DNA of 64,000 nucleotides from Pseudomonadota bacterium. Its GTDB lineage: Bacteria; Bdellovibrionota_B; Oligoflexia; Oligoflexales; CAIYRB01. The DNA lies in the NCBI GenBank assembly GCA_026390435.1, contig JAPLFY010000036.1:1-64000 (forward strand). Direction: 5' to 3'. The position numbers and the translations under genes are program-made. The notes under the pieces are model-generated. The model saw only the letters and a program-made list of their open reading frames with translations, was not told the origin of the DNA and searched no databases. Positions 1 to 64,000 of the stretch are shown one piece after another; the first letter of the stretch is position 1, and each line of letters begins with the position of its first letter.

Positions 1-786
1 TTGGGCACGCGTCTTTACGTTCTATTTTGGTTCACTCTGCTGGCTGTTCTGACGGCAGCCTGGCCTTGGTATAATGCGCGCAGCGGCGAATATTTCCGTT
101 ATTGGCTAGGATGGAGCGGCTTTGGCGTCATCTGCCTAACCAACCTATACATCTTGCGCAAGAAAATACCGGCCATCAAAGACCTAGGTAACGTTTCCGG
201 ATGGTTAAATTTCCACATATTTTGCGGCTTAATAGGCCCCACGTTAATCATTTTTCATTCGAATTTTCGCGTCAACGGCCTAGTCGCAATTAGTTTCTGG
301 AGCATGATGATCAGCGCCACCAGCGGTGTCGTCGGTCGCTATTTTTATACACAAATACTCCAGCAACGAGGATCCTTGAAAGGTCAACTTCGCACCTACG
401 ACCAAGGCTTTGTTAAGCTGCAACAAGTCGCACCCCAGACCTACTCGGCAGCGATGCTATCCCAAGCAAAAAGCGAAGCCTTGAGAATGGCGTTTGGTGG
501 CCATACAATGAAAGAGATTCCGCGAAGTCTAACGACTGTAATCCTTTATTCTATACTCGGTGATATTCAATTTTATTTGAAACCATTGCCAGTTCACGTT
601 CAAACATCTAGAGCTGTTCGTCGCAAGTTAAAAGAATACGGCGTCATGCAGCGTAAACTTGCATTATTGGACGCATATAAACGGCTGATGGGATACTGGC
701 ATACTTTCCACGTGCCATTTGCTGTATTTATGTATGTAGTAGCGATCATTCATATCGTAGCGGAGCTACTTTTCCGCGTGAAATAG
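1..786 (+). CDS. Membrane cytochrome b-like protein, first gene of a redox operon
   Basis: A 261-residue inner-membrane protein. Hydrophobic segments lie near residues 5-23, 34-52, 68-86, 92-112 and 236-257, with a soluble loop of about 110 residues between the fourth and fifth. His72 and His86 are 14 apart on one helix, and His237 and His251 are 14 apart on the last helix. This is the classic spacing for two stacked bis-His b haems, as in ferric-reductase and cytochrome b families. I infer that it passes electrons across the inner membrane to the periplasmic side. The next genes encode an Fe-S flavoprotein, a barrel candidate and a 24-haem cytochrome, all on the same strand. The first codon is TTG at the window edge, so the true start may lie upstream. 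No exact family is recognised. Confidence 0.7.
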   Translation: MGTRLYVLFWFTLLAVLTAAWPWYNARSGEYFRYWLGWSGFGVICLTNLYILRKKIPAIKDLGNVSGWLNFHIFCGLIGPTLIIFHSNFRVNGLVAISFWSMMISATSGVVGRYFYTQILQQRGSLKGQLRTYDQGFVKLQQVAPQTYSAAMLSQAKSEALRMAFGGHTMKEIPRSLTTVILYSILGDIQFYLKPLPVHVQTSRAVRRKLKEYGVMQRKLALLDAYKRLMGYWHTFHVPFAVFMYVVAIIHIVAELLFRVK

Positions 787-812
787 TTCGCGGAGTGTGG
801 AGGATGTGATCA

Positions 813-2180
813 TTGGATTGGCCTGCCTTTTCATACTGGACAGCAGACAATCTACCCTACCTGATGGCCACGGCCATCTTAGGTCTAACTTTTGCCGTTC
901 TATCCAAGCGAAAGAAATCCAACCTTCGGGCCTCAAATGTTTTAAAAGTTGCGATAGAAAAAAACCAAGCTGAACCGTTCTCGCTGCACCCCAGCATCGA
1001 CCCCAATTTATGCGCAGGCTGCGGTGCCTGCGTGCGCGCATGCCCAGAGGGTGACATCCTTCAACTGATTAATCACCGTGCGGCACTAGTGGCGCCAACT
1101 AAATGCGTCGGCCACGGAGAGTGTGAGGCAGCCTGTCCATTCGATGCCATCACTCTTGTTTTCGGCACCAAAACTCGCGGCAAAGACATACCCCGGATCA
1201 CCAGCCACTATGAAACCAATATTCCTGGCCTTTACATCGCTGGTGAACTAGGCGGAATGGGACTTATTCGTAATGCCGTCAGGCAGGGGCGCAAAGCAGT
1301 AGAGCATGCGGTAGAGCAACTAAAAAAGAAGACACAAACAACTGCGGACTTTGACCTAATAGTCATCGGCGCGGGACCGGCAGGTATTGCTGCCGGGCTA
1401 GCGGCACAACATGCCGGTCTAAATTATCTCTGCATAGAACAGGGGCAATTTGGTGGCACAATTGCGAATTTTCCCCGTCAAAAAATCATCATGACTCAAC
1501 CCGCAGAGCTCCCTATCGTCGGTGCCATGCGTTTTCCGCGCCACCGAGTAAGCAAAGAAGAGTTAATGCAACGCTGGGACGAGATCCGTCGGTCGACTGG
1601 ACTTAAGGTTCAAGAACAAACAAAATTTGAGACGTTACAACGTATCGACGGCATATTTCACCTAAAGACAAGTGCGGGCCCGCTTAGCGCAAGGCGGGTT
1701 ATTCTTGCCCTTGGGGTCCGTGGCACACCGCGACGACTTGGCTTGGCCGGCGAGAGCCTATCCAAAGTGACCTACCACCTGATTGAGCCCGATCAATATA
1801 AAGACCAGCATATTTCGGTTGTTGGCAGTGGCAATTCGGCTGCTGAGGCTGTGGATATGTTGTGTAAAAAGCACCTAGGCAACACGGTCACTTTATTGGC
1901 TATAACTCCAGGTTTCGATCGTTGTAATTTTGAGAATGAAGAAAAGGTGCGAAAAGCCGAAAAATCTGGCTCAGTCAAACTCATGTTCGAAACTAAGGTC
2001 GAGGAAATCCATGCAGACAGGCTGGAGATTAATGTCAATGGTCGGCGGCAATCGATAAAAAATGATTATCTTTTCATTTTTATTGGGGCCGAGATGCAAA
2101 CTAAGTTCTTCGCAGATATAGGCATCAACATCGATCGAAAATTTGGTGAACCACTGCGCAAGGACCACGAAAAGGAATGA
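813..2180 (+). CDS. Membrane-anchored ferredoxin-flavin oxidoreductase (TrxR-like, permuted)
   Basis: A 455-residue protein with one N-terminal membrane segment (about residues 13-31). A di-cluster ferredoxin domain follows: Cys67, 70, 73 and 77 form a normal 4Fe-4S motif. The second motif is Cys98, His101, Cys104, Cys108, with His where the second Cys is usual. Residues 180-195 hold the FAD-binding GAGPAG Rossmann motif, and the NAD(P)-binding motif VVGSGNSAAEA lies near residue 346. The FAD-closing motif NIPGLYIAGELGG normally ends this fold, but here it sits at residues 136-148, before the first Rossmann motif. The start is TTG at 813 with GGAGG nine bases upstream; an ATG just upstream stops at once. 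It probably moves electrons between NAD(P)H and the cytochrome b encoded upstream. Confidence 0.8.
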   Translation: MDWPAFSYWTADNLPYLMATAILGLTFAVLSKRKKSNLRASNVLKVAIEKNQAEPFSLHPSIDPNLCAGCGACVRACPEGDILQLINHRAALVAPTKCVGHGECEAACPFDAITLVFGTKTRGKDIPRITSHYETNIPGLYIAGELGGMGLIRNAVRQGRKAVEHAVEQLKKKTQTTADFDLIVIGAGPAGIAAGLAAQHAGLNYLCIEQGQFGGTIANFPRQKIIMTQPAELPIVGAMRFPRHRVSKEELMQRWDEIRRSTGLKVQEQTKFETLQRIDGIFHLKTSAGPLSARRVILALGVRGTPRRLGLAGESLSKVTYHLIEPDQYKDQHISVVGSGNSAAEAVDMLCKKHLGNTVTLLAITPGFDRCNFENEEKVRKAEKSGSVKLMFETKVEEIHADRLEINVNGRRQSIKNDYLFIFIGAEMQTKFFADIGINIDRKFGEPLRKDHEKE

Positions 2181-3577
2181 TACGACCGCGCTGGATTTCA
2201 TTACTACCGATCACGGAGTCTATGCGACGGCCGCGAAGGTGCGCCACCTTAGCTTGGACATTTCTTATCTTGGCGCTACTCGTGGCTGGCGAGGCTCTTT
2301 CTTATGAATATCATGGCTCACTTTTAAGCGGTGGATATCTGGCCCGCGAGGATATTACGGGAGAGAGTGAAGTAAACACCGACAATGACCGTGCCGTATT
2401 TTCTGGCCGAGCCTATCTAGATGTCAACCGGATCGGCTCACAGCAGTATCAATTCACGGCTGATCTACGCGACAAGCACGATTTCTTCGACAAAATTGAC
2501 ACGCAGCGTCTGCAATTATCCGGCAAGAACACCCCTCGTTTAAGACAACTAGTGGTTAGGAATCCCGGAACATCGCAATCCCTTTATTGGTCTGTTGGCC
2601 GCTTTCTCCCGGCCGAAAACAACGTCATCTACAACGATGGCCTCGAAGGCGGCATTCGCCTTTCGGCTAACCATAAAGTGGGGGTCTTTGCCGGCTATAG
2701 GCCAAAAATAAATGAGGAACGTGCGGCAAACCTGGGATCTAACGCCTATCAAACCGGCATTTACCATGTGTATCAGAATGACGCGTCCTCTTGGGACGAA
2801 GGGAAATATCTCAGCAATATGCTGGTCTACGCTCCGCAATACTTCGATGATCAGCCCACCCCCACCATGGCATTCATAAACCAAGGATTCTTACACCTCG
2901 GTGCCGACAATAGACTGCTGACTTATCTCAACATCCAGGGCACCCCAGACGTCCGAGTCGAAGACGCAAAGTTCGAATTCGATAAACGCTTTAACCCAAA
3001 ACTATCGACGAGATTCATTGCTTCACGTATCGATCTTATCGAATACCGTAATCAACGGGATATTTTAGAACGCCTTCCTCCATCCGCTTACTCTCAAGCA
3101 AAAATTTCCAGTCAATATCGGTTGAATGGGACTATGCGGCTCGACGGAAACCTATTAGCAGGCCAGCGAGAAGGTGACAGATTGCGTAAATATGAAGTGT
3201 CTGGAGGAGCAAACTTCACCAAACTTGCCGCGGGTCATATAGCCATAGGCGCCCACATGGGTGCGCGACGCGGTTTTATTAGTCGAGACTTATTTGCAGC
3301 CAGCACAATCAGTTGGTTTACTGATAAATGGCTGATCGATGCCGATCTCCGGGTAACTAGACAACAGCGCGACTCGGGCGTGATCCGAAATCAATATATC
3401 ATCGGATCGAATCTTGGCCTTTATGCAACCCGCTCCCTGCTCGCCACGGCTGGCGCTGAATTAGCAAAAGACGAGAATATAACAATCGTCAGCGGCTTGC
3501 TGACGATCGGGTACCGATTTGGTAGTCGTGAATTAACACCGCTGCGCGACGTAGCTCCGCCAAACACGAGGTTCTAA
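2177..3577 (+). CDS. Putative outer-membrane beta-barrel of the redox operon
   Basis: A 466-residue protein with an Arg-rich N-terminus and a hydrophobic signal segment ending near residues 40-43, followed by long alternating-polarity stretches with many Tyr, Arg and Gly residues. This pattern is typical of transmembrane beta-strands. No cysteine pair or haem motif is present in the mature part. The gene overlaps the upstream stop by four bases (ATGA), and the cytochrome gene starts directly after its stop codon. A second ATG at 2222 gives a more typical signal peptide and may be the true start. In porin-cytochrome conduits such as MtrCAB, a barrel houses a multihaem cytochrome; a similar role is inferred here from gene order only. 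I do not recognise the family. Confidence 0.6.
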   Translation: MIRPRWISLLPITESMRRPRRCATLAWTFLILALLVAGEALSYEYHGSLLSGGYLAREDITGESEVNTDNDRAVFSGRAYLDVNRIGSQQYQFTADLRDKHDFFDKIDTQRLQLSGKNTPRLRQLVVRNPGTSQSLYWSVGRFLPAENNVIYNDGLEGGIRLSANHKVGVFAGYRPKINEERAANLGSNAYQTGIYHVYQNDASSWDEGKYLSNMLVYAPQYFDDQPTPTMAFINQGFLHLGADNRLLTYLNIQGTPDVRVEDAKFEFDKRFNPKLSTRFIASRIDLIEYRNQRDILERLPPSAYSQAKISSQYRLNGTMRLDGNLLAGQREGDRLRKYEVSGGANFTKLAAGHIAIGAHMGARRGFISRDLFAASTISWFTDKWLIDADLRVTRQQRDSGVIRNQYIIGSNLGLYATRSLLATAGAELAKDENITIVSGLLTIGYRFGSRELTPLRDVAPPNTRF

Positions 3578-5659
3578 ATGTCGCGGCTGCTTACTTTGAT
3601 CATCTCTATTTACTTTGCCCTTTGCTCCCCACTCACACAGGCGCACGGACAAACCCAATTAAAAGCGAAGGCTCCGCCACCGTCTCCCCAGGGTATTTTG
3701 AACAAACTCTTAGCGCCTGGCCCGCTGATGAAGGGTCACAAAGACCTTGAGCACGCAGACTGTCTCAGTTGCCATACCGCTGGCAAAGGTGTCCCAGATC
3801 GCAAATGTCTGGACTGCCACAAAGAAATCAGACAATCGATGAACAAGCCAAAATCCTTCCATAAATTAACCGAACAGGAGTGCATAGGTTGTCACAGTGA
3901 TCATCAGGGCCGTGATTATGACGCCGTGCAATTTGACACGGAGTCATTTGATCACAATAAAACCGGCTATTCTTTAACCTCGGAACACGCAAAATTAAAG
4001 TGCGCCGAATGTCATACCGACACCCGCAAAGAAAAGGCAATCCGCCCAAATGACACTCGATTCTTCGGACCAGTTGCCACCTGCAAGAGTTGTCATATTA
4101 AAGACGACACCCATGACTTTAAAGGGAAGTGGGCGGCAATGGATTGTAATGAATGCCATCGCGAGGACACATGGAAGGTTGCCAGTTGGTTTGAACCGTT
4201 AAAAAATAGTAGCCCTAAAAAACAAGAAGGATTTAATCACAACACGCAAACTCGGTACCAAATAGACGGCAAACATAGCAACGTCGCATGCAATGACTGT
4301 CATAAGTTAATACCAAATCAAAAAGCAAAAAATAGCACTGAACGGCAATATATCTGGCCTGATTTGAAAACGAAAACATGTGAAAGCTGCCACAAAAACC
4401 CTCATGCTGGTAAATTTTCCCCTGCACTTCAGGCTAAATCTTGCACCGAATGTCATGTTACTAGCAGTTGGACAAACTTTCCCGCACTAGAGAAGAACTT
4501 TGATCATAATCAGTTGACTAGATTTGCGCTGACTGGGAAGCATAAAGACATTACCTGCAAGTCATGTCACGTTCGTGACGGCAAGCCGATTTACAAATTC
4601 CCCAACGACTATGCTGGTTTTTGCGTAAGCTGTCATAGCAACATACATAAAGATCAATTCCGCCACGATTACTCCTCCGAATCCTGCGCCACCTGCCACG
4701 GCACCACTACATTTTCGGAGCTCAAGCCGTTTAATCACGACAAGCAATCCAACTTTAAGCTGACGGGGGATCACTGGCGAATAAAAGATCAGTGCATCAA
4801 ATGCCACACACCAACAAATAAAATCCTAACCGAGGAGCCTATAAAACACCCTGGTCGATTTGTCTTTGAGCACCCCGAAAAAAACTACTGCATCGACTGC
4901 CACACGAATGTGCACAAGGATCAGTTCCACTCCAATTTCGCTGAAAAGTCCTGCTCTGATTGTCACACGACAGTGGATTTTCTGAAGAACCTTCCATTTA
5001 ATCACAACCAAACAAATTACCCGATCAAAGGTAAGCATAGTGAACTTGGTTGTATAAAGTGTCACACACCAACGCACGCAATGTATGCACCGCCATATAA
5101 AAAACCAAAGGGGAAATATATATTCCCGGATCTTAAAAGTCGCAATTGTGCCGCATGCCACAGCGACCCACACAAAGGCAAACTAGGCACGCGTTGCATG
5201 GACTGCCATTCTGAATCTCACAATTGGTCATCGATAGAAGATTTCCACAAAAACTTCTTACTCGTTGGCGCCCACAACCTGTTGAGCTGCGAACAGTGTC
5301 ATGGCCAAGACAATCGCCGGCGGCTCACTGGGGCGAGCGAGCGCTGTGTTTTCTGCCACAAGAAGGACGATAATCACAACGGCGGATTACCCGAGTGCCA
5401 ACAATGTCACTCGCAGCAAACCTGGCAAGCAACTACGTTTCATCATTCGATGTCGCAATTTCCACTGATTGGCGCTCACCGCACGGCCGAGTGCAATGCC
5501 TGTCACCGTAATGGTCAATATCAAGGAACGCCGACAGACTGCGCTAGTTGCCACGCCAAAGACGCTCGCGCGGTCACATTTCCGAATCACTCACTACCCG
5601 GATTTGAAGAATGTAGTGAATGCCACAATCAGTTCTCTTTTCGAGGAAAAGGCCGCTAG
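3578..5659 (+). CDS. 24-haem c-type cytochrome, secreted
   Basis: A 693-residue protein with a signal peptide (about residues 1-23). I count 24 CXXCH haem-attachment motifs spread from residue 62 to the C-terminus, about one per 29 residues. Seven of them are preceded by a repeated block with Phe-Asp/Asn-His, then a G-x-H about a dozen residues on, then the CXXCH. The extra histidines probably act as distal haem ligands, as in cytochrome c3-type multihaem proteins. The mature protein would fold in the periplasm or on the cell surface after Sec export and haem attachment. As last gene of a compact operon with a cytochrome b, an Fe-S flavoprotein and a barrel candidate, it most likely stores or conducts electrons across the periplasm or outer membrane. 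Confidence 0.9.
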   Translation: MSRLLTLIISIYFALCSPLTQAHGQTQLKAKAPPPSPQGILNKLLAPGPLMKGHKDLEHADCLSCHTAGKGVPDRKCLDCHKEIRQSMNKPKSFHKLTEQECIGCHSDHQGRDYDAVQFDTESFDHNKTGYSLTSEHAKLKCAECHTDTRKEKAIRPNDTRFFGPVATCKSCHIKDDTHDFKGKWAAMDCNECHREDTWKVASWFEPLKNSSPKKQEGFNHNTQTRYQIDGKHSNVACNDCHKLIPNQKAKNSTERQYIWPDLKTKTCESCHKNPHAGKFSPALQAKSCTECHVTSSWTNFPALEKNFDHNQLTRFALTGKHKDITCKSCHVRDGKPIYKFPNDYAGFCVSCHSNIHKDQFRHDYSSESCATCHGTTTFSELKPFNHDKQSNFKLTGDHWRIKDQCIKCHTPTNKILTEEPIKHPGRFVFEHPEKNYCIDCHTNVHKDQFHSNFAEKSCSDCHTTVDFLKNLPFNHNQTNYPIKGKHSELGCIKCHTPTHAMYAPPYKKPKGKYIFPDLKSRNCAACHSDPHKGKLGTRCMDCHSESHNWSSIEDFHKNFLLVGAHNLLSCEQCHGQDNRRRLTGASERCVFCHKKDDNHNGGLPECQQCHSQQTWQATTFHHSMSQFPLIGAHRTAECNACHRNGQYQGTPTDCASCHAKDARAVTFPNHSLPGFEECSECHNQFSFRGKGR

Positions 5660-5684
5660 AGGCTGACATATTAACGTCAGCCTC
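5659..5684. terminator. Hairpin between convergent genes
   Basis: A perfect 9-bp inverted repeat (GAGGCTGAC and GTCAGCCTC) with an 8-base loop begins at the last base of the cytochrome stop codon and ends about 20 bases before the end of the convergent gene. No clear T-run follows on either strand, so termination is inferred from position and stem strength. Confidence 0.45.
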
Positions 5685-5705
5685 CCGGTTGAGACCACCT
5701 TAGGC

Positions 5706-6076
5706 TCAATGCATTTTCTTGCGCAAAGGCAATATCAGCCCACCAAGCACGCCAGCGGCAAAGGCTCCACCTAGAGCGCATAATAGCTGTATGGCCTTTT
5801 GTGCAGGGTGGCATCGGCGACAATAAGTTGTCGCTTAGTTTCCGCGCTGATCTTTGCCACTTGATCGGCAACCGTCTCTAGCTGCTGAGTGACAGCTGTA
5901 ACTCCCTGATCAACGCGTGTTTCCACCAAATCTGCAATCCGACTAGCGGTTGTAGCAGTCTTAAATTTACCTTCCTTGACCAAATCAGCCTGAAGGCGCC
6001 CAAGATCCTCGATCATTTTATTCGCATCTTGACGCAGACTATCTACATTCTTACCAAGAGAACTTTTGCTTAGCAT
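5706..6076 (-). pseudogene. DUF883/ElaB-YqjD-like membrane-anchored protein, frameshifted near the 3' end
   Basis: From the ATG at 6076 (GGAGG seven bases upstream; another ATG at 6079) the frame encodes about 93 conserved-looking residues of a polar, helical protein, then a short out-of-family tail that stops at 5771. Reading one base back at the A-run (5797-5800 on the plus strand) gives a continuous C-terminus ending at 5706: a Gly/Ala-rich membrane helix (LCALGGAFAAGVLGGLILP) and the tail LRKKMH. This is the expected layout of ElaB/YqjD-type inner-membrane proteins, which dock ribosomes or respond to stress. One missing A would explain the break. It may be a true mutation, a homopolymer sequencing error or, less likely, programmed frameshifting. 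No ideal slippery heptamer is present. Confidence 0.6.
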
Positions 6077-6167
6077 CATTTGCCTCCTTGTTTTAAGGCA
6101 TCCGAATCTTAGTGGACGCACATCTACCCAGGTACGGCTCTTCAAAGATCATGCCATCGCAATCATC

Positions 6168-6950
6168 TTAAACGGTCAGGTTATCTTTAATCTGTAGCCG
6201 CCCGATCACGAGAAGCGCCGCCTCAAACATAAGATACATGGGCGCCGCTAATGATAGCTGTGACACAGGGTCAGGCGATGGAGCGATTACAGCCGCGATT
6301 ATAAGAATAGCCACCAGAATGCCGCCGCGATGTTTCTTGAGCGTCGCCTGCTGCACTAGTCCCAAACGCTCTAAAGCGATTACTAACAGCGGTAATTGAA
6401 ATGCAGCGCCAAAGGCCAGAATCATAAACATGAGCATATCTACATACTCACCGACAGTGATAATAGCGGAGGCCTGATCGCCACCAAACCCAACCAACCA
6501 CTTTAGGCCCACGGGCAACATCACGTAATAACAAAAGGTCACGCCGATCCCAAACAAGACCAGTGAACTGATGAAAAAGGGCATAACGTATTTTTTCTGA
6601 TGTTCAGGAAAAGCCGACGCTACGAAACGCCACGCCTGATAAAAAGCAAGCGGTAACGCCAGGAGAAAAGCCATTAAAAATGAGACCTTCATGTAAGCCA
6701 TCATGACTTCTAAAGGCCCCGTAAAATGCAGCACGTTTTTTTGATGAGGCAGAGCCTCTGACAAAGGGATTTTCAAGAAGTCGATAATATCTCGAGCAAA
6801 ATAGAATCCGACTCCAATCAAAACGAATAAAACTATCGCCCAACGCAGCAGCATCGCCCGTAGCTCATCCACACGCTGCAAAAGGCTTTGAGCCCTGCTG
6901 CCTTGCAGGTGTTGCAACAATGATTGTATGGGAGAAAGTTCTTCCGACAT
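6168..6950 (-). CDS. tatC: Sec-independent protein translocase subunit TatC
   Basis: A 260-residue inner-membrane protein with six hydrophobic segments. It receives twin-arginine signal peptides and, with TatA/TatB, exports folded, often cofactor-loaded proteins. Family hallmarks are visible: an N-terminal helix rich in Leu and Arg (RVDELRAMLLRWA), the first periplasmic loop with PLSEAL, the FPEHQKK stretch before the third helix and an APSPDPVSQ stretch before the last. The start is taken at ATG 6950, with GGAAG eight bases upstream, rather than at an in-frame TTG 15 bases earlier. No tatA or tatB is adjacent. It may be co-transcribed with the ABC genes upstream (54 bases apart). Confidence 0.93.
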   Translation of the reverse strand: MSEELSPIQSLLQHLQGSRAQSLLQRVDELRAMLLRWAIVLFVLIGVGFYFARDIIDFLKIPLSEALPHQKNVLHFTGPLEVMMAYMKVSFLMAFLLALPLAFYQAWRFVASAFPEHQKKYVMPFFISSLVLFGIGVTFCYYVMLPVGLKWLVGFGGDQASAIITVGEYVDMLMFMILAFGAAFQLPLLVIALERLGLVQQATLKKHRGGILVAILIIAAVIAPSPDPVSQLSLAAPMYLMFEAALLVIGRLQIKDNLTV

Positions 6951-7005
6951 TCCCAGTGCTTCCAATGCTTCAGTGCCCGAGCGTCAGCGCTTTATTCCTG
7001 AATAC

Positions 7006-8346
7006 CTAGACATGGCGCATAGCATCTGCAACTACCATGCGACTAGCACGCCGTGATGAAAACCAAGCTGTGCCAGTGGCTAAAACAGACAGAACTGCAG
7101 CACTAATGATCCAAGCTCCGACAGAATAACGGACCTTAAGATTGATCGGCACAGACAAAATCCCAGCACGATAGGTCAGCCCTATGTGATCAATCGTAAA
7201 TGTGAGGACCAGAGTCATCGCAAGCCCAACTACACATGCAATTAGGCTAAGGAATGCTCCTTCTAACGCAAACATATACACCAGATGACGGCGCAGAAAC
7301 CCTAAACTGCGCAAAGTCCCAATCTCACGGATACGCTCGTTGACGGCCTTCATCATGGTATTGGCAACTGACATCACGCCAATTAGCACTACTATGCTCA
7401 TAAAAAGATTGCGAAACACATGCAAAATTTGCAATCCGCTACTCACATAAGCAGCCATCGGATGATCTTCCCAGGGATCTACATCGAGTTGAAACCCCCT
7501 AGACTTAATGGCATCGCGCAGACGTTGGATAAAAGCCTGCCGATTATCAACATCCTTAAGCTGAATCCCGATCATTGAGATCTTATCCGTATCCAAAAGA
7601 CGCTGGCCTTGAGCTAACTCCATGCGGATCGCTCGTTTATCCAGCTCCCGAAAACCGGCATCGAACAGCCCGGCTACCGGCAGATCAATTGCATTGACCT
7701 GTGATGCTTCCGTCGTCGCCGATAGAGTTATGCGCGGATACTTACAAGAGAACGGACGTTTCTCCGCAATATAATTACCGTCCTCGAGTATAAAATTGCG
7801 GCCTTCGTAAGTTGATGCACAATCCACTAGGTGACCGAGCCCCACGCCCAAGAGAACAGAGGGATCCTTGACCTGATCTAATGGCTCGCCTGCAAGAGTC
7901 ATCCAGTACCATCTGTTGCCGCGAACTTGACCGCCTTCTTTGACATCGTAGGCATAGCCAATGAAAACAGTATTATTAGGACCAGCATTCACCATTCCAG
8001 AGAGAACCAGAAACCTAACACGGCGGACAAAATCAGGATCAGACTTGAAGTACTCCTCGAGAAAATCCTGCTCGGGCCGACCGACCGAATACAACCACTG
8101 ATCCTCTGACGCAGCTTGGTTTGCTCCAGTCTTTTGGACCAAAACTTGTCCCAGCATCCCACGCGTGGTGTAACTATCTATGTTGCGTTCGTGCAGTTCT
8201 TTGAGAAAACCATCGAACAACGACACAGCCATGAAGCCCGAAGCAATTGCCAGAATCGTCGCGAGACTATGGCGCCAATTTCTGACGACATTACGCCAAG
8301 CAAGTCGGGTCATTTGCACATAGACGATCATGAACTGTGCCATCAT
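7006..8346 (-). CDS. ABC transporter permease, FtsX/LolC-E-like (copy 2)
   Basis: A 446-residue protein with the FtsX/MacB layout: one membrane helix near residues 27-46, a periplasmic domain of about 260 residues, and three C-terminal helices (about 312-335, 357-380 and 410-432). The cytoplasmic loop after the second helix carries a conserved ERIREIGTLRSLGF block, the coupling element of this family. With the second permease (9191-10555) it probably forms a heterodimer over a single LolD-like ATPase. The gene starts a few bases after the stop of the LolA-like gene. Such transporters are mechanotransmitters that push lipoproteins, lipids or peptides out of the periplasmic face of the inner membrane. 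The substrate is unknown. Confidence 0.82.
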   Translation of the reverse strand: MMAQFMIVYVQMTRLAWRNVVRNWRHSLATILAIASGFMAVSLFDGFLKELHERNIDSYTTRGMLGQVLVQKTGANQAASEDQWLYSVGRPEQDFLEEYFKSDPDFVRRVRFLVLSGMVNAGPNNTVFIGYAYDVKEGGQVRGNRWYWMTLAGEPLDQVKDPSVLLGVGLGHLVDCASTYEGRNFILEDGNYIAEKRPFSCKYPRITLSATTEASQVNAIDLPVAGLFDAGFRELDKRAIRMELAQGQRLLDTDKISMIGIQLKDVDNRQAFIQRLRDAIKSRGFQLDVDPWEDHPMAAYVSSGLQILHVFRNLFMSIVVLIGVMSVANTMMKAVNERIREIGTLRSLGFLRRHLVYMFALEGAFLSLIACVVGLAMTLVLTFTIDHIGLTYRAGILSVPINLKVRYSVGAWIISAAVLSVLATGTAWFSSRRASRMVVADAMRHV

Positions 8347-8350
8347 GGGC

Positions 8351-9163
8351 TTATCTCACCAGATTGTTGATATTGAATAAGCTATCAGGATGTTTATCAG
8401 CCCGAGGACTCGTATAACTGATGACCGTATGGCTACCAGCCTTCAGCGTGTCATTGATATCCATCTGACTGACAAAAGCGGCCTGCTTGCCTTCCAAGCT
8501 GATCTTGTTGTCATATTTGAAAACTGCACTTTTAAACATTTCACCGCTGACGGTCAAAAACTCAGCCTTTAGACCGAAATGATTGGATTTCGAAATCCAA
8601 TAGCGAATGCCATCGTAAGTGACGTTTTTCGCTTTGGCCTTGAGCTCGAGTTTAAAGCAAGGAACACCATCGATATTTTCCTCACCAACTACTTTACCCT
8701 CATAGTCACGATAATAATTGGTGGAAGCAATATCCCCATTGGCAGCCTGGCCCATTAGCTTTTGGCGAGCAGAAATAGCCACTGGCTTCTTAAGCCCAGG
8801 CTTAAAAAACCAGAGGTTCCTATCGTTAAATAGCATCATCTCACCCTTGTTGCGCGCCGGCGCCAAAGCTTCTGCAAGAGCGTCTACTCCCTTTACTTTC
8901 ACAATGTAGTGAACCTTGTTCTGATTTCCCTCGTCAAATGTCTCTACATCGATCTCCCAGCTTATGCCGTCTTCAAGAGCACCGCGCGCGCGATCAGCAT
9001 CCTTTAGTAGTTGCTCAGCTGTCGGTGCTACCGCTGATACTTCAGCTGATTCAACTTCTTTGGCCTTACCGCCCTTCGGCTTACCCTTAGCCAGCGCAAA
9101 ACTGGATGGCAACACTGTCGCCACAACTAAAATCATTGAAGAATACCTGCCAATTTTGCCCAT
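8351..9163 (-). CDS. Outer membrane lipoprotein-sorting protein (LolA-like)
   Basis: A 270-residue periplasmic protein with a signal peptide (cleavage near residue 25), a Lys-rich stretch and a LolA/LppX-type half-barrel domain. The C-terminal half matches the family pattern: GEENIDGVPCFKLELK followed by a strand pair (IRYWISKSNHFGLKAEFLT). Proteins of this fold carry a lipid or lipoprotein across the periplasm in a hydrophobic groove. Its place between two FtsX-type permease genes, downstream of the matching ATPase, suggests it is the dedicated carrier of this transporter rather than the housekeeping LolA. The cargo cannot be read from the sequence. Confidence 0.8.
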   Translation of the reverse strand: MGKIGRYSSMILVVATVLPSSFALAKGKPKGGKAKEVESAEVSAVAPTAEQLLKDADRARGALEDGISWEIDVETFDEGNQNKVHYIVKVKGVDALAEALAPARNKGEMMLFNDRNLWFFKPGLKKPVAISARQKLMGQAANGDIASTNYYRDYEGKVVGEENIDGVPCFKLELKAKAKNVTYDGIRYWISKSNHFGLKAEFLTVSGEMFKSAVFKYDNKISLEGKQAAFVSQMDINDTLKAGSHTVISYTSPRADKHPDSLFNINNLVR

Positions 9164-9190
9164 GATACACCTCTAGAGAATTTAGATTCG

Positions 9191-10555
9191 CTACCGCTGT
9201 GAACCTAACAATAGTGTCGCGATGTTCGTTTTTGCAACAGACCACACAGCTATCAACGTCGTTAAAATTGCCAAGCTCAACGTGAGCGCAGCAGACGTCG
9301 ACACAATCAAAAAATTAGGGGCGAGTTGAAGTGTCATATGCCCTGCGATACCAGGCGCCTTATAGGGCACCCCAAGACTATTCACAATAAAGACCCCTAG
9401 GGTCCCCACGATGCCGCCACAAACCACCGAAATAACAGACAGGAATACCATTTCTGCAACAAACAACTGGCGGATTTGACGGCGTGTAAAGCCCAGCGAC
9501 CGCATCATCCCAATCTCCTGCGACCTCTCAATAATCGTCATTGTGGCAGAATTAAAAATGGAAAGTATAACCACAGCAGCTAAAACAAAGGAAATAAACC
9601 CAACCATCACATAAATAAACTGCATCGTACCCGTGTAGAACGGCGCTACTGATTCGTCCATCCACGGATAAAGCTCGGTCTTTAGTCCAGCAGCAGCTAA
9701 CTTGTTCTCCAACTTAGCCATGTCGACTGATAAATCTTTTGGGTTCTTCAACCAAATGGAATAAAATGTTGCGTTTTGCGTATCATAAAGCTTTTGCAAT
9801 AACTTGAGTGAAGTCAAAATAGCCGAATTATTCGTCTCGGTAACAGCTGAAGCAAAATTAGCTACGACTTCACCATCCAACGCCGACATCATTCCAGACC
9901 AACCGCCAGCCACCAATTGAACATTGGTATCTGCAGAAATCTTTTCCTTGGCATCAGGCGCGGAGCAATCAACTACGACCACAGATTTTTGATCTTTTGG
10001 CAGTTCATCAAAAACTCTAGTCTTACCCAACAGTCGGGCAAGCCCATTGCTTAGCGCAATGGCACCTTGGCTCTCGTCATAGTTCCATAGACCGCGGCCC
10101 TTGTCGAAATCACGCAACTTGGGCATCCACTTACGCATCTGAGAGTGGTTCCGAAGCAGCAAGTCGATCGAAGGATCGATACCATTAGCTATAAATGGAA
10201 CGGTACGACAGCCATTGCCGATAATCCCCATACCTACAATTTGGGCACCATGCATCTCAACGTTATCCATTGATGCAACAATATCTTCGATCGCCCTTAG
10301 GTCATGTTCGTCTAAACTATAGAGCTTTGGCTTTGTCGAAAAACGCTCAAATCCATGCTCTTTATAAATATTTATGTGCCCGACTCGGGTTGCATAGATC
10401 GTGTACACGCGCAGATAATTTTCCATGCGGTTCACAAATCCACCGAGCGCAATAAGTGCAGCAAAGCCCGCTGCTATCGCGGCTCCAGTAGCGAAATTTC
10501 GTCGCTTATTGCGACTGAGATTTCGCAAAGCCATAGTCAACTGGCCAGCCCTCAT
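9191..10555 (-). CDS. ABC transporter permease, FtsX/LolC-E-like (copy 1)
   Basis: A 454-residue permease with one N-terminal helix (about 25-45), a large periplasmic domain and three C-terminal helices starting near residue 315. The coupling loop ERSQEIGMMRSLGFTRRQI is clear. It is only distantly similar to the second permease of the cluster, as expected for a LolC/LolE-type heterodimer. The ATG overlaps the stop codon of the ATPase gene (ATGA), so the two are translationally coupled. The N-terminal MALRNLSRNKRRN patch is typical of MacB/LolC cytoplasmic ends. The transported molecule is unknown; the LolA-like carrier and barrel in the same operon suggest lipid or lipoprotein export. Confidence 0.82.
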   Translation of the reverse strand: MRAGQLTMALRNLSRNKRRNFATGAAIAAGFAALIALGGFVNRMENYLRVYTIYATRVGHINIYKEHGFERFSTKPKLYSLDEHDLRAIEDIVASMDNVEMHGAQIVGMGIIGNGCRTVPFIANGIDPSIDLLLRNHSQMRKWMPKLRDFDKGRGLWNYDESQGAIALSNGLARLLGKTRVFDELPKDQKSVVVVDCSAPDAKEKISADTNVQLVAGGWSGMMSALDGEVVANFASAVTETNNSAILTSLKLLQKLYDTQNATFYSIWLKNPKDLSVDMAKLENKLAAAGLKTELYPWMDESVAPFYTGTMQFIYVMVGFISFVLAAVVILSIFNSATMTIIERSQEIGMMRSLGFTRRQIRQLFVAEMVFLSVISVVCGGIVGTLGVFIVNSLGVPYKAPGIAGHMTLQLAPNFLIVSTSAALTLSLAILTTLIAVWSVAKTNIATLLLGSQR

Positions 10556-11250
10556 ACGCGAATCACCCCGTCTTGGATGTTCACTATCCTGGACACACGA
10601 TTCATGAGGTTGGCATCGTGAGTGGAGAAAAGAAACGTCACCTTGCGGCGAGAGTTTAACTCTAACATCAGATCAATAATCTTTCCTGAATTGGTGGAAT
10701 CCAAGTTAGCCGTCGGCTCATCCGCTAATACTAAATCCGGATTACCTGCTAATGCTCGGGCAATTGCAACTCGCTGACGCTGTCCACCGGACAACTGATC
10801 GGGACGGTTCTTCATAAAAGAACTAAGACCAACATCCGCAATCGCTGCGGCCACCCGTTCGCTGCGCTCAATTGCTGAGATAGAGTGGTTAATCAGCAGC
10901 GGCAGTTCGACATTTTCTTCGACGTTTAATACCGGTATGAGGTTAAACGACTGAAAAATAAAACCTATCTTCTGATTTCGCAGATGACTTTTGGCATCGT
11001 CGCTCAGTTGCGTGATCTCTACACCATCAAATTTAATACTGCCGCTGTCCGGATTGTCTATGCTTCCGATCATATTCAGCAGAGTGCTCTTCCCCGAGCC
11101 TGAGGCACCAATAACAGCCGTAAACTCTCCACGGTGCAGCTCAAGGTCAACACCACGCAGAGCTGAAACGACGGTCTGGCCGAGGCGGTAATTTTTTACC
11201 AAGCCTTTTAATTCGACGAATGTCTCACCAGTTTTTACATTACTATTCAT
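10552..11250 (-). CDS. ABC transporter ATP-binding protein, LolD/MacB type
   Basis: A 232-residue cytosolic ATPase. Walker A is GASGSGKSTLL (from about residue 48), the Q-loop is FIFQSFNLIP, the signature is LSGGQRQRVAIARAL, Walker B runs to DLVLADEPTANLD, and the switch His is in STHD. The length and the PTANLDS sequence place it in the LolD/FtsE/MacB group, which powers FtsX-type permeases from the cytoplasmic side. The start is set at ATG 11250, with GGAGA six bases upstream and just past the stop of the preceding gene; an earlier in-frame codon would overlap that gene. It is coupled by ATGA to the permease that follows. Confidence 0.9.
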   Translation of the reverse strand: MNSNVKTGETFVELKGLVKNYRLGQTVVSALRGVDLELHRGEFTAVIGASGSGKSTLLNMIGSIDNPDSGSIKFDGVEITQLSDDAKSHLRNQKIGFIFQSFNLIPVLNVEENVELPLLINHSISAIERSERVAAAIADVGLSSFMKNRPDQLSGGQRQRVAIARALAGNPDLVLADEPTANLDSTNSGKIIDLMLELNSRRKVTFLFSTHDANLMNRVSRIVNIQDGVIRV

Positions 11251-11261
11251 AGAACTCTCCG

Positions 11262-12584
11262 TCACCAATCATGGCGGTAAGCTAAGTATTCAGTGGGGGC
11301 TGAATAGCCCTTCAACTCTCCATCTTTTTTACCGGCACCGCCACCAACTGCGACTATAAGAGTGCCGCCGTCATTTACTTTATAATCGAGGCTCAAATAG
11401 GACGAAGAGCTGTGGTCAGTGAGTGAGTAGACCGTCCTGGCGCCTAAAATAAAATCTGTTAAAGAAAGGAAGTCGGGTACATGAATAGATGCGTAGGCAT
11501 AACGCTGACCCGGGACATCTAAATTCGGAGAAAAAAAGCGGCGTAGATTCTCCCCGAGAACCGACTGCTGAAGTGGGCTAGCAGGGGATAACCCGGCAAG
11601 CGCCAGATCCCTCTGGCTTTTACTATAACCAGCCTCATTGTAAATATATTCTCCGCGCAAAATAGCACCATTGACAAAGTCATACTTCAAGCCAACGACT
11701 GCCAAATTGTATACACGCTTGCTTGCTTTCTCAGTTTTTTCAAATACAACCTGCTGCCCTGGTCCCACGGGAGTTTGCTGCAATTTAGCCACGGGGTACC
11801 ACACATCAGCACCTCGCTGCTGGCTAGCGTCGCCGAATAGCGATATGCCGTCAAAGAATGGCATGCCGACACTGAAATACTCACCGACCCAGGGAAAACC
11901 ATTTCCCTGCCCACCAACAACCAGACCAAAGTAATCTGAGCCCCCGCTCCAACTATACTCGCCCTTGGCCACTACCGTTGGGGTCCAGGGTGTATCCGCA
12001 CTGAACAGCGGGGCATCTTTATCCTCTTTCATGTCAGCCATAACAACCGCACTAAATTCTTTGCCTAAGCTGAAATTTAAGCGCGCGAGATTTTTACCCC
12101 GCACCTCATAGCGGACATTTCGATTCGATGCGATGTCGTGAAACAAACGATTGCTAGGACTAAGTGTCTCCGCCGCTCCCCACTGGTAACACTGCAGCCC
12201 ATAGGCCATCGACACAGAATCTGACATTGTCCATTGCATAAAAGCATCATTGAAATACGACTGGGTCGTGCTCTTAGCTACACCCTCACGGTCATTAATC
12301 TTGATCGCATCGTTGCGGTAGATTACTCGTGGCCTGGCGATAAATTGAACATTATTCGCAGTAATCTTTAGATTAGGGCGAAACAGGGACACCATCGTCC
12401 TATTCGGGATTTGGAGAACTTGGTTCTCCGGATTAATTGGAGCCTTGGTATTTACCGTCGTGAGCTCAGCCACGTTCAGCCACTGCAACCAACCCCGAAA
12501 AGTCAGCGGGTCGCTGTCTGCAAGCGCAGTATAAGATGGCAGAAACCAAATGAGCGTAGCGCAGATTTTTAAGCTATTTCTCAT
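11262..12584 (-). CDS. Putative outer-membrane beta-barrel protein of the Lol-like cluster
   Basis: A 440-residue protein with a clear signal peptide (about residues 1-22) and repeated short amphipathic strands ending in aromatic residues, typical of a 14-18 strand barrel. Examples are NVQFIARPRVIYR, SDYFGLVVGG and the closing SAPTEYLAYRHDW. No enzyme motif is visible. It lies between the cytochrome c gene (22 bases upstream) and the LolD-like ATPase, so it is probably the outer-membrane part of the same system. I do not recognise the precise family; it resembles DUF1302-type barrels only in general appearance. Confidence 0.6.
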   Translation of the reverse strand: MRNSLKICATLIWFLPSYTALADSDPLTFRGWLQWLNVAELTTVNTKAPINPENQVLQIPNRTMVSLFRPNLKITANNVQFIARPRVIYRNDAIKINDREGVAKSTTQSYFNDAFMQWTMSDSVSMAYGLQCYQWGAAETLSPSNRLFHDIASNRNVRYEVRGKNLARLNFSLGKEFSAVVMADMKEDKDAPLFSADTPWTPTVVAKGEYSWSGGSDYFGLVVGGQGNGFPWVGEYFSVGMPFFDGISLFGDASQQRGADVWYPVAKLQQTPVGPGQQVVFEKTEKASKRVYNLAVVGLKYDFVNGAILRGEYIYNEAGYSKSQRDLALAGLSPASPLQQSVLGENLRRFFSPNLDVPGQRYAYASIHVPDFLSLTDFILGARTVYSLTDHSSSSYLSLDYKVNDGGTLIVAVGGGAGKKDGELKGYSAPTEYLAYRHDW

Positions 12585-12606
12585 CCGTTGACATGGCCTC
12601 AGAGCC

Positions 12607-13446
12607 TCATGGCCTTTTGCGTTTAGACATATAGCCCAGGTATGCTATCAAATCTTCCAACTCAGCGTCAGGTAAAATGCTGGACGGAAATGCGCTCATT
12701 CGTGAACGCGGAAAATAGCGTAGATCCTGCGGACTCCTAATCAGTGTGCGGAGCGCCCCTGGTGTGAAGTATTCCGTCACGCTTTTAGGAACATTTAAAT
12801 CCGGACCTACATCAGAGGGCCCGGACTTATTCATAGTGTGACAAGGGAAACAGTTTCGCGTGAAAGATTGAAAACCACGCTGGACACCAGAAGGTGCACC
12901 CTGAGCTGGGAATATCGCCGGATACATTGCCTGCAGACTTCCTTTCACAGCAAAGCCTGCTAACTGAAAGGGCCATTCCTCCTGCGCTATGGAGGACAAC
13001 TCTGGATGTAACCAAATCAAGTAGAAAGGTCCGGCTGAAGGTCCCTCTGACTTTACGGGCGGCCATGACTCAGCCGCCGACTCTATCGCTACATAAGCTA
13101 CAGACCGCTTGGGGTCTGTGTTAAGAATACGGGACTGGCTTATAGTGGCCGCAAATCCGTCCAAGCATTTGAACTCTATGACTGCATCTGGAGCGATTGA
13201 GGTTTGCGCGAACAAGGCAGCAACAGGAACCGCCTGATAAATCATCACCCGCCCGGGATAACTCGGATCCTCTTTGACCTCAATTTTTTTAAGATCGCTC
13301 CGCTTGAGCAGGTCTGAGCGGGAAAAGCTTAGTTTCTTGTCACCATTTTCTAAGATTAAAGTCGGCTCCGCGATTTCTCCGACGGCCATGATTGGCGTAG
13401 CAGAAAAAACGAAAATAACGACGATCTTTAACAACAAACTATACAT
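12607..13446 (-). CDS. Secreted mono-haem cytochrome c with molybdopterin-oxidoreductase-like N-terminal domain
   Basis: A 279-residue protein with a signal peptide (about 1-21). Residues 25-180 resemble the beta-rich SUOX/YedY-type domain: a hydrophobic start, a single cysteine in EFKCLDGFAA near residue 94 and a PFYLIWLHPE strand. Whether a cofactor is bound cannot be seen. Residues 188-279 form a class I cytochrome c with CFPCH at 199-203 and a likely distal Met250 in RSRMSAFP. It is the first gene of the Lol-like ABC cluster. Its role may be periplasmic redox chemistry on the transported molecule or on a partner. The C-terminal half is certain, the N-terminal assignment tentative. Confidence 0.72.
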   Translation of the reverse strand: MYSLLLKIVVIFVFSATPIMAVGEIAEPTLILENGDKKLSFSRSDLLKRSDLKKIEVKEDPSYPGRVMIYQAVPVAALFAQTSIAPDAVIEFKCLDGFAATISQSRILNTDPKRSVAYVAIESAAESWPPVKSEGPSAGPFYLIWLHPELSSIAQEEWPFQLAGFAVKGSLQAMYPAIFPAQGAPSGVQRGFQSFTRNCFPCHTMNKSGPSDVGPDLNVPKSVTEYFTPGALRTLIRSPQDLRYFPRSRMSAFPSSILPDAELEDLIAYLGYMSKRKRP

Positions 13447-13551
13447 GGCGCGATTGACCCTAAGTGCCCTAATTGATTGCTCAAAACCTTAGTATCGTCG
13501 AGATCTGCACAGCAATGCAATACAAGTTTTATGTTTACTTTATTTCCCGGA

Positions 13552-14910
13552 CTATAGCGTCGCAGGCAGATCGGGCGAGCGCCTATCGCCGAGCAAATGA
13601 TGGTTATGGGCTCGCAATGCCTCAACCACACGATCGCGGTCCGTATATAGGCTGTATTCTTTGAGGTGAATCAACGCCAAAAGCCCCTGATAGGCTATAC
13701 AAAGCCCAACCAAGCGACCAAACCAAAGCCGCCGTCGCTTTGACGTGAACATGAAGCTCATCCCGCTAAGGGCAGCAAGAGCCGCAAACGGAAACAAAAT
13801 ATAGTAATTGCGGGCAGTGGGAGGCCGCGACGATGCCAAAAATGCCCCGCACACCTCCAAAATGCAAAACACAATCAGAATACGAATGGAAACCGGAGTA
13901 GTTTTTCTAGCTAAACTCCAGAGCGCCAGCAGGGGCTGAACCACGCCCACTGCGCCTAAAACAAGAAAAAATGGCAGCAGGTACGGATGCGCCAACAGAA
14001 AAGGCCACCTATCCTGCGAACGCTCGGTCAAGAATCGGGGCAACTCGTACGCGCCAAAGGAGAGTAGACGCGCCACTATAGTGAGCGGTTCACGCGCATT
14101 GGCATCGTTGATCCCAGAATTCGCCAACATCGGCGCAAATGGCACATAGATCCCATATTTCACGATAGTCGGCAGCAGAACCAAGGTCGGCACCATAAAG
14201 CCGATGGCTAGCATCAGAGCGTGTTGCCAGCGCCAACTTCTTTCTCGCCAACTGAAAAGCAAAGCTACGGCGAGAAGTGGCAGCAAAAGCGGCCAGGATA
14301 AATGCAGCTGGAGGCTCCAACCAATAGCAAAGCCCATCATACAAAAAGCCCATGAAGGCGCCAACAGACCTACCCTGAGATAAGGAATTACCTCACAAAA
14401 AGCCACAAAAAATAGGCAACTCGCGAAGAGTAGATACGACGGGTTATACACGTGGGTGGAGATATTTAGGGTCCAGGGTAAAGTGAACAACCAAAGGCAT
14501 AAAAGCGACCTAGGCAACTGCGGAAACAGTCGCCCAAAATAAACGGCAAGTAGTAGCAAACCCGAGAAAGATAGCAGATTGACCAGGAGAAATGGCGCTT
14601 CTGGTTGCCGCCAAATGTGCCATGGCAATCCAACTAGCAATGGCTGCAAGGCGCCAGCGATTTGCTGATTCGTATGCACGACATCTGGCCCAAAATAAGG
14701 CCAAAGCCCTGTCGAAAACCATTCTAGACCGAGCAAGTAGATTTGGCGTTCATCGTCCTTCCAGAAGTTCATGCTTAAGCCGTAGGATAGGCGAAACAAG
14801 AACAGCGCGATTAACACCAATATCAAACCGAGCCCACGGTCACTGCTTAGCCGACGCCACCCCCCTGAAAGAACGGCTTCGGCTCGATTGTCGTGAAATT
14901 CAGATTCCAT
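13552..14910 (-). CDS. Multi-spanning membrane protein, GT-C glycosyltransferase-like
   Basis: A 452-residue protein with about ten hydrophobic segments. The first loop after helix 1 holds acidic residues (FWKDDERQIYLLG), as in GT-C enzymes where an Asp pair in this loop binds the lipid-phosphate sugar donor. A long loop with RPPTARNYYILFP lies before the last helices. It would transfer a sugar from a polyprenyl carrier on the periplasmic side of the inner membrane. The exact family (ArnT, PMT or O-antigen type) cannot be set from this view. Its stop lies about 100 bases before the start of the cytochrome c gene, and the ABC ATPase gene lies just upstream. Confidence 0.6.
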   Translation of the reverse strand: MESEFHDNRAEAVLSGGWRRLSSDRGLGLILVLIALFLFRLSYGLSMNFWKDDERQIYLLGLEWFSTGLWPYFGPDVVHTNQQIAGALQPLLVGLPWHIWRQPEAPFLLVNLLSFSGLLLLAVYFGRLFPQLPRSLLCLWLFTLPWTLNISTHVYNPSYLLFASCLFFVAFCEVIPYLRVGLLAPSWAFCMMGFAIGWSLQLHLSWPLLLPLLAVALLFSWRERSWRWQHALMLAIGFMVPTLVLLPTIVKYGIYVPFAPMLANSGINDANAREPLTIVARLLSFGAYELPRFLTERSQDRWPFLLAHPYLLPFFLVLGAVGVVQPLLALWSLARKTTPVSIRILIVFCILEVCGAFLASSRPPTARNYYILFPFAALAALSGMSFMFTSKRRRLWFGRLVGLCIAYQGLLALIHLKEYSLYTDRDRVVEALRAHNHHLLGDRRSPDLPATL

Positions 14911-14931
14911 GCTTTTGCCCCGGATCGCGCC

Positions 14932-16269
14932 TCACTCTGGCGGCTTCTTGGACCAAACGTCACGAACAGCATCGTAATCGAGCAGCTCCACGGTTCGACC
15001 CCAGTCGCATACTGTATCTGCTAGTTGCTTGGCTGGCTCGCGCGGTAAATGGGCCGCAATTGCCGCTACGACGTCATCACCGGCAATGCCATCCTCGGAG
15101 GCTGACTCTAACATATGAAGAACCATGCGGAAAATGCCCAGGCCGGTCATGCGCGACGCCAATAACTCGTTGCGTTCAGCCACACTGGCCTGGAGAAAGT
15201 GCTTACCGCCCACTGTTAGTTTGACCAAGTCACCGGGGGTTTCCACCAGATCAAGCAGCTCCCCACCCTTAACCACGGTCAAAGTCTGCCCAAGCTCATG
15301 CGAGACGAACTCATTCAAATCAAATAGGTCCATCTCATCACCGTGATCATGAAGGATTTCCATCATACCGGTGATCTGCCCGAGGTTTACCGCAGGTATT
15401 GGAGTGATTCGCTCCAAGTTTGCACTGGGCGGCATACGCGGCTCAACAGGCACGTCCGGCAAATGCACGGCCGTTAAAATATCGTGAATGTGATCCACGA
15501 AATTCTGAAACTCTCGCGACCGATACTCGCGGGGGTGACCTAAATCATTTGAGACCACGGCTCGCACCCGCCCTGGGTTGGCATCCATGATCACAATGCG
15601 GTCACTGAGAAATACCGCTTCCTCGATCAAATGAGTGATCAAGAGCACACTACTAAGCCCAGACTTGCCTTCACTCCAAAGGCGGTAAACCTCAGAGCGC
15701 AGAGCCTCTGCCGTCATGACGTCGAGCGCCGAAAATGGCTCGTCTAAGCAAAGCAACTCGGGCTTGCCAACCAAGGCTCTTGCCAAGCCAACCCGCTGCT
15801 TCATTCCACCGGATAGCTCCTTGGGAAAGGCCCGGTCAAAACCGCCGAGACCAACCTTTTCCAGCTGCGCCTCTATCAGCTCTGACTCTGCAACTCGAGA
15901 AAGACGACGCCCATGCAGCCCAACACGAACATTGTCTGCGACAGTCAACCAAGGAAATAAGCCGAAATTTTGAAATACTAGAGACGCGCCTGGATGAATC
16001 CCGCGCAATTGTTGCCCATGGCTAAAGACAACACCAGCACTCGGTTCAATCAAACCAACCAAAATTCGCAGTAAGGTACTCTTACCACATCCAGATGGCC
16101 CAAGAATGCAGACAACTTCGTTGGGTGAAATAGCTAACGACACGTCTTGCAACGCCATCCTGGCACCGCCAGACTCTTCCGCAAAAGTTTTACTAACATT
16201 ACGCGCTTCGGCGATTAGTTCTGTTCGGCTACCGCTATCCTTGTAGGGCTCGATGATCTTGATCGTCAT
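14932..16269 (-). CDS. NitT/TauT-type ABC ATPase with C-terminal AAA-associated domain
   Basis: A 445-residue protein. Residues 15-265 form an ABC ATPase with Walker A GPSGCGKSTLLR, Q-loop LVFQNFGLFPWL, signature LSGGMKQRVGLARAL, Walker B LLCLDEPFSALD and switch His in ITHLIEEA, all typical of the nitrate/sulfonate/taurine group. After a Pro-rich linker (about 280-300), residues 310-440 match the AAA-associated regulatory domain found on a subset of these ATPases. The start is ATG 16269, five bases after the stop of the permease gene; an earlier in-frame codon would lie inside it. The pair forms an importer whose substrate is unknown. Confidence 0.85.
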   Translation of the reverse strand: MTIKIIEPYKDSGSRTELIAEARNVSKTFAEESGGARMALQDVSLAISPNEVVCILGPSGCGKSTLLRILVGLIEPSAGVVFSHGQQLRGIHPGASLVFQNFGLFPWLTVADNVRVGLHGRRLSRVAESELIEAQLEKVGLGGFDRAFPKELSGGMKQRVGLARALVGKPELLCLDEPFSALDVMTAEALRSEVYRLWSEGKSGLSSVLLITHLIEEAVFLSDRIVIMDANPGRVRAVVSNDLGHPREYRSREFQNFVDHIHDILTAVHLPDVPVEPRMPPSANLERITPIPAVNLGQITGMMEILHDHGDEMDLFDLNEFVSHELGQTLTVVKGGELLDLVETPGDLVKLTVGGKHFLQASVAERNELLASRMTGLGIFRMVLHMLESASEDGIAGDDVVAAIAAHLPREPAKQLADTVCDWGRTVELLDYDAVRDVWSKKPPE

Positions 16270-16274
16270 AGTTT

Positions 16275-18065
16275 TCAACTCTTGCCGGTTAACATGTAAC
16301 GCGATACGGCCTTGGCATAAAGGCGCTTCCAAAACACTCTATTGATTAGTACCAGTGCGAAAGACATCGTCATGACTCCAGCACACAGGAGAGGGAAGTT
16401 AGCCTCTTCCGTCGCCCTGGTAATCAGGGACCCAAGCCCGGGCGCCACTAAAGTTTGATCTTTGAAATGAACAAATTCAGCAACAATACTGGCATTCCAA
16501 GCGCCACCTGCAGCAGTAACCAGGCCCGTAACCAATGACGGGAAAATTGCTGGTAGATACAGGGTCCGCCATAAAGCCCACCCTTTAATGCCGTACATTT
16601 TAGCGATCTCACGTAGGTCACCAGGCATACCCTGAGCACCTGCGATCACGTTAAAGAGAATGTACCACTGCGAACCAAGCATCATCAGCACGGTGCAGCC
16701 GTACTTGAAATCAATTCCTAACCAAAGGACCGCCATAGTTACCAATGGGAAGAGCATTGGAGCGGGGAAGGATGCAATGACCTGCACAGCTGCTGATAAT
16801 TTGCGCGATAGTTTGCGTGACCGCCCAATGACGATGCCAGCAGGCACCGTCCACAATGCCCCAAGCAATACCGCTGTAGTAGTCCTAGCGAACGTCCCAA
16901 ACAAGGCCACTAGAACACTCGACCAGTCGCTCAGAGTTAAATGCGAAATAAGGCCTATGAGCTTGACGCCACCCAAAAATGCCAGCCCACTGAAGACGAC
17001 GGCAGCTACCCAACCCGCAGTTGGCAGCCACCGTTCCCACCGCGGTTGCAGAGCATGGGCCGAAGCTCCAATCGAAACTCCTTCATCCTTCTGCACTTCG
17101 GCTAGTTTTCTCCGTACCGAGCCAGATTGCCGGCTGCGTAATAGTGCTCTCAATTTCGCCAGTAACCTAGACCTGTGCAGTAACGAAAGGATAAATGATT
17201 CCTCCCGTTCGCCCGCGATTTCCTCCGACTTAAAGCGCTCTGACCAAACGGAGAGCGGCCGCCAAAGCAGCCAATCTGTGGCAACAATCATTAAGCCCAT
17301 TGCGATGACCGCATAAAGCTGTGCCGCGCGATCACCAGTGTCGATCGCCATGCTCATATAGGAGCCAATTCCAGGCAGACGAAAATCCTTGTCTCCTAGA
17401 CGGAAAGCTTCTGTAGTCGTCAGAAAGAACCAGCCCCCCGCCATGCTCATCATACTATTCATGACCAATCCGATCATGCTGAACGGAGCTTCGACCGTGC
17501 GAAAGGTCTTGAACACACCAAAGTTATGCAGCCGAGCCACTTCTCGCAGTTCCACTGGCACTGACCGCACAGAGCCATAAAAGGAGTAGGTCATATTCCA
17601 GGCCTGGCCGGTAAAAATCATAATGATGCAAGCCAGTTCCAGGCCAAAATTACTGCGAGGAAACAGCGCCACCAAGCCCAGCACCAATCCAGGCAAAAAA
17701 CCCAACACCGGTATACCCTGGAGGATATCCAAAATCGGAATCATTACCCGCTCGGCCCGCGGCCGCTTGGCTGCGATTGAGCCATAAACCAAGGTAAATA
17801 AGAGCGAAAATAAGTAGGCTAGAAACCCGCGCGCCAATGATTTAAGCGAATAAACCGGCAAAGCCCATGGCGACAGATCGATCACTAAGGGTTTCTGACG
17901 CATTGGTTCGGCCGGACTTAACCATTGCATGCCAAATTCGACGACCCCAAAGAGTAATGCGGCCAAAAAAAGGAACAGCAGCAAGTCAACTAGCCAAGAC
18001 GCCTGCTCACCACTATTGGCAGGAAACTGGGTAGAATTTGAAGCTTGGGTTCTCAGTCTAAACAT
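16275..18065 (-). CDS. Fused double ABC permease, NitT/TauT family
   Basis: A 596-residue inner-membrane protein made of two BPD-type permease units, at about residues 20-285 and 345-590. Each carries the cytoplasmic EAA-type coupling loop: ELREVARLHNFGVFKTFRTV in the first and DLREIAKMYGIKGWALWRTL in the second. A charged linker with many Arg and Glu joins them. In usual importers two separate copies assemble; here both halves are on one chain. The partner ATPase gene follows immediately. No substrate-binding protein is encoded nearby, so uptake specificity must come from a protein encoded elsewhere. The upstream gap of 94 bases to a divergent gene should hold promoters for both. Confidence 0.85.
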   Translation of the reverse strand: MFRLRTQASNSTQFPANSGEQASWLVDLLLFLFLAALLFGVVEFGMQWLSPAEPMRQKPLVIDLSPWALPVYSLKSLARGFLAYLFSLLFTLVYGSIAAKRPRAERVMIPILDILQGIPVLGFLPGLVLGLVALFPRSNFGLELACIIMIFTGQAWNMTYSFYGSVRSVPVELREVARLHNFGVFKTFRTVEAPFSMIGLVMNSMMSMAGGWFFLTTTEAFRLGDKDFRLPGIGSYMSMAIDTGDRAAQLYAVIAMGLMIVATDWLLWRPLSVWSERFKSEEIAGEREESFILSLLHRSRLLAKLRALLRSRQSGSVRRKLAEVQKDEGVSIGASAHALQPRWERWLPTAGWVAAVVFSGLAFLGGVKLIGLISHLTLSDWSSVLVALFGTFARTTTAVLLGALWTVPAGIVIGRSRKLSRKLSAAVQVIASFPAPMLFPLVTMAVLWLGIDFKYGCTVLMMLGSQWYILFNVIAGAQGMPGDLREIAKMYGIKGWALWRTLYLPAIFPSLVTGLVTAAGGAWNASIVAEFVHFKDQTLVAPGLGSLITRATEEANFPLLCAGVMTMSFALVLINRVFWKRLYAKAVSRYMLTGKS

Positions 18066-18159
18066 TGGCCCGCTACACTATGATTGGCGTCCAACGGTAG
18101 CACCATATTCATAGAAAATCGATGCGAAATCAAAAACAGATTCGGGTTACAATATATCT

Positions 18160-19713
18160 ATGCATAAAGATCTATTAAAAAAATCCCCCTGGCTGCTATT
18201 CGGTCTAACGCTTTGCCTATTAGTTGCGAGTCTGACCGCCAAAACCGTAGATTTAACTACAGCCGACCTCGGTCGACATATCGCCAACGGTCGCTGGGTT
18301 CTCAGTCACCCAGAGGTGCTTTTTACAAACTTTTACTCCTACACGCACCCCGCAGCACCCTTTACAAACCACCACTGGCTAACTGGATTAATTTTCCATG
18401 CTGTTGAAACTACCATGGGATTTACCGGCCTCTCGGTCTTTTACGTCACCCTGGTGGTCAGTGCATTTGCGATTATGTTGGTGGCAGCCTGGCAGCGCTC
18501 AGGCCCGATGGCAGCCCTAGCTCTGGGCCTGCTCGTGGCCCCACTAGTTAGCTACAGAACAGAGGTGAGGCCAGAAGGCGTCAGCCTGTTCCTATCTGTG
18601 GTTATTTACGCTCTGATTAGCGCCTTTGCCGAGCAAAAGCTGAGTTGGAAATGGCTGCTCACAGTGCCCGTAATCATGATTCTTTGGGTGAACAGTCACA
18701 TCTATTTTTTCTTTGGACTGCTAATTATCGGCATTTTTTTGTCGGAAGCAGCCCTAAAAGCAGGGATGCTCCCTCACGGCCCCGAAAGGAAAAAGCTCAC
18801 TAAGCGCTGCTACACCTTGTTAGCGATTCTGATCTTGTCTAGCCTAGCCAGCCTGGTAAACCCCGAAGGCTGGAAACTGGCCACGTATCCCCTCAAAATT
18901 TTTGATAACTATGGCTACATGATAGTGGAGAACCAGTCCGTACCGTTCTTCCTCGATCGGAACATGCACTTTCCCGTATTCACTCCGCTGTACGTCACGT
19001 TAGCAGGAGTTTGGGGTCTGGCCGTGTGGGGAGGGGTGAGGCACCGCATCGAAAATCTACCGTTAGCTTCAATATTTATCGCACTTTTGCTGTCTGCTCT
19101 GGCGATCAAGGCAATCCGCAACATCAGTATGTTCGGCGTGTTCGCCCTTCCAGCAATGGCTCAACTGTGGCCAGAAACCCCAAGGAGATTCGTCAAATCT
19201 CTGTTGCTTTGCTTGGTGGCCTTCGGCTCTACGGCGGCTTATTTCGCCACATCATCTCCCGCTACCTTCGCCAATCTCGGTATCGGCCTACGAGAAGGCA
19301 GCAACGAAGCCGCAGATTTTTTTCGTAGCAAAAATCTAAAGGGCCCGATGTTCAACAACTACGACATTGGCGGCTACCTTATTTATCACCTGTACCCAGA
19401 CACTAAAGTTTTCGTAGATAACAGACCGGAGGCATATCCCGCCAGCTTCCTAACAGACGCATATGTCCCGATGCAGGAAAACGATACTAAATGGCGCGAA
19501 ATAGATGCCGACCAGCATTTCAACGTCATTTTCTTCAATTGGCACGACTATACCCCAGCGGGGCAAACCTTCTTGATTACCCGCATCCGGGACCCCGAAT
19601 GGGCCCCGGTATACGTCGACCAATTTGCACTCATCTTCCTTCGGCGAACGACCGAAAACCAGCCGATCATCAGCCGTTATGAAATCCCGAAGGATCGCTT
19701 CTCAGTGAGGTAG
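18160..19713 (+). CDS. Multi-spanning membrane protein, GT-C superfamily-like
   Basis: A 517-residue protein with about ten to eleven membrane segments and a soluble C-terminal part of about 150 residues. The loop after helix 1 has the Asp-containing TTADLGRHIANGRW and then NHHWLTG, resembling the donor-binding loop of GT-C transferases. The soluble tail contains NNYDIGGYLIYHLYP and VFVDNRPEAYP, which recur in bacterial membrane proteins of this class. It probably acts on a lipid-linked sugar at the periplasmic face, but the reaction is not known. It is transcribed away from the ABC genes and ends four bases from convergent xylA. Confidence 0.6.
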   Translation: MHKDLLKKSPWLLFGLTLCLLVASLTAKTVDLTTADLGRHIANGRWVLSHPEVLFTNFYSYTHPAAPFTNHHWLTGLIFHAVETTMGFTGLSVFYVTLVVSAFAIMLVAAWQRSGPMAALALGLLVAPLVSYRTEVRPEGVSLFLSVVIYALISAFAEQKLSWKWLLTVPVIMILWVNSHIYFFFGLLIIGIFLSEAALKAGMLPHGPERKKLTKRCYTLLAILILSSLASLVNPEGWKLATYPLKIFDNYGYMIVENQSVPFFLDRNMHFPVFTPLYVTLAGVWGLAVWGGVRHRIENLPLASIFIALLLSALAIKAIRNISMFGVFALPAMAQLWPETPRRFVKSLLLCLVAFGSTAAYFATSSPATFANLGIGLREGSNEAADFFRSKNLKGPMFNNYDIGGYLIYHLYPDTKVFVDNRPEAYPASFLTDAYVPMQENDTKWREIDADQHFNVIFFNWHDYTPAGQTFLITRIRDPEWAPVYVDQFALIFLRRTTENQPIISRYEIPKDRFSVR

Positions 19714-19717
19714 CGAA

Positions 19718-21052
19718 TCAAATCTTACCGCCGCGAAATAGATACTGATTAACAATGTTCTCCAGCAATTCCTGCTTGCCGCTTTCTGCCGTAATTGCCG
19801 GCAAATCCGCGGCATAGTCACGCAACTGCGTCAGATTCAGGGAGCCACGCGCAAAGTCTAGCCCTGCCCCTTGCGCAAATGAGCGATAGCGTTCGCTACG
19901 GATCTTAGTAATCGCCGAACTCTCTATAAGAGCGACAGCCACCTCGAGTCCGTAGGCAAAGGTATCCATTGCGCCAATATGGCCAATAAATAAATCATCT
20001 AAATCAGTCGAATTACGTCGGACCTTTGCGTCGAAATTGATCCCTCCATGCTTGAACCCTCCATTACCCAAAATCACAAGCAAAGACTCAACGGCATCAT
20101 AAATATTGGTTGGGAATTGATCAGTGTCCCAGCCGTTTTGACTATCGCCACGATTAGCGTCGATGCTGCCTAAAAGACCAGCATCCGCCGCCGTCTGCAG
20201 CTCATGGGCAAAGGTATGGTTAGCAAGAGTTGCGTGATTCGCCTCGATATTAAGTTTGAAGTCCTTATCCAAACCATAATGACGCAGGAACCCAATAGTA
20301 GTGGCCGCATCAAAGTCATACTGATGCTTTGACGGTTCCATGGGTTTGGGCTCAATTAAGAAATCGCCTTGAAATCCGATCTTCCGGCCATAATCACGTG
20401 CCAGTCCGAGAAATTTGCCAAAATTATCAAGCTCTCGTTTCATCTCTGTATTCAGTAGAGTTGAGTAGCCTTCACGCCCACCCCAAAATACGAAACAGGA
20501 TCCACCGAGCTCAACAGTAGCTTCTATTGCTGCGTGAACCTGCGCCGCGGCATGAGCCACTACGCGAAAATCAGGATTAGTGGCTGCTCCGTTCATGTAG
20601 CGCGGATGACTAAACAAATTCGCCGTACCCCAGAGCAGCTTAACGCCAGTGGCCTTTTGCTGTTCTTTAGCCAAAGCGACAAGCGTCCTCAGATTCGCCT
20701 CACTTTCTTTGACTGTCTCACCCTCTGGAGCCAGGTCACGATCGTGAAAGCAGTAATAAGGGGCGCCAAGTTTACTGAAGAATTCAAACGCAGCATCTAA
20801 TCGCCGCTTAGCGCGATCTAGTGGATTACTCGCGGCTTCCCAGGGATGATTCAGAGTGCCCGCGCCAAAAGGGTCGGATCCATTGGCGCAAAAGCTGTGC
20901 CAATAACAGACCGCAAAGCGCAAATGCTCTTTCAATGTTTTGCCTGCGATACGCCGATTCGCATCATAATGCTTGAAAGCCAACGGATTATCAGAATGCG
21001 GACCTTCGTAGGAAATACCGCTCACATTTGGAAAATATGCATTATTCAACAT
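19718..21052 (-). CDS. xylA: Xylose isomerase
   Basis: A 444-residue class II xylose isomerase that converts D-xylose to D-xylulose in the cytosol. Catalytic features are visible: the FHDRD segment with His103 and Asp106, the metal-ligand EPKP segment, the [16 protein letters not shown] stretch and the DANRGD loop. Length matches the family. The start ATG 21052 has GAGG eight bases upstream; an ATG at 21070 is in frame but lies inside xylB and is less well placed. It forms a two-gene operon with xylB, which overlaps its leader. No xylose transporter or XylR is encoded in the window. Confidence 0.95.
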
Positions 21053-21062
21053 ATTCAAATCC

Positions 21063-22592
21063 TCAAGCATGGACGTTGTTAAAGTCTTGATTACGCATCA
21101 TCACCACAAGATCCAGATATCGCCGATAGACTTCATTATAGCATTCCACAGCGGCATGTCTCGGCCTGACCGCCTGATCTTTTGTCTCACCGAAGTGCGT
21201 GGCAATCAAATCTCCAATGCCGAGTTTCTCGCCGCGCTCCGACTTAAAGCACCACAAAGCCTGCAAAGCCGCTCCAAACGCTGCAGCTTCATCATGCGGC
21301 GGCAAGGTCACACTGACGTTCAAAACGTCGGCCACAATCTGTAGCCATTGACGGCTATGCGCTCCGCCACCCGTGACTCGCGCCACCTCTGCCACCAAAC
21401 CGCGCTGTTGCATAGCCCATAGGCCCGTCCTCAAACCAAGAATCGTAGCCTCAACCACTGAGCGCATGAGATTTGCCCGAGTTGCGTTTTCCGCCGTTAA
21501 GCCAAAGACGGCGCCCTTCGCATGCGGACAATCCGGCGTTCTCTCTCCATTGAAAAACGGTAAAGAAATGATGCCACCAGCACCTGGCTGACTTGTGGCT
21601 AATAGCGAATCGAATTCATCGATAGGCACAGCCAACAAATCTCGCATGACTTCTGTAGCCGCAGTGCAATTTAGGGAACAAACTAAAGGCAAGTAACCAC
21701 CAGTTGATGAGCAAAAGGCAGCGAATTCCTGAGACTCAGAAATCGCGACAGTTTCTGCATAGCCATAAAGAGTCCCCGAGGTACCCAAACTTATGGTGAG
21801 CGTGCCCGGCATAACAGTCCCTGTGCCAATTGCACCCATCATGTTATCGCCACCACCAACACCAACGACAACCCCTGGACTTAAACCAAGCTCCTTGGCG
21901 ACTTGCGGCAATATCTCACCAACCGCCTCCGTCGGGCGAAGTATAGGCGGTAGCACGTCGAGCAAATCTCGATCAGGATCGATGGCTCTAAGTACTTCTC
22001 TGCTCCAATTGCGCCGCTTGATGTCAAAAAAACCTGTGCCAGATGCATCTCCGGCCTCAGCAGCGAAACGTCCTGTAAGGTGAAAATTGATATAGTCATG
22101 CGGCAGTAAAATCTGGCGTAATGCAACATAATCAGAGTAGCGATGGCGCTTAAGCCAGAGCACTTTTGATGCAGTATATCCTGGCAGAATCGGATTGCCA
22201 GCCAGACTGATCGCTTGCGCTACGCCGCCCAGCGCAGCATGAATCGCATCGCACTCCTCGACAGTCGAAGTGTCGTTCCAGAGCTTAACTGGAGCCAGAA
22301 CTTGGCCACCGTCACCAACAGCCACAAAGCCATGTTGCTGGCCGGAAACTGCTAAGGCCACAACCCTTTGCTTAATATCGGCAGCGATCTCAGCGAAGCA
22401 ACTGCGCATAGCAGCTAGCCACCAGGATGCTTCTTGCTCACGCGTTCCATCTCTTCGACTGATGAGATCAAGCGGAGCTCGCGCGGTCGTCACTACAGAT
22501 TTATTAACGAAGTCATAAACCAAGACTTTTAAGCTTTGTGTGCCAAGATCGATTCCGATTACGAAACCGCTTGCCGTGTCCTTAGCCCTCAT
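21063..22592 (-). CDS. xylB: Xylulokinase
   Basis: A 509-residue FGGY sugar kinase that phosphorylates D-xylulose to xylulose 5-phosphate, feeding the pentose phosphate pathway. The phosphate-1 motif [15 protein letters not shown] is at the N-terminus, and [14 protein letters not shown] and KLWNDTS follow. [13 protein letters not shown] and the FGGY-type [19 protein letters not shown] near residue 415 complete the ATP-binding fold. The product makes sense only with the isomerase encoded directly downstream; the stop codon lies ten bases before the chosen xylA start. Confidence 0.95.
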
Positions 22593-22646
22593 CGATATAC
22601 TTCCTCAAAGTGTCTCTCATGGCTCAGATCGAGCCAAGCATAGCAC

Positions 22647-23570
22647 TTAGGGAGTATTGATGGCACCAAACGTATTTGCTGGCGAACAGAATTGTGCTGT
22701 TGGAGCTGTCGATTCTGCTGCGCAGATCAAAGCAGCAGCCGCAATGATAGCCCCGACCCTAGATGAAGCTGGCTTTCCAAAAAGAACGCCAGCACCAATT
22801 GCGGCGGCTATAGAACATTTGTGCTTCAGGTCCAAACCCGATGGCTTAATACATTCCTCATAGCTTCCAACCTTAGCACCCACTGATTCCATTTTAATTT
22901 CATCAGGGGTGCACTTCGGTTGCCCCGCAGTACCGCACTTATAATTCGCACTCTTATCAACCGTTCCCACGGCATTGTCCGCGTTTAGCTGATCGATCCG
23001 CGCTTGTGCCTCAGCCTGCTGAATAAGAGGATCTATTTGACGATTCTGTCCATTAAAGTATCCCGAAGCTTTCCCAACTACGTTGTAAACATCGATAGAA
23101 TTAATCGCTTTTGGGTCGATGCCCTGAGCGCGCCAGAAATCGACAATCTTGCCGTATTTAAAACCCATGGCTAGAATCTTTTGCTCTGCAGCAAGTAAAC
23201 GGGTCTTCGCGCCACTGATCTGAATTGTCCCATCAATACGCAGTTCATCGTTAGAAATGACTTTCTTAACTGCTTCGAGAAGCTGTTTAAAATCTAACTG
23301 CCCTACATTGTAAATTCTCTGTTCCAAGTTCACGGCAGGGTCGGATTTTTTATCCCCGATGCTCAATGCAGAGTAAACCTGCTCTGAGCGCAGATTGCTC
23401 ATGTCTACGAACTTCGTTTGTGCGGCATTTTGCTCGGCAGTAAAAATTGGGCTGGTCTCGGACGGACCAACGGTGGGTAAAGCGGGACCTTTTGCGGAAG
23501 GGCCACTGCATCCCAGGCAGACAAACCCTGCCATAGCTAAGATGTGACAACCATGACGAAGCAAGATCAT
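22647..23570 (-). CDS. Hypothetical lipoprotein
   Basis: A 307-residue protein with a type II signal peptide; the lipobox is FVCLGC, so Cys21 would be lipidated. The middle is polar, with a possible alpha/beta domain around residues 85-140 (QLDFKQLLEAVKKV, then RIDGTIQISGA). Four cysteines lie in the C-terminal third, and a Gly/Ala-rich hydrophobic stretch at about residues 254-285 (AAAIGAGVLFG, then VGAIIAAAALICA) could be membrane-embedded. I do not recognise a family. It sits between xylB and parB, with its own gap on both sides. Confidence 0.55.
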   Translation of the reverse strand: MILLRHGCHILAMAGFVCLGCSGPSAKGPALPTVGPSETSPIFTAEQNAAQTKFVDMSNLRSEQVYSALSIGDKKSDPAVNLEQRIYNVGQLDFKQLLEAVKKVISNDELRIDGTIQISGAKTRLLAAEQKILAMGFKYGKIVDFWRAQGIDPKAINSIDVYNVVGKASGYFNGQNRQIDPLIQQAEAQARIDQLNADNAVGTVDKSANYKCGTAGQPKCTPDEIKMESVGAKVGSYEECIKPSGLDLKHKCSIAAAIGAGVLFGKPASSRVGAIIAAAALICAAESTAPTAQFCSPANTFGAINTP

Positions 23571-23691
23571 AGATTCCTCGACAGACCTTGATTTTTTTAT
23601 TCTTCCCCCTTATCGGGATTTCCGGAATTTTCTTTAGAAAAACCCCAAAAAATTAGAATTAGTAATTTATTACAATTAGTTACGGAATGGC

Positions 23692-23723
23692 TCAAAAGCC
23701 TCGCGGGGGCAGAAGCCCCCCGC
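23692..23723 (-). terminator. Rho-independent terminator-like hairpin downstream of parB
   Basis: On the minus strand a G/C-rich inverted repeat (GCGGGGGGC and GCCCCCGC, TTCT loop) begins eight bases after the parB stop and is followed within a few bases by GAGGCTTTT. The T-run is short, so strength is uncertain. Confidence 0.5.
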
Positions 23724-23730
23724 CTCGCTC

Positions 23731-25083
23731 CTACCTGAGATAGCCCAGAAAGCGCAGCGCCTTCTCAACAACTAACCTGGTATCCAGCGAGACATCACTC
23801 AAAGTGTAGAACTCCTCGAGCTTTTGCCTAACCTGAGCACCACGCTTCATTTTCCCAGTCTTCTCTGCTGCAGCCACGAAGCGATCGATTAGTGCATGCA
23901 GCTCCGTCGTCGTTCGCTCACCCGCAGCAAGCATATTAAGCAGAAAGCGAGTGGTCACCTTTGGTCCTAACTCCCGCAAGCGACGTTTGACCCCGACATC
24001 CCATCCAGATGCTCGGAGGTATTTGCTAACGGTTCGCTGATCGGCATCCAGTAAGGCTGCAATCTCATGAACGCTCATTCCCTGCCGTTCCAGCAGGCCA
24101 TAGCCATCGGCCTTGTCTAAGAAGTGCAAGTCTTCGCGGTTGATGTTTTCCGCAAGTCCAGCCAAGGCTCGGTGACGCTCAGACTTAAAGGTCTTGAGCG
24201 CACAAGTTATGCGAGCCTCACCCAGAGTTTCTAGAGCTAAGAGGCGACGGTGACCAGAGACACAGACGAAGTGGGTTTCCTTCTCATCCTCCGCTACACG
24301 GACCTCAACCACAGGTGGATTTTGCAATCCAATTGTCTCAATTGATGAGACCAAATTTCGGAAATCCGGACCATCAATCAGGATCTCTTGCCTTAAATTC
24401 TCGCTCCGAATGATGTCCGCTATCGGTAGCTCCAAGAAACCATTCATTCGTGCAATGGCGAGGGGAGAAAGCTCCTCCGATACCGGCATTGCCACCTCTG
24501 GTTGTGCCAGCAAATTTGCTGCTTCTACCTCTGTTAAGCGAACCAGCAAAACCTGTGCCTGATCTCGCCCCATTTCAAGTGCCGCTATCACCAACTCGTG
24601 TAGCGACAGCAGCTGAAACTTAAGGTCTCGATCGCTGTTACCAACGATGTTTACCAACGGGCGACCCGGCTGAGCATGCGGATTATCGCTCAGTATCTTG
24701 CGATACAAAGCTACTCGACCACTTTCGCGCGCAGTCGTCTCGGCATGCGGATCTAAGATTAGATCCTTTAATAAAATGGGGCCTGCTTCACCCTTTTGAG
24801 CTCTAGAAATACTACGTTCGAAGCGAGAGTTGCTGCCCGTCAAATCGGAGGCCGCCAATTTTTGCGGCACCATTGGACGCACCGCGCCAGCCGCACTTGC
24901 TCCTGCACGCCTTGGCTCTGGTTGCTGTAAAAGCGCGTCGACAGCCGCCAGCGCTTTCGACTTAGCTAAGGATTTACCTGCCTTAAGCGGGACAGCTTTT
25001 TTGGCCTGTTCCTTGGTTTTATTCGGGCGTTTTACAATCGCTTTCACTGGCTTCTTGGTCCGTTCTGTCGCTCTCATAGTCAC
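23731..25083 (-). CDS. parB: ParB-family partition protein with long N-terminal extension
   Basis: A 450-residue DNA-binding partition protein. The ParB N-terminal (CTP-binding) domain starts near residue 218 and shows the SGHRRLLALETLG form of the GERR box and AENINREDL as the ENIQR box. A helix-turn-helix follows (SVHEIAALLDADQRTVSKYL), then a C-terminal domain unlike that of standard chromosomal ParB. The first 60 residues are Lys-rich. Residues about 100-200 look like a second, degenerate ParB N-domain: LKDLILDP, then PLVNIVG, then QLLSLHELVIAALEMG. It lies four bases after parA and next to three palindromes likely to be its binding sites. Confidence 0.85.
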   Translation of the reverse strand: MTMRATERTKKPVKAIVKRPNKTKEQAKKAVPLKAGKSLAKSKALAAVDALLQQPEPRRAGASAAGAVRPMVPQKLAASDLTGSNSRFERSISRAQKGEAGPILLKDLILDPHAETTARESGRVALYRKILSDNPHAQPGRPLVNIVGNSDRDLKFQLLSLHELVIAALEMGRDQAQVLLVRLTEVEAANLLAQPEVAMPVSEELSPLAIARMNGFLELPIADIIRSENLRQEILIDGPDFRNLVSSIETIGLQNPPVVEVRVAEDEKETHFVCVSGHRRLLALETLGEARITCALKTFKSERHRALAGLAENINREDLHFLDKADGYGLLERQGMSVHEIAALLDADQRTVSKYLRASGWDVGVKRRLRELGPKVTTRFLLNMLAAGERTTTELHALIDRFVAAAEKTGKMKRGAQVRQKLEEFYTLSDVSLDTRLVVEKALRFLGYLR

Positions 25084-25087
25084 CCCC

Positions 25088-25978
25088 TCAAATGAGTTCC
25101 TGTGCTGCAGCCTCGGCGCTTGCCTCGGCTAGAACTTGCTCCTCAACTGCCGCAAAACTAATCGCTTTTTCCGCCTTAGTGCTTGCCGTTTTAGGCTTAA
25201 GCTTAGGAATCACCTCTTTAGCTAAGGCGACAAAATCTTTCGCCACCTGCGAAGCAGGCTCGAAAGTAACCACGGGACGAGCCATGAGTTTCGATGAAGA
25301 CAATCGCTTAGAAGCAGGGATCACATTTTTAAAGACAGTGTAGTTGCCTCGCTTGGCACCAGACCGAATCTTGGCCTCTAGCTTCCTGTGAGTCGCCTCC
25401 GACTTATCAAATTTTGTTACCAAAACACCGAGCAGCGAAAGATTTTTGTTGTAGCGCTTTTTGATTGTTTCGATTTGTAGAAACATATCTGTTAGCCCTA
25501 CGATCGGATCTAACTCTGCGAAAAGCGGCACGAGGTAAAAATCACTCGCAACTAATGCACTTAAAGTTAGGCAGTCCATGTCTGGGTGAGTGTCGAAAAT
25601 GACGACGTCATAACCCAGCAATGCTTTATCATCACGCCAATTTTCGAATAAATACTCACGACCCAGAGCGCTATTCCGTGATTTTGCATAGTCAAGCAGC
25701 CCCCGATGGCCGCCGACTAAATCTACGTTCTTGACCTCTGTCTCATTAATCGCCTCTGCGATGGTGTTCTTACCGTTAAGGACAGAAAAAATATTGCTGC
25801 CATGTTCTCCGCGAGCCTGCCCCAGCCCAGTAGTAGCGTTGCCCTGAAAATCCAGGTCCACGACGAGAACCTTTTTCCCCAATTGGCCCAAAGCCGCCGC
25901 TAAATTGATCACTGCAGTTGTCTTGCCAACTCCACCCTTGAGATTGGCTACAGTAATCATGGTGCACTTGCGTTTCAT
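25088..25978 (-). CDS. parA: ParA-family partition ATPase
   Basis: A 296-residue Walker-type ATPase that would drive segregation of ParB-bound DNA. The deviant Walker A is KGGVGKTTAVINLA (near residue 14). Walker A' is VVDLDFQGNATTGLG and Walker B is DVVIFDTHPDMD. There is no N-terminal helix-turn-helix, so it is the chromosomal/type Ib-like short form with an Ala/Glu-rich C-terminal tail. The start ATG 25978 has GGAGG nine bases upstream. The first of three GTGAAAC-type palindromes lies 91 bases upstream, where parS sites or an operator would be expected. Confidence 0.9.
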   Translation of the reverse strand: MKRKCTMITVANLKGGVGKTTAVINLAAALGQLGKKVLVVDLDFQGNATTGLGQARGEHGSNIFSVLNGKNTIAEAINETEVKNVDLVGGHRGLLDYAKSRNSALGREYLFENWRDDKALLGYDVVIFDTHPDMDCLTLSALVASDFYLVPLFAELDPIVGLTDMFLQIETIKKRYNKNLSLLGVLVTKFDKSEATHRKLEAKIRSGAKRGNYTVFKNVIPASKRLSSSKLMARPVVTFEPASQVAKDFVALAKEVIPKLKPKTASTKAEKAISFAAVEEQVLAEASAEAAAQELI

Positions 25979-26068
25979 TGCGCAAAGCCTCCCCGACTTA
26001 GTTGTTGAACAAAAGGTATTTGTTTTGGTGATCGTATCTGGGGAAGGCTAAATTTGCAAACTAGCAAT

Positions 26069-26161
26069 GTGAAACGGTTTCACCACATCTCCGGGACGAA
26101 GAATAGGTGAAACCGTTTCACTAAATGCTTACAGGCGGATGATCTGGTGAAACCGTTTCAC
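26069..26161. repeat. Three 15-bp palindromes upstream of parA, likely parS sites
   Basis: The palindrome GTGAAACCGTTTCAC occurs at 26107-26121 and 26147-26161, and in reverse orientation (central G) at 26069-26083. Starts are 38 and 40 bases apart. Each arm is GTTTCAC, the same heptamer as the arm of canonical parS (TGTTTCACGTGAAACA), but the arms are in the opposite order around a single central base. Location just upstream of parA and the perfect repetition make them probable ParB sites. A LacI-type operator is the main alternative, but no such regulator is encoded here. Confidence 0.75.
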
Positions 26162-26182
26162 CATTAAATCAAAAGATCATGA

Positions 26183-28207
26183 TCACCAAACGCGGCAGCG
26201 ATTTGCTGGCGCCATAGGGGCGCCGTCCTTACAAGAGAACGCTTTGGCAAATTCATCGAAATTGCTAAGCGGTCCATTGACCCGAAACCGTGCCGGGGAA
26301 TGAGGATCTGTAGTGGCTCTAAGCCGCGCCATCTCAGGCCTTTGCTTATTACACCACGTCTGTGCGTACCCAATAAAAAATTGCTGCGAAGGAGTGAATC
26401 CGGCGACTTCGTCGGCCGAATCGGCGTGGTTTTTTTCCCACGCTTTATACGCCAATCTAATGCCGCCCAGATCGGCAAGATTCTCGCCGAGCGTCAACTT
26501 GCCATTAACGTGGACGTCATCGACAGCAACATACCTCGAATACTGATTAACAACACATTCTGCTCGTTGATCAAATTCTTTACCGACAACGGGGCTCCAC
26601 CAGTCGCGAAGATTGCCAGAGGCGTCAAACTTTCTCCCCTGATCATCAAAGCCGTGCGTGAGCTCGTGTCCCATCACCATTCCGATGCCGCCATAGTTAA
26701 TCGATGCCGGTCTCCCCTCTTGATAGAAGGGCGCTTGCAGTATACCGGCTGGGAACACCATTTTATTATTGTCCGCACTATAATAGGCGTTCACCATCGA
26801 AGGAGGCATAAACCAATCAGTGCGATCTACAGGCTTACCGATTTTATCTAAGTAGAACCGGCTATTGAACACTGAAGCTACCTGACGATTCGAAAAGTAA
26901 GAGCCGCGATCAACTTTCAGTCCAGAAAAATTTCGCCATTTATCGGGATAGCCAATGGAATTGACGACTCGGCTCAGTTTATTTGCTGCTTGCTGCCTAG
27001 TAGCACTATCCATCCAATCAAGCGCCGTGAGCCTATCGGCCATCGCTAATTCCACGGCATTGATCATGGCTTGTGCCTCAACTTTAGCCTGCGGGCTGAA
27101 TTTCTTCTCGACAAATACTTTGCCGACCGGCTCAGCCATTGCGTGTAATGTGCTATTTACGCAACGCTTCCAGCGGGGCTGTAGCTCTGGCTGCCCCGTG
27201 AGGGCCTTGCCAGTAAAGTTAAAATCTTCCTGGACAAAGGACCGCCCCAAAGCAGACGCCGATGAATGGATAAGATGCCACCTTAAATAAGTACGCAAAT
27301 CATTGAAACTTAGTTTGCGCAGCATCTTGTCCAGGCCGGTAAAAAATACCGGCACGTCGACGTTGATCGCAGAAAGCTTTGGATAACCTAAGGTCGCAAA
27401 GTAGGTATCCCAATCGAATGTCGGGGCAAGCCCCACTAAACCCGGCCGATTCAATCGGTTATACATAGCATTGGGGTCGCGCCGGGAGACTTTGTCAGCC
27501 GAAACCCTAGCTAAATCAGTCTCGATTGCTAACACTACGGCCGCGTCCGCTCTAGCCTGGTCTTTTGATTCACCGAACAAAGTGAACATCGATTCCACAT
27601 GTTTACTAAATGCGGTTCGGATTTCGGCAAACCTTTTGGAGCCATCCAAGTAGTAGTCACGATCGGGTAAACTCAGACCACCTTGGTCAGCGTCACCAAT
27701 TTGCTCCGAGGAGTTTTTTGAGTCCTGGCCGCTTCCAAAGCTAAAGAGGGCCGTGGCACCCTCTAGGTGATAGCGGGCCACCTGGACCGCCAATGCACGA
27801 GCGTCTTTTATCACTTCGACAACAGCCAAGCGGCGCTGCAAAGCAGCCAGCGAGGCTTTCTCAATATTACTCTCATCCATACAAGAGGCATAGAAAGTGC
27901 CCAATTGCCGCTTCTCACCGGTTAAACTATCACCGGCAGTAGCATACTGTTCAAGGGCACCTTTCAGTAACTCCTCGTTTTCTCGATTAATTGTGGCAAA
28001 CCCCCGGGACCATTCTGGCCTATCCTGGGGAATCTCAGCCCGAGCGATCCAGCCACCGCAGGCATATTGGTAGAAATCTTCACAAGCAGTCGCATGGTTA
28101 TCTAAATCCGCCATGTCGATAGGCACAGACTCAGCGCTAGCTCGGGCAGCCGCGATGAGGCTGGCAGAAATAACCCAAAATAATCCTGATAATCCGCGAA
28201 TAGGCAT
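26183..28207 (-). CDS. M13 family metallopeptidase (neprilysin/PepO-like)
   Basis: A 674-residue zinc endopeptidase. The zinc motif HELTH is in VMGHELTHGFDDQGRKFD, and the third ligand glutamate is in GENLADLGG. NAYYSADNNKMVFPAGILQ and the C-terminal CRVW are typical of M13. The N-terminus has a signal-like hydrophobic stretch ending in ARASAES, so the enzyme is probably periplasmic or secreted, where it would cut peptides. The start at ATG 28207 is chosen because it leaves a clean signal peptide; no good ribosome-binding site is visible, and an ATG at 28219 or TTG at 28237 are possible. Its 3' end lies close to the parS-like repeats. Confidence 0.9.
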   Translation of the reverse strand: MPIRGLSGLFWVISASLIAAARASAESVPIDMADLDNHATACEDFYQYACGGWIARAEIPQDRPEWSRGFATINRENEELLKGALEQYATAGDSLTGEKRQLGTFYASCMDESNIEKASLAALQRRLAVVEVIKDARALAVQVARYHLEGATALFSFGSGQDSKNSSEQIGDADQGGLSLPDRDYYLDGSKRFAEIRTAFSKHVESMFTLFGESKDQARADAAVVLAIETDLARVSADKVSRRDPNAMYNRLNRPGLVGLAPTFDWDTYFATLGYPKLSAINVDVPVFFTGLDKMLRKLSFNDLRTYLRWHLIHSSASALGRSFVQEDFNFTGKALTGQPELQPRWKRCVNSTLHAMAEPVGKVFVEKKFSPQAKVEAQAMINAVELAMADRLTALDWMDSATRQQAANKLSRVVNSIGYPDKWRNFSGLKVDRGSYFSNRQVASVFNSRFYLDKIGKPVDRTDWFMPPSMVNAYYSADNNKMVFPAGILQAPFYQEGRPASINYGGIGMVMGHELTHGFDDQGRKFDASGNLRDWWSPVVGKEFDQRAECVVNQYSRYVAVDDVHVNGKLTLGENLADLGGIRLAYKAWEKNHADSADEVAGFTPSQQFFIGYAQTWCNKQRPEMARLRATTDPHSPARFRVNGPLSNFDEFAKAFSCKDGAPMAPANRCRVW

Positions 28208-28489
28208 GCAAAAGACCATAAGTTCACAAACCCACAAAAAAAGTTATTAAAAATGAAAAATCCTTACACCTAACTTAGCAAGAAACAGCTATTTATGACA
28301 GTAGACTTCGCGGCTTGCTTGATCATAAGTCGAGCGACTCATCGGCCGATAAAGCCGCAAAACTCAATGATTTGAGAGCCCCGTTCCAATAATTATTAAA
28401 AAACTGGACAAGAAGATCATTAAATTCATCGTTGCTACTGTCGAGAATCGTAGTAGTAATGACATGTCGTGAGAAGATCAGAGGATTTT

Positions 28490-31354
28490 ATGCAAAGCGT
28501 TCAGCGCCTGCTTCATTCATCGGTTGCTTGCCCCTCTCACCAGACTAAAGTCCGCCGGACTTTAGTAGTGGCGTTGATGATAGCGGGTTGTTTTAGCAAT
28601 GCCATTCACGTCCCAATCCTTTTCGGGGTCGACTTCATCTTCGGCAGTGTAGTTTCACTAATTGCCGCCGCCTGGTTTGGCTGGCCAGTCGCCGCTCTAG
28701 TAGCTTTATGCGCATCAGCGGGCACAATTCAACTATGGCATCATCCGTATTACGTTCTGATTTCAGTAGCAGAGGCGATTTTCATTGCCGTTACTTATCG
28801 ACGCTTTTGGGACAATGTGCTGGTTGCTTGCACGATTTTTTGGCTGATACCTGGGGTTTTAATTTTCTCCGTTTGCTATGGCTTACTCCTCCACATTCAA
28901 CCAAGCGCCATGCTTATGCTCTGGTTAAAGCAATGCATAAACTCTATTTTCAACGCCATGATCGCCAGTGGAATTCTATTGGCGATTGCGCTTTTAAAGC
29001 GACCCGACACGCGAATACCGTTGCAGCAGGCGTGCTTCAACACGCTAGTTGCTTTCGTGTTTATCCCCGCCCTGGCAATCGTGATGGCGGTAAGCAACAC
29101 CAAAATCAAAACCAGCCAAGCTAATTTAATTAGCGCTACAGAAAGCCAGGCCGAGAATATCGGTCACTATCTGAATATTTGGCGCGAGCAAAATATTAAC
29201 GCAGTCGTTTCACTGGCAAATGTGGCAAAGGACTTAAAGCTAACTCCCTCAGCAGACTTGCAGCGCGATATTCATGTTATTCACTCTACGAACAGACGGT
29301 TTGCAGACATGTTTGTAGCGGATGCAAATGCAAATACCGTCGCTTTTGCCTCTATCCAAAGCATAAATAGCGATTCCTTAATCGGCTTAAATTTTTCAGA
29401 CCGAGATTATTTTAGAGACATAAAACTGAGTCGAGCTCCTTTAGTATCGGACATTTTCCAAGGACGCGGCGGAATCAATTTCCCCATCGTGTGTTTTGTA
29501 GTTCCTATTCTTTCTGCAGGTGATGAATTCAACGGCTTTGCCCTTGCATCAGTCGACGCGAGAGAACTCACAAATACCTTGAGAATACTTATTTCAGACC
29601 CCTCATTTGAATTCACCGTAAGTGATACGAAGGGCAACGTAGTTACCTCAAATGTGAAGGGTATATCCCCGCTAACTCATATCGACAGCTATTATGGGAA
29701 CCATGTTGAAATGCTTTCTGCCAATACCTACCGAAAATCGATGCAGGCCGATAATAGTGCCGCATACGAAGCATGGCAGAACATGGTCCTTGGCAGTATG
29801 ATCCCGATTCCGGCACTTGGCTGGACAGTCCGCGTGGAAGCCCCCCTCGGGCGCTACATGGCAGATGCAGAATCGTTCTATATTGAAGGATTTGCGCAAA
29901 TGCTAGCACTCACCCTCGCAGGAATGACCTTAAGCTTTTTAGCAGTCGTCTGGGTTAGTAGTCCTATTGAGCATTTAGCATCATCAACACGTGATATCAC
30001 GCGTCAACCACTTTCATCTTTAAATCCGAAATGGCCGCGCACACGATTCGCAGAAATCTCTGATTTAGTCGACAACTTCAAATCCATGGCAGACAGTCTT
30101 AGGCAACGTTTTCTTGATTTAAATCGGGAAGTCCAGGAACGCAAAGATGCCGAAAGCAGACTACAAATTGCCATGGAACACGCACATGCTGCAAACCTTG
30201 CTAAATCGGCATTTCTAGCAAATATGAGCCACGAGATTCGCACACCTCTTGCTGCTATTATTGGTTATGCCGAGCTGATCGAAGCCGAGCAGTCGGCAGG
30301 AGACGAACACAGTAAGAGTATTGACGCCATTTTACGCAATGGTAAGCAACTGTCGCAACTCGTCGACGATATCCTCGACCTATCAAAAATCGAGGCCGGC
30401 CATCTTAAGATTTTACCTGAGTGGCTGACGATCGATGAGCTAATTGTCGGTGGCATTGAGGTCCTCAGTCAGCGAGCGCGCCACAAATGCCTTGAACTAC
30501 TGATCACGGGCGCGGGTAAATTCCCCGTGAAAGTTTTCGTCGACCCCGTTCGCATCCGTCAGATCCTTTTTAATATCGTGGGTAACGCCATCAAATTCAC
30601 CGAGACCGGCCAAGTCAACGTGGCTTTAGCTATAAGCCCTAATGACCAGGACTCGAGCAAGGGCACTCTTTCCTTCACAGTCACGGACACTGGCGGCGGC
30701 ATCGAGCCTATAGAACAACCCGCTATCTTTGAGCCTTTCGTTCAGGCCGACTCGTCATATTCCCGCCGTCATGGCGGAACTGGCCTGGGCTTGACACTTT
30801 CGCGAATTCTAACCCAAGCCCTTGGTGGACACGTTCGCTTACTTTCCAGCTCCAAAGATAAAGGCAGTGTGTTTGAAGTCATAGTCACAGTAGGACTAGA
30901 CCGAGATTGCGAGTGGTACGATTCTTTGGGTGCGGCAAGGCAAATTGCAACGGCTCCCGAGACAAAACGCCCTAAACCCCTAGACCTAGCTGGCCGCCAA
31001 CTTCTCTTAGTCGAAGACTCTCAGGACAATAGAGCTCTAATTAGCCGAATGCTAATGCGCTATGGTGCAGTTGTGGAATGTGCCGCATCAGGAGACGAGG
31101 GGATCCGAATGGGTCAGTCTAAGCAGTGGGACGTAATCCTGATGGACATGCAAATGCCAGGCACTGATGGCCACCAAGCGACTAGTGCATTGCGCGCGTC
31201 GGGCTACAAAGGTCCAATTATCGCCCTAACTGCCCACGCACTAACCGAAGAACATGAGCGTAGCTTAAATTCAGGCTGTAACGCGCATGTCACGAAGCCA
31301 GTAAACTGGGCTCACCTAGTGAGCGTTATAAACACATATTGTAGAGCTGTTTGA
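28490..31354 (+). CDS. Hybrid sensor histidine kinase/response regulator
   Basis: A 954-residue membrane protein. About six helices in residues 20-200 form a MASE-like sensor. A Cache-type periplasmic domain (about 205-455) follows, with FSDRDYFRDIKLSR typical of dCache. Then come a further helix (about 463-487), HAMP, and a short coiled coil. The HisKA domain has His581 in NMSHEIRTPLAAIIGYAEL; the ATPase domain has N-box NIVGNAIKFTETG, DTGGGI and GGTGLGLTLSR. A receiver domain follows with Asp886 in VILMDMQMPG and Lys in HVTKPV. The start is ATG 28490 with GAGG five bases upstream. No separate response regulator gene is adjacent, so a phosphotransfer partner must lie elsewhere. Confidence 0.92.
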   Translation: MQSVQRLLHSSVACPSHQTKVRRTLVVALMIAGCFSNAIHVPILFGVDFIFGSVVSLIAAAWFGWPVAALVALCASAGTIQLWHHPYYVLISVAEAIFIAVTYRRFWDNVLVACTIFWLIPGVLIFSVCYGLLLHIQPSAMLMLWLKQCINSIFNAMIASGILLAIALLKRPDTRIPLQQACFNTLVAFVFIPALAIVMAVSNTKIKTSQANLISATESQAENIGHYLNIWREQNINAVVSLANVAKDLKLTPSADLQRDIHVIHSTNRRFADMFVADANANTVAFASIQSINSDSLIGLNFSDRDYFRDIKLSRAPLVSDIFQGRGGINFPIVCFVVPILSAGDEFNGFALASVDARELTNTLRILISDPSFEFTVSDTKGNVVTSNVKGISPLTHIDSYYGNHVEMLSANTYRKSMQADNSAAYEAWQNMVLGSMIPIPALGWTVRVEAPLGRYMADAESFYIEGFAQMLALTLAGMTLSFLAVVWVSSPIEHLASSTRDITRQPLSSLNPKWPRTRFAEISDLVDNFKSMADSLRQRFLDLNREVQERKDAESRLQIAMEHAHAANLAKSAFLANMSHEIRTPLAAIIGYAELIEAEQSAGDEHSKSIDAILRNGKQLSQLVDDILDLSKIEAGHLKILPEWLTIDELIVGGIEVLSQRARHKCLELLITGAGKFPVKVFVDPVRIRQILFNIVGNAIKFTETGQVNVALAISPNDQDSSKGTLSFTVTDTGGGIEPIEQPAIFEPFVQADSSYSRRHGGTGLGLTLSRILTQALGGHVRLLSSSKDKGSVFEVIVTVGLDRDCEWYDSLGAARQIATAPETKRPKPLDLAGRQLLLVEDSQDNRALISRMLMRYGAVVECAASGDEGIRMGQSKQWDVILMDMQMPGTDGHQATSALRASGYKGPIIALTAHALTEEHERSLNSGCNAHVTKPVNWAHLVSVINTYCRAV

Positions 31355-31389
31355 TTTAGTCTGATCTGAAAGAACTAGAAGACAGAAAA

Positions 31390-31466
31390 TGGGGTGAGTG
31401 ATGGGGTTTGAACCCACGAATGTCGGAATCACAATCCGATGCGTTAACCACTTCGCCACACCCACC
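31390..31466 (-). tRNA. tRNA-His (GTG anticodon)
   Basis: On the minus strand the cloverleaf is complete: acceptor arms GGTGGGTG and CACTCACC with the extra G at -1 facing C73, anticodon stem CGGAT-TGTGA-TTCCG with anticodon GTG, and T-loop GGGTTCAAACCCC. CCA is encoded. The G-1 is diagnostic of tRNA-His. It stands alone downstream of the convergent sensor kinase. Confidence 0.97.
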
Positions 31467-31568
31467 ATTATGCGACCGATGGCGTGATCTTGCTTTAAAC
31501 ATAAGCCCGATGTCAACTTGATTTTTTCCCATTAATATTAGGTGGATGCGGGCACCAGGCCAAGGTCG

Positions 31569-34382
31569 CTACTGCACTGGGTACAACCGCCCCCCCTTTA
31601 GGGCAAAGCTGAAGGTGCCCTCATCACTCCAAATGGCACCGTCTTTAGAAACAGCCATCGTGACTGAAAGATCGTCACCGTCATTTACGGCCTCGTCAAA
31701 TTTCTCATTCGACAAAGGACTAAGTGGCCCCGTGAGGTAAAATTCGAAACTATTAAAGTCTCTATTGATGCTCAGGCTTTCGATCGGCGGCAACTCAATT
31801 ACTTTTTCGACCAGTGTCAATTTACCCAATTGAAGCTTACCTGCTTCATCTATGCGAACAAATACCTTAATTGGACCATCTATACTCAATCGGTCGACCC
31901 TAAACGTAATGAATGCGTGCTTTGATTTTCGGTCGAAAGACTTCGTTAGGCTTCCGGCTTCAGACAGATGGTCAATTGTTCGCACGGAATCTGGAATTTT
32001 ACGCGACGTAACTTGGATTTTCTGAATACGCGGCCTATCCGCCGACTCACGAGGTTGATTTAAGTAAAATTTTGCCAGTGCAGCCCTGGCTTTCGCATAA
32101 CGATCTAACCCAGGAAATACAGGCCCACCTCTATAAGTCTTGCCGTTAATCATGCCGTAGGTCGCCTTAATAGCCGCGCTCGCGGTTCCCTGCGGTTGCG
32201 CCGACAGCGTCACCTTACGAGGAACCTTCGCAAGCTCAGCCAAGTTAAGTATCGCCCGACCGATTTGCAGAGGGTGGTCAGTATCAAAAAGAGAGCGGAA
32301 CTGCTCCAGTTTAGCCAAAGGTTCTTTAACAGCCCTGAGACGGTTCAATGCCGCAATAGCATTTGTAGCTTCAACTACAGCATCAATCTCTGCAAACCTT
32401 AGATTTATCAATCTGAGTGGATAGGCGAAAAAAGCCTTATACCACTGCGATTGAAATTTAAAGCTTCTTCGCGCCGCAGCACTACTCCACTCCTTGGCAT
32501 TTATCTCAAAGGCGCTAGCAAAGCCCTCCCACTTAGCATCATCAGATGCTGAAGTAATCCTATCGATCTGAGAGGCTGGCAAACTGATAGCAATCTCTGC
32601 GCCAAATCGGCCAAGGTAGGTTGGGGGAACATGGCCAATGTTTATTTGATTAGATGGCGCAACAAAATAACTCCGCCGACGCCAGTCCGCCTCTCGACCA
32701 GCATCTAAGCGCGAAAAATGCGGCAGACCCGCTAACGGCAGGGCTGTGACATAACGCAACACTTCCACGTAATCATTATAGTTGTCTGTATCGACATATT
32801 TATCTTGGATGCTAAGAGTCATAGTCAGTCGATAAGGATCTGGGCCAGGCTCAAAGGCATAAGTAAAGTCCTCAGTTTGGTTTTTCGCCTCTTTATTTAT
32901 CACTCGCCGAACTTTCATCGTGACAATTTGTTGAGACCTAGTTTCATCGTCGCCAACGAGAATATTCCATTTTTTATCGTTTACATTTAGCGCAGACTCA
33001 AGCATGTGAAATTTTCCGTCAGAGTCAGTGATCTCTATTTCACTACTATTAAGGACCCGTTCCCGCTGCTTCTTAAACACAGCGACGTTTGGTCCATTTG
33101 TTCCAACGGTTTCATATCGATCTTGTGTTCTGGAGAAATGAAAGATAACTCCGGTATCCAGGCTCTTTTCTTTAGCATCGAGAAATCGTTGGCGAGACGG
33201 CAAAAAGTCTCCAGTGACAGCCGCTTCATAGGCCGCTTGAGCCGCAGGATTTCGTAAGTCATATTCATAAACCTGATCGAAAGTCTTAACTAGGCTCTGC
33301 TCCATATCAATATTCAAAGGCAAAACACTTAGCGGCACACCGGACCACATCCACATGTGATTCCAAGCCTCTGCCGCCAATGCGCCATGCAATATGAAAT
33401 ATCTTTGACCTATGAAAGGCTGAATAGCTTGACCCATTCTGTCTAAGTCACTTACTCCCACCCACGCAGTATGATCGCCGTGCCGCAGCACATTTATTCT
33501 GTGTTCCCCTCGTTTAAAAATCGCATAAGGTATGCGTTCTTGTATCCCACCTATTCTGGCGAGCAGCTCAAGTGTCGCAGGATCAACTAAACCACCTAGG
33601 TCCGGGGATAACCGGATACCTCCGTTTAATGCGTAACTCCTGATCGAGCCGATGGGCATTGAATAAAATTTATCGACACTTAAAGGTATGACGAACGGTG
33701 TTTCAATCTCAGTAAGTGGATCATAAAGCTGATTTTGATTGAATGAAGGAGGCAGAATTCCAGCAAGAGCCGGCACTAACCCAAGCCAATTGTTCAGTAA
33801 TCGCCGAGGCGTACTTAATTCTTGATCTTGTGCAATTCGCATTCCATCCGTACGGATATAAATCTGCATCGCTTCGACAGCAGAATTCACGCCAAATGTA
33901 AGAGGTATATTTTGGTAGTTCCAGATGACTCGATTATAAATAGGTCCAGTCTGGAATCTATCGACCACCACATAATAGCCCGACGGCGTGCTGAACAAAC
34001 GGCGCCTAAAATTTAGGTTATACCAAATAAAATCATTATAATGAAAATTAGTATCATTGTTCATGATGCTATAAAAAATTGAGTCCATCAGCGTGTCGAC
34101 AGAGCTATTTATTGCATCGACGCCCGCGCTTAAATTGGCCTGTATCGCTGGATTACGGAACAGAAATTCTATCGGGGGCGCATAAAAGCCTTCGCCTTCT
34201 CTATCCTTTTCTTTAGTCCCCCTATCTTCCTCAGGGTTAGAGAATTCAATCTTGACTACCGATTCGGCTTCTAAGGTTTTTTCATTTGATGAAGCCAACG
34301 CAGTAGCTACGCGGCCAATTTGTAGGAAAATAAAAACTATTGCGAAGTGCATTATATGAAAACGGTACAAAGATCGGCTCAC
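31569..34382 (-). CDS. Large secreted protein of unknown family
   Basis: A 937-residue protein with a signal peptide (about residues 1-31), an acidic/charged stretch and then a long soluble chain with no haem, zinc or nucleotide motif that I can recognise. Residues about 60-110 mention repeated Phe/Tyr/Trp (EFLFRNPAIQ, DFIWYNLNFRRRLF). The middle contains VLRHGDHTAWVGVSDLDRMG; the C-terminus looks beta-rich, with SMAVSKDG-like strands. It starts by ATGA overlap with the stop of the upstream barrel candidate gene, so the two are co-translated and probably work together at the outer membrane. I do not assign a function. Confidence 0.6.
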   Translation of the reverse strand: MSRSLYRFHIMHFAIVFIFLQIGRVATALASSNEKTLEAESVVKIEFSNPEEDRGTKEKDREGEGFYAPPIEFLFRNPAIQANLSAGVDAINSSVDTLMDSIFYSIMNNDTNFHYNDFIWYNLNFRRRLFSTPSGYYVVVDRFQTGPIYNRVIWNYQNIPLTFGVNSAVEAMQIYIRTDGMRIAQDQELSTPRRLLNNWLGLVPALAGILPPSFNQNQLYDPLTEIETPFVIPLSVDKFYSMPIGSIRSYALNGGIRLSPDLGGLVDPATLELLARIGGIQERIPYAIFKRGEHRINVLRHGDHTAWVGVSDLDRMGQAIQPFIGQRYFILHGALAAEAWNHMWMWSGVPLSVLPLNIDMEQSLVKTFDQVYEYDLRNPAAQAAYEAAVTGDFLPSRQRFLDAKEKSLDTGVIFHFSRTQDRYETVGTNGPNVAVFKKQRERVLNSSEIEITDSDGKFHMLESALNVNDKKWNILVGDDETRSQQIVTMKVRRVINKEAKNQTEDFTYAFEPGPDPYRLTMTLSIQDKYVDTDNYNDYVEVLRYVTALPLAGLPHFSRLDAGREADWRRRSYFVAPSNQINIGHVPPTYLGRFGAEIAISLPASQIDRITSASDDAKWEGFASAFEINAKEWSSAAARRSFKFQSQWYKAFFAYPLRLINLRFAEIDAVVEATNAIAALNRLRAVKEPLAKLEQFRSLFDTDHPLQIGRAILNLAELAKVPRKVTLSAQPQGTASAAIKATYGMINGKTYRGGPVFPGLDRYAKARAALAKFYLNQPRESADRPRIQKIQVTSRKIPDSVRTIDHLSEAGSLTKSFDRKSKHAFITFRVDRLSIDGPIKVFVRIDEAGKLQLGKLTLVEKVIELPPIESLSINRDFNSFEFYLTGPLSPLSNEKFDEAVNDGDDLSVTMAVSKDGAIWSDEGTFSFALKGGRLYPVQ

Positions 34383-35434
34383 AGATTAGTCTCCACTCCA
34401 CAGGTGAAGGCCCAGCGCGAAACTCGGCTACCATCGGTCGCACGCAGATAACTAATCGCTAGTTTTGAATTTAGATGCGGTAATATTACTCTCTCGTAAT
34501 CAAAGATGATTCGACGGAAGCGTAAACGCTCATCGTCGAATTGCATCACCCAACGAGCATTTCTCTGCCAAGCACTAGTGTAGGCAAGTCGTAATAATTG
34601 CTCAAAAGGTCGCAATTGGCCGCTCGAGAAAATCTGGCTACGCGCAAACTCAAATGCGGTATAGTCGCCCTTCTGATTGGTATTGATCAGTCCTAATCCG
34701 TAGCGTCGCTCTCCCATTTCAGCCCCATATACGGAAGCCACAATACGAGTGCCTTCTAGTGCGGACACGTCCAGCGCAGCTCTTACGCTAAAGGCCTTTT
34801 CAACAGCATCCGGATGTGGCTGTCGCAATTTGGGATCAAGGCGGCTAATTTCAGAGACAGCTATGCCAGCATCAAACCTCAGACGCCTTAGGTCATCAAA
34901 GGTTAAATAGCCTCCGTCGGTGGGCGAACGCCAAAACCGCCTGTTTTCTTTATCTTGGTAAAATTGCGGGGCCTGAGAAGTATCGATCCCAAACGGAAGG
35001 CGCATTCGTCCAGCAGTTACACGATATCTATCAATAGCCGGATTGCCAATCTGCAGGACTGCAAAGTCGGTAAAATGGGCCCTTGAATATTCCAGCTTTC
35101 GATTAAGCGAACGGATATCACGCCAACGACTTAATAAATGTATCGAAAGCCATGAGCGAAGAAAGGCTCCACCATAAGCACTGCCGTAAGAAATCCAATT
35201 CGCCTCACCAGGGGCTTCAGCAAAAGCCGTCGATTCAACGCCCAATGCCCCCCGCAAACATGCCGCCGCACCAAGCTCTTGCTGGCCCTTGGCGGAGAGA
35301 GGGTCTTCACTAGGCTCGCAACTTCCCAGCATCAAGGGCCCAGCCTCAAGACTAACTGAGAAGAGCATTTGAACCAGCGCCAATATGCAACACTGCCACA
35401 TCATCTGTAGTCGGGATCGTCCCACTCTAGGCAC
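34379..35434 (-). CDS. Putative outer-membrane barrel protein
   Basis: A 351-residue protein with a hydrophobic N-terminus (MMWQCCILALVQMLFSVSLEAG) and then a beta-rich chain. The pattern resembles DUF-type porins: GNPAIDRYRVTAGRMRLPFGID is the short conserved block seen in some outer-membrane barrels of phosphate/porin-like type, followed by strands such as RRYGLGLINTNQ and NSKLAISYLRATDG. The GTG at the first position may be upstream of the real start; ATG codons ten and eleven residues in would also fit. The stop codon overlaps the start of the large secreted protein. Function unknown. Confidence 0.55.
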   Translation of the reverse strand: MPRVGRSRLQMMWQCCILALVQMLFSVSLEAGPLMLGSCEPSEDPLSAKGQQELGAAACLRGALGVESTAFAEAPGEANWISYGSAYGGAFLRSWLSIHLLSRWRDIRSLNRKLEYSRAHFTDFAVLQIGNPAIDRYRVTAGRMRLPFGIDTSQAPQFYQDKENRRFWRSPTDGGYLTFDDLRRLRFDAGIAVSEISRLDPKLRQPHPDAVEKAFSVRAALDVSALEGTRIVASVYGAEMGERRYGLGLINTNQKGDYTAFEFARSQIFSSGQLRPFEQLLRLAYTSAWQRNARWVMQFDDERLRFRRIIFDYERVILPHLNSKLAISYLRATDGSRVSRWAFTCGVETNL

Positions 35435-35536
35435 GCCTTTTCAGATTCTCCAAAACCTATTGGTCTGCACTTTTCCCCATCATCGCCAACCAAGGCAAGG
35501 TATGCAATGACGATATGCAGCCAGGTCAAGATCACT

Positions 35537-36499
35537 CTAGGCCGTCAGGCAGGAAACTAAGGCCCGGAAAGCGTTTGGGCAGATATCGTCTTTAAGAAGT
35601 TTGTGTTTGATAAAATCTAGCGCCTCGAAGCGGGTTCTCCGCTTTTGGTACGAGCGGGCTGATGTCAATGCATCAAAGATATCGGCTAAAGTCACAATCT
35701 GAACTTCAGTCAAAAGACTTCTATGATCCAGTCCATCTGGATAACCAAGCCCGCTGCGGCGCTCGTGGTGATGTAGAACTATTTCACGGGGAATGTGGGA
35801 TAAGATACTTTGGGCAATATTAGCGTGACCAACCCTCGGATGAGACCGAACTATACTCCATTCAGGCTCACTAAGTGGTCCAGATTTATTGAGTAGCGCG
35901 ACCGGAACATCACGCTTACCAACGTCGTGTAATATTCCGCCAAGCGCAATCTCTCGCAGCAGCTGAACATCGCTCAATCCCAGAGATACAGCCACTGCTA
36001 CTGAGTAAGCCGACACCCTAATGCTATGGTAAAAAGTGTAAAAGTCATGCCCGGCCAGATCTCCCAGATTTAATACGCAACTCCGGTCTTCGAGGATACA
36101 ATCAGTAAGTTCTTGCGCAATTAACTTTGCTTTATCTGTGCAAGCTTCGGTAATTTCACCCTCGAAGAGGCATTGAGTAAATTTTGCCCCAAGATCTTCG
36201 ATTGCACGAATACGTTCAGAAGGTGACAAATCCTGACGCACCGTAGGCAACTTTGCAATTGCCTCGTACATCATGGTCTTGGACATGTCCTGTTTGCGAA
36301 CAAACAAAGAGGTATGGCCTGCATGAAACAGATGAGTGAGCTCTTCCCGACTCCATTTGTAGCCACTACCGCTATAAAGTATGAAGTGGTCGCGAAGATT
36401 AATAAAAAGATCGAAATCGGTGACCGAATTATCGATTAATCTATCAACGGAGAAAAAGTCGAAGTTAGACGAAATATTGGCAGATTTAGATTCATTCAC
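35537..36499 (-). CDS. HD-GYP domain protein, probable cyclic-di-GMP phosphodiesterase
   Basis: A 320-residue cytosolic protein. An N-terminal region of about 130 residues precedes an HD-GYP domain. The HD dyad is in LHDVGKRDVP, the conserved SHPRVGHANI carries a metal-ligand His, and the GYP region is HHERRSGLGYPDG. In active enzymes the GYP region usually reads HHExxDGxGYP; here the Asp is Ser. It may hydrolyse or only sense cyclic-di-GMP. The start is GTG 36499 with GGAGG seven bases upstream, not the in-frame ATG 18 bases earlier. It lies downstream of an SH3 lipoprotein gene, separated by a hairpin. Confidence 0.85.
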   Translation of the reverse strand: MNESKSANISSNFDFFSVDRLIDNSVTDFDLFINLRDHFILYSGSGYKWSREELTHLFHAGHTSLFVRKQDMSKTMMYEAIAKLPTVRQDLSPSERIRAIEDLGAKFTQCLFEGEITEACTDKAKLIAQELTDCILEDRSCVLNLGDLAGHDFYTFYHSIRVSAYSVAVAVSLGLSDVQLLREIALGGILHDVGKRDVPVALLNKSGPLSEPEWSIVRSHPRVGHANIAQSILSHIPREIVLHHHERRSGLGYPDGLDHRSLLTEVQIVTLADIFDALTSARSYQKRRTRFEALDFIKHKLLKDDICPNAFRALVSCLTA

Positions 36500-36552
36500 G
36501 GCGCTTCCTCCACGCACATGAACAACATCGGCAGAACGAACAAAGCCTTGAG

Positions 36553-36587
36553 AACCCCTTTGACTTTATCTTTAATTCAAAGGGGTT
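36553..36587. terminator. Hairpin between SH3 lipoprotein and HD-GYP genes
   Basis: A 9-bp perfect inverted repeat (AACCCCTTT and AAAGGGGTT) with a 17-base loop lies 17 bases after the SH3 lipoprotein stop. The loop is T-rich, but no T-run follows the stem, so it could be a weak terminator or a processing stem. Confidence 0.4.
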
Positions 36588-36603
36588 ACCCAAAACCCAG
36601 GAC

Positions 36604-37017
36604 TTACTTAACTTTCTTCAGGAACTTCTCTGAAACGAACTCACTCTCAGCAATTTTGCACCAGCTCTTCTCGCAGCTAAGTGCCTCCACCTTGTCACCA
36701 GCGCTCAACTTGCGTACGACTGGTTCTTCTGTGCTAGGGCCCTTGCGGACATTAAGTTGTGTCGATTTTACGACAAAAGCAGCTACCGTTGCGGGCACAG
36801 CTTCCTTCGCGGCGTTCACCGCTGGTTCGCTTTTTTCCGCAGTGACAGTATCAGCGGCGCCCACGCCTGAAGGCTTGGAGACACCTTCACCAGCATCAGC
36901 ACCGGGAGCATCAGGAGCCTTCTGCTCAACTGCCACTGGTTCCTTCGCTGTATTCTCATCTTCGGAGCAAGACCACGTCAGCATCAACGACAGCAGTATT
37001 CCTAATCTCAAAACCAT
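36604..37017 (-). CDS. SH3-domain lipoprotein
   Basis: A 137-residue protein. The signal peptide ends with LTWSC, so Cys17 would be lipidated. A low-complexity Ala/Glu/Pro linker (about 20-80) joins it to a bacterial SH3 domain: LNVRKGPSTEEPVVRKLSAGDKV and then WCKIAESEFVSEKFLKKV. Bacterial SH3 domains bind peptidoglycan peptides or partner proteins in the envelope. The pairing of Cys in SCEKSWC near residue 115 could form a disulfide in the periplasm. It lies between lptG and the HD-GYP gene, with its own gap on both sides. Confidence 0.8.
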   Translation of the reverse strand: MVLRLGILLSLMLTWSCSEDENTAKEPVAVEQKAPDAPGADAGEGVSKPSGVGAADTVTAEKSEPAVNAAKEAVPATVAAFVVKSTQLNVRKGPSTEEPVVRKLSAGDKVEALSCEKSWCKIAESEFVSEKFLKKVK

Positions 37018-37100
37018 TGCCTAAACCTCCACAGATGTTTGAGCGCCACAGATAGTCAAACTAGTACCAAAGCATATTGCGACTAATCCTAGAGGTCAAC

Positions 37101-38189
37101 TCAGAGCTTTTGACCCATCCAAGCATCAATCCCAATAATTGCCGACACAATAAAATTAGGCATCCACGCTGCAAGAAAGGGGTGCAGCGCTCCTTGCAGC
37201 CCCAGAGCACGTGAAGCGCTCATCACAAACCAGTAGCTAATTCCAATGAAGAAGGCGACCAATACGCCCCTCGCGGTTTCAGTACTACGCTCCGATTTGT
37301 AACCAAACTTGAGTCCGATAAGGCTCACAACAAAGGCTGCGAATGGGTAGGCAATCTTTCCCTGCAGGTCTACACGATAGGGCATCGTGTCAGCACCGGA
37401 CTGCTCGCCCCTCTCCACCAACTCGCTCAATTCGAAAATACTTAATTCATTAGGTTTACGTCTTTCCTTCTTCAACTTTGCGGGCTCAATCGGCAGCGCC
37501 AGCTTCAGGCTGTCCGTATAATCTACTCTATCTAGTGTTCCATCCCGTTTAAAATGAACAGCATTAATCCCTTTTAAACGCCATATATTCTGGTCCGGAA
37601 GATAAGCAGCAGTCCTGGCCCGGAGGGTGCGAATAGGCCGAAAATTTGACCGCAATTCAACAATTTCTACATTACTTAAAACCTGACTAATAGGCTCAAA
37701 CTCCTGGAAGTTCAACAAACTCTGGCCATGTCTAAACCACTTAACAGTTGAGGCAATCTGATCATCCCGAATGCCCCGCATTTCCACTTCCTGGATATAG
37801 TGCACCCGCTGCGCCAGTCGAGGCAACCAAAGCTCACCCGCTACTAGAGCGATCACACTCAATCCGAGCCCGCCGTAGGCCAACCCCCTACCAATCTGCC
37901 AGGCGCTCATACCAGCTGCCCGCATGGCCGTGATCTCGTTGGTCCGACTCAAAAAGATCATGGTGATGACGGATGACAGTAAAGCCGCTATTGGCAGAGC
38001 CTGAACTACTTGAGCCGGAATTTGGTATAGATAGAACCTAAATATCATTATCGCAGAAGGATTATACTCCGCAAAATCCTTCGAAGACTTATGAATCAAA
38101 TCAAACAGCACAAACAGAAAAACTGTCAGCAAAATCGTGCCGAACACATATTTCAAATAATCTCGAATGATATAAAAAAAAAGTGTCAT
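37101..38189 (-). CDS. lptG: LPS export ABC transporter permease LptG
   Basis: A 362-residue inner-membrane permease of the YjgP/YjgQ family. Three N-terminal helices (about 10-30, 52-75 and 96-118) and three C-terminal helices (from about residue 275) flank a periplasmic beta-jellyroll. The TNEITAMRAAGMSAWQI stretch is the coupling loop. With LptF, LptB and LptC it extracts lipopolysaccharide from the inner membrane, so the cell has an LPS-bearing outer membrane. No lptF is adjacent. The start overlaps the stop of the upstream lipoprotein gene by four bases, so the two are coupled. Confidence 0.88.
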   Translation of the reverse strand: MTLFFYIIRDYLKYVFGTILLTVFLFVLFDLIHKSSKDFAEYNPSAIMIFRFYLYQIPAQVVQALPIAALLSSVITMIFLSRTNEITAMRAAGMSAWQIGRGLAYGGLGLSVIALVAGELWLPRLAQRVHYIQEVEMRGIRDDQIASTVKWFRHGQSLLNFQEFEPISQVLSNVEIVELRSNFRPIRTLRARTAAYLPDQNIWRLKGINAVHFKRDGTLDRVDYTDSLKLALPIEPAKLKKERRKPNELSIFELSELVERGEQSGADTMPYRVDLQGKIAYPFAAFVVSLIGLKFGYKSERSTETARGVLVAFFIGISYWFVMSASRALGLQGALHPFLAAWMPNFIVSAIIGIDAWMGQKL

Positions 38190-38629
38190 GCCTCTTTGCC
38201 GCTTCTAGCCCTTTCAGTCCGATCTGGCAGAAACCTAACTGCACGCGCACGCAGGAGGGGAAGACCCTTTTTTCCACTCTCTATGGAGCCAAGCACCCGG
38301 ACTGATCCAGACTGCTCGAACGCGCCAATAGGAACATCCGTACCAATCTCTGACAACACTACCAGTAACCGACCTGCATCATCGAACAACACAAAATATG
38401 TCCCATGCTCACTTAAATCTGTTATCCGCCCCTCCATGACTACGTCACTAGCTGTGACCTCGCCAGTTCCTAGGTGCACGCCTCGCAGCGTAAGCTCCTC
38501 AGGACTTGCAAAAATAGTCTTTCCGTACTTCGCGAATATCCAACTATCAAAATCTCGGCAAAGATTCCCGCCACCAAAACAGCCCGAAAGACAAAACAAT
38601 AGTCCTATGCAGGAAAGGAATCTAACCAT
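38186..38629 (-). CDS. Small lipoprotein upstream of lptG
   Basis: A 147-residue protein with a lipoprotein signal peptide; the lipobox LSGC places the lipidated Cys at 17. The mature part is beta-rich (for example HGTYFVLFDDAGRLLVVLSEIG) and ends in Arg/Glu-rich sequence. An OB-like fold is possible from the VRVLGSIES and LLRARAVRFLP strands. I do not recognise a family. The four-base overlap with lptG suggests a role in envelope or LPS assembly, but that is inference from position only. A terminator for the ribosomal operon lies just upstream of it. Confidence 0.6.
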   Translation of the reverse strand: MVRFLSCIGLLFCLSGCFGGGNLCRDFDSWIFAKYGKTIFASPEELTLRGVHLGTGEVTASDVVMEGRITDLSEHGTYFVLFDDAGRLLVVLSEIGTDVPIGAFEQSGSVRVLGSIESGKKGLPLLRARAVRFLPDRTERARSGKEA

Positions 38630-38695
38630 GGCTATCGCTCCCTGTCTGGCAATACCACAAGCATATCATATCCCTAGCGCCGCTCATAAATCGAG

Positions 38696-38724
38696 ACACA
38701 AAAAAACCCAGCTCTACGCTGGGT
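38696..38724 (-). terminator. Rho-independent terminator of the ribosomal protein operon
   Basis: On the minus strand a 7-bp stem (ACCCAGC and GCTGGGT) with a 5-base loop is followed by a run of T. It begins about 30 bases after the rplQ stop and is the first clear terminator after the long S10-spc-alpha cluster. Confidence 0.88.
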
Positions 38725-38753
38725 CAATTGCTTAATCTAACGGGGCAAACCGG

Positions 38754-39200
38754 TCAAACGGATGGCTTTGCGGCCTTCTTAGCTTTTGGCTTGTCACTCT
38801 TAACCGTAGCTTTATTTAGCTCGCCTCCGCTGACTCCCTTCGACTGGTAATCAACTAGCTCTAGGAGAGCTATATCGGCCCCGTCACCGAAGCGGAAACC
38901 CTTCTTCAAGATCCGGGTATATCCACCTGGACGAGTACGAAAGCGGTCGGCCAGATCGCCGAACACCTTGCTAACTGCCTCGTCATCGAATAGATAGCTT
39001 GCAGCCATCCTCCGAGCGTGAAGATCCCCTCTTTTACCGAGGGTAATCATCCTGTCGACTATCCCGCGTAGCTCTTTCGCCTTCGGCACCGTCGTCTCGA
39101 TGCGCTCATGCAACACCAAAGACGTAGCCATATTTCGGAGCATAGCCCTACGATGGGACGAATCCCGACCTAATTTACGATATCCATTAAGGTGACGCAT
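38754..39200 (-). CDS. rplQ: 50S ribosomal protein L17
   Basis: A 148-residue protein of the large subunit, near the tunnel exit. The N-terminus [20 protein letters not shown] is diagnostic, and [19 protein letters not shown] marks the conserved second half. It is about 20 residues longer than many homologues because of a Lys/Ala-rich tail. As last gene of the alpha operon it follows rpoA by 12 bases, and the cluster's clear terminator lies about 30 bases downstream. Confidence 0.97.
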
Positions 39201-39212
39201 TTCATCTGCCTC

Positions 39213-40223
39213 TTATTGCTTCGGCTCATCTTCTTGTTTACGTAGAGTGCTTGGGTCAAAACCATCGATCTTCATACCCAAAGACAAACCCATTTCGCTC
39301 AAAATATCTTTGATTTCGTTAAGCGATTTACGGCCAAAATTCTTTGTCTTCAGCATCTCTGACTCAGACTTAGTCACCAACTCACCGATATACTTAATAT
39401 TTGCGTTTTCCAGGCAGTTTGCCGCCCTCACGCTAAGCTCCAGAGAATCAACTGTCTTGAACAGATTCTCGTTGAGGCTAGCCTTACCAGATCCATCGTC
39501 AAACGCTTTGACTTCTTCTTCCTCAGCCTCGTCGAAGTTCACGAAAATCGTGAGCTGCTCTTTCAAAATCTTAGCGGCATAGGCCACTGCATCATCCGGC
39601 CTCACTGCACCGTTAGTCCAAACCTCCAAACTCAACTTATCATAGTCGGTCATCTGACCCACGCGAGCGTTGGACACGTTATAAGCAACACGGCGGACCG
39701 GCGCAAAGATCGAATCGATAGCGATGAAGCCTGTCGCAAGATCCTCAGTGCGATTTGTATCGGCGGAGACGTACCCACGTCCGTGCCGAACAATCATTTC
39801 CATCTCTAACCGACCTTCGTTGTCGATCGTAGCAATCACTTGATCTGGATTAAGGACCTCCACCTCACCGTCTGTCTGGATGTCACCAGCCTTGACGACG
39901 CCCGGCCCGACAGCACTAACCTTCAAAGTTGCGTCTGACTCGCCAAGATACCTCAGGCTAACCTGCTTGAGGTTCAAAATCATATCAGTAACGTCTTCTT
40001 TCACACCAGGCACCGTAGAAAACTCATGGTCCACGCCCTGGATACGAACCGCGACGATCGCAGCGCCGTTTATACTCGAAAGCAATACGCGGCGCAGACT
40101 GTTGCCGAGAGTAAGGCCGTAGCCCCGCTCAAGAGGCTTAGCTACGAATTTTCCATAGGTTTCCTGAAGCACGTCAGCTTCGAGATTTTTCGGACGAATC
40201 AAATCTTGCCAGTTACGATGCAT
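39213..40223 (-). CDS. rpoA: RNA polymerase alpha subunit
   Basis: A 336-residue subunit that dimerises to start polymerase assembly. The N-terminal domain has [18 protein letters not shown] (dimer interface); the C-terminal domain has the DNA- and activator-binding block [15 protein letters not shown] and [12 protein letters not shown] slightly acidic linker joins them. The start is ATG 40223 giving the family-typical MHRNWQDLI; an in-frame codon 27 bases earlier is not supported by homology. It lies between rpsD and rplQ, as in most bacteria. Confidence 0.97.
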
Positions 40224-40283
40224 AGAAAAACCATCCCTGTTAAGACGCAAGTACGAATTCCAGACCTCGCTCGACCGTCTACC

Positions 40284-40910
40284 TTACTTGGAGTAAAGCT
40301 CGACGATCAGCCGTTCCTTGACGGGAAGCTGGATATCATCACGCGTCGGATTCGACACGATCTTACCAGTACCCTTAGCATGATCAACCTGGAACCACTG
40401 CAAGCCGAGTCTACGAGCAAAAAGCTCCCCAGCCAATTGGAACTGAGTCTTCTTGCTACTTTTCTCGGCAAGCGCCACTACGTCGCCAATCTTGAGACGT
40501 GCACTAGGGATGTTGCAACGCTTCCCATTGATCAGAACGTGGTTATGCCGAACAACCTGACGCCCTTCATTACGGCTACGAGCAAAGCCCATGCGATAGA
40601 CAACGTTATCTAACCGCAACTCCAGATTGCGGAAGAAAATGTCGCTAGTCACGCCACGCTCAGCCACGGACCTCTTGAAAGTCAGACGGAACTGACGCTC
40701 AAGCACGCCATAGACGCGCTTAACCTTCTGCTTTTCCCGCAGCTGAGATCCGTACTCAGACACCTTCGCGCGTCTCTGCCCGTGCTGACCAGGGGCGTAA
40801 CCTTTACGCTCGAAAGCGCATTTGTCGGTCATGCACCGCTCGCCTTTTAGAAACAATTTCGTGCCTTCACGACGGCAAAACCTGCAAACTGGACCTGTAT
40901 ACCTGGCCAA
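40284..40910 (-). CDS. rpsD: 30S ribosomal protein S4 (zinc-type)
   Basis: A 208-residue small-subunit assembly protein. The start is TTG 40910, with GGAGG seven bases upstream, and gives the family-typical MARYTGPVCRFCRREG; starting 24 bases earlier would add residues not seen in S4. Four cysteines (9, 12, 26, 31) form the zinc-binding N-terminal knuckle found in many S4 proteins. The S4 RNA-binding domain follows (RLDNVVYRMGFARSRNEGRQ). It binds 16S rRNA early and lies between rpsK and rpoA. Confidence 0.96.
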   Translation of the reverse strand: MARYTGPVCRFCRREGTKLFLKGERCMTDKCAFERKGYAPGQHGQRRAKVSEYGSQLREKQKVKRVYGVLERQFRLTFKRSVAERGVTSDIFFRNLELRLDNVVYRMGFARSRNEGRQVVRHNHVLINGKRCNIPSARLKIGDVVALAEKSSKKTQFQLAGELFARRLGLQWFQVDHAKGTGKIVSNPTRDDIQLPVKERLIVELYSK

Positions 40911-40957
40911 AGCCAATCCTCCACAAGCGGACAAATTCTAATTATCGGGAAAAACTA

Positions 40958-41341
40958 TCAAACACGACGACGCTTCGGAGGACGACACCCATTGTGTGGT
41001 ATCGGTGTCACATCCTTCAAAAGAGTCACTTTCATACCAACTGCCGAAATCGCCCTAACAGCGCTCTCGCGCCCAGCACCGGGCCCGTTCACCAGAACTG
41101 CCACCGATCTCATGCCGCAATCCATAGCGCGCCTAGCCGCCTCTTCAGCAGCAACCTGTGCAGCAAAAGGCGTACTTTTCCTGGATCCCTTAAAGCCTTT
41201 TGCGCCCGAGGTTGACCAGGACACCACATCGCCATTCACGTCAGTAAAGGTAATGATAGTGTTATTGAACGTAGCCTTCACATGGGCCACACCCATTGGG
41301 ACGTTACGCTTAACTTTTTTCTTTTTCACGGCTGGCTTCAT
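40958..41341 (-). CDS. rpsK: 30S ribosomal protein S11
   Basis: A 127-residue protein of the small-subunit platform, next to the Shine-Dalgarno helix. The family pattern is clear: [19 protein letters not shown], then [19 protein letters not shown], and the basic ending [11 protein letters not shown]. It lies between rpsM and rpsD in the alpha operon. Confidence 0.97.
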
Positions 41342-41388
41342 CGGCCACTGTCCTTATCGATTACAGTACCTCTATCGAGTTACTGAGG

Positions 41389-41769
41389 TTACTTAGAGGT
41401 TGGCGCCTTCTTCTTACCGGCGACAGTTTTTCTAGGACCCTTACGCGTGCGAGCGTTGGTCTTAGAACGCTGGCCCCGCACGGGCAACCCGCGACGATGC
41501 CTAATGCCACGGTAGCAGCCCAAATCTACGAGCCGCTTAATGTTCAGTGCAATCTCGCGACGAAGATCACCCTCAACCGTATAAACATCCAAGGCCTTCC
41601 GTATCTCGTTGACCTGACTCGGATCTAAATCACCAGCCTTCATTTTCGGATCCAGACCGGCGGCATCAACAATCTGCTTGCTCACGTGACGACCGACCCC
41701 ATAAATACTCTGCAGCGCTACATCAATGCGCTTATGGTTGGGTAGGTCGACCCCTGCAATACGTGCCAT
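41389..41769 (-). CDS. rpsM: 30S ribosomal protein S13
   Basis: A 126-residue protein of the small-subunit head that contacts the large subunit and t[17 protein letters not shown] at the start and [19 protein letters not shown] in the C-terminal basic tail are diagnostic. The start is ATG 41769; an in-frame ATG nine bases earlier is less typical. It follows rpmJ. Confidence 0.97.
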
Positions 41770-41800
41770 TCTCAACACTCCTCAGTCAGTCAGGCGCGGC

Positions 41801-41914
41801 TCAGCCCTGACGTTGCTTGTGCTTTTTTACTTCGCAGATGATACGGACGACGCCAGAGCGACGGATCACCTTGCATTTATCACAAATCGGTTTGACGCTT
41901 GCGCGAACTTTCAT
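41801..41914 (-). CDS. rpmJ: 50S ribosomal protein L36 (zinc-type)
   Basis: A 37-residue protein. It starts [15 protein letters not shown] and carries Cys11, Cys14, Cys27 and His32, the complete zinc ribbon of the C+ form. It lies between infA (18 bases) and rpsM, its usual place. Confidence 0.97.
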
Positions 41915-41932
41915 ACCTAACCTCTTAACCTA

Positions 41933-42151
41933 CTATTTAGATCGATAAACAATCCGACCACGGGTCAGATCGTATGGCGAAATCTCCAGCTTAACTTTGT
42001 CACCAGGCAGTATCCTGATGAAATGCATTCTCATCTTCCCACTAATATGGGCAAGAACCTCGTGCCCATTCTCTAACTGAACCTTGAACATGGCATTAGG
42101 TAGCGGCTCTTTCACCGTACCTTCGACTTCGATCACATCTTCTTTTGCCAT
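41933..42151 (-). CDS. infA: Translation initiation factor IF-1
   Basis: A 72-residue OB-fold protein that occupies the A site of the small subunit during initiation. [20 protein letters not shown] and [19 protein letters not shown] are typical. Length matches the family. It lies between adk (143 bases away) and rpmJ; the gap to adk is large enough to hold a promoter, though none is obvious. Confidence 0.97.
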
Positions 42152-42294
42152 GCTACCCTGTCATCATTTTTCGTTATAGAATTTGCTTATCGCACTGACC
42201 GACCAACTGCCTTCACCAGCACATGCAAATTTCCGCGGAATAATACCCTAACAATCTCTTGGGAGCAAGCACTGCCTTTGCCGCCAGCACTATT

Positions 42295-42936
42295 TTAAAA
42301 CCCACTGATAGCATCCCTAAGCACACCATAGATTGAGTCGGGGTCCCCAACACCAACAACTTCACGAAAAACACCCTGTTTCCGGTAATACTCGAGTACC
42401 GGCCGAGTCGCCTTCTCGTAAATATCTAGCCTTACGTTAACGCTCGAAGGACTGTCGTCAGGTCTCTGACTCAAATCCCCGCCGCATTTATCGCAAATGC
42501 CTGCAACCTTCGATGGTTGCTCTTTCACATGATATGTCGCCCCACATCCGCCACACACTCGGCGCCCGCTGAGTCGAGCCACCAGCTCTTCCCTAGGGAC
42601 ATCCAACAAAATCGCGGCCTTGACAGGATGCGTGGACTTAAGCGAATCCAGTGCCTCTGCCTGAGAAATATTTCTTGGGTAACCATCCAACAGAATCAGC
42701 TCGCCATCGGCTAATAGAGCCAACTCTTCTCGCAGAATCCCAAAGAGTAATTCGTCCGAAACCAACTCACCTCGCTCCATTACGGCCCCGGCAAGCTTAC
42801 CAATACTAGTTCCAGCCTTGACGTGCTTCCTTAGAGCGTCTCCCGTCGACAGCTTCTTAAAGCCGCCACGCTTAGCTAACAGCTCCGCCTGGGTCCCCTT
42901 GCCTGCACCCGGTGCACCTGTCAACACCACGATCAT
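42295..42936 (-). CDS. adk: Adenylate kinase (zinc LID type)
   Basis: A 213-residue enzyme that interconverts ATP+AMP and 2 ADP. The P-loop is GAPGAGKGTQ. The AMP-binding region has STGDALRKHV and LDGYPRNISQAEAL. The LID carries four cysteines (CGGCGATYHV and CDKCGGDL), the zinc-binding form. The ATG overlaps the secY stop (TAATG), so translation is coupled, as in many spc operons. Confidence 0.97.
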   Translation of the reverse strand: MIVVLTGAPGAGKGTQAELLAKRGGFKKLSTGDALRKHVKAGTSIGKLAGAVMERGELVSDELLFGILREELALLADGELILLDGYPRNISQAEALDSLKSTHPVKAAILLDVPREELVARLSGRRVCGGCGATYHVKEQPSKVAGICDKCGGDLSQRPDDSPSSVNVRLDIYEKATRPVLEYYRKQGVFREVVGVGDPDSIYGVLRDAISGF

Positions 42937-44261
42937 TAGCGAGTCCCCCCGCTGCGGGAACGAACCGCTGTACCCTTCAGAAACGCGTCATAGCGGAGCG
43001 ATTGTCGATGAGCATCGATCTGCCGGAATGTCTCGAGAGCAACACCTACTACGATCAGTAGACTGGTACCGCCGAAGTAAAACTGAACGTTGAACTGACT
43101 GGTAAGAATCGCCGGCAAAACACAGAGCCCAGCCAGATAAATCCCACCTGTGAGTGTAAGCCTGCTAACAACCCTGTCGAGAAACTCGGACGTCCTGGCA
43201 CCAGGACGAATCCCCGGAATAAACCCACCGTGTTTCTTCAAGTTTTCAGCGATATCGTCCGCCTTAAACGTGATCGATGTGTAGAAAAACGCGAAAAACA
43301 CAATCATTAGCACATAAACCAGGTTATAGAACCAACCGCCCGGATGAAACAGCAACCCGAACACACTGCCGATAGGTGTGTCCGGCCAGAGGCCCTGAAT
43401 AGTCACCGGAAACTGCAGAAGTGAACTGGCGAAGATTGGTGGAATAACGCCGGCACTGTTAACTCTCACCGGTAGATGCGAGCTCTGGCCGCCGTAAACC
43501 TTCCGACCAACCTGCCTTTTCGCATATTGAATCGGAATCTGCCTCGCACCCTGCTCTATGAATACTACTCCCGCTGTTACGGCCAGGCAGACGCCTAAAA
43601 TGAGAAGTACTCGAGCAGCGTCCAATTCTGCCGTAGAATATTGCTTGTAAGTATTGGTTATGACACTCGGGATCGTCGCCACTATACCAGCGAAGATAAT
43701 GAGTGACATCCCGTTACCAACACCACGCTCGGTAATTTGCTCTCCGAGCCACATTATAAATGCAGTACCGGCAGCCAACGACAACACTGTAATGAGCTTC
43801 CAACTCAAACCCGGGCTCAATACCATGCTACGACCACCGAAGGCAGAGCCCTCAAGGGTGTTCGCGATCATGAAACCTTGCACAATCGCCAAGATTACAG
43901 CGCCGTATCGAGTATACTGAGTAATCTTTTTCCGCCCAGCATCCCCTTCCTTGGACAACTGCTCCAAGTGAGGCACAACCACAGTCAACAACTGAGCGAT
44001 GATGGAAGCGGAGATGTAGGGCATCACGCCCAGAGCGCACACGCTGAAACGCTGAAGCGCTCCGCCGGAAAACATGTTGAACATGCCAAAAAGATTGGCA
44101 CCCTGGCCCTTAAAGAAATCCGCCAGCGCAGCAGTATCCACGCCAGGAATTGGGATATGAACCCCAATTCTGTACAGCGCCAGGAAACCAAGCGTGAACA
44201 GAATCTTTTTCTGTAAGTGGTTTAACGTACCTTCTGGCAGTTTCGCAATCCGTTGACCCAC
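42936..44261 (-). CDS. secY: Preprotein translocase subunit SecY
   Basis: A 441-residue protein with ten membrane helices that forms the Sec channel. IGVHIPIPGVDTAALADFF follows the first helix; the MPYISASIIAQLLTVV and FFYTSITFKADDIAENLKKHGG blocks and PGARTSEFLDRV are diagnostic. It lies between rplO and adk in the spc operon and shares the start/stop overlap with adk. Confidence 0.97.
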   Translation of the reverse strand: MGQRIAKLPEGTLNHLQKKILFTLGFLALYRIGVHIPIPGVDTAALADFFKGQGANLFGMFNMFSGGALQRFSVCALGVMPYISASIIAQLLTVVVPHLEQLSKEGDAGRKKITQYTRYGAVILAIVQGFMIANTLEGSAFGGRSMVLSPGLSWKLITVLSLAAGTAFIMWLGEQITERGVGNGMSLIIFAGIVATIPSVITNTYKQYSTAELDAARVLLILGVCLAVTAGVVFIEQGARQIPIQYAKRQVGRKVYGGQSSHLPVRVNSAGVIPPIFASSLLQFPVTIQGLWPDTPIGSVFGLLFHPGGWFYNLVYVLMIVFFAFFYTSITFKADDIAENLKKHGGFIPGIRPGARTSEFLDRVVSRLTLTGGIYLAGLCVLPAILTSQFNVQFYFGGTSLLIVVGVALETFRQIDAHRQSLRYDAFLKGTAVRSRSGGTR

Positions 44262-44291
44262 GCCACTCTCCCTTGCGCCTTGACCCTCTGG

Positions 44292-44771
44292 TTACAGAAC
44301 TTGTCCCGTTAGCTTAAGGGTTCCGCCGGCTTTTTCAACAGCTGCTTGCGCTGAGGCACTAGCCCTGTCCACTAGGACAACCAGTTTTTTACTCAACTGA
44401 CCACGGCCCAATAGTTTAACTGGCCATTGCACACGACGTATCAGACCTGCGTCATCCAGGGCCTTCACATCAACCTGGCTACCGTCAGCGAACACATTGA
44501 GCGCATCCAAGTTGACTACGTTGTATTCAACCCTTAGAGAATTGCTGAAGCCGCGCTTCGGAAGTCGCATATATAGCTTCATCTGGCCGCCTTCGAAGCC
44601 CGGGCGAACGTTGCCGCTTTTACGAGCTCGCTGACCCTTGTGGCCCTTACCGGCAGTCTTACCTAGGCCAGAACCTATACCACGCCCTAGACGCTTCCGC
44701 GTCCTATGCGATCCTGGCGCAGGACTCAAATTACCTAGCGATTTCAACTCGCCTTTTTCTGTCGTCGACAT
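44292..44771 (-). CDS. rplO: 50S ribosomal protein L15
   Basis: A 159-residue protein. The N-terminal Gly/Arg-rich block ([20 protein letters not shown]) threads into 23S rRNA, and [23 protein letters not shown] is diagnostic. It lies between rpmD and secY. The length is slightly above the family norm because of an N-terminal extension. Confidence 0.97.
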
Positions 44772-44781
44772 ATCTATATCC

Positions 44782-44970
44782 TCAGACCTTCAGCTCGTAG
44801 CTTACTAAATGCTTTACCTTGTTAACCATCCCGCGAATACAATTGTTATCCTTGTGCGTCACCGACTTGCCTATACGGCCTAGCCCTAACGCAATAACAA
44901 TCTTGCGGATCTTCTCCGGCTCACTGATCAAGCTGCGCTCTTGACGCACGACGATCTGTCCCACGGACAC
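44782..44970 (-). CDS. rpmD: 50S ribosomal protein L30
   Basis: A 62-residue protein with the family core [29 protein letters not shown] in two overlapping halves. It follows rpsE by five bases and precedes rplO, the standard order of the spc operon. Confidence 0.95.
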
Positions 44971-44975
44971 TCTCC

Positions 44976-45542
44976 TTACGCTTTCGCCTTAGAGTCCCGA
45001 AGGGACTTGGCCTTTTTCTTACCATCAAATTCAGAACGCTTCTGCTGCGCGTGCGCTGGGTCGACGCCCTTACGGCTTGCATACTCTTCAATAGTCATCA
45101 ACTGCTTCAGACCATCGATAGTAGCCCTAACCACGCTGCCGGAATTCTTTGTGCCATGAACCTTACACACGATATCCCTGATCCCAGCCATCTCAGTGAT
45201 GATCCGAACGGCACCGCCAGCAATGATTCCCTTACCTTTTTGAGCAGGGTGCATCAGCACCTTGCAAGATCCATAGCAACCTTCTACTTCATAGGGAATG
45301 GTGCCATCAAAAGTGGGAATCCTGATCATATTCTTCTTGGCTTGATCAGACGCCTTGCGAATGGCATCAGGAACCTCGCCAGCTTTACCTAGGCCGAAGC
45401 CCACCCGATCCTTGCCGTCTCCAACAACTACAAGAGCGCTAAAGCTGAAGCGTCGGCCGCCTTTTACAACTTTTGCTACCCGAGCTATATGGACGACTCG
45501 ATCCTGTAACGGTTCGCCTTCTGTTTTTTGTTCCCTTGCCAC
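44976..45542 (-). CDS. rpsE: 30S ribosomal protein S5
   Basis: A 188-residue protein of the decoding site that influences accuracy. The double-stranded-RNA-binding-like N-domain has [18 protein letters not shown] and [17 protein letters not shown]; the C-domain has [15 protein letters not shown] Lys/Arg tail ends the protein. It lies between rplR and rpmD. Confidence 0.97.
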
Positions 45543-45576
45543 CTGATATCCTCACTAAAGTGAATCGCTGTAAAAT

Positions 45577-45936
45577 TTAGAACTGAAGTCCGCCCTCACG
45601 CGCGCCGTCAGCTAACGCTTTCACGCGCCCGTGGTAGCAAAAGCCGTTTTTATCGAAGACTACCGAGCCAATGCTCTTAGCTTTGCAGCGCTCCGCCAAC
45701 TTTTTACCAAGCTCCTGGCACACTTCAATATTCGCTCTGCGATGCTGACCCTTCTCAAACGAACTCACGCTCGCCAAAGTCACACCCTGCAAGTCGTCAA
45801 TTACCTGAGCATACACGTGACGGTCGGATCGAAATACCGACAACCTAGGACGCTCTCCTGTACCGCCGCCAATTTTGCCGCGGATCCTTTTCTTACGCCG
45901 CTCACGCAGCACTGCTTTTTCAGATGTCTTAGCCAT
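45577..45936 (-). CDS. rplR: 50S ribosomal protein L18
   Basis: A 119-residue 5S rRNA-binding protein. RLSVFRSDRHVYAQVIDD and the ending VVFDKNGFCYHGRVKALADGA-REGGLQF pattern are diagnostic. It lies between rplF and rpsE. Confidence 0.97.
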   Translation of the reverse strand: MAKTSEKAVLRERRKKRIRGKIGGGTGERPRLSVFRSDRHVYAQVIDDLQGVTLASVSSFEKGQHRRANIEVCQELGKKLAERCKAKSIGSVVFDKNGFCYHGRVKALADGAREGGLQF

Positions 45937-45965
45937 GGCTATATCTCGTCTTTCTGAATCACCGA

Positions 45966-46508
45966 TTATTTTTTACCGGCAGCCTTACCTACTTTGGTCG
46001 CAATATGCTCGTCTTCGTAGCGGACGCCTTTGCCATGATAGGGCTCTGGCGGTCTAAATCCGCGAATCTTAGCGGCTACCTGGCCGACCATCTCTTTATC
46101 GGCACCGCTAACGACGATTACCGTTTGCGCTTCAACCTTTAGCTCGATGCCCTCTGGTGCATCGTAAACTACCGGATGACTGAAGCCTAAACTGAGAGTC
46201 ACGCCTTTACCCTGAGCAGCGGCTCTATAACCGACTCCAACCAACTTCAATCGCCGGCTAAAGCCATCGGTCACACCGACCACCATGTTACTCACGAGCG
46301 TCCGAGTCAGACCGTGAAACCGACCAGCATCATCGCTTCCAGCCTTGGGCTCGAAAGTCATAGTCTGCCCGTCCACCTTGACGTCAATATCGCTGTGCAG
46401 CTCACGGCTCAGGTTGCCTTTTGGCCCCTTGACACTCAAGGTCTGTCCGCTGAGCTTAACTTCCACCCCTTTCGGGAGGTTTACTGGTCTTTTTCCGATC
46501 CTTGACAT
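45966..46508 (-). CDS. rplF: 50S ribosomal protein L6
   Basis: A 180-residue protein near the factor-binding site. MSRIGKRPVNLPKGVEV starts the protein; the GLTRTLVSNMVVGVTDGFS and GFRPPEPYHGKGVRYEDE blocks are diagnostic. The start is ATG 46508; an in-frame codon 18 bases earlier is not supported by homologues. It lies between rpsH and rplR. Confidence 0.97.
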   Translation of the reverse strand: MSRIGKRPVNLPKGVEVKLSGQTLSVKGPKGNLSRELHSDIDVKVDGQTMTFEPKAGSDDAGRFHGLTRTLVSNMVVGVTDGFSRRLKLVGVGYRAAAQGKGVTLSLGFSHPVVYDAPEGIELKVEAQTVIVVSGADKEMVGQVAAKIRGFRPPEPYHGKGVRYEDEHIATKVGKAAGKK

Positions 46509-46531
46509 ATCTCTTCCCGCCGTCAATTAGC

Positions 46532-46930
46532 TTAGTAGACTGAGCAAATATATTCCCCGCCAACACGGTCTGTACGCGCCTGGCGGTCAGTCAAGAGGCC
46601 CTTCGAAGTTGACACGACCCCGAATCCGAAACCATTTTTTACGAAGGGAATGCTCTCAGCGTTAACATAGTACCGACGGCCAGGACGGCTCTTACGGTCT
46701 AAGCCGGTTATGACAGCTTTACCATCATCCGCGTACTTCAGAGCAATCTTCAGCACACCTTGGCCGCCATCACGCACGCACTTGTACGCCCGAACATAAC
46801 CCTCTTCCTTGAGTAAGTGGGTAATCCCAATTTTCATCTTGGAAGCTGGAACCGACACTACCTCAAGCCCGGCACGCTGTGCATTGCGGATGCGGGTCAA
46901 AAGATCGGCGATTGGATCTGTGATGTTCAT
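46532..46930 (-). CDS. rpsH: 30S ribosomal protein S8
   Basis: A 132-residue early-assembly protein, often the translational repressor of the spc operon. DPIADLLTRIRNAQRAG at the start and GVVSTSKGLLTDRQARTDRVGGEYICSVY at the end are diagnostic; the latter is split here only for description. It lies between rpsN and rplF. Confidence 0.97.
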   Translation of the reverse strand: MNITDPIADLLTRIRNAQRAGLEVVSVPASKMKIGITHLLKEEGYVRAYKCVRDGGQGVLKIALKYADDGKAVITGLDRKSRPGRRYYVNAESIPFVKNGFGFGVVSTSKGLLTDRQARTDRVGGEYICSVY

Positions 46931-46972
46931 CGAACGGAAACTCCGAATTACGTAAGTATTCTCTAGTTATAA

Positions 46973-47242
46973 TTACCAGGAGGCCTTTGTAACACCCGGC
47001 AACAAGCCTTTTAGGGCAAACAGGCGGAAACAGATTCGGCAAATGCCAAACTTCCGGTAAACCGCCTTAGGACGACCACAGTTATTACAACGTGTATAAG
47101 CACGCGTCGAAAACTGCAAGCCGACTTTCACGTCGCGCCATTTCAGCTTCTTTTCCTTCATTACTTTGAGCAACGCTTCTTTACGCGCAAGCACCTTGCG
47201 GTTAACTTTGTTGCACTTCTCAATGGAGGCTAGCCTCGCCAT
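46973..47242 (-). CDS. rpsN: 30S ribosomal protein S14, zinc-binding but 89 residues long
   Basis: An 89-residue protein of the small-subunit head. Four cysteines at 52, 55, 68 and 71 (RCNNCGRPK and GICRIC) form a complete zinc ribbon, and the ending [14 protein letters not shown] is typical. Zinc-type S14 is usually about 61 residues; the longer forms of about 90-101 residues usually lack the cysteines. This protein joins the longer N-terminal half with an intact zinc site. It lies between rplE and rpsH. Confidence 0.95.
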
Positions 47243-47267
47243 TCAAGACACTCCTGTCAAAACCCGT

Positions 47268-47816
47268 TCAGGCTTTCCTGAAGGGAAAATTGAATTTATC
47301 AAGCAAAGCCTTCGCTTCCACGTCGTTCTTTGCGTTTGTTACAAGTGTGATACCAAGGCCACGTACCCGATCGACCTTGTCATAGTCGATCTCCGGGAAA
47401 ATGATCTGTTCTTTAATACCTACGTTGTAATTCCCGCGGCCATCAAAAGCCTTCGAAGAAAAACCCCGAAAGTCACGGATACGTGGAACCGCGATGTTGA
47501 TAAAACGATCGAGGAACTCATACATCCTATCACCGCGCAGAGTCACTGCAGCGCCGATCGGCATACCTTGACGCAACTTAAAGGTCGCAATGCTCTTCTT
47601 AGCCTTCGTCATCACTGGTTTCTGTCCAGTAATAGCGATAAGGTCAGACACTGCACCCTCTAACGTCTTGATATTCTGAGTAGCGTCGCCTTGACCAATG
47701 TTGACAACGATCTTCTTCAGAACAGGTATACACATCGCGTTTTCCAGACCGAGCTCTTGCTTCAAGCTCGCTGCCTGGTCTTTATACCTAGATTTCAATG
47801 TAGGCTCGTACTTCAC
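47268..47816 (-). CDS. rplE: 50S ribosomal protein L5
   Basis: A 182-residue 5S rRNA-binding protein of the central protuberance. ISGQKP-type [20 protein letters not shown] and [20 protein letters not shown] (19-20 residues) are diagnostic. The start is set at GTG 47816, with AGAGG six bases upstream; another GTG at 47834 would add six residues. In nearly all bacteria rplX (L24) lies just upstream. Here rplN ends at 47871, so the gap is too short for any L24 gene. Confidence 0.93.
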
Positions 47817-47870
47817 CTTAAACCTCTCGTACACTCTCTATCGGAGACTATGCTCTTGTTTCTTATATTC

Positions 47871-48242
47871 CTAGAGAACTTCAGGCGCTAGGGATGCAAT
47901 ACGACCGTAGCCCTTGACCCTAACCTCGCGAGCCACCGGGCCGAATATTCGAGTCCCAACCGGTTCGTTATCCTTGCCTTTGATAAGAACACATGCATTC
48001 TCATCAAAACGGATCGTTGACCCATCGTCACGCTGTATTTCTTTTTTGGTGCGGACAACCACTGCCTTGTGGACTGTGCCCTTCTTCACCTTGCTATTGG
48101 GCAAAGCCTCTTTGATCGATACAACAATGATGTCGCCTACTGAGGCGTAGCGCCTCTTACTCCCGCCGATGACCTTGAAGCACTTCACGCGCTTCGCGCC
48201 GGAGTTATCTGCACTCTGCAGAACTGTTTCCATCTGAATCAT
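47871..48242 (-). CDS. rplN: 50S ribosomal protein L14
   Basis: A 123-residue protein at the subunit interface. [19 protein letters not shown] and [17 protein letters not shown] are diagnostic, and the ending IASLAPEVL is normal, so it is not fused to L24. It lies between rpsQ and rplE. The expected rplX gene is absent from the gap that follows. Confidence 0.97.
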
Positions 48243-48282
48243 GACTGTCTATTCCCCAATAGCCGAGGGTCACCCAGGCTGA

Positions 48283-48555
48283 TTATTCTTCACCCTTTTT
48301 CACTACCTGTAGCAAGGCGAACTTCTTACGAGCACTCAAAGGGCGCGTCTGAGTGATCAAGACTATGTCACCAGCCCTCGATTCGTTCTGCTCGTCATGG
48401 AACATCAACTTTGTCCGCCTGCGCTGATACTTACCGTAGCTGGCATGCTTGACTAAGTGTTCAAGGGTACCCACTCGAGACTTGTTCATTTTGTCGCTGG
48501 TAACGACAACGCGAACCTGCCTAGTTGTCTTCTCTTTGTGATCTTTTTCGCTCAC
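48283..48555 (-). CDS. rpsQ: 30S ribosomal protein S17
   Basis: A 90-residue OB-fold protein of the small-subunit body. The RVVVTSDKMNKSRVGTLEHLV and GDIVLITQTRPLSARKKFAL patterns are typical (first one slightly above usual spacing). It lies between rpmC and rplN. Confidence 0.95.
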   Translation of the reverse strand: MSEKDHKEKTTRQVRVVVTSDKMNKSRVGTLEHLVKHASYGKYQRRRTKLMFHDEQNESRAGDIVLITQTRPLSARKKFALLQVVKKGEE

Positions 48556-48568
48556 GTTCGCCTACCTG

Positions 48569-48835
48569 TTACTTTTTTGTGGTCACTGATTTTTTTGAGG
48601 CAGCTCGGGCACCACCTGCAACTACAACTACTCCAAGTGAGGCCGCATGTTGCATAGTTAAAACCCGCGCCAAAGACCTGCGCAAACCACGGATCTTGCC
48701 CGTGTGCTTGCTTGGGCCAGAATAAATATCCATGCGTATCTCGTGGAGCTGACGCCGGATATCATTCTCTGTCTCGCGTAGCTTGGCCGCGTCGAAACTC
48801 TTCAGCTCTTCAATTTTCAGTTTCTGTGGTTCCAT
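48569..48835 (-). CDS. rpmC: 50S ribosomal protein L29
   Basis: An 88-residue two-helix protein near the exit tunnel where nascent-chain factors dock. The L29 signature block is KHTGKIRGLRRSLARVLT. The protein is about 20 residues longer than most homologues because of a Val/Ala-rich then Lys-rich C-terminal extension. It lies between rplP and rpsQ. Confidence 0.93.
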   Translation of the reverse strand: MEPQKLKIEELKSFDAAKLRETENDIRRQLHEIRMDIYSGPSKHTGKIRGLRRSLARVLTMQHAASLGVVVVAGGARAASKKSVTTKK

Positions 48836-48875
48836 GATTCACCTAAATCTCGTTTATCTGCTCGCTATTAGACTC

Positions 48876-49298
48876 TCAGGCCCAAGGGTCGAGTCCACGG
48901 ACAATCAACTTAGTTCTCAGGGGCAATTTCGAGGCGGCCAACGACAAAGCCTCCGTGGCAGTCGCCACATCCACGCCCTTCATTTCATAAATGATCCGGC
49001 CCGCGCGAATCCGAGCCTCGTAACGCTCAACACTACCTTTACCGCCACCCATCCGTACCTCTGCAGGCTTCTTGGACACCGGGAAATGCGGGAACACTTT
49101 GATCCAAACCTGACCGCCCCTCTTTATGTGGCGCGTCATCGCAATTCGTCCAGCTTCAATCTGTCGAGCAGTCATCCGGCCATTTTCCGTGGCCATGATC
49201 CCATAGTCGCCGAATGCTAATTCGGCACCTTTTTGAGCGTGACCTTTAACGCGGCCCTTCTGGGACTTACGGTATTTCATTTTCTTTGGCGCGAGCAT
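48876..49298 (-). CDS. rplP: 50S ribosomal protein L16
   Basis: A 140-residue protein near the A-site tRNA elbow. MLAPKKMKYRKSQKGR and HFPVSKKPAEVRMGGGKGSV are diagnostic. Length is typical. It lies between rpsC and rpmC. Confidence 0.97.
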   Translation of the reverse strand: MLAPKKMKYRKSQKGRVKGHAQKGAELAFGDYGIMATENGRMTARQIEAGRIAMTRHIKRGGQVWIKVFPHFPVSKKPAEVRMGGGKGSVERYEARIRAGRIIYEMKGVDVATATEALSLAASKLPLRTKLIVRGLDPWA

Positions 49299-49317
49299 CT
49301 CTAACTATCTCCTTAGA

Positions 49318-49965
49318 TCACTGAACCGTATCGAAAACCTCGCCACGGAACACCCAAACTTTTACGCCGATAAGACCGAATTGGGTCAATGCTTCAGCGG
49401 TCGAATAGTCAATGTCTGCACGAATTGTGTGTAGAGGCACGCGGCCTTCCATATAACGCTCGGTACGAGACATATCTGCGCCGCCAAGGCGACCCGAACA
49501 TTGAATCTTGATTCCTTTTGCACCAGCCTTGGTCGCTGAAGCAATGGTCTTTTTCATGGCCCGGCGAAAGGAAACCCGACGCTCTAGCTGCTGGCGTACG
49601 CTATCAGCTAATAAACGAGCTTCAAGGTCTGGCTTTTTAACCTCGAAAACATTTAAAACCGGTTCACCAGACGAGATCTTACAGATCTTGGTTATCTCAG
49701 CCTTAAGTGACTCGGCACCTGCGCCCTTCTTACCGATGATAATACCGGGACGGCTTGAATGTATGTTTATCGTCAGATTTTTAGCTGCGCGCTCGATCTC
49801 AACCCGGGCGATACCGGCAGAGTCAAACTTCTTGTTGATAAACCTGCGGATGCGGATGTCTTCCATAAGATTGGAAGGGTAATCACGCTTGCCCGCAAAC
49901 CAACGAGACGACCACGTGCGCGTAGTACCTAGACGGAAACCGATTGGATTTACTTTCTGTCCCAA
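49318..49965 (-). CDS. rpsC: 30S ribosomal protein S3
   Basis: A 215-residue protein at the mRNA entry channel. MGQKVNPIGFRLGTTRTW starts it. The KH domain has IIGKKGAGAESLKAEI, and the C-domain has CSGRLGGADMSRTERYMEG. It lies between rplV and rplP. Confidence 0.97.
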   Translation of the reverse strand: MGQKVNPIGFRLGTTRTWSSRWFAGKRDYPSNLMEDIRIRRFINKKFDSAGIARVEIERAAKNLTINIHSSRPGIIIGKKGAGAESLKAEITKICKISSGEPVLNVFEVKKPDLEARLLADSVRQQLERRVSFRRAMKKTIASATKAGAKGIKIQCSGRLGGADMSRTERYMEGRVPLHTIRADIDYSTAEALTQFGLIGVKVWVFRGEVFDTVQ

Positions 49966-49990
49966 AGCCTCACCTTTCCATTACGTGAGA

Positions 49991-50329
49991 TCAAATCTCT
50001 GCCAGCTTGATGGTCACGTGCGACGTACGTTTCAGGATACCAGTAGCGCGACCTTGCGCCCGCGGTAACCACCGCTTCATTGACTCACCACCGTTAACAA
50101 ACCCCTCAGACACGATCAGTCGATCGACATCCACAGTAGATTTGTTGGTTGCATTGGCAACGGCAGACTGAATCATTTTATAAACAACCGGAGCCGCCCG
50201 CTTGTTGGTGACTTTTAGCAAATCAAGAGCATATTGCACAGGCTTGCCTCTAACCAAGTCAACCACTAGCCGCACTTTTCTCGGTGTGATTCTAAGATTC
50301 CGTAATACTACTCTCGAAGCCTCTGCCAT
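49991..50329 (-). CDS. rplV: 50S ribosomal protein L22
   Basis: A 112-residue protein whose hairpin lines the peptide exit tunnel. ITPRKVRLVVDLVRGKPV and RWLPRAQGRATGILKRTSH are diagnostic; the latter is the tunnel hairpin. It lies between rpsS and rpsC. Confidence 0.97.
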   Translation of the reverse strand: MAEASRVVLRNLRITPRKVRLVVDLVRGKPVQYALDLLKVTNKRAAPVVYKMIQSAVANATNKSTVDVDRLIVSEGFVNGGESMKRWLPRAQGRATGILKRTSHVTIKLAEI

Positions 50330-50361
50330 GGCCCTAATTCCTCTCTAACTTAAGCTAATGC

Positions 50362-50640
50362 CTATGCCCCGGCCTTCTTGACCTTACGGTCGCCCGAATG
50401 ACCCATAAAAGTCCTCGTTGGCGAAAACTCACCGAGTTTATGACCGACCATGTTCTCCGTGACGTAGACGGGGACGAACTTCTTGCCATTATGAACAGCA
50501 AAGGTCAAGCCGACAAAATCAGGAATGATCGTTGAGCGACGCGACCAAGTTTTAATTGGCTTCTTGTCCTGGCGTGCCTGCTCAGCTTTTTTGAGCAGAT
50601 ACTGGTCTAAGAATGGACCTTTTTTAATTGAACGAGCCAA
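50362..50640 (-). CDS. rpsS: 30S ribosomal protein S19
   Basis: A 92-residue protein of the small-subunit head. [32 protein letters not shown] and [18 protein letters not shown] are diagnostic. It lies between rplB and rplV. Confidence 0.97.
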
Positions 50641-50667
50641 GGATGACCTCCAGTGAAACTGCTATCT

Positions 50668-51504
50668 TCAACCGCCAGTCTTCTTCTGACGACGGCGAAC
50701 AATATCTTTATCAGTACGTTTATTTTTGCGCGTCTTGTAGCCTTTAGTCGGAACAGCCCAAGGTGACACTGGATGACGACCGCCAGATGTCTTACCCTCG
50801 CCACCACCATGTGGGTGATCGATAGGGTTCATAGCCACACCACGAGTAGTAGGGCGTATGCCCATATGGCGCGCACGACCAGCTTTACCGATACTTACGT
50901 TTGCATGATCGAGATTACTCACGGCACCAACAGTTGCCATACAGGTTTCTTGAACCCGCCGCATCTCACCACTAGGCATCTTCAATTGAGCCCAACCCTC
51001 CACTCTGCCTACTAGCTGGCAGCTAGCACCCGCGGAGCGAACCATTTGTGCGCCGCGCCCTGGTTTAAGCTCGATATTATGGATGTCAGTACCGAAAGGA
51101 ATGGACTTCAAGGGCATCGCGTTGCCAACTTTTACGTCAGCTTTCTCAGAGGCGATGACCTCCATGCCTTTCTTCAACTTATCTGGAGCGAGGATGTAAC
51201 GGCGCTCACCATCTTTGTACAAGACGCGAGCAATGAAGGCCGTACGGTTAGGATCATACTCTACTGACTCAACAACACCGACTATGTCGAGTTTGTTCCG
51301 CTTCCAGTCTATAATCCGGTACTTGGCCCTCTCGCCGCCACCTTGGTGGCGAGTAGTTATGCGACCATGATTATTCCTGCCAGCATGATTCTTCTTCTTA
51401 TCAAGCAAAGAAGAGAGCGGACTGACTTTATCGAGCTCGCTGTAATCAACCACGGACATACCGCGACGACCGGGCGATGTTGGATTGTACTGCTTAATAG
51501 CCAT
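50668..51504 (-). CDS. rplB: 50S ribosomal protein L2
   Basis: A 278-residue protein needed for subunit association and peptidyl transfer. [18 protein letters not shown], the [18 protein letters not shown] block and the C-terminal [17 protein letters not shown], with the conserved functional His, are clear. It lies between rplW and rpsS. Confidence 0.98.
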
Positions 51505-51546
51505 TGATGGATAAACCCCTTAAAAAACCTGAGCTCTGCTTAGACG

Positions 51547-51834
51547 TTACAGCGCCTCAAACACACCAATCTTCGAACCAGCTTCCACGGTGACCACGGC
51601 CTTCTTGGTGTTGGCCCGCTTGGACTCTTGATTGCCACGGCGCTTCACTTTGCCGCGAGTTACAAGGGTCTTGACAGCAGTCACTTTCACATTAAACAGA
51701 CTTTCGACTGCTTTACGCACATCCTGCTTGGTCGCCTTGGGGGCGACTTTGAAGGAATACTTATTACTCTTTTCGCGTTCCTTGTCGCTCTTCTCGGAGA
51801 GCAAAGGCTTCACCAATACTTCATAAGGATTCAC
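51547..51834 (-). CDS. rplW: 50S ribosomal protein L23
   Basis: A 95-residue protein at the tunnel exit, the docking site of trigger factor and SRP. VLVKPLLSEKSDKEREKSN and VKVTAVKTLVTRGKVKRRG match the family. Its start overlaps the end of rplD by 14 bases, suggesting coupled translation. Confidence 0.96.
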   Translation of the reverse strand: MNPYEVLVKPLLSEKSDKEREKSNKYSFKVAPKATKQDVRKAVESLFNVKVTAVKTLVTRGKVKRRGNQESKRANTKKAVVTVEAGSKIGVFEAL

Positions 51835-52459
51835 GTTTCTTCTCCTCGAACCGTTGCTGCAAGGTAGTTAATGCAGTCTCACTGATGATGAGATTCTCAA
51901 ACCGAAGCACATTTTCGGCGTTCAATTCCGCTGGCAACAGAGCTGTAGCACCATGGATGTTCCGCGCAGATTTGTACAAAACATCATCTTTACGCTCATC
52001 AGCCAAGAGCGCCTTTGCAGTCTTAAGACTACCCATGACCTTCAGCACGTGTTTGGTACTATATTTTGCAATGGCAAAATCATCTACCACGAACAAGCGA
52101 CCATTACGGGCTTTGTCTGACAAAGCAATTCTCAATGCCAATTGGCGTGCTTTTTTAGTGGTGTACTGCCGATAATCACGAGGCTGAGGACCGTGAGACT
52201 CACCGCCGCCGGGCATATGAGGGTTACGAGTCGATCCTTGGCGAGCACCGCCGGTTCCTTTTTGTTTGAAAGGCTTTTTGCCCCCGCCAGATACCATAGC
52301 CTTTGTCTTCGTCGCATGCGTGCCCTGACGACGATTCGCTTGGTATGCCTTAACGACTGAGTGAAGAACTCCGCCGTTCATCTCTACGTCGTATATTTCG
52401 TCTGGCACCTGAATCTTTTTCAGTGCTTTGCCATCTATATTATAAACTTGCAATTCCAT
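51821..52459 (-). CDS. rplD: 50S ribosomal protein L4
   Basis: A 212-residue protein whose extended loop lines the exit tunnel. VVKAYQANRRQGTHATKTK and PFKQKGTGGARQGSTRNPH are diagnostic of that loop. In Escherichia coli L4 also represses the S10 operon; no equivalent leader is recognised here. It overlaps rplW. Confidence 0.97.
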   Translation of the reverse strand: MELQVYNIDGKALKKIQVPDEIYDVEMNGGVLHSVVKAYQANRRQGTHATKTKAMVSGGGKKPFKQKGTGGARQGSTRNPHMPGGGESHGPQPRDYRQYTTKKARQLALRIALSDKARNGRLFVVDDFAIAKYSTKHVLKVMGSLKTAKALLADERKDDVLYKSARNIHGATALLPAELNAENVLRFENLIISETALTTLQQRFEEKKRESL

Positions 52460-52478
52460 AACCGTTACGTCCCCCGTA

Positions 52479-53147
52479 TTACTTCTTCGACGCGTCTTTT
52501 TTCGCGGTCTTCAATTTGACCGAGGGCTTCACAATCAAGAAGCCGTCCCGATGTCCGGGAACCGATCCCCTCACCGCTACCACGTTATTCGCTTGATCGA
52601 CGTCCAAGACCTGGAGGTTCTGGATGGTAGTTTGCGTATTACCCTCCTGACCAGGCTGAGGACGATTTTTGAATACACGGCCAGGCGTAGCTCGCATGCC
52701 CAAAGAACCTGGACTGCGATGAAAACGCGAACCGTGCGACATCCGACCAACAGCTGAATTCCAGCGTTTGTGAGCACCGGAAAATCCGCAACCCTTGCTA
52801 ATCCCGGTAATGTCTACGGCGTTGACGCCTTCAAAAAACTTACCGATTTCGACGTCCGCGCCAACACTAAGATCACCAGTGCTCTCTACGCGAAATTCCT
52901 TAAAGCGAGAGAAGTTCTCTTGAATACTCGCTTTGCGGAGGCGACTAGTGTCGGCTTTGTTAAGGTGCTTTTCGCGCTTAGCGAAGTAGCCCAACTGGTA
53001 TCCGACGTATCCATCGCGCTCTTCGGACAAAATCTTGGTCACCTTCTGGGTTTCCAACTGCAGTAGGGTTACCGCGGTCATCTGCCCTTCGGCGTCCACC
53101 ATTCGGGTCATCCCGATCTTTTTGGCAATGAGTCCGGCTGTTGTCAT
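52479..53147 (-). CDS. rplC: 50S ribosomal protein L3
   Basis: A 222-residue early-assembly protein whose loop reaches the peptidyl-transferase centre. IAKKIGMTRMVDAEG at the start and SHGSRFHRSPGSLGMRATPG followed by GQEGNTQTTIQNL are diagnostic. It lies 89 bases after rpsJ. Confidence 0.97.
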   Translation of the reverse strand: MTTAGLIAKKIGMTRMVDAEGQMTAVTLLQLETQKVTKILSEERDGYVGYQLGYFAKREKHLNKADTSRLRKASIQENFSRFKEFRVESTGDLSVGADVEIGKFFEGVNAVDITGISKGCGFSGAHKRWNSAVGRMSHGSRFHRSPGSLGMRATPGRVFKNRPQPGQEGNTQTTIQNLQVLDVDQANNVVAVRGSVPGHRDGFLIVKPSVKLKTAKKDASKK

Positions 53148-53236
53148 TCCTTCAACCTGTCATTTCGTTCAATCGAGAGGCCGCTATCGGCACCCTCGGG
53201 GTTAATCACTAAGCTCTAGCTACGCACCTTCGACTT

Positions 53237-53548
53237 TTAGTAGAGCTTGATCTCGACGTCGACACCAGAAGCAAGGTCAAGCTTCATCAGGGCATCAATC
53301 GTCTGCTGCTTTGGCTCTAAGATGTCAATCACTCGCTTGTGCGTCCGCACCTCGAACTGCTCGCGCGACTTTTTATCAACGTGCGGGCTACGAAGAACTG
53401 TGAATCTATTGATTCCAGTAGGAAGCGGGATCGGGCCAGCAACACGGGCACCGGTTCTCTTGGCGCGCTCCACTATGTCTGCTGCCGACTGGTCGAGTAG
53501 GCGGTAATCATAGCCTCTTAGGCGGATACGAATCTTCTGGCTTTCCAT
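53237..53548 (-). CDS. rpsJ: 30S ribosomal protein S10
   Basis: A 103-residue protein of the small-subunit head that also binds NusB in antitermination. [19 protein letters not shown] and [20 protein letters not shown] match the family. It is the first gene of the cluster; rpsL, rpsG, fusA and tuf do not precede it here. A 166-base gap to the divergent lipoprotein gene should hold the operon promoter, though I see no clear -35/-10 pair. Confidence 0.97.
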
Positions 53549-53714
53549 AGGTTCCCTGTTCCCACTTAGTTAGCGGAAAAAGCACTCTTACTATTACTCT
53601 AGATTCTTAGGTGGCAGGCTATGAGGGAAGCTAATATACTGAAATGCGCTTTTTGAAGCGTTTCGGCATAGGCTTGCTCGTCGCAGGCTTACCTGAGGAG
53701 TGTGCTTTTAAAAC

Positions 53715-54482
53715 ATGAGCGGGTTGGTGTCAATGGTAATTAGGAACAAACTTACTGCTGCTTCATGTTCGCTAGTATTTGCGCTTTGCATACCCGGCTG
53801 TGTTAGCCAGGAAATCAGGGAATACATCGTGAATACCGAGACTTTTGATGCCGGGCCCGTAATTAACGCAAGACACCGCTTTGTGCTGGTAGGTGCGGGT
53901 GGCACAAGGTTTGTTGTATTAGGTTCGAGTGACTCTGATGGGCCTTATATTGGCGAGGCTCTTCTTACCGACAGGAGTCGAAATCAGGCGGAATTCTTGT
54001 CTACGGACAGCAGCAGACTTGGTGAGAAGGTTTACACCATCATTAGTGAGTCGTTTGCTGGCTCCGAGATCGGAAGTGGTCGTAGGCGACGAAGTTGGAC
54101 CGGCACACTTCTAAGGGGATATAGTCGTGCAGTTCCCGAACCACTGATTCCGCAGATTCAGGTACAAATCGTGCGCCTTCTGCTCACTAAGGATACTTTC
54201 GCTAAGGATTCGGGCTGCAGTTTGTTCGTTTTTGGCAACTCACAGGCCCTTTTTGGTCTTGAGTTCGCCGAGCCAGGCATCGAGCGGATTCTGCAAATTA
54301 CAAGTATCGATGGGGTCAATACCAATCAGCAAAGAGACAAGCTAATAGCAGGATCATGCCTCCGGTATGATGCACCCTATGGCTCACTTGCCGTCGGGTC
54401 ATCCTATAGGGGGCACCTACTGCTAAGCGGGAAGAAAACCCAAATTAGTTGGCGAGTTATAGATAGCCTGACGCAGATCTAG
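53715..54482 (+). CDS. Hypothetical lipoprotein
   Basis: A 255-residue protein. The N-terminal hydrophobic stretch ends in CIPGC, a lipobox that would lipidate Cys29, so it is probably an envelope lipoprotein. The mature part is beta-rich, with VINARHRFVLVGAGGTRFVVL and ending in KKTQISWRVID; an Arg-rich GRRRRSW patch lies near residue 121. No known family is recognised. The chosen ATG 53715 has GAGGAG 14 bases upstream, which is far; an ATG at 53733 in the same frame is possible. It is divergent from the S10 operon and convergent with the SurA-like gene. Confidence 0.55.
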   Translation: MSGLVSMVIRNKLTAASCSLVFALCIPGCVSQEIREYIVNTETFDAGPVINARHRFVLVGAGGTRFVVLGSSDSDGPYIGEALLTDRSRNQAEFLSTDSSRLGEKVYTIISESFAGSEIGSGRRRRSWTGTLLRGYSRAVPEPLIPQIQVQIVRLLLTKDTFAKDSGCSLFVFGNSQALFGLEFAEPGIERILQITSIDGVNTNQQRDKLIAGSCLRYDAPYGSLAVGSSYRGHLLLSGKKTQISWRVIDSLTQI

Positions 54483-54491
54483 TGAATTTCG

Positions 54492-55481
54492 CTATTCTGG
54501 TAGCAATTCTACCTTAGTGCGCTGGCGCTGCTCCGACAGCCAGTGACGAGTTTGCTCTACCAGCTCCTGATTGCGCAACTCGCCCTCTAACTGTCTTTTT
54601 TTGCTAAGAAAATCACGGCTGCCGGCAAATTTTTTGTCGTCCAAAAGAAAAACATGAAAACCTATAGACGTCTGAACTGGCAGTGAGAACTGACCGATCT
54701 CAAGTGGCTCAACAGCACTCCTTATAACACCTATCAAATCCTTTGCTCGGACAGGGGGCATTAAGCCGCCACTTTCTCTTGCTTGGCTATCGTCTGAGTA
54801 AATCTTCACGGCCTCCTGGAATGCCATGCCATCAGCGATCTTTTGGTGCACCTCGGCAGCGAGTCTGCGCTTGGCCTCAGTAACAGCTGGCGTCGCCCCG
54901 GCAGGCACACTTATTAAAACCTGCCGCAAAATTAACTCAAGTAAATCAGACGCCGCTCCAGCTCGCTTCAGATAGTACGTTTCCACATCTTTATCAGTGA
55001 GTTTAATCAGCGGCGCTATAACTCGTCCCTGGAATTTACGAAGGATCATTTGATCCTTAAAATCCTTTTTGTAGTCCTCGAAGGTCATACCCGTTTGCTT
55101 TAGATGCTCGAGCAAACCATCCCGAGTCAGATTCCGAGTCTCCAAAAATGCTTTGATATCCTCATTTACCTCATCATCCCGCACATCAATTTCGAGCTCC
55201 TTAGCCCGGCTAAGCACGAGTTGGAAATTGATAGCATCTTGCAATGCACGATCGTACGGTGCTGCCGCCTCATCCAGCGGGAACTCGGAGACAACCACAA
55301 GTGGCCCTTTGTCTACCTTGGTCTTTATATCGCTGTAAAGAATGGGCCTACCCGCAACAACGCCGGCAACCTTATCCAACAGGACCTCGGGCGCACCCAC
55401 CGAAGTAGGTGGCGCTGTTTCAGCCACTAATTCGGTAGCAATCAGGAAAACTACACTACAAAGAAATTGCCTCAGCGCCAT
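54492..55481 (-). CDS. SurA-like periplasmic chaperone/peptidyl-prolyl isomerase
   Basis: A 329-residue secreted protein (signal peptide about 1-21). A SurA N-terminal helical domain (VDKVAGVVAGRPILYSDIK pattern and DEVNEDIKAFLETRN) precedes a parvulin domain (LRQVLISVPAGATP, then AVKIYSDDSQARESGG, GFHVFLLDD). It would escort unfolded outer-membrane proteins across the periplasm and may isomerise proline bonds. The order mfd, PpiC-type, SurA-type on one strand is common in deltaproteobacterial genomes. It is convergent with the lipoprotein gene, nine bases apart. Confidence 0.85.
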   Translation of the reverse strand: MALRQFLCSVVFLIATELVAETAPPTSVGAPEVLLDKVAGVVAGRPILYSDIKTKVDKGPLVVVSEFPLDEAAAPYDRALQDAINFQLVLSRAKELEIDVRDDEVNEDIKAFLETRNLTRDGLLEHLKQTGMTFEDYKKDFKDQMILRKFQGRVIAPLIKLTDKDVETYYLKRAGAASDLLELILRQVLISVPAGATPAVTEAKRRLAAEVHQKIADGMAFQEAVKIYSDDSQARESGGLMPPVRAKDLIGVIRSAVEPLEIGQFSLPVQTSIGFHVFLLDDKKFAGSRDFLSKKRQLEGELRNQELVEQTRHWLSEQRQRTKVELLPE

Positions 55482-55563
55482 CGTAGCTCCTCTACAGACT
55501 CATCGCATAGAGCATTCAAGATAGTTGGCCTGCTGAGCTGAAGCAAGGAGAGGCTTAGAGCGG

Positions 55564-56586
55564 TCACCAAACAGCCTTTGGGGTTGTCACACTTATAGCC
55601 GCCAGCGCTTTTTCCACCCATTTACTGAAATGCTCCTCTTGTTTCACTTTCCTGAGTGTTGCAGCAATTTTTGAGCGGATCTCAGGGTATGCTTGTTGCT
55701 GCTTAGGGTAATGCTGCAAAAGCATAATAAGATGGTATCCATAGTTGGATTTCAATGTTTCGGTGATCTCACCAGGCTTAAGGTGAAACGCCACCTCAAA
55801 AACTGCCGGCATGCCACCCTTTACAAAGGGACCCAAAATGCCCCCGCTACTCCCTTCAGGCGCAATGGAATGCTCCCGAGCCAAACTCTCAAAGTTGTGC
55901 TGATTAGCCTGAGCGCGAAGCGTCTTCGCCGCGCTTTCATTGGCTGCAAGAATATGCCTTATACGAACCCGTTCGGGGGTCTTAAAATCGCTAAGGTGAT
56001 TTTTATAGTATTCTTGAAGCTCTCGCTCCTCCAGTCGGACATCCGCAAAAAGGCGCTCCGCCATATACTGCGATATGACGCTTCGCTCACATAAGCTCGC
56101 TTTCATACGTTCGCGATTCGCTTTATTAGTCGTTGGTTCGAGGGAGGTCATAGCCTGTTGCCACTGAGACAAACAAACCGTGTAGCGAGAAGGCTTGTCG
56201 AAATCAAAGGCGTGATCTTGTTGTAGATAAATAAACAAAATCTTGCGCTCAATCATACTTCCAATCAATGCTCGACGGAGTGACACCAACTCTTGATTAT
56301 AGCGATCACCTAAATCAGGAATCGGAGTGAGCACCTCGTGATCGACGGTACTATTAATATGCTGACGAAACTCCCAGTCGATGTCGTCTTGGGTGATAGT
56401 TTCATTACCCACACGAATCATGGCAGCGTTCGCTAAGCCGCTTCCATCTGGCGATGATACCGCGGCATCCGTGGGTAGTGTCGGTGCCTCGGTAGCTACA
56501 GCCACTCCGGACGACTTAAGGCGCCAAGCATAGGCACCAATCCCGAAACAGCACAAATAAGACAATATGTACGGCAATTTACGCAT
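55564..56586 (-). CDS. PpiC-type (parvulin) peptidyl-prolyl isomerase, membrane-anchored
   Basis: A 340-residue protein with an N-terminal hydrophobic segment (ILSYLCCFGIGAYAW) that is a signal anchor or signal peptide. A SurA-like helical domain spans about residues 55-200, and the parvulin domain follows (RVRIRHILAANES, then LAREHSIAPEGSSGGILG, GYHLIMLLQ). It folds or chaperones exported proteins in the periplasm. It lies between mfd (64 bases upstream) and the SurA-like gene, and the two isomerases probably act together. Confidence 0.85.
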   Translation of the reverse strand: MRKLPYILSYLCCFGIGAYAWRLKSSGVAVATEAPTLPTDAAVSSPDGSGLANAAMIRVGNETITQDDIDWEFRQHINSTVDHEVLTPIPDLGDRYNQELVSLRRALIGSMIERKILFIYLQQDHAFDFDKPSRYTVCLSQWQQAMTSLEPTTNKANRERMKASLCERSVISQYMAERLFADVRLEERELQEYYKNHLSDFKTPERVRIRHILAANESAAKTLRAQANQHNFESLAREHSIAPEGSSGGILGPFVKGGMPAVFEVAFHLKPGEITETLKSNYGYHLIMLLQHYPKQQQAYPEIRSKIAATLRKVKQEEHFSKWVEKALAAISVTTPKAVW

Positions 56587-56650
56587 TGACGGACAACCTC
56601 ATTCACGGCGGACTAGTAGTGCTCAGATTTTAACACACGAATCCCCGAAC

Positions 56651-59600
56651 CTAGGCAAGCTGGGCGAATGAGTCGACTAATGGAGCAACGAGTCCAGACA
56701 AGGTTGTTAGCATGGCCTCTTGCTCAGCCAAGGATGGCTTAGCTGGGGTTTCCAAGAAAAGTAACAGGCGGTTATCGGGAGCCAACTTATATAGACCAGG
56801 CTGCCGAGCCATCACCGCTAAAATGCGGTCAATCATGGAATCAGCAAGTGGAGCAAATCGGATCTCGCACACACCTTTCCCAGAAGTCAGGCGTAAGGCG
56901 CTAATTTGCTTTAATTGCTGTTTTAAACGCGCTACTTTGAACAACAACCCGACTTCATCGGGTAGCCCTCCGAAACGGTCTTCCATCTCTTGCCGCAACG
57001 CCCTTAGCTCGCCATCACTCTCAGATGCAAATAGACGTTTATAGAGCTGTAGACGCTGGCTTTCCGCCGGCACATATGCTGGAGCGATAAAGGCCGATAG
57101 CGGTAACTTAATCTCAGTGTCTAGACGCTCTTGCACCGGTTCACCCCGGAGCGAATGAATAGCATCTTCTAACATCTCTGTATAAAGCTCCAAGCCGACT
57201 GCTGAGGCGTGTCCGGACTGCTCACCACCGAGGAGATTACCAGCCCCACGCAGCTCTAGGTCGTGACTAGCAATCTGGAACCCTGCACCCAACTCCTGAT
57301 GGGCTGCAAGCACATCTAAGCGCTTCCGCCCCTCATCAGATAAGCGATCCTCGGCAGGGGTCAAAAAGTAAGCGTATGCCTGCTGATTGGAACGACCAAC
57401 CCGCCCCTTGAGCTGGTAAAGCTGCGCTAAACCAAAGCGATCAGCATGATCAACTAGCAACGTATTAACATTCGGCATATCGATGCCGGATTCAATGATG
57501 GTCGTGCAGAGCAGAACCTGGAACTTTTGCTCAATAAAATCAACGATTACTCGCTCCAACTGATGTTCCGGCATCTGCCCATGTCCCACACGAACCTCTG
57601 CGAAAGGAACCAGCGCCTTCAGAAAAAGGCGCATTTCCTCAATGTCCTCGACCCGGTTGTGGACAAAGAATACTTGGCCACCGCGTCTCACCTCGTGCTC
57701 TATGGCCTCTTTGATCAGAGTTTCGTCAAAACGAGCTATGTAAGTCTTGATCGACATCCGATCTGGAGGAGGAGTGGCGATAATAGAGATATCCCGCATT
57801 CCGATCATCGCCATATGTAAAGTCCTGGGAATCGGTGTAGCCGTGAGAGTAAGTACATGAGCGCCTGCGCGAACTTCTTTGAGCTTTTCTTTATGAGTGA
57901 CGCCAAAGCGCTGCTCTTCGTCAACTACCAATAATCCCAGTCGACGCGGTTTAATATCTTTAGAGAGCAGACGATGGGTGCCGATCAAAACATCAACGTT
58001 ACCCTTGGCCAACCCCTCCGTAGCCTCCTTTATGGCTGCAGCTGAGACGAATCTATTAACTTGCGACACGCGTACGCCGTGATTCTCCAAGCGCTGTTTG
58101 AAGGTCCGATAATGCTGGTAGCAAAGTACCGTTGTCGGCACGAGGACCAGCACCTGTGAGCCCTCAAGCACGGTGCGCATCGTCGCCCGCAAGGCTACTT
58201 CTGTCTTGCCAAAGCCAACATCACCACATACCAACCGATCCATCGGCTTACCAGCACCCAAATCAGACTCCACGTCGTGGATGGCACGGAGCTGATCATC
58301 TGTCTCATCGTAAGGAAATTCTGCCTCAAACTTGAGATACTCATCATCCGGCAAAGTGTATGGACGAAGTGTCGCGATACTGCGCTGAGCATGCAGCTTT
58401 AATAGTTGAGCCGCCATGTCCTGAATCGCACCCTTGGCTTTTGCCTTACGCCGCTCCCAGCCTAGACCGCCCAGTTTATCGAGAGCATGATGTCCACCGC
58501 TCTCAGTGCCACTATTGTAGCGCTGAAGTAGACTCAATCGGTCAACCGGGAGATAGACCTTATCTCCACCAGCATACTCAATCAGCAGGAAGTCACTCGC
58601 TAATCCCGCCACGACCAAACTAGTCAACCCGGTATAACGTCCAATTCCATGCTGGACGTGGACAACTAAGTCACCAACCTTTAGGTCCGCGAAGGAATTC
58701 AGAAAGTTCTGTAGTTTTTGCGAGGCAGGCTTCGGCTTGCGTGGCGGAGTACCGAAAAGCGCTTGCTCCGGCACTAAAAGTAAAACCTTGTCCTCGAACC
58801 ACGCATGGGACGACAAATTTCCGCGACCAACATGTATCGAGCCATTTTTCAGTTGGTCCCGAGAAATCTTAAGGAGCAAATCTGGATCAACTAGCGGTTT
58901 AAAGCCTCGATGCTTTAGGAGATTGACGATGCGCTCACATTGCTCTTCATGCTGAGCTAAAAGAGCGACGGTTCCATCTTTCTGCCGGGTGACTTCATCA
59001 AATAACTGTATCCATTTATCAAACAACTCAGCGCCGGGGGACTGGGCCATAGGTGCGCCCGGAATGACAAACCTAGCCTCTGTCCGCAAGAAGCTGGCGC
59101 GCTCACTTGCAAAGGGATTACCAAACTCGATCACTCGCGCTCGCGCGTCAAGAAAAGCGGTCAATGATGCCGCCGGCACAAAATGTGAAGCTGGGGGCAA
59201 AACCGGCCGCTGCCTAGCTTGATCCTGCTGATACGCCAAATCGATTGCGGCTACATGACTAGTGTAGGCCTCAAAACACGCTGTGATCGATTGGGGGAAC
59301 AAAAAGACTACTGACTCCGGAAATGTCGCTAAGGTCGCTACTGATGTGGGCCGAAAAATCGGCGCCAACATATCAAAACCATTAAACTTCAATCCTTGCT
59401 GAAACTGGCCCACCATACCGTCGCGATCAGCTGCGGGGACGTTCTGCTCAAGCAAAGTATTAAACAATTGCTGCGCTTGATCCTTGCGCGAAGAGGCCGG
59501 AGTGATGGCCTCATAGGCCGGGACGACAAGCAAATTCTCTAAAGCCCCCCGGGACTTCTGATCGGTTGCATTAAAGACACGCATTGATGAAACGGTATCA

Positions 59601-60214
59601 CCAATAAATTCGATGCGAACAGGTTCGTCACGTTGGATGGAAAAGACATCAATAATGCCACCACGAACACTATAAGTACCCTCGTCGGTAACTGTTGCAG
59701 CGGGCGTGTATCCTAAGTCTTCCAGCTCACTAATGAGCCGATCTTGATCAATCTCGTCACCAACTCGCAACTGAACACAAGCACGCTGCAAATCGACTGA
59801 AGGTATCGTTGTTTGTCCCAAAGCCTGAAGAGTGGTGACGACCACTACATTGCTTTGAAGCTCCCGCAGCTTTTCCAAAGCATATAGTCGGTGCCGACGC
59901 GCAAGACTGTGATTGATAAATCGGTCGTTTCCGAATGAAGAGTAAAATGGCAACAATGCGCCAGCGAATTGCGGCAGAGCCGAATGCATACCAAGGGTGG
60001 CTGTGCTCAAAAAGTTTAGCCAGACCGATATGTCCTTTGTAGTCGGGACTATGAGGACAATTGGGCGAGGATTTTCATGCTGATCACAGGCCAAGCGCAG
60101 GAGGACCAACTCCGCAAGCGTAGGCGAGATGCCAGCAACCTGAACACGCCGCCCCGATGCCATCTCGCTGCGAATGGCATCTACCAGGCCACCGTATCCA
60201 TAAACAGATGTCAT
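56651..60214 (-). CDS. mfd: Transcription-repair coupling factor Mfd
   Basis: A 1187-residue translocase that removes stalled RNA polymerase and recruits UvrA. The UvrB-homology region (SVRGGIIDVFSIQRDEPVRI) is near residues 185-205, and the RNA-polymerase-binding domain follows (GDLVVHVQHGIGRYTGL). The helicase core has Walker A GDVGFGKTEVALRA near residue 660, DEEQ in VVDEEQRFGVTHKEKLKE and TATPIPRTLHMAM. The TRG motif block GRVGRSNQQAYAYFLTP follows, then the D7 autoinhibitory domain. Nine bases separate it from the topoisomerase VI A gene upstream, so co-transcription is likely. Confidence 0.97.
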   Translation of the reverse strand: MTSVYGYGGLVDAIRSEMASGRRVQVAGISPTLAELVLLRLACDQHENPRPIVLIVPTTKDISVWLNFLSTATLGMHSALPQFAGALLPFYSSFGNDRFINHSLARRHRLYALEKLRELQSNVVVVTTLQALGQTTIPSVDLQRACVQLRVGDEIDQDRLISELEDLGYTPAATVTDEGTYSVRGGIIDVFSIQRDEPVRIEFIGDTVSSMRVFNATDQKSRGALENLLVVPAYEAITPASSRKDQAQQLFNTLLEQNVPAADRDGMVGQFQQGLKFNGFDMLAPIFRPTSVATLATFPESVVFLFPQSITACFEAYTSHVAAIDLAYQQDQARQRPVLPPASHFVPAASLTAFLDARARVIEFGNPFASERASFLRTEARFVIPGAPMAQSPGAELFDKWIQLFDEVTRQKDGTVALLAQHEEQCERIVNLLKHRGFKPLVDPDLLLKISRDQLKNGSIHVGRGNLSSHAWFEDKVLLLVPEQALFGTPPRKPKPASQKLQNFLNSFADLKVGDLVVHVQHGIGRYTGLTSLVVAGLASDFLLIEYAGGDKVYLPVDRLSLLQRYNSGTESGGHHALDKLGGLGWERRKAKAKGAIQDMAAQLLKLHAQRSIATLRPYTLPDDEYLKFEAEFPYDETDDQLRAIHDVESDLGAGKPMDRLVCGDVGFGKTEVALRATMRTVLEGSQVLVLVPTTVLCYQHYRTFKQRLENHGVRVSQVNRFVSAAAIKEATEGLAKGNVDVLIGTHRLLSKDIKPRRLGLLVVDEEQRFGVTHKEKLKEVRAGAHVLTLTATPIPRTLHMAMIGMRDISIIATPPPDRMSIKTYIARFDETLIKEAIEHEVRRGGQVFFVHNRVEDIEEMRLFLKALVPFAEVRVGHGQMPEHQLERVIVDFIEQKFQVLLCTTIIESGIDMPNVNTLLVDHADRFGLAQLYQLKGRVGRSNQQAYAYFLTPAEDRLSDEGRKRLDVLAAHQELGAGFQIASHDLELRGAGNLLGGEQSGHASAVGLELYTEMLEDAIHSLRGEPVQERLDTEIKLPLSAFIAPAYVPAESQRLQLYKRLFASESDGELRALRQEMEDRFGGLPDEVGLLFKVARLKQQLKQISALRLTSGKGVCEIRFAPLADSMIDRILAVMARQPGLYKLAPDNRLLLFLETPAKPSLAEQEAMLTTLSGLVAPLVDSFAQLA

Positions 60215-60223
60215 GATTCTGAC

Positions 60224-61402
60224 TTAATCGATGTAATTACCGTTCTTAATCTTCTCAATGATGATTTTTTCCATCATTTGGGGGTCCCTTGGGTCAACGG
60301 AGATAAAAGACTGTTGCTCGCATCGACGCTTATTTTTAACCAACCAGTCGAGAATTGCCTTCAATTCTTTATTTTTCTTGTCTTTAAAGAAGGGATCGTT
60401 AGACAAGGCATCACGCGCCTTCTTTAATGCCCGACCTTCTTGTAAATCGGACTCCTTAACAGCGTAATCAACTAGATCATATTTCGCGATATCTTCAGGC
60501 AAAACCCCTAGGAACTTCACTTCTGGTGCACAAAAGTCTGAGTTACGGATCAGCGAAGCTGCCGATCCCGCCTTTAGAGTGCGGTAGATGTTTTGCATGG
60601 TATAAGCATCAAGGTCGCCGAAGAAATAGAGCGGCACACGCAACTGTTCCTGAATCCGCTTAACCCATGCCCGCACTGCGTTTGATGGCACACCTTGAGC
60701 GCCGATCAGAATACACCTGTGGCGCTTGGTGAAGCCATTGGCCACCAATGTATTGGCCGTGCCCTGAGACTCAATGATTAGACAAAAATCAATTGGCTCT
60801 CTCGCACTGAGTACTAAATTTTGCGGCCTATTCTTAGGCTGATAGGGAGCTGTGCCGAGCGTCGACAGGTCAATCGTTGAGACATTCCCGTCTAGTTCCG
60901 TCTCCTGCACTACCAACTGCTTTGAGTAGGTTTGACCGCCACGATCGTCGGCCACACAATTTAGCTCTTCACGATAGGCCTCCATCATCTCGCAGATGAA
61001 GTCGATCACTGAATCTGACTCATCTTGATCCTGGAAGTCTAAAGGACGAAGTTTGCTCTCATGCTTCATCAAACCCTTGGCAACGTAGTAAAGCTCGCGC
61101 TTTGTATTGATGTTAGAGATCTCAACGTTACGCAAGAGAATCTCAAGCATAAAAATTGCACGGGACATCTTCTTAACTGAGCTCACGTTTAGCTCGGAAG
61201 AAACCTTCTTACCACCAGGGGTAAGAAATCCAACCTTCGGATTATAGAGCGAATTATCCAATGAACACTTGGTGGCAGTTAGAATAGGCCTTTTGGCTCG
61301 CTCTAAATCAGCCAGCATGCGCTCACAGAGCTCTGTACCCAAAGAGATGATTTCTGATTGCTTCTTCGCGGTGCGCCGCGTCACTTGCGGGCTCTTAGCC
61401 AT
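60224..61402 (-). CDS. top6A: DNA topoisomerase VI subunit A (Spo11-like)
   Basis: A 392-residue catalytic subunit of a type IIB topoisomerase. The 5Y-CAP domain carries the cleavage Tyr in KRELYYVAKGL; by comparison with Spo11 it is the second Tyr, residue 106. The Toprim domain has the metal ligands Glu211 in IIESQGTANTL and Asp263/Asp265 in FFGDLDAYTMQ. The start is ATG 61402, one base after the stop of subunit B; an earlier in-frame codon would lie inside that gene. The A2B2 enzyme makes double-strand breaks with 2-base 5' overhangs and passes DNA through them. Type IIB enzymes are usual in archaea and plants and sporadic in bacteria. Confidence 0.95.
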   Translation of the reverse strand: MAKSPQVTRRTAKKQSEIISLGTELCERMLADLERAKRPILTATKCSLDNSLYNPKVGFLTPGGKKVSSELNVSSVKKMSRAIFMLEILLRNVEISNINTKRELYYVAKGLMKHESKLRPLDFQDQDESDSVIDFICEMMEAYREELNCVADDRGGQTYSKQLVVQETELDGNVSTIDLSTLGTAPYQPKNRPQNLVLSAREPIDFCLIIESQGTANTLVANGFTKRHRCILIGAQGVPSNAVRAWVKRIQEQLRVPLYFFGDLDAYTMQNIYRTLKAGSAASLIRNSDFCAPEVKFLGVLPEDIAKYDLVDYAVKESDLQEGRALKKARDALSNDPFFKDKKNKELKAILDWLVKNKRRCEQQSFISVDPRDPQMMEKIIIEKIKNGNYID

Positions 61403-61403
61403 A

Positions 61404-63221
61404 TCAACGTTTTCCCTTACTAACCTTGGCCGTTGGAGCGGCAGCTTCACGATCGACAACGCTCGCCTGATCCTCTTGCTCTAAGCCCTCGAAGAATCCA
61501 GCCAATCTTGATTTTTTCTCTTCCAAATAGCTTGCAAGGCGACCTTCTGCAGCCGCCAAGTCCTTTTTCATTCCCTTGGTGTCCTTTTCAAGGATCTTAG
61601 CCAAACCGGCAGTGGCGAGCTGTTTGCGTTCTTCTGATGCGCCCAGAATTCGGCCGAGAGTGTCGACCAGGATCGGGCCAAATTGCTCAATGTGCTGAAC
61701 TCTCTGTTCCAGTTCATCGGCCTTGTGCTCCCTACTCAAGTAGCGCGACAAACGCTGGCCAGTTTGCATCAAAGCTCTACGGAGCTCTTCAACCAGTTCA
61801 TCTGAAGCATCGATAGTTTCCTTCGAGGCATTCTTGAACTTGATGAAGGGGGATACGACGCTGACCGCCACGATATAGGGGCCTAGAGGCAAGGCATTAC
61901 GCGGTTGTTTTAGGCCGTAGGATCGCCAATTGACTGATGTCAGCGCTTTCACTATTGCACATGCAGCTTTATCAAACTGCAGCGGCACGCGATTAGCGAA
62001 GCGCAGAACCTGCACCTGCTGCTCATTATCTTCGCCGCGTCGCTCGCGCAATCGAGCTATCGCAACTTCGACCTGCACCGGCTTAAAATCGCAAATCATC
62101 GGTTTACGCGAGAGCACAGCAAAAAAGTCTATATCACCAAGGCGACGAATGCTTAACGCCAGCCCATCCTCGCCTACTGACAGAACAGATGTTGTCGCGG
62201 GAGGAAGTAATTCTACATCTTGGATAGCCGCAAATACAGCCTTAAAGTCCGCGTCGGGAAGCGCATCTACAAAGCTATCCAGAATTTTTTTCTTGATGCC
62301 CTTTTTTGTTACCAAGTCGCTGAGCGTTTTATCGGAAACACGGGAAAAACCGCGCTTCAACCAGATGCTAGTCTTGATCCTTCCGAACAGACGAGCATGC
62401 GACATGAACTCGCCCAGCTTCATGGTATGGGGATGCGGCTCCGTGGCCTGCGGGACCACGGGAACAGTATTAACTACCCGCTCTATGGAAGCAGGCGACA
62501 CATCTGAGATTTCATAGTGCAAAGTCATATGTGGGTTGAGAAGTACCGTACTGCGTATGTAATTAAGTATCCCGCCCTCACCGTTAAGCTGAATACGGCC
62601 ATCTAATTGGAATTCAATGCTGGTACCGTGCGGACGAGCCCAATCAATCGTGGTCTTGTCGCGCAGTAGACCCTTGTTGTGCTTTAGGTCCATGTCGACT
62701 ACACACCGGAAAGCCTTGCGCGCACCTTTTGTCTTTGTGACGACCTGAGCACCCGTGGCTGTGGTCTGCATAGCCCACGTGGTCGCAGCGGAGATACCGA
62801 TGCCCTGCTGACCGCGCGAGCAGCGGCCACGGCCGAATTTCGACGATGCTAGGTATTCGCCAAACACTTTCGCTACATCATCGGGCTCGATACCGGGACC
62901 GTTATCTTCGACCATGATGCGAATCTGGTCGGTGTTTTTCATCGTCCCAGGTCCAAGCTTTTCTACATGAAGCTTGATCTCCGGCAGTATTCCAGCATCC
63001 TCACAGGCGTCGAGCGAGTTATCGAGCGCCTCTTTTACAGTGGTCAGCACCGCCTTGACCGGAGACGAGAACCCGACCTGCTGCAGGTTCTTCGCAAAAT
63101 ACTCAGCCGTACTGCTCGTGGTGATCTGCTTTGCAGACTTGCGAACCTTGGCCATAACCGCGGCCGAGGTGTCTGGTTCGACCACTGCTTTTTTCACTAC
63201 TTTTTTTGCTTTTTTGACCAT
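61404..63221 (-). CDS. top6B: DNA topoisomerase VI subunit B (GHKL ATPase)
   Basis: A 605-residue ATPase subunit. The N-terminus is Lys/Val-rich. The GHKL fold has the N-box KEALDNSLDACEDAG (Glu64, Asn68), VEDNGPGI (Asp106) and the G-rich GQQGIGISAATTWA near residue 140. A helix-2-turn-helix insert and transducer domain follow; YGLKQPRNALPLGP is the transducer block typical of topoisomerase VI, not gyrase or MutL. The C-terminal 60 residues are charged (coiled coil about 520-585). ATP-driven dimerisation gates strand passage by subunit A, encoded directly downstream. Confidence 0.95.
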   Translation of the reverse strand: MVKKAKKVVKKAVVEPDTSAAVMAKVRKSAKQITTSSTAEYFAKNLQQVGFSSPVKAVLTTVKEALDNSLDACEDAGILPEIKLHVEKLGPGTMKNTDQIRIMVEDNGPGIEPDDVAKVFGEYLASSKFGRGRCSRGQQGIGISAATTWAMQTTATGAQVVTKTKGARKAFRCVVDMDLKHNKGLLRDKTTIDWARPHGTSIEFQLDGRIQLNGEGGILNYIRSTVLLNPHMTLHYEISDVSPASIERVVNTVPVVPQATEPHPHTMKLGEFMSHARLFGRIKTSIWLKRGFSRVSDKTLSDLVTKKGIKKKILDSFVDALPDADFKAVFAAIQDVELLPPATTSVLSVGEDGLALSIRRLGDIDFFAVLSRKPMICDFKPVQVEVAIARLRERRGEDNEQQVQVLRFANRVPLQFDKAACAIVKALTSVNWRSYGLKQPRNALPLGPYIVAVSVVSPFIKFKNASKETIDASDELVEELRRALMQTGQRLSRYLSREHKADELEQRVQHIEQFGPILVDTLGRILGASEERKQLATAGLAKILEKDTKGMKKDLAAAEGRLASYLEEKKSRLAGFFEGLEQEDQASVVDREAAAPTAKVSKGKR

Positions 63222-63432
63222 CTGCTCTGAACTTAATCACAAGGCATAGACCGCACTTAACTAGCAGAGCCCACAGTTGCCTCTGCACCATGGATAGCGT
63301 GGGATTACTTGCGTCTATACTGGTTTATGTTCGTCAACCCGACTCAAGCATGTTGATCAAATGCCATGCATGTGTCCATCACAACCGCAGTGTTGAGTAG
63401 ATAAATATTTATAACTATTTGTAATTATTAAT

Positions 63433-63999
63433 TTAATTAGTCGCATGAAAAAACAAATCCCAAAGCGTGTCCACCGTTGTGTGCAACAAAGCCGCTGCGG
63501 TCAGATTGTTCGAACGCAAAAATGTGTATCCGTAAAACATTCCAGCAACTGCGGCTAACCCCACATAACGGAAGTCTGGTAATCCTGGATTATGCCAATG
63601 AGAGATACCAAAAAGCAGCGATGAAATCACGAGGGCCAACCAAGTCTTGCTGGTAACTCGTCGCAACATTCCAAACATCAGGCCACGAAAAAGTAGCTCC
63701 TCTGGCAACGCGATAAACCAAAAGATCGCAAGCGGGGAGCCCAGCAATTTTGTCCACTCCAACTGCGGATTTAGCGCCAGAAAGCCCGACCCCAGGCCGA
63801 CGGGGAGTGCAATGATCAGAAATCCTGCGAGGGCTTTTAGTAAGAGAGGTAAATCCGTCCATCGCCAACTTAAGCGAAATGAAAATGCGTCTAAGCGTCG
63901 GTAGCCAATATAAAGCGCCAACGCAAGGTTTACGGCCATGGGCGTGTTTAGGATGTAACCGGCTTGCCCTTGCGGCCACTCCCAAATTCCATCAATCCA
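63433..63999 (-). CDS. CPBP family intramembrane protease (CAAX-like), partial
   Basis: The reading frame continues past the window edge, so the N-terminus is missing. The visible 188 or so residues hold several membrane segments and the three conserved motifs of the CPBP/ABI family: the Glu pair in PEELLFRGLMFG, the His in FGISHWHN and the His in ALLHTTVDTLWDLFF. These form the metal site within the membrane. Members process prenylated or other membrane peptides, or provide bacteriocin immunity; the role here is unknown. It is upstream of the topoisomerase VI genes on the same strand, with a 211-base AT-rich gap. Confidence 0.85.
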   Translation of the reverse strand, partial: WIDGIWEWPQGQAGYILNTPMAVNLALALYIGYRRLDAFSFRLSWRWTDLPLLLKALAGFLIIALPVGLGSGFLALNPQLEWTKLLGSPLAIFWFIALPEELLFRGLMFGMLRRVTSKTWLALVISSLLFGISHWHNPGLPDFRYVGLAAVAGMFYGYTFLRSNNLTAAALLHTTVDTLWDLFFHATN

Positions 64000-64000
64000 T

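Follow-up and report, generated by a model that had tools for sequence, protein, structure and literature searches.

A PCC3-related gene cluster in an Oligoflexia genome: a candidate trans-envelope electron conduit with an Fe-S/FAD flavoprotein

Introduction

He et al. defined the PCC3 porin-cytochrome clusters in 2017 by a porin, an extracellular multihaem cytochrome (MHC) with a median of 34 haems, a periplasmic MHC with a median of 21 haems and few residues per haem, and an inner-membrane protein (IMP) of about 300 aa, which carries two WX3HX13H motifs and an SGxxG motif (PMC5566968). The hosts described there include Sideroxydans, Leptothrix and Bradyrhizobium sp. STM 3843, many of the hosts are iron oxidisers, and the same article proposes a quinone-linked inward flow of electrons for PCC3. 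Growth on Fe(II) was reported to go with down-regulation of both PCC3 clusters of Sideroxydans ES-1 (PMC8788666). The PCC3 passages of published accounts (PMC5566968, PMC10734462, PMC8788666, PMC12016527, PMC12442390, PMC13386937) present four components and do not name a flavoprotein of the type encoded by gene 2 below; redox proteins do figure in He et al., next to the IMPs of PCC4 and of other clusters (PMC5566968).

Results

Organisation of the locus

The DNA analysed here, called the window, is a stretch of 64,000 nucleotides from a bacterium of the GTDB lineage Bdellovibrionota_B; Oligoflexia; Oligoflexales (assembly GCA_026390435.1, contig JAPLFY010000036.1, positions 1 to 64,000). The locus lies at the edge of the contig, at the start of the window, and consists of four plus-strand genes within 1-5659. 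The first-pass annotation of this DNA had described a four-gene electron-transfer operon whose last three genes overlap or abut, and this was borne out by the open reading frames at 1-786, 813-2180, 2177-3577 and 3578-5659. A gap of 26 bases separates gene 2 from gene 1, the end of gene 2 shares 4 bases with gene 3, gene 3 abuts gene 4, and the gene after gene 4 is on the opposite strand. The features are as follows.

1..786, + strand: gene 1, cytochrome b-like inner-membrane protein, homologue of the PCC3 IMP, 261 aa (PCC3-IMP profile; all-helical AlphaFold2 model)
214..258, + strand: first H-x13-H pair, H72/H86, preceded by W68 (invariant in a 24-row alignment)
322..336, + strand: SGxxG motif, residues 108-112 (G109 and G112 invariant, S108 nearly so, in the 24-row alignment)
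709..753, + strand: second H-x13-H pair, H237/H251, preceded by W233 (invariant in the 24-row alignment)
813..2180, + strand: gene 2, membrane-anchored 2[Fe-S]/FAD/NAD(P)-type flavoprotein, 455 aa (Pfam; nearest solved relatives YpdA/Bdr and thioredoxin reductases)
1011..1043, + strand: first cluster motif of gene 2, C67-x2-C-x2-C-x3-C77 (sequence)
1104..1136, + strand: second cluster motif of gene 2, C98-x2-H101-x2-C104-x3-C108, with His replacing a Cys (sequence, homologues)
1368..1385, + strand: FAD-binding GAGPAG, residues 186-191 (sequence)
1824..1841, + strand: NAD(P)-binding-type GSGNSA, residues 338-343 (sequence; Pyr_redox_3 match)
2177..3577, + strand: gene 3, predicted outer-membrane beta-barrel, 466 aa with signal peptide, alternative ATG at 2222 (22 predicted strands; Foldseek matches to porins and ushers)
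2177..2221, + strand: site of a small multihaem gene in relatives, with nothing there in the window (comparison with relatives)
2597..2704, + strand: conserved barrel signature of gene 3, residues 141-176, starting with GRF and containing DG (resembles GRQxxxxxGVLGRFDG of PCC3 porins)
3578..5659, + strand: gene 4, 24-haem cytochrome, homologue of the PCC3 periplasmic MHC, 693 aa (masked profile; CXXCH count)

The start codon of gene 1 is a TTG at the contig edge, and since it lines up with the starts in 11 relatives in the alignment, the gene is not visibly truncated. For gene 3, the internal ATG is an equally plausible start. The identical gene order was found in locus L022, from a separate MAG of the same genus with proteins 88-95% identical, so the order is not an accident of assembly. 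By their sequence arrangement the four genes form one tight operon, which could be co-transcribed. Promoter and terminator scans at the locus gave counts near chance, and the promoter is expected beyond the contig edge. Elsewhere in the genus, a small gene for a one-haem, lipoprotein-like cytochrome c is divergent from gene 1 (L022:10718-11083, L025:5166-5534); in the window its position would fall past the contig edge.

Genes 1 and 4 are homologous to PCC3 components

The membrane cytochrome b with two histidine pairs noted in the first pass was recovered as the two W/H/H sets listed above. A profile built from 55 IMPs from outside the Bdellovibrionota, all of which retain both WX3HX13H motifs, matched gene 1 with 164.5 bits, and hhalign of gene 1 against the PCC3 IMP gave 100% (E 1.8e-45). 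Homology of gene 1 to the PCC3 inner-membrane protein is thus shown at the level of sequence. In the gene 1 tree, all 17 Bdellovibrionota-type sequences fell in one group (support 100/99) beside two from Myxococcota, and apart from the PCC3 proteins of Pseudomonadota (branch 100/100). The AlphaFold2 model is all-helical with a pLDDT of 86. Foldseek found no fold match to it in the PDB at E 0.001, solved cytochromes b included, perhaps because the model does not contain haem. A PDB sequence search gave chance matches only, and the Pfam search found 0 families, the FRD domain (PF01794) of ferric reductases and NOX included. Gene 1 is thus predicted to be a diheme-type cytochrome b, and the assignment of haem b stands on the histidine motif.

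Gene 4 encodes exactly 24 CXXCH motifs, as first counted, at 28.9 aa per haem, as compared with a mean of 0.28 and a maximum of 3 in shuffled versions. Haem motifs alone could give similarity, and therefore the gene 4 profile was used with the two C and the H of each CXXCH masked. Under this condition the PCC3-type periplasmic cytochromes scored 86-182 bits; the cytochromes of extracellular type from these clusters scored 25 bits or less, with one at 41. Because this internal control separates the two types of cytochrome, the homology of gene 4 to the periplasmic MHC of PCC3 is secure, and the 24-haem protein corresponds to the periplasmic wire rather than to the outermost cytochrome. Membership in other families was also considered. 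Gene 4 scored 57.3 bits on the MtrA/DmsE model (curated cut-off 192.2), and among the Ext models only ExtN (29.8 bits) and ExtO (28.6 bits) of selenite/tellurite operons matched, against a cut-off of 200; ExtABCD themselves have no entry among the curated models compared. The first-pass annotation had held that the parts match no Mtr, Pcc or Ext system. This stands for Mtr/DmsE and Ext, in which the scores are below the curated cut-offs, but not for genes 1 and 4, which are PCC3 homologues.

Gene 2 is a membrane-anchored flavoprotein with a histidine-substituted cluster motif

The proposed membrane-anchored Fe-S/flavin enzyme was also found. The gene 2 protein begins with a hydrophobic helix followed by basic residues. 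Two ferredoxin-type motifs (Pfam Fer4_10, E 2.2e-11) come next, and then a domain for FAD and NAD(P) (PF13738, E 1.6e-41). From the positive residues after the helix, the redox domains are predicted to face the cytoplasm. The second cluster motif was found in 94 of 98 gene 2 homologues, and in 94/94 of these His occupies the position of the second Cys. This C-x2-H-x2-C-x3-C motif, which would hold a His-ligated or three-Cys cluster, is a useful signature of the gene 2 family. The NAD(P) motif has no clear NADPH signature; the donor could therefore be ferredoxin, or gene 2 could be an acceptor.

In the PDB, the FAD/NAD(P) domain is closest to YpdA/Bdr (7a76, 7a7b; E about 1e-38), and it is common to YpdA/Bdr, thioredoxin reductase and gene 2. 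Unlike those enzymes, gene 2 has the N-terminal membrane helix and a 2[Fe-S] domain, and lacks CXXC. Its scores were 161.9 bits as a YpdA (curated cut-off 339.9) and 83.1 bits as a thioredoxin reductase (cut-off 343.45), and the redox CXXC was present in 0 of the 98 homologues. These solved relatives could suggest a function in maturation or detoxification, in which the barrel and haem proteins reduce a target in the envelope or at the surface, such as disulfides, metals or oxygen, and do not serve respiration. We regard this as improbable, since the thioredoxin reductase CXXC is missing throughout the homologues and haem wires of 24-36 haems adjoining a barrel are a hallmark of outer-membrane conduits.

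Gene 3 is predicted to be a 22-stranded outer-membrane barrel

The AlphaFold2 model of gene 3, made from a 24-sequence alignment, has 22 strands (mean pLDDT 79.6), and its best Foldseek matches are outer-membrane barrels, namely porins and ushers, with E about 1e-9 and TM-scores about 0.4. We attribute these low TM-scores to differing barrel sizes. The first-pass suspicion of a barrel is thus upheld by prediction. MtrB was absent among the 50 best Foldseek matches, Pfam gave no family at E 1, the MtrB/PioB-type porin included, and a PDB sequence search gave chance matches only.

Gene 3 and the PCC3 porins have a GR[FQ]...DG signature in common. When gene 3 was compared with the C-terminal part of the PCC3 porins by hhalign, a probability of 81.7% was obtained, and the reversed profile gave 0.3%; block-shuffled profiles reached up to 91%, although this control retains the common signature and is not a clean null. 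Gene 3 may therefore be a remote relative of the PCC3 porin at best. The barrel family is also present in Bdellovibrionota genomes.

Co-occurrence of the genes across genomes

When the GTDB genomes were scanned with an alignment of gene 2, at least 533 relatives turned up. The neighbourhoods of the best 80, which were kept, are mostly PCC3-type clusters, that of Bradyrhizobium sp. STM 3843 included (L094). These loci had been picked by gene 2, and so, as a less biased check, whole genomes were searched separately for each gene. Among 60 Gallionellaceae genomes, IMP and gene 2 were both present in 26 and both absent from 32, with a strong IMP alone in 0 and gene 2 alone in 2 (P 5e-15; for all co-occurrence P values the strong-match thresholds were chosen by us and genomes inside one family are not independent). 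The two genes lie within 3 kb of each other in 22 of the 26 pairs; of the remainder, two pairs are on different contigs and two are 5.6 kb and 821 kb apart. Among 150 genomes of the Bradyrhizobium family the corresponding counts were 2 with both, 0 and 0 with either alone, and 148 with neither, and both pairs are on the same contig within a few kb. From these sequence data, gene 2 is probably a missing partner of PCC3.

Gene 1 and the barrel were searched for in 241 Bdellovibrionota genomes in the same manner. Both were found in 16, gene 1 alone in 0, the barrel alone in 2 and neither in 223 (Fisher P 4e-23), so that 16/16 genomes with a strong gene 1 have gene 3. The pair is on one contig in 14 of the 16 genomes, in 8 of them within 500 bases. 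Scattering of the homologues, which would have spoken against the first interpretation, was not what these counts gave.

Relatives, the fifth gene and a second cluster

Gene 1 was found in 12 of the 58 genomes of the phylum, namely in every one of the six from the genus and in all but one of the seven from one family (f10). Genes 2, 3 and 4 follow it wherever the contig is long enough, and the linkage, for which the first-pass annotation had suggested a check, is kept in all six genus members and most of that family. In most relatives a fifth gene lies between genes 2 and 3, encoding a small protein of 2-4 haems, often with a lipobox-like sequence. Its likely counterpart in the Bdellovibrionota loci lies near gene 2 or gene 3 and has 20, 24 or 37 haems in complete frames, the largest one having 42 in a partial frame (L137). 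The conserved module of the relatives thus has five genes, and the locus in the window has four. Neither the fifth gene nor an extracellular MHC was found at this locus, and the small haem gene is likewise absent from the closest relative, L022.

The same genome contains a second cluster on another contig, C92 (L021:6374-12615), with a gene 2 homologue, a 4-haem protein, a barrel and a 36-haem cytochrome of 1011 aa. No gene 1 lies beside it; within this genome, gene 1 was found solely in the window. Two barrel genes, corresponding to two clusters, were present in 6/6 genus members. In two of these genomes (G015, G018) the small cytochrome is missing from the other cluster instead (L142, L143), in two others (G014, G016) both clusters have it, and every genome of the genus keeps at least one. 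These absences probably represent only two independent losses, and for this reason it is no more than a suggestion that one small cytochrome may serve both clusters of a genome.

The pattern also bears on whether the window locus is a decayed, non-functional copy that lost its outermost cytochrome, leaving the work to the C92 cluster. The small haem gene is indeed missing here and in the closest relative and present in C92. Against this, all four frames are open and conserved with L022 at the identities given above, the genome's only detected gene 1 is at this locus, and the other pair of genomes lost the gene from the opposite cluster. We regard decay as very improbable.

Other genes were observed around these loci. 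In two members of the genus, the second cluster has close to it a membrane protein whose cysteine motifs resemble those of HdrD/GlpC-type Fe-S reductases (L021:16662-18680, L145:10307-12346). In a Bdellovibrionota locus, ResB-like and CcsA-type cytochrome c assembly genes (System II haem attachment) adjoin a pair of a barrel and a 30-haem cytochrome (L138:9254-12788), and frames of similar size occur in L034 and L140. In PCC3 loci of Pseudomonadota, the gene 2 homologue is followed immediately downstream by an ankyrin-repeat protein of about 670-720 aa (L045:11313-13322, L088:11130-13298), and many other loci have a frame of like size at the same place. An Ignavibacteriales locus with an IMP and a gene 2 homologue encodes a protein with 61 CXXCH motifs (1521 aa; L064:12828-17393), and loci of this type carry the family beyond the Proteobacteria.

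Discussion

Relation to PCC3 and to other conduits

The locus has in common with PCC3 a homologous IMP, a homologous periplasmic cytochrome (21-27 haems in Gallionellaceae, 24 here), an adjoining barrel and a gene 2 homologue nearby. It differs in several respects. The PCC3 porin has about 660-890 aa with a long N-terminal region, whereas the barrel here has 466 aa and lacks that region. PCC3 has an extracellular cytochrome, whereas this locus has no large one and its relatives have the protein of 2-42 haems in that place. Gene 2 is within the operon here but often divergent in PCC3 loci elsewhere, and gene 1 belongs to the separate Bdellovibrionota-type clade. Because the extracellular MHC is absent and the barrel is at best remotely related to the PCC3 porin, we file the locus, on the available sequences, as a far-diverged PCC3-related variant and not as a PCC3 proper.

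By description only, the locus may also be likened to PCC4, which has an IMP with the same His motifs, one or more redox genes, a tetrahaem cytochrome and a porin, and no extracellular MHC (PMC5566968). As described there, however, the periplasmic cytochromes of PCC4 have 4, 5 and 10 haems as against 24 in gene 4, and the IMPs of PCC3 and PCC4 have no overall homology. The clusters that He et al. call 'other multihaem' are similar by description too, with a shorter IMP carrying two HX13H motifs, a neighbouring redox protein and an MHC, but a porin (24-25 transmembrane regions) is reported for just two of them, those of L. cholodnii SP-6 and C. ferrooxidans. MtrCAB, MtoAB and PioAB would work similarly, with a haem wire inside an outer-membrane barrel; the locus departs from them in the low DmsE/MtrA score of gene 4, in its 24 haems, and in a gene 3 of 22 strands with no Pfam match. 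In NADPH oxidases and ferric reductases, to which He et al. compared the IMP, flavin electrons pass to a diheme membrane cytochrome b. Here the flavin and membrane parts are separate proteins, there are additional Fe-S clusters, and gene 1 has no Pfam or fold match.

Proposed electron path

We propose, with a probability of roughly 0.6, that the four genes together encode a PCC3-related conduit for electrons across the envelope, leading from NAD(P)H or ferredoxin to the outside. The anchored gene 2 protein, with its Fe-S and FAD domains in the cytoplasm, would draw electrons from either NAD(P)H or ferredoxin in its reduced form and pass them from FAD through the Fe-S clusters, one of which has the conserved His for Cys, to gene 1. 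The two haems b of gene 1, held by the four invariant His, would carry the electrons across the inner membrane. From there the 24-haem wire of gene 4 would span the periplasm and reach into the 22-stranded barrel of gene 3, through which a soluble or surface acceptor outside would be reached. The 4-haem protein with a lipoprotein-like start, which in this genome was found only in the C92 cluster, may be the outermost relay. The C92 cluster counts against this conduit model, as it has gene 2 but no adjoining gene 1. The first-pass annotation had proposed a complete path between NAD(P)H and the outside, in either direction. Its NAD(P)H end is plausible and is strengthened by the co-occurrence, but 'complete' is doubtful, as the outermost cytochrome is absent here.

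In NADPH oxidases, electrons leave the cell down the membrane potential, from low to higher redox potential. Outward flow is also favoured for the locus, because NAD(P)H donates electrons at low potential and the way out is downhill in membrane potential. Electrons flowing inward to NAD(P)+ would have to move uphill on both counts unless there were extra coupling. The absence of a RuBisCO large-subunit match from the genome and the presence of a haem-copper oxidase are counted for the outward path as well. Electrons might instead enter from an outside donor through the barrel, the 24-haem wire and the cytochrome b into the quinone pool, with gene 2 as a side branch reducing NAD(P)+ or ferredoxin. 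He et al. likened the IMP to quinone-active cytochromes b (PMC5566968), iron oxidisers are frequent among PCC3 hosts, and the genome contains a haem-copper oxidase (one COX1), all of which agree with such a conduit. On the other hand, no RuBisCO large subunit was matched in the genome, which thus gives no hint of autotrophy by way of RuBisCO, an argument that concerns this fixation route only; PCC3 of ES-1 is not induced by Fe(II) (PMC8788666); and the steady pairing of IMP and flavoprotein is needless for a pure quinone link. We therefore consider inward flow unlikely, though less so than maturation or decay. The down-regulation in ES-1 speaks against one proposed role of PCC3 and does not test the outward model.

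Meaning for the family

The locus is real and conserved and is no artefact, but it is not wholly new, since two of its components are members of PCC3 families. Genomes have shown PCC3 clusters since 2017, and in the accounts cited above no function is demonstrated and no cytoplasmic partner named. The operon in the window unites parts that are usually split elsewhere. Extending the proposal, we suggest tentatively, and with less confidence than for this operon, that PCC3-type conduits in general (Pseudomonadota, Bdellovibrionota, Myxococcota, Ignavibacteriota and others) may be five-part lines whose cytoplasmic end is the His-substituted Fe-S flavoprotein. In that case a split NADPH-oxidase-like pair, gene 2 with gene 1, would connect them to NAD(P)H or ferredoxin for electron exchange, and not to the quinone pool. 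The co-occurrence counts make the source or destination of PCC3 electrons testable with a named protein. Our literature search on conduits in Bdellovibrionota and Oligoflexia found no description of such a system. The present locus and its relatives would place multihaem outer-membrane conduits in Bdellovibrionota and related bacteria, which are better known as predators.
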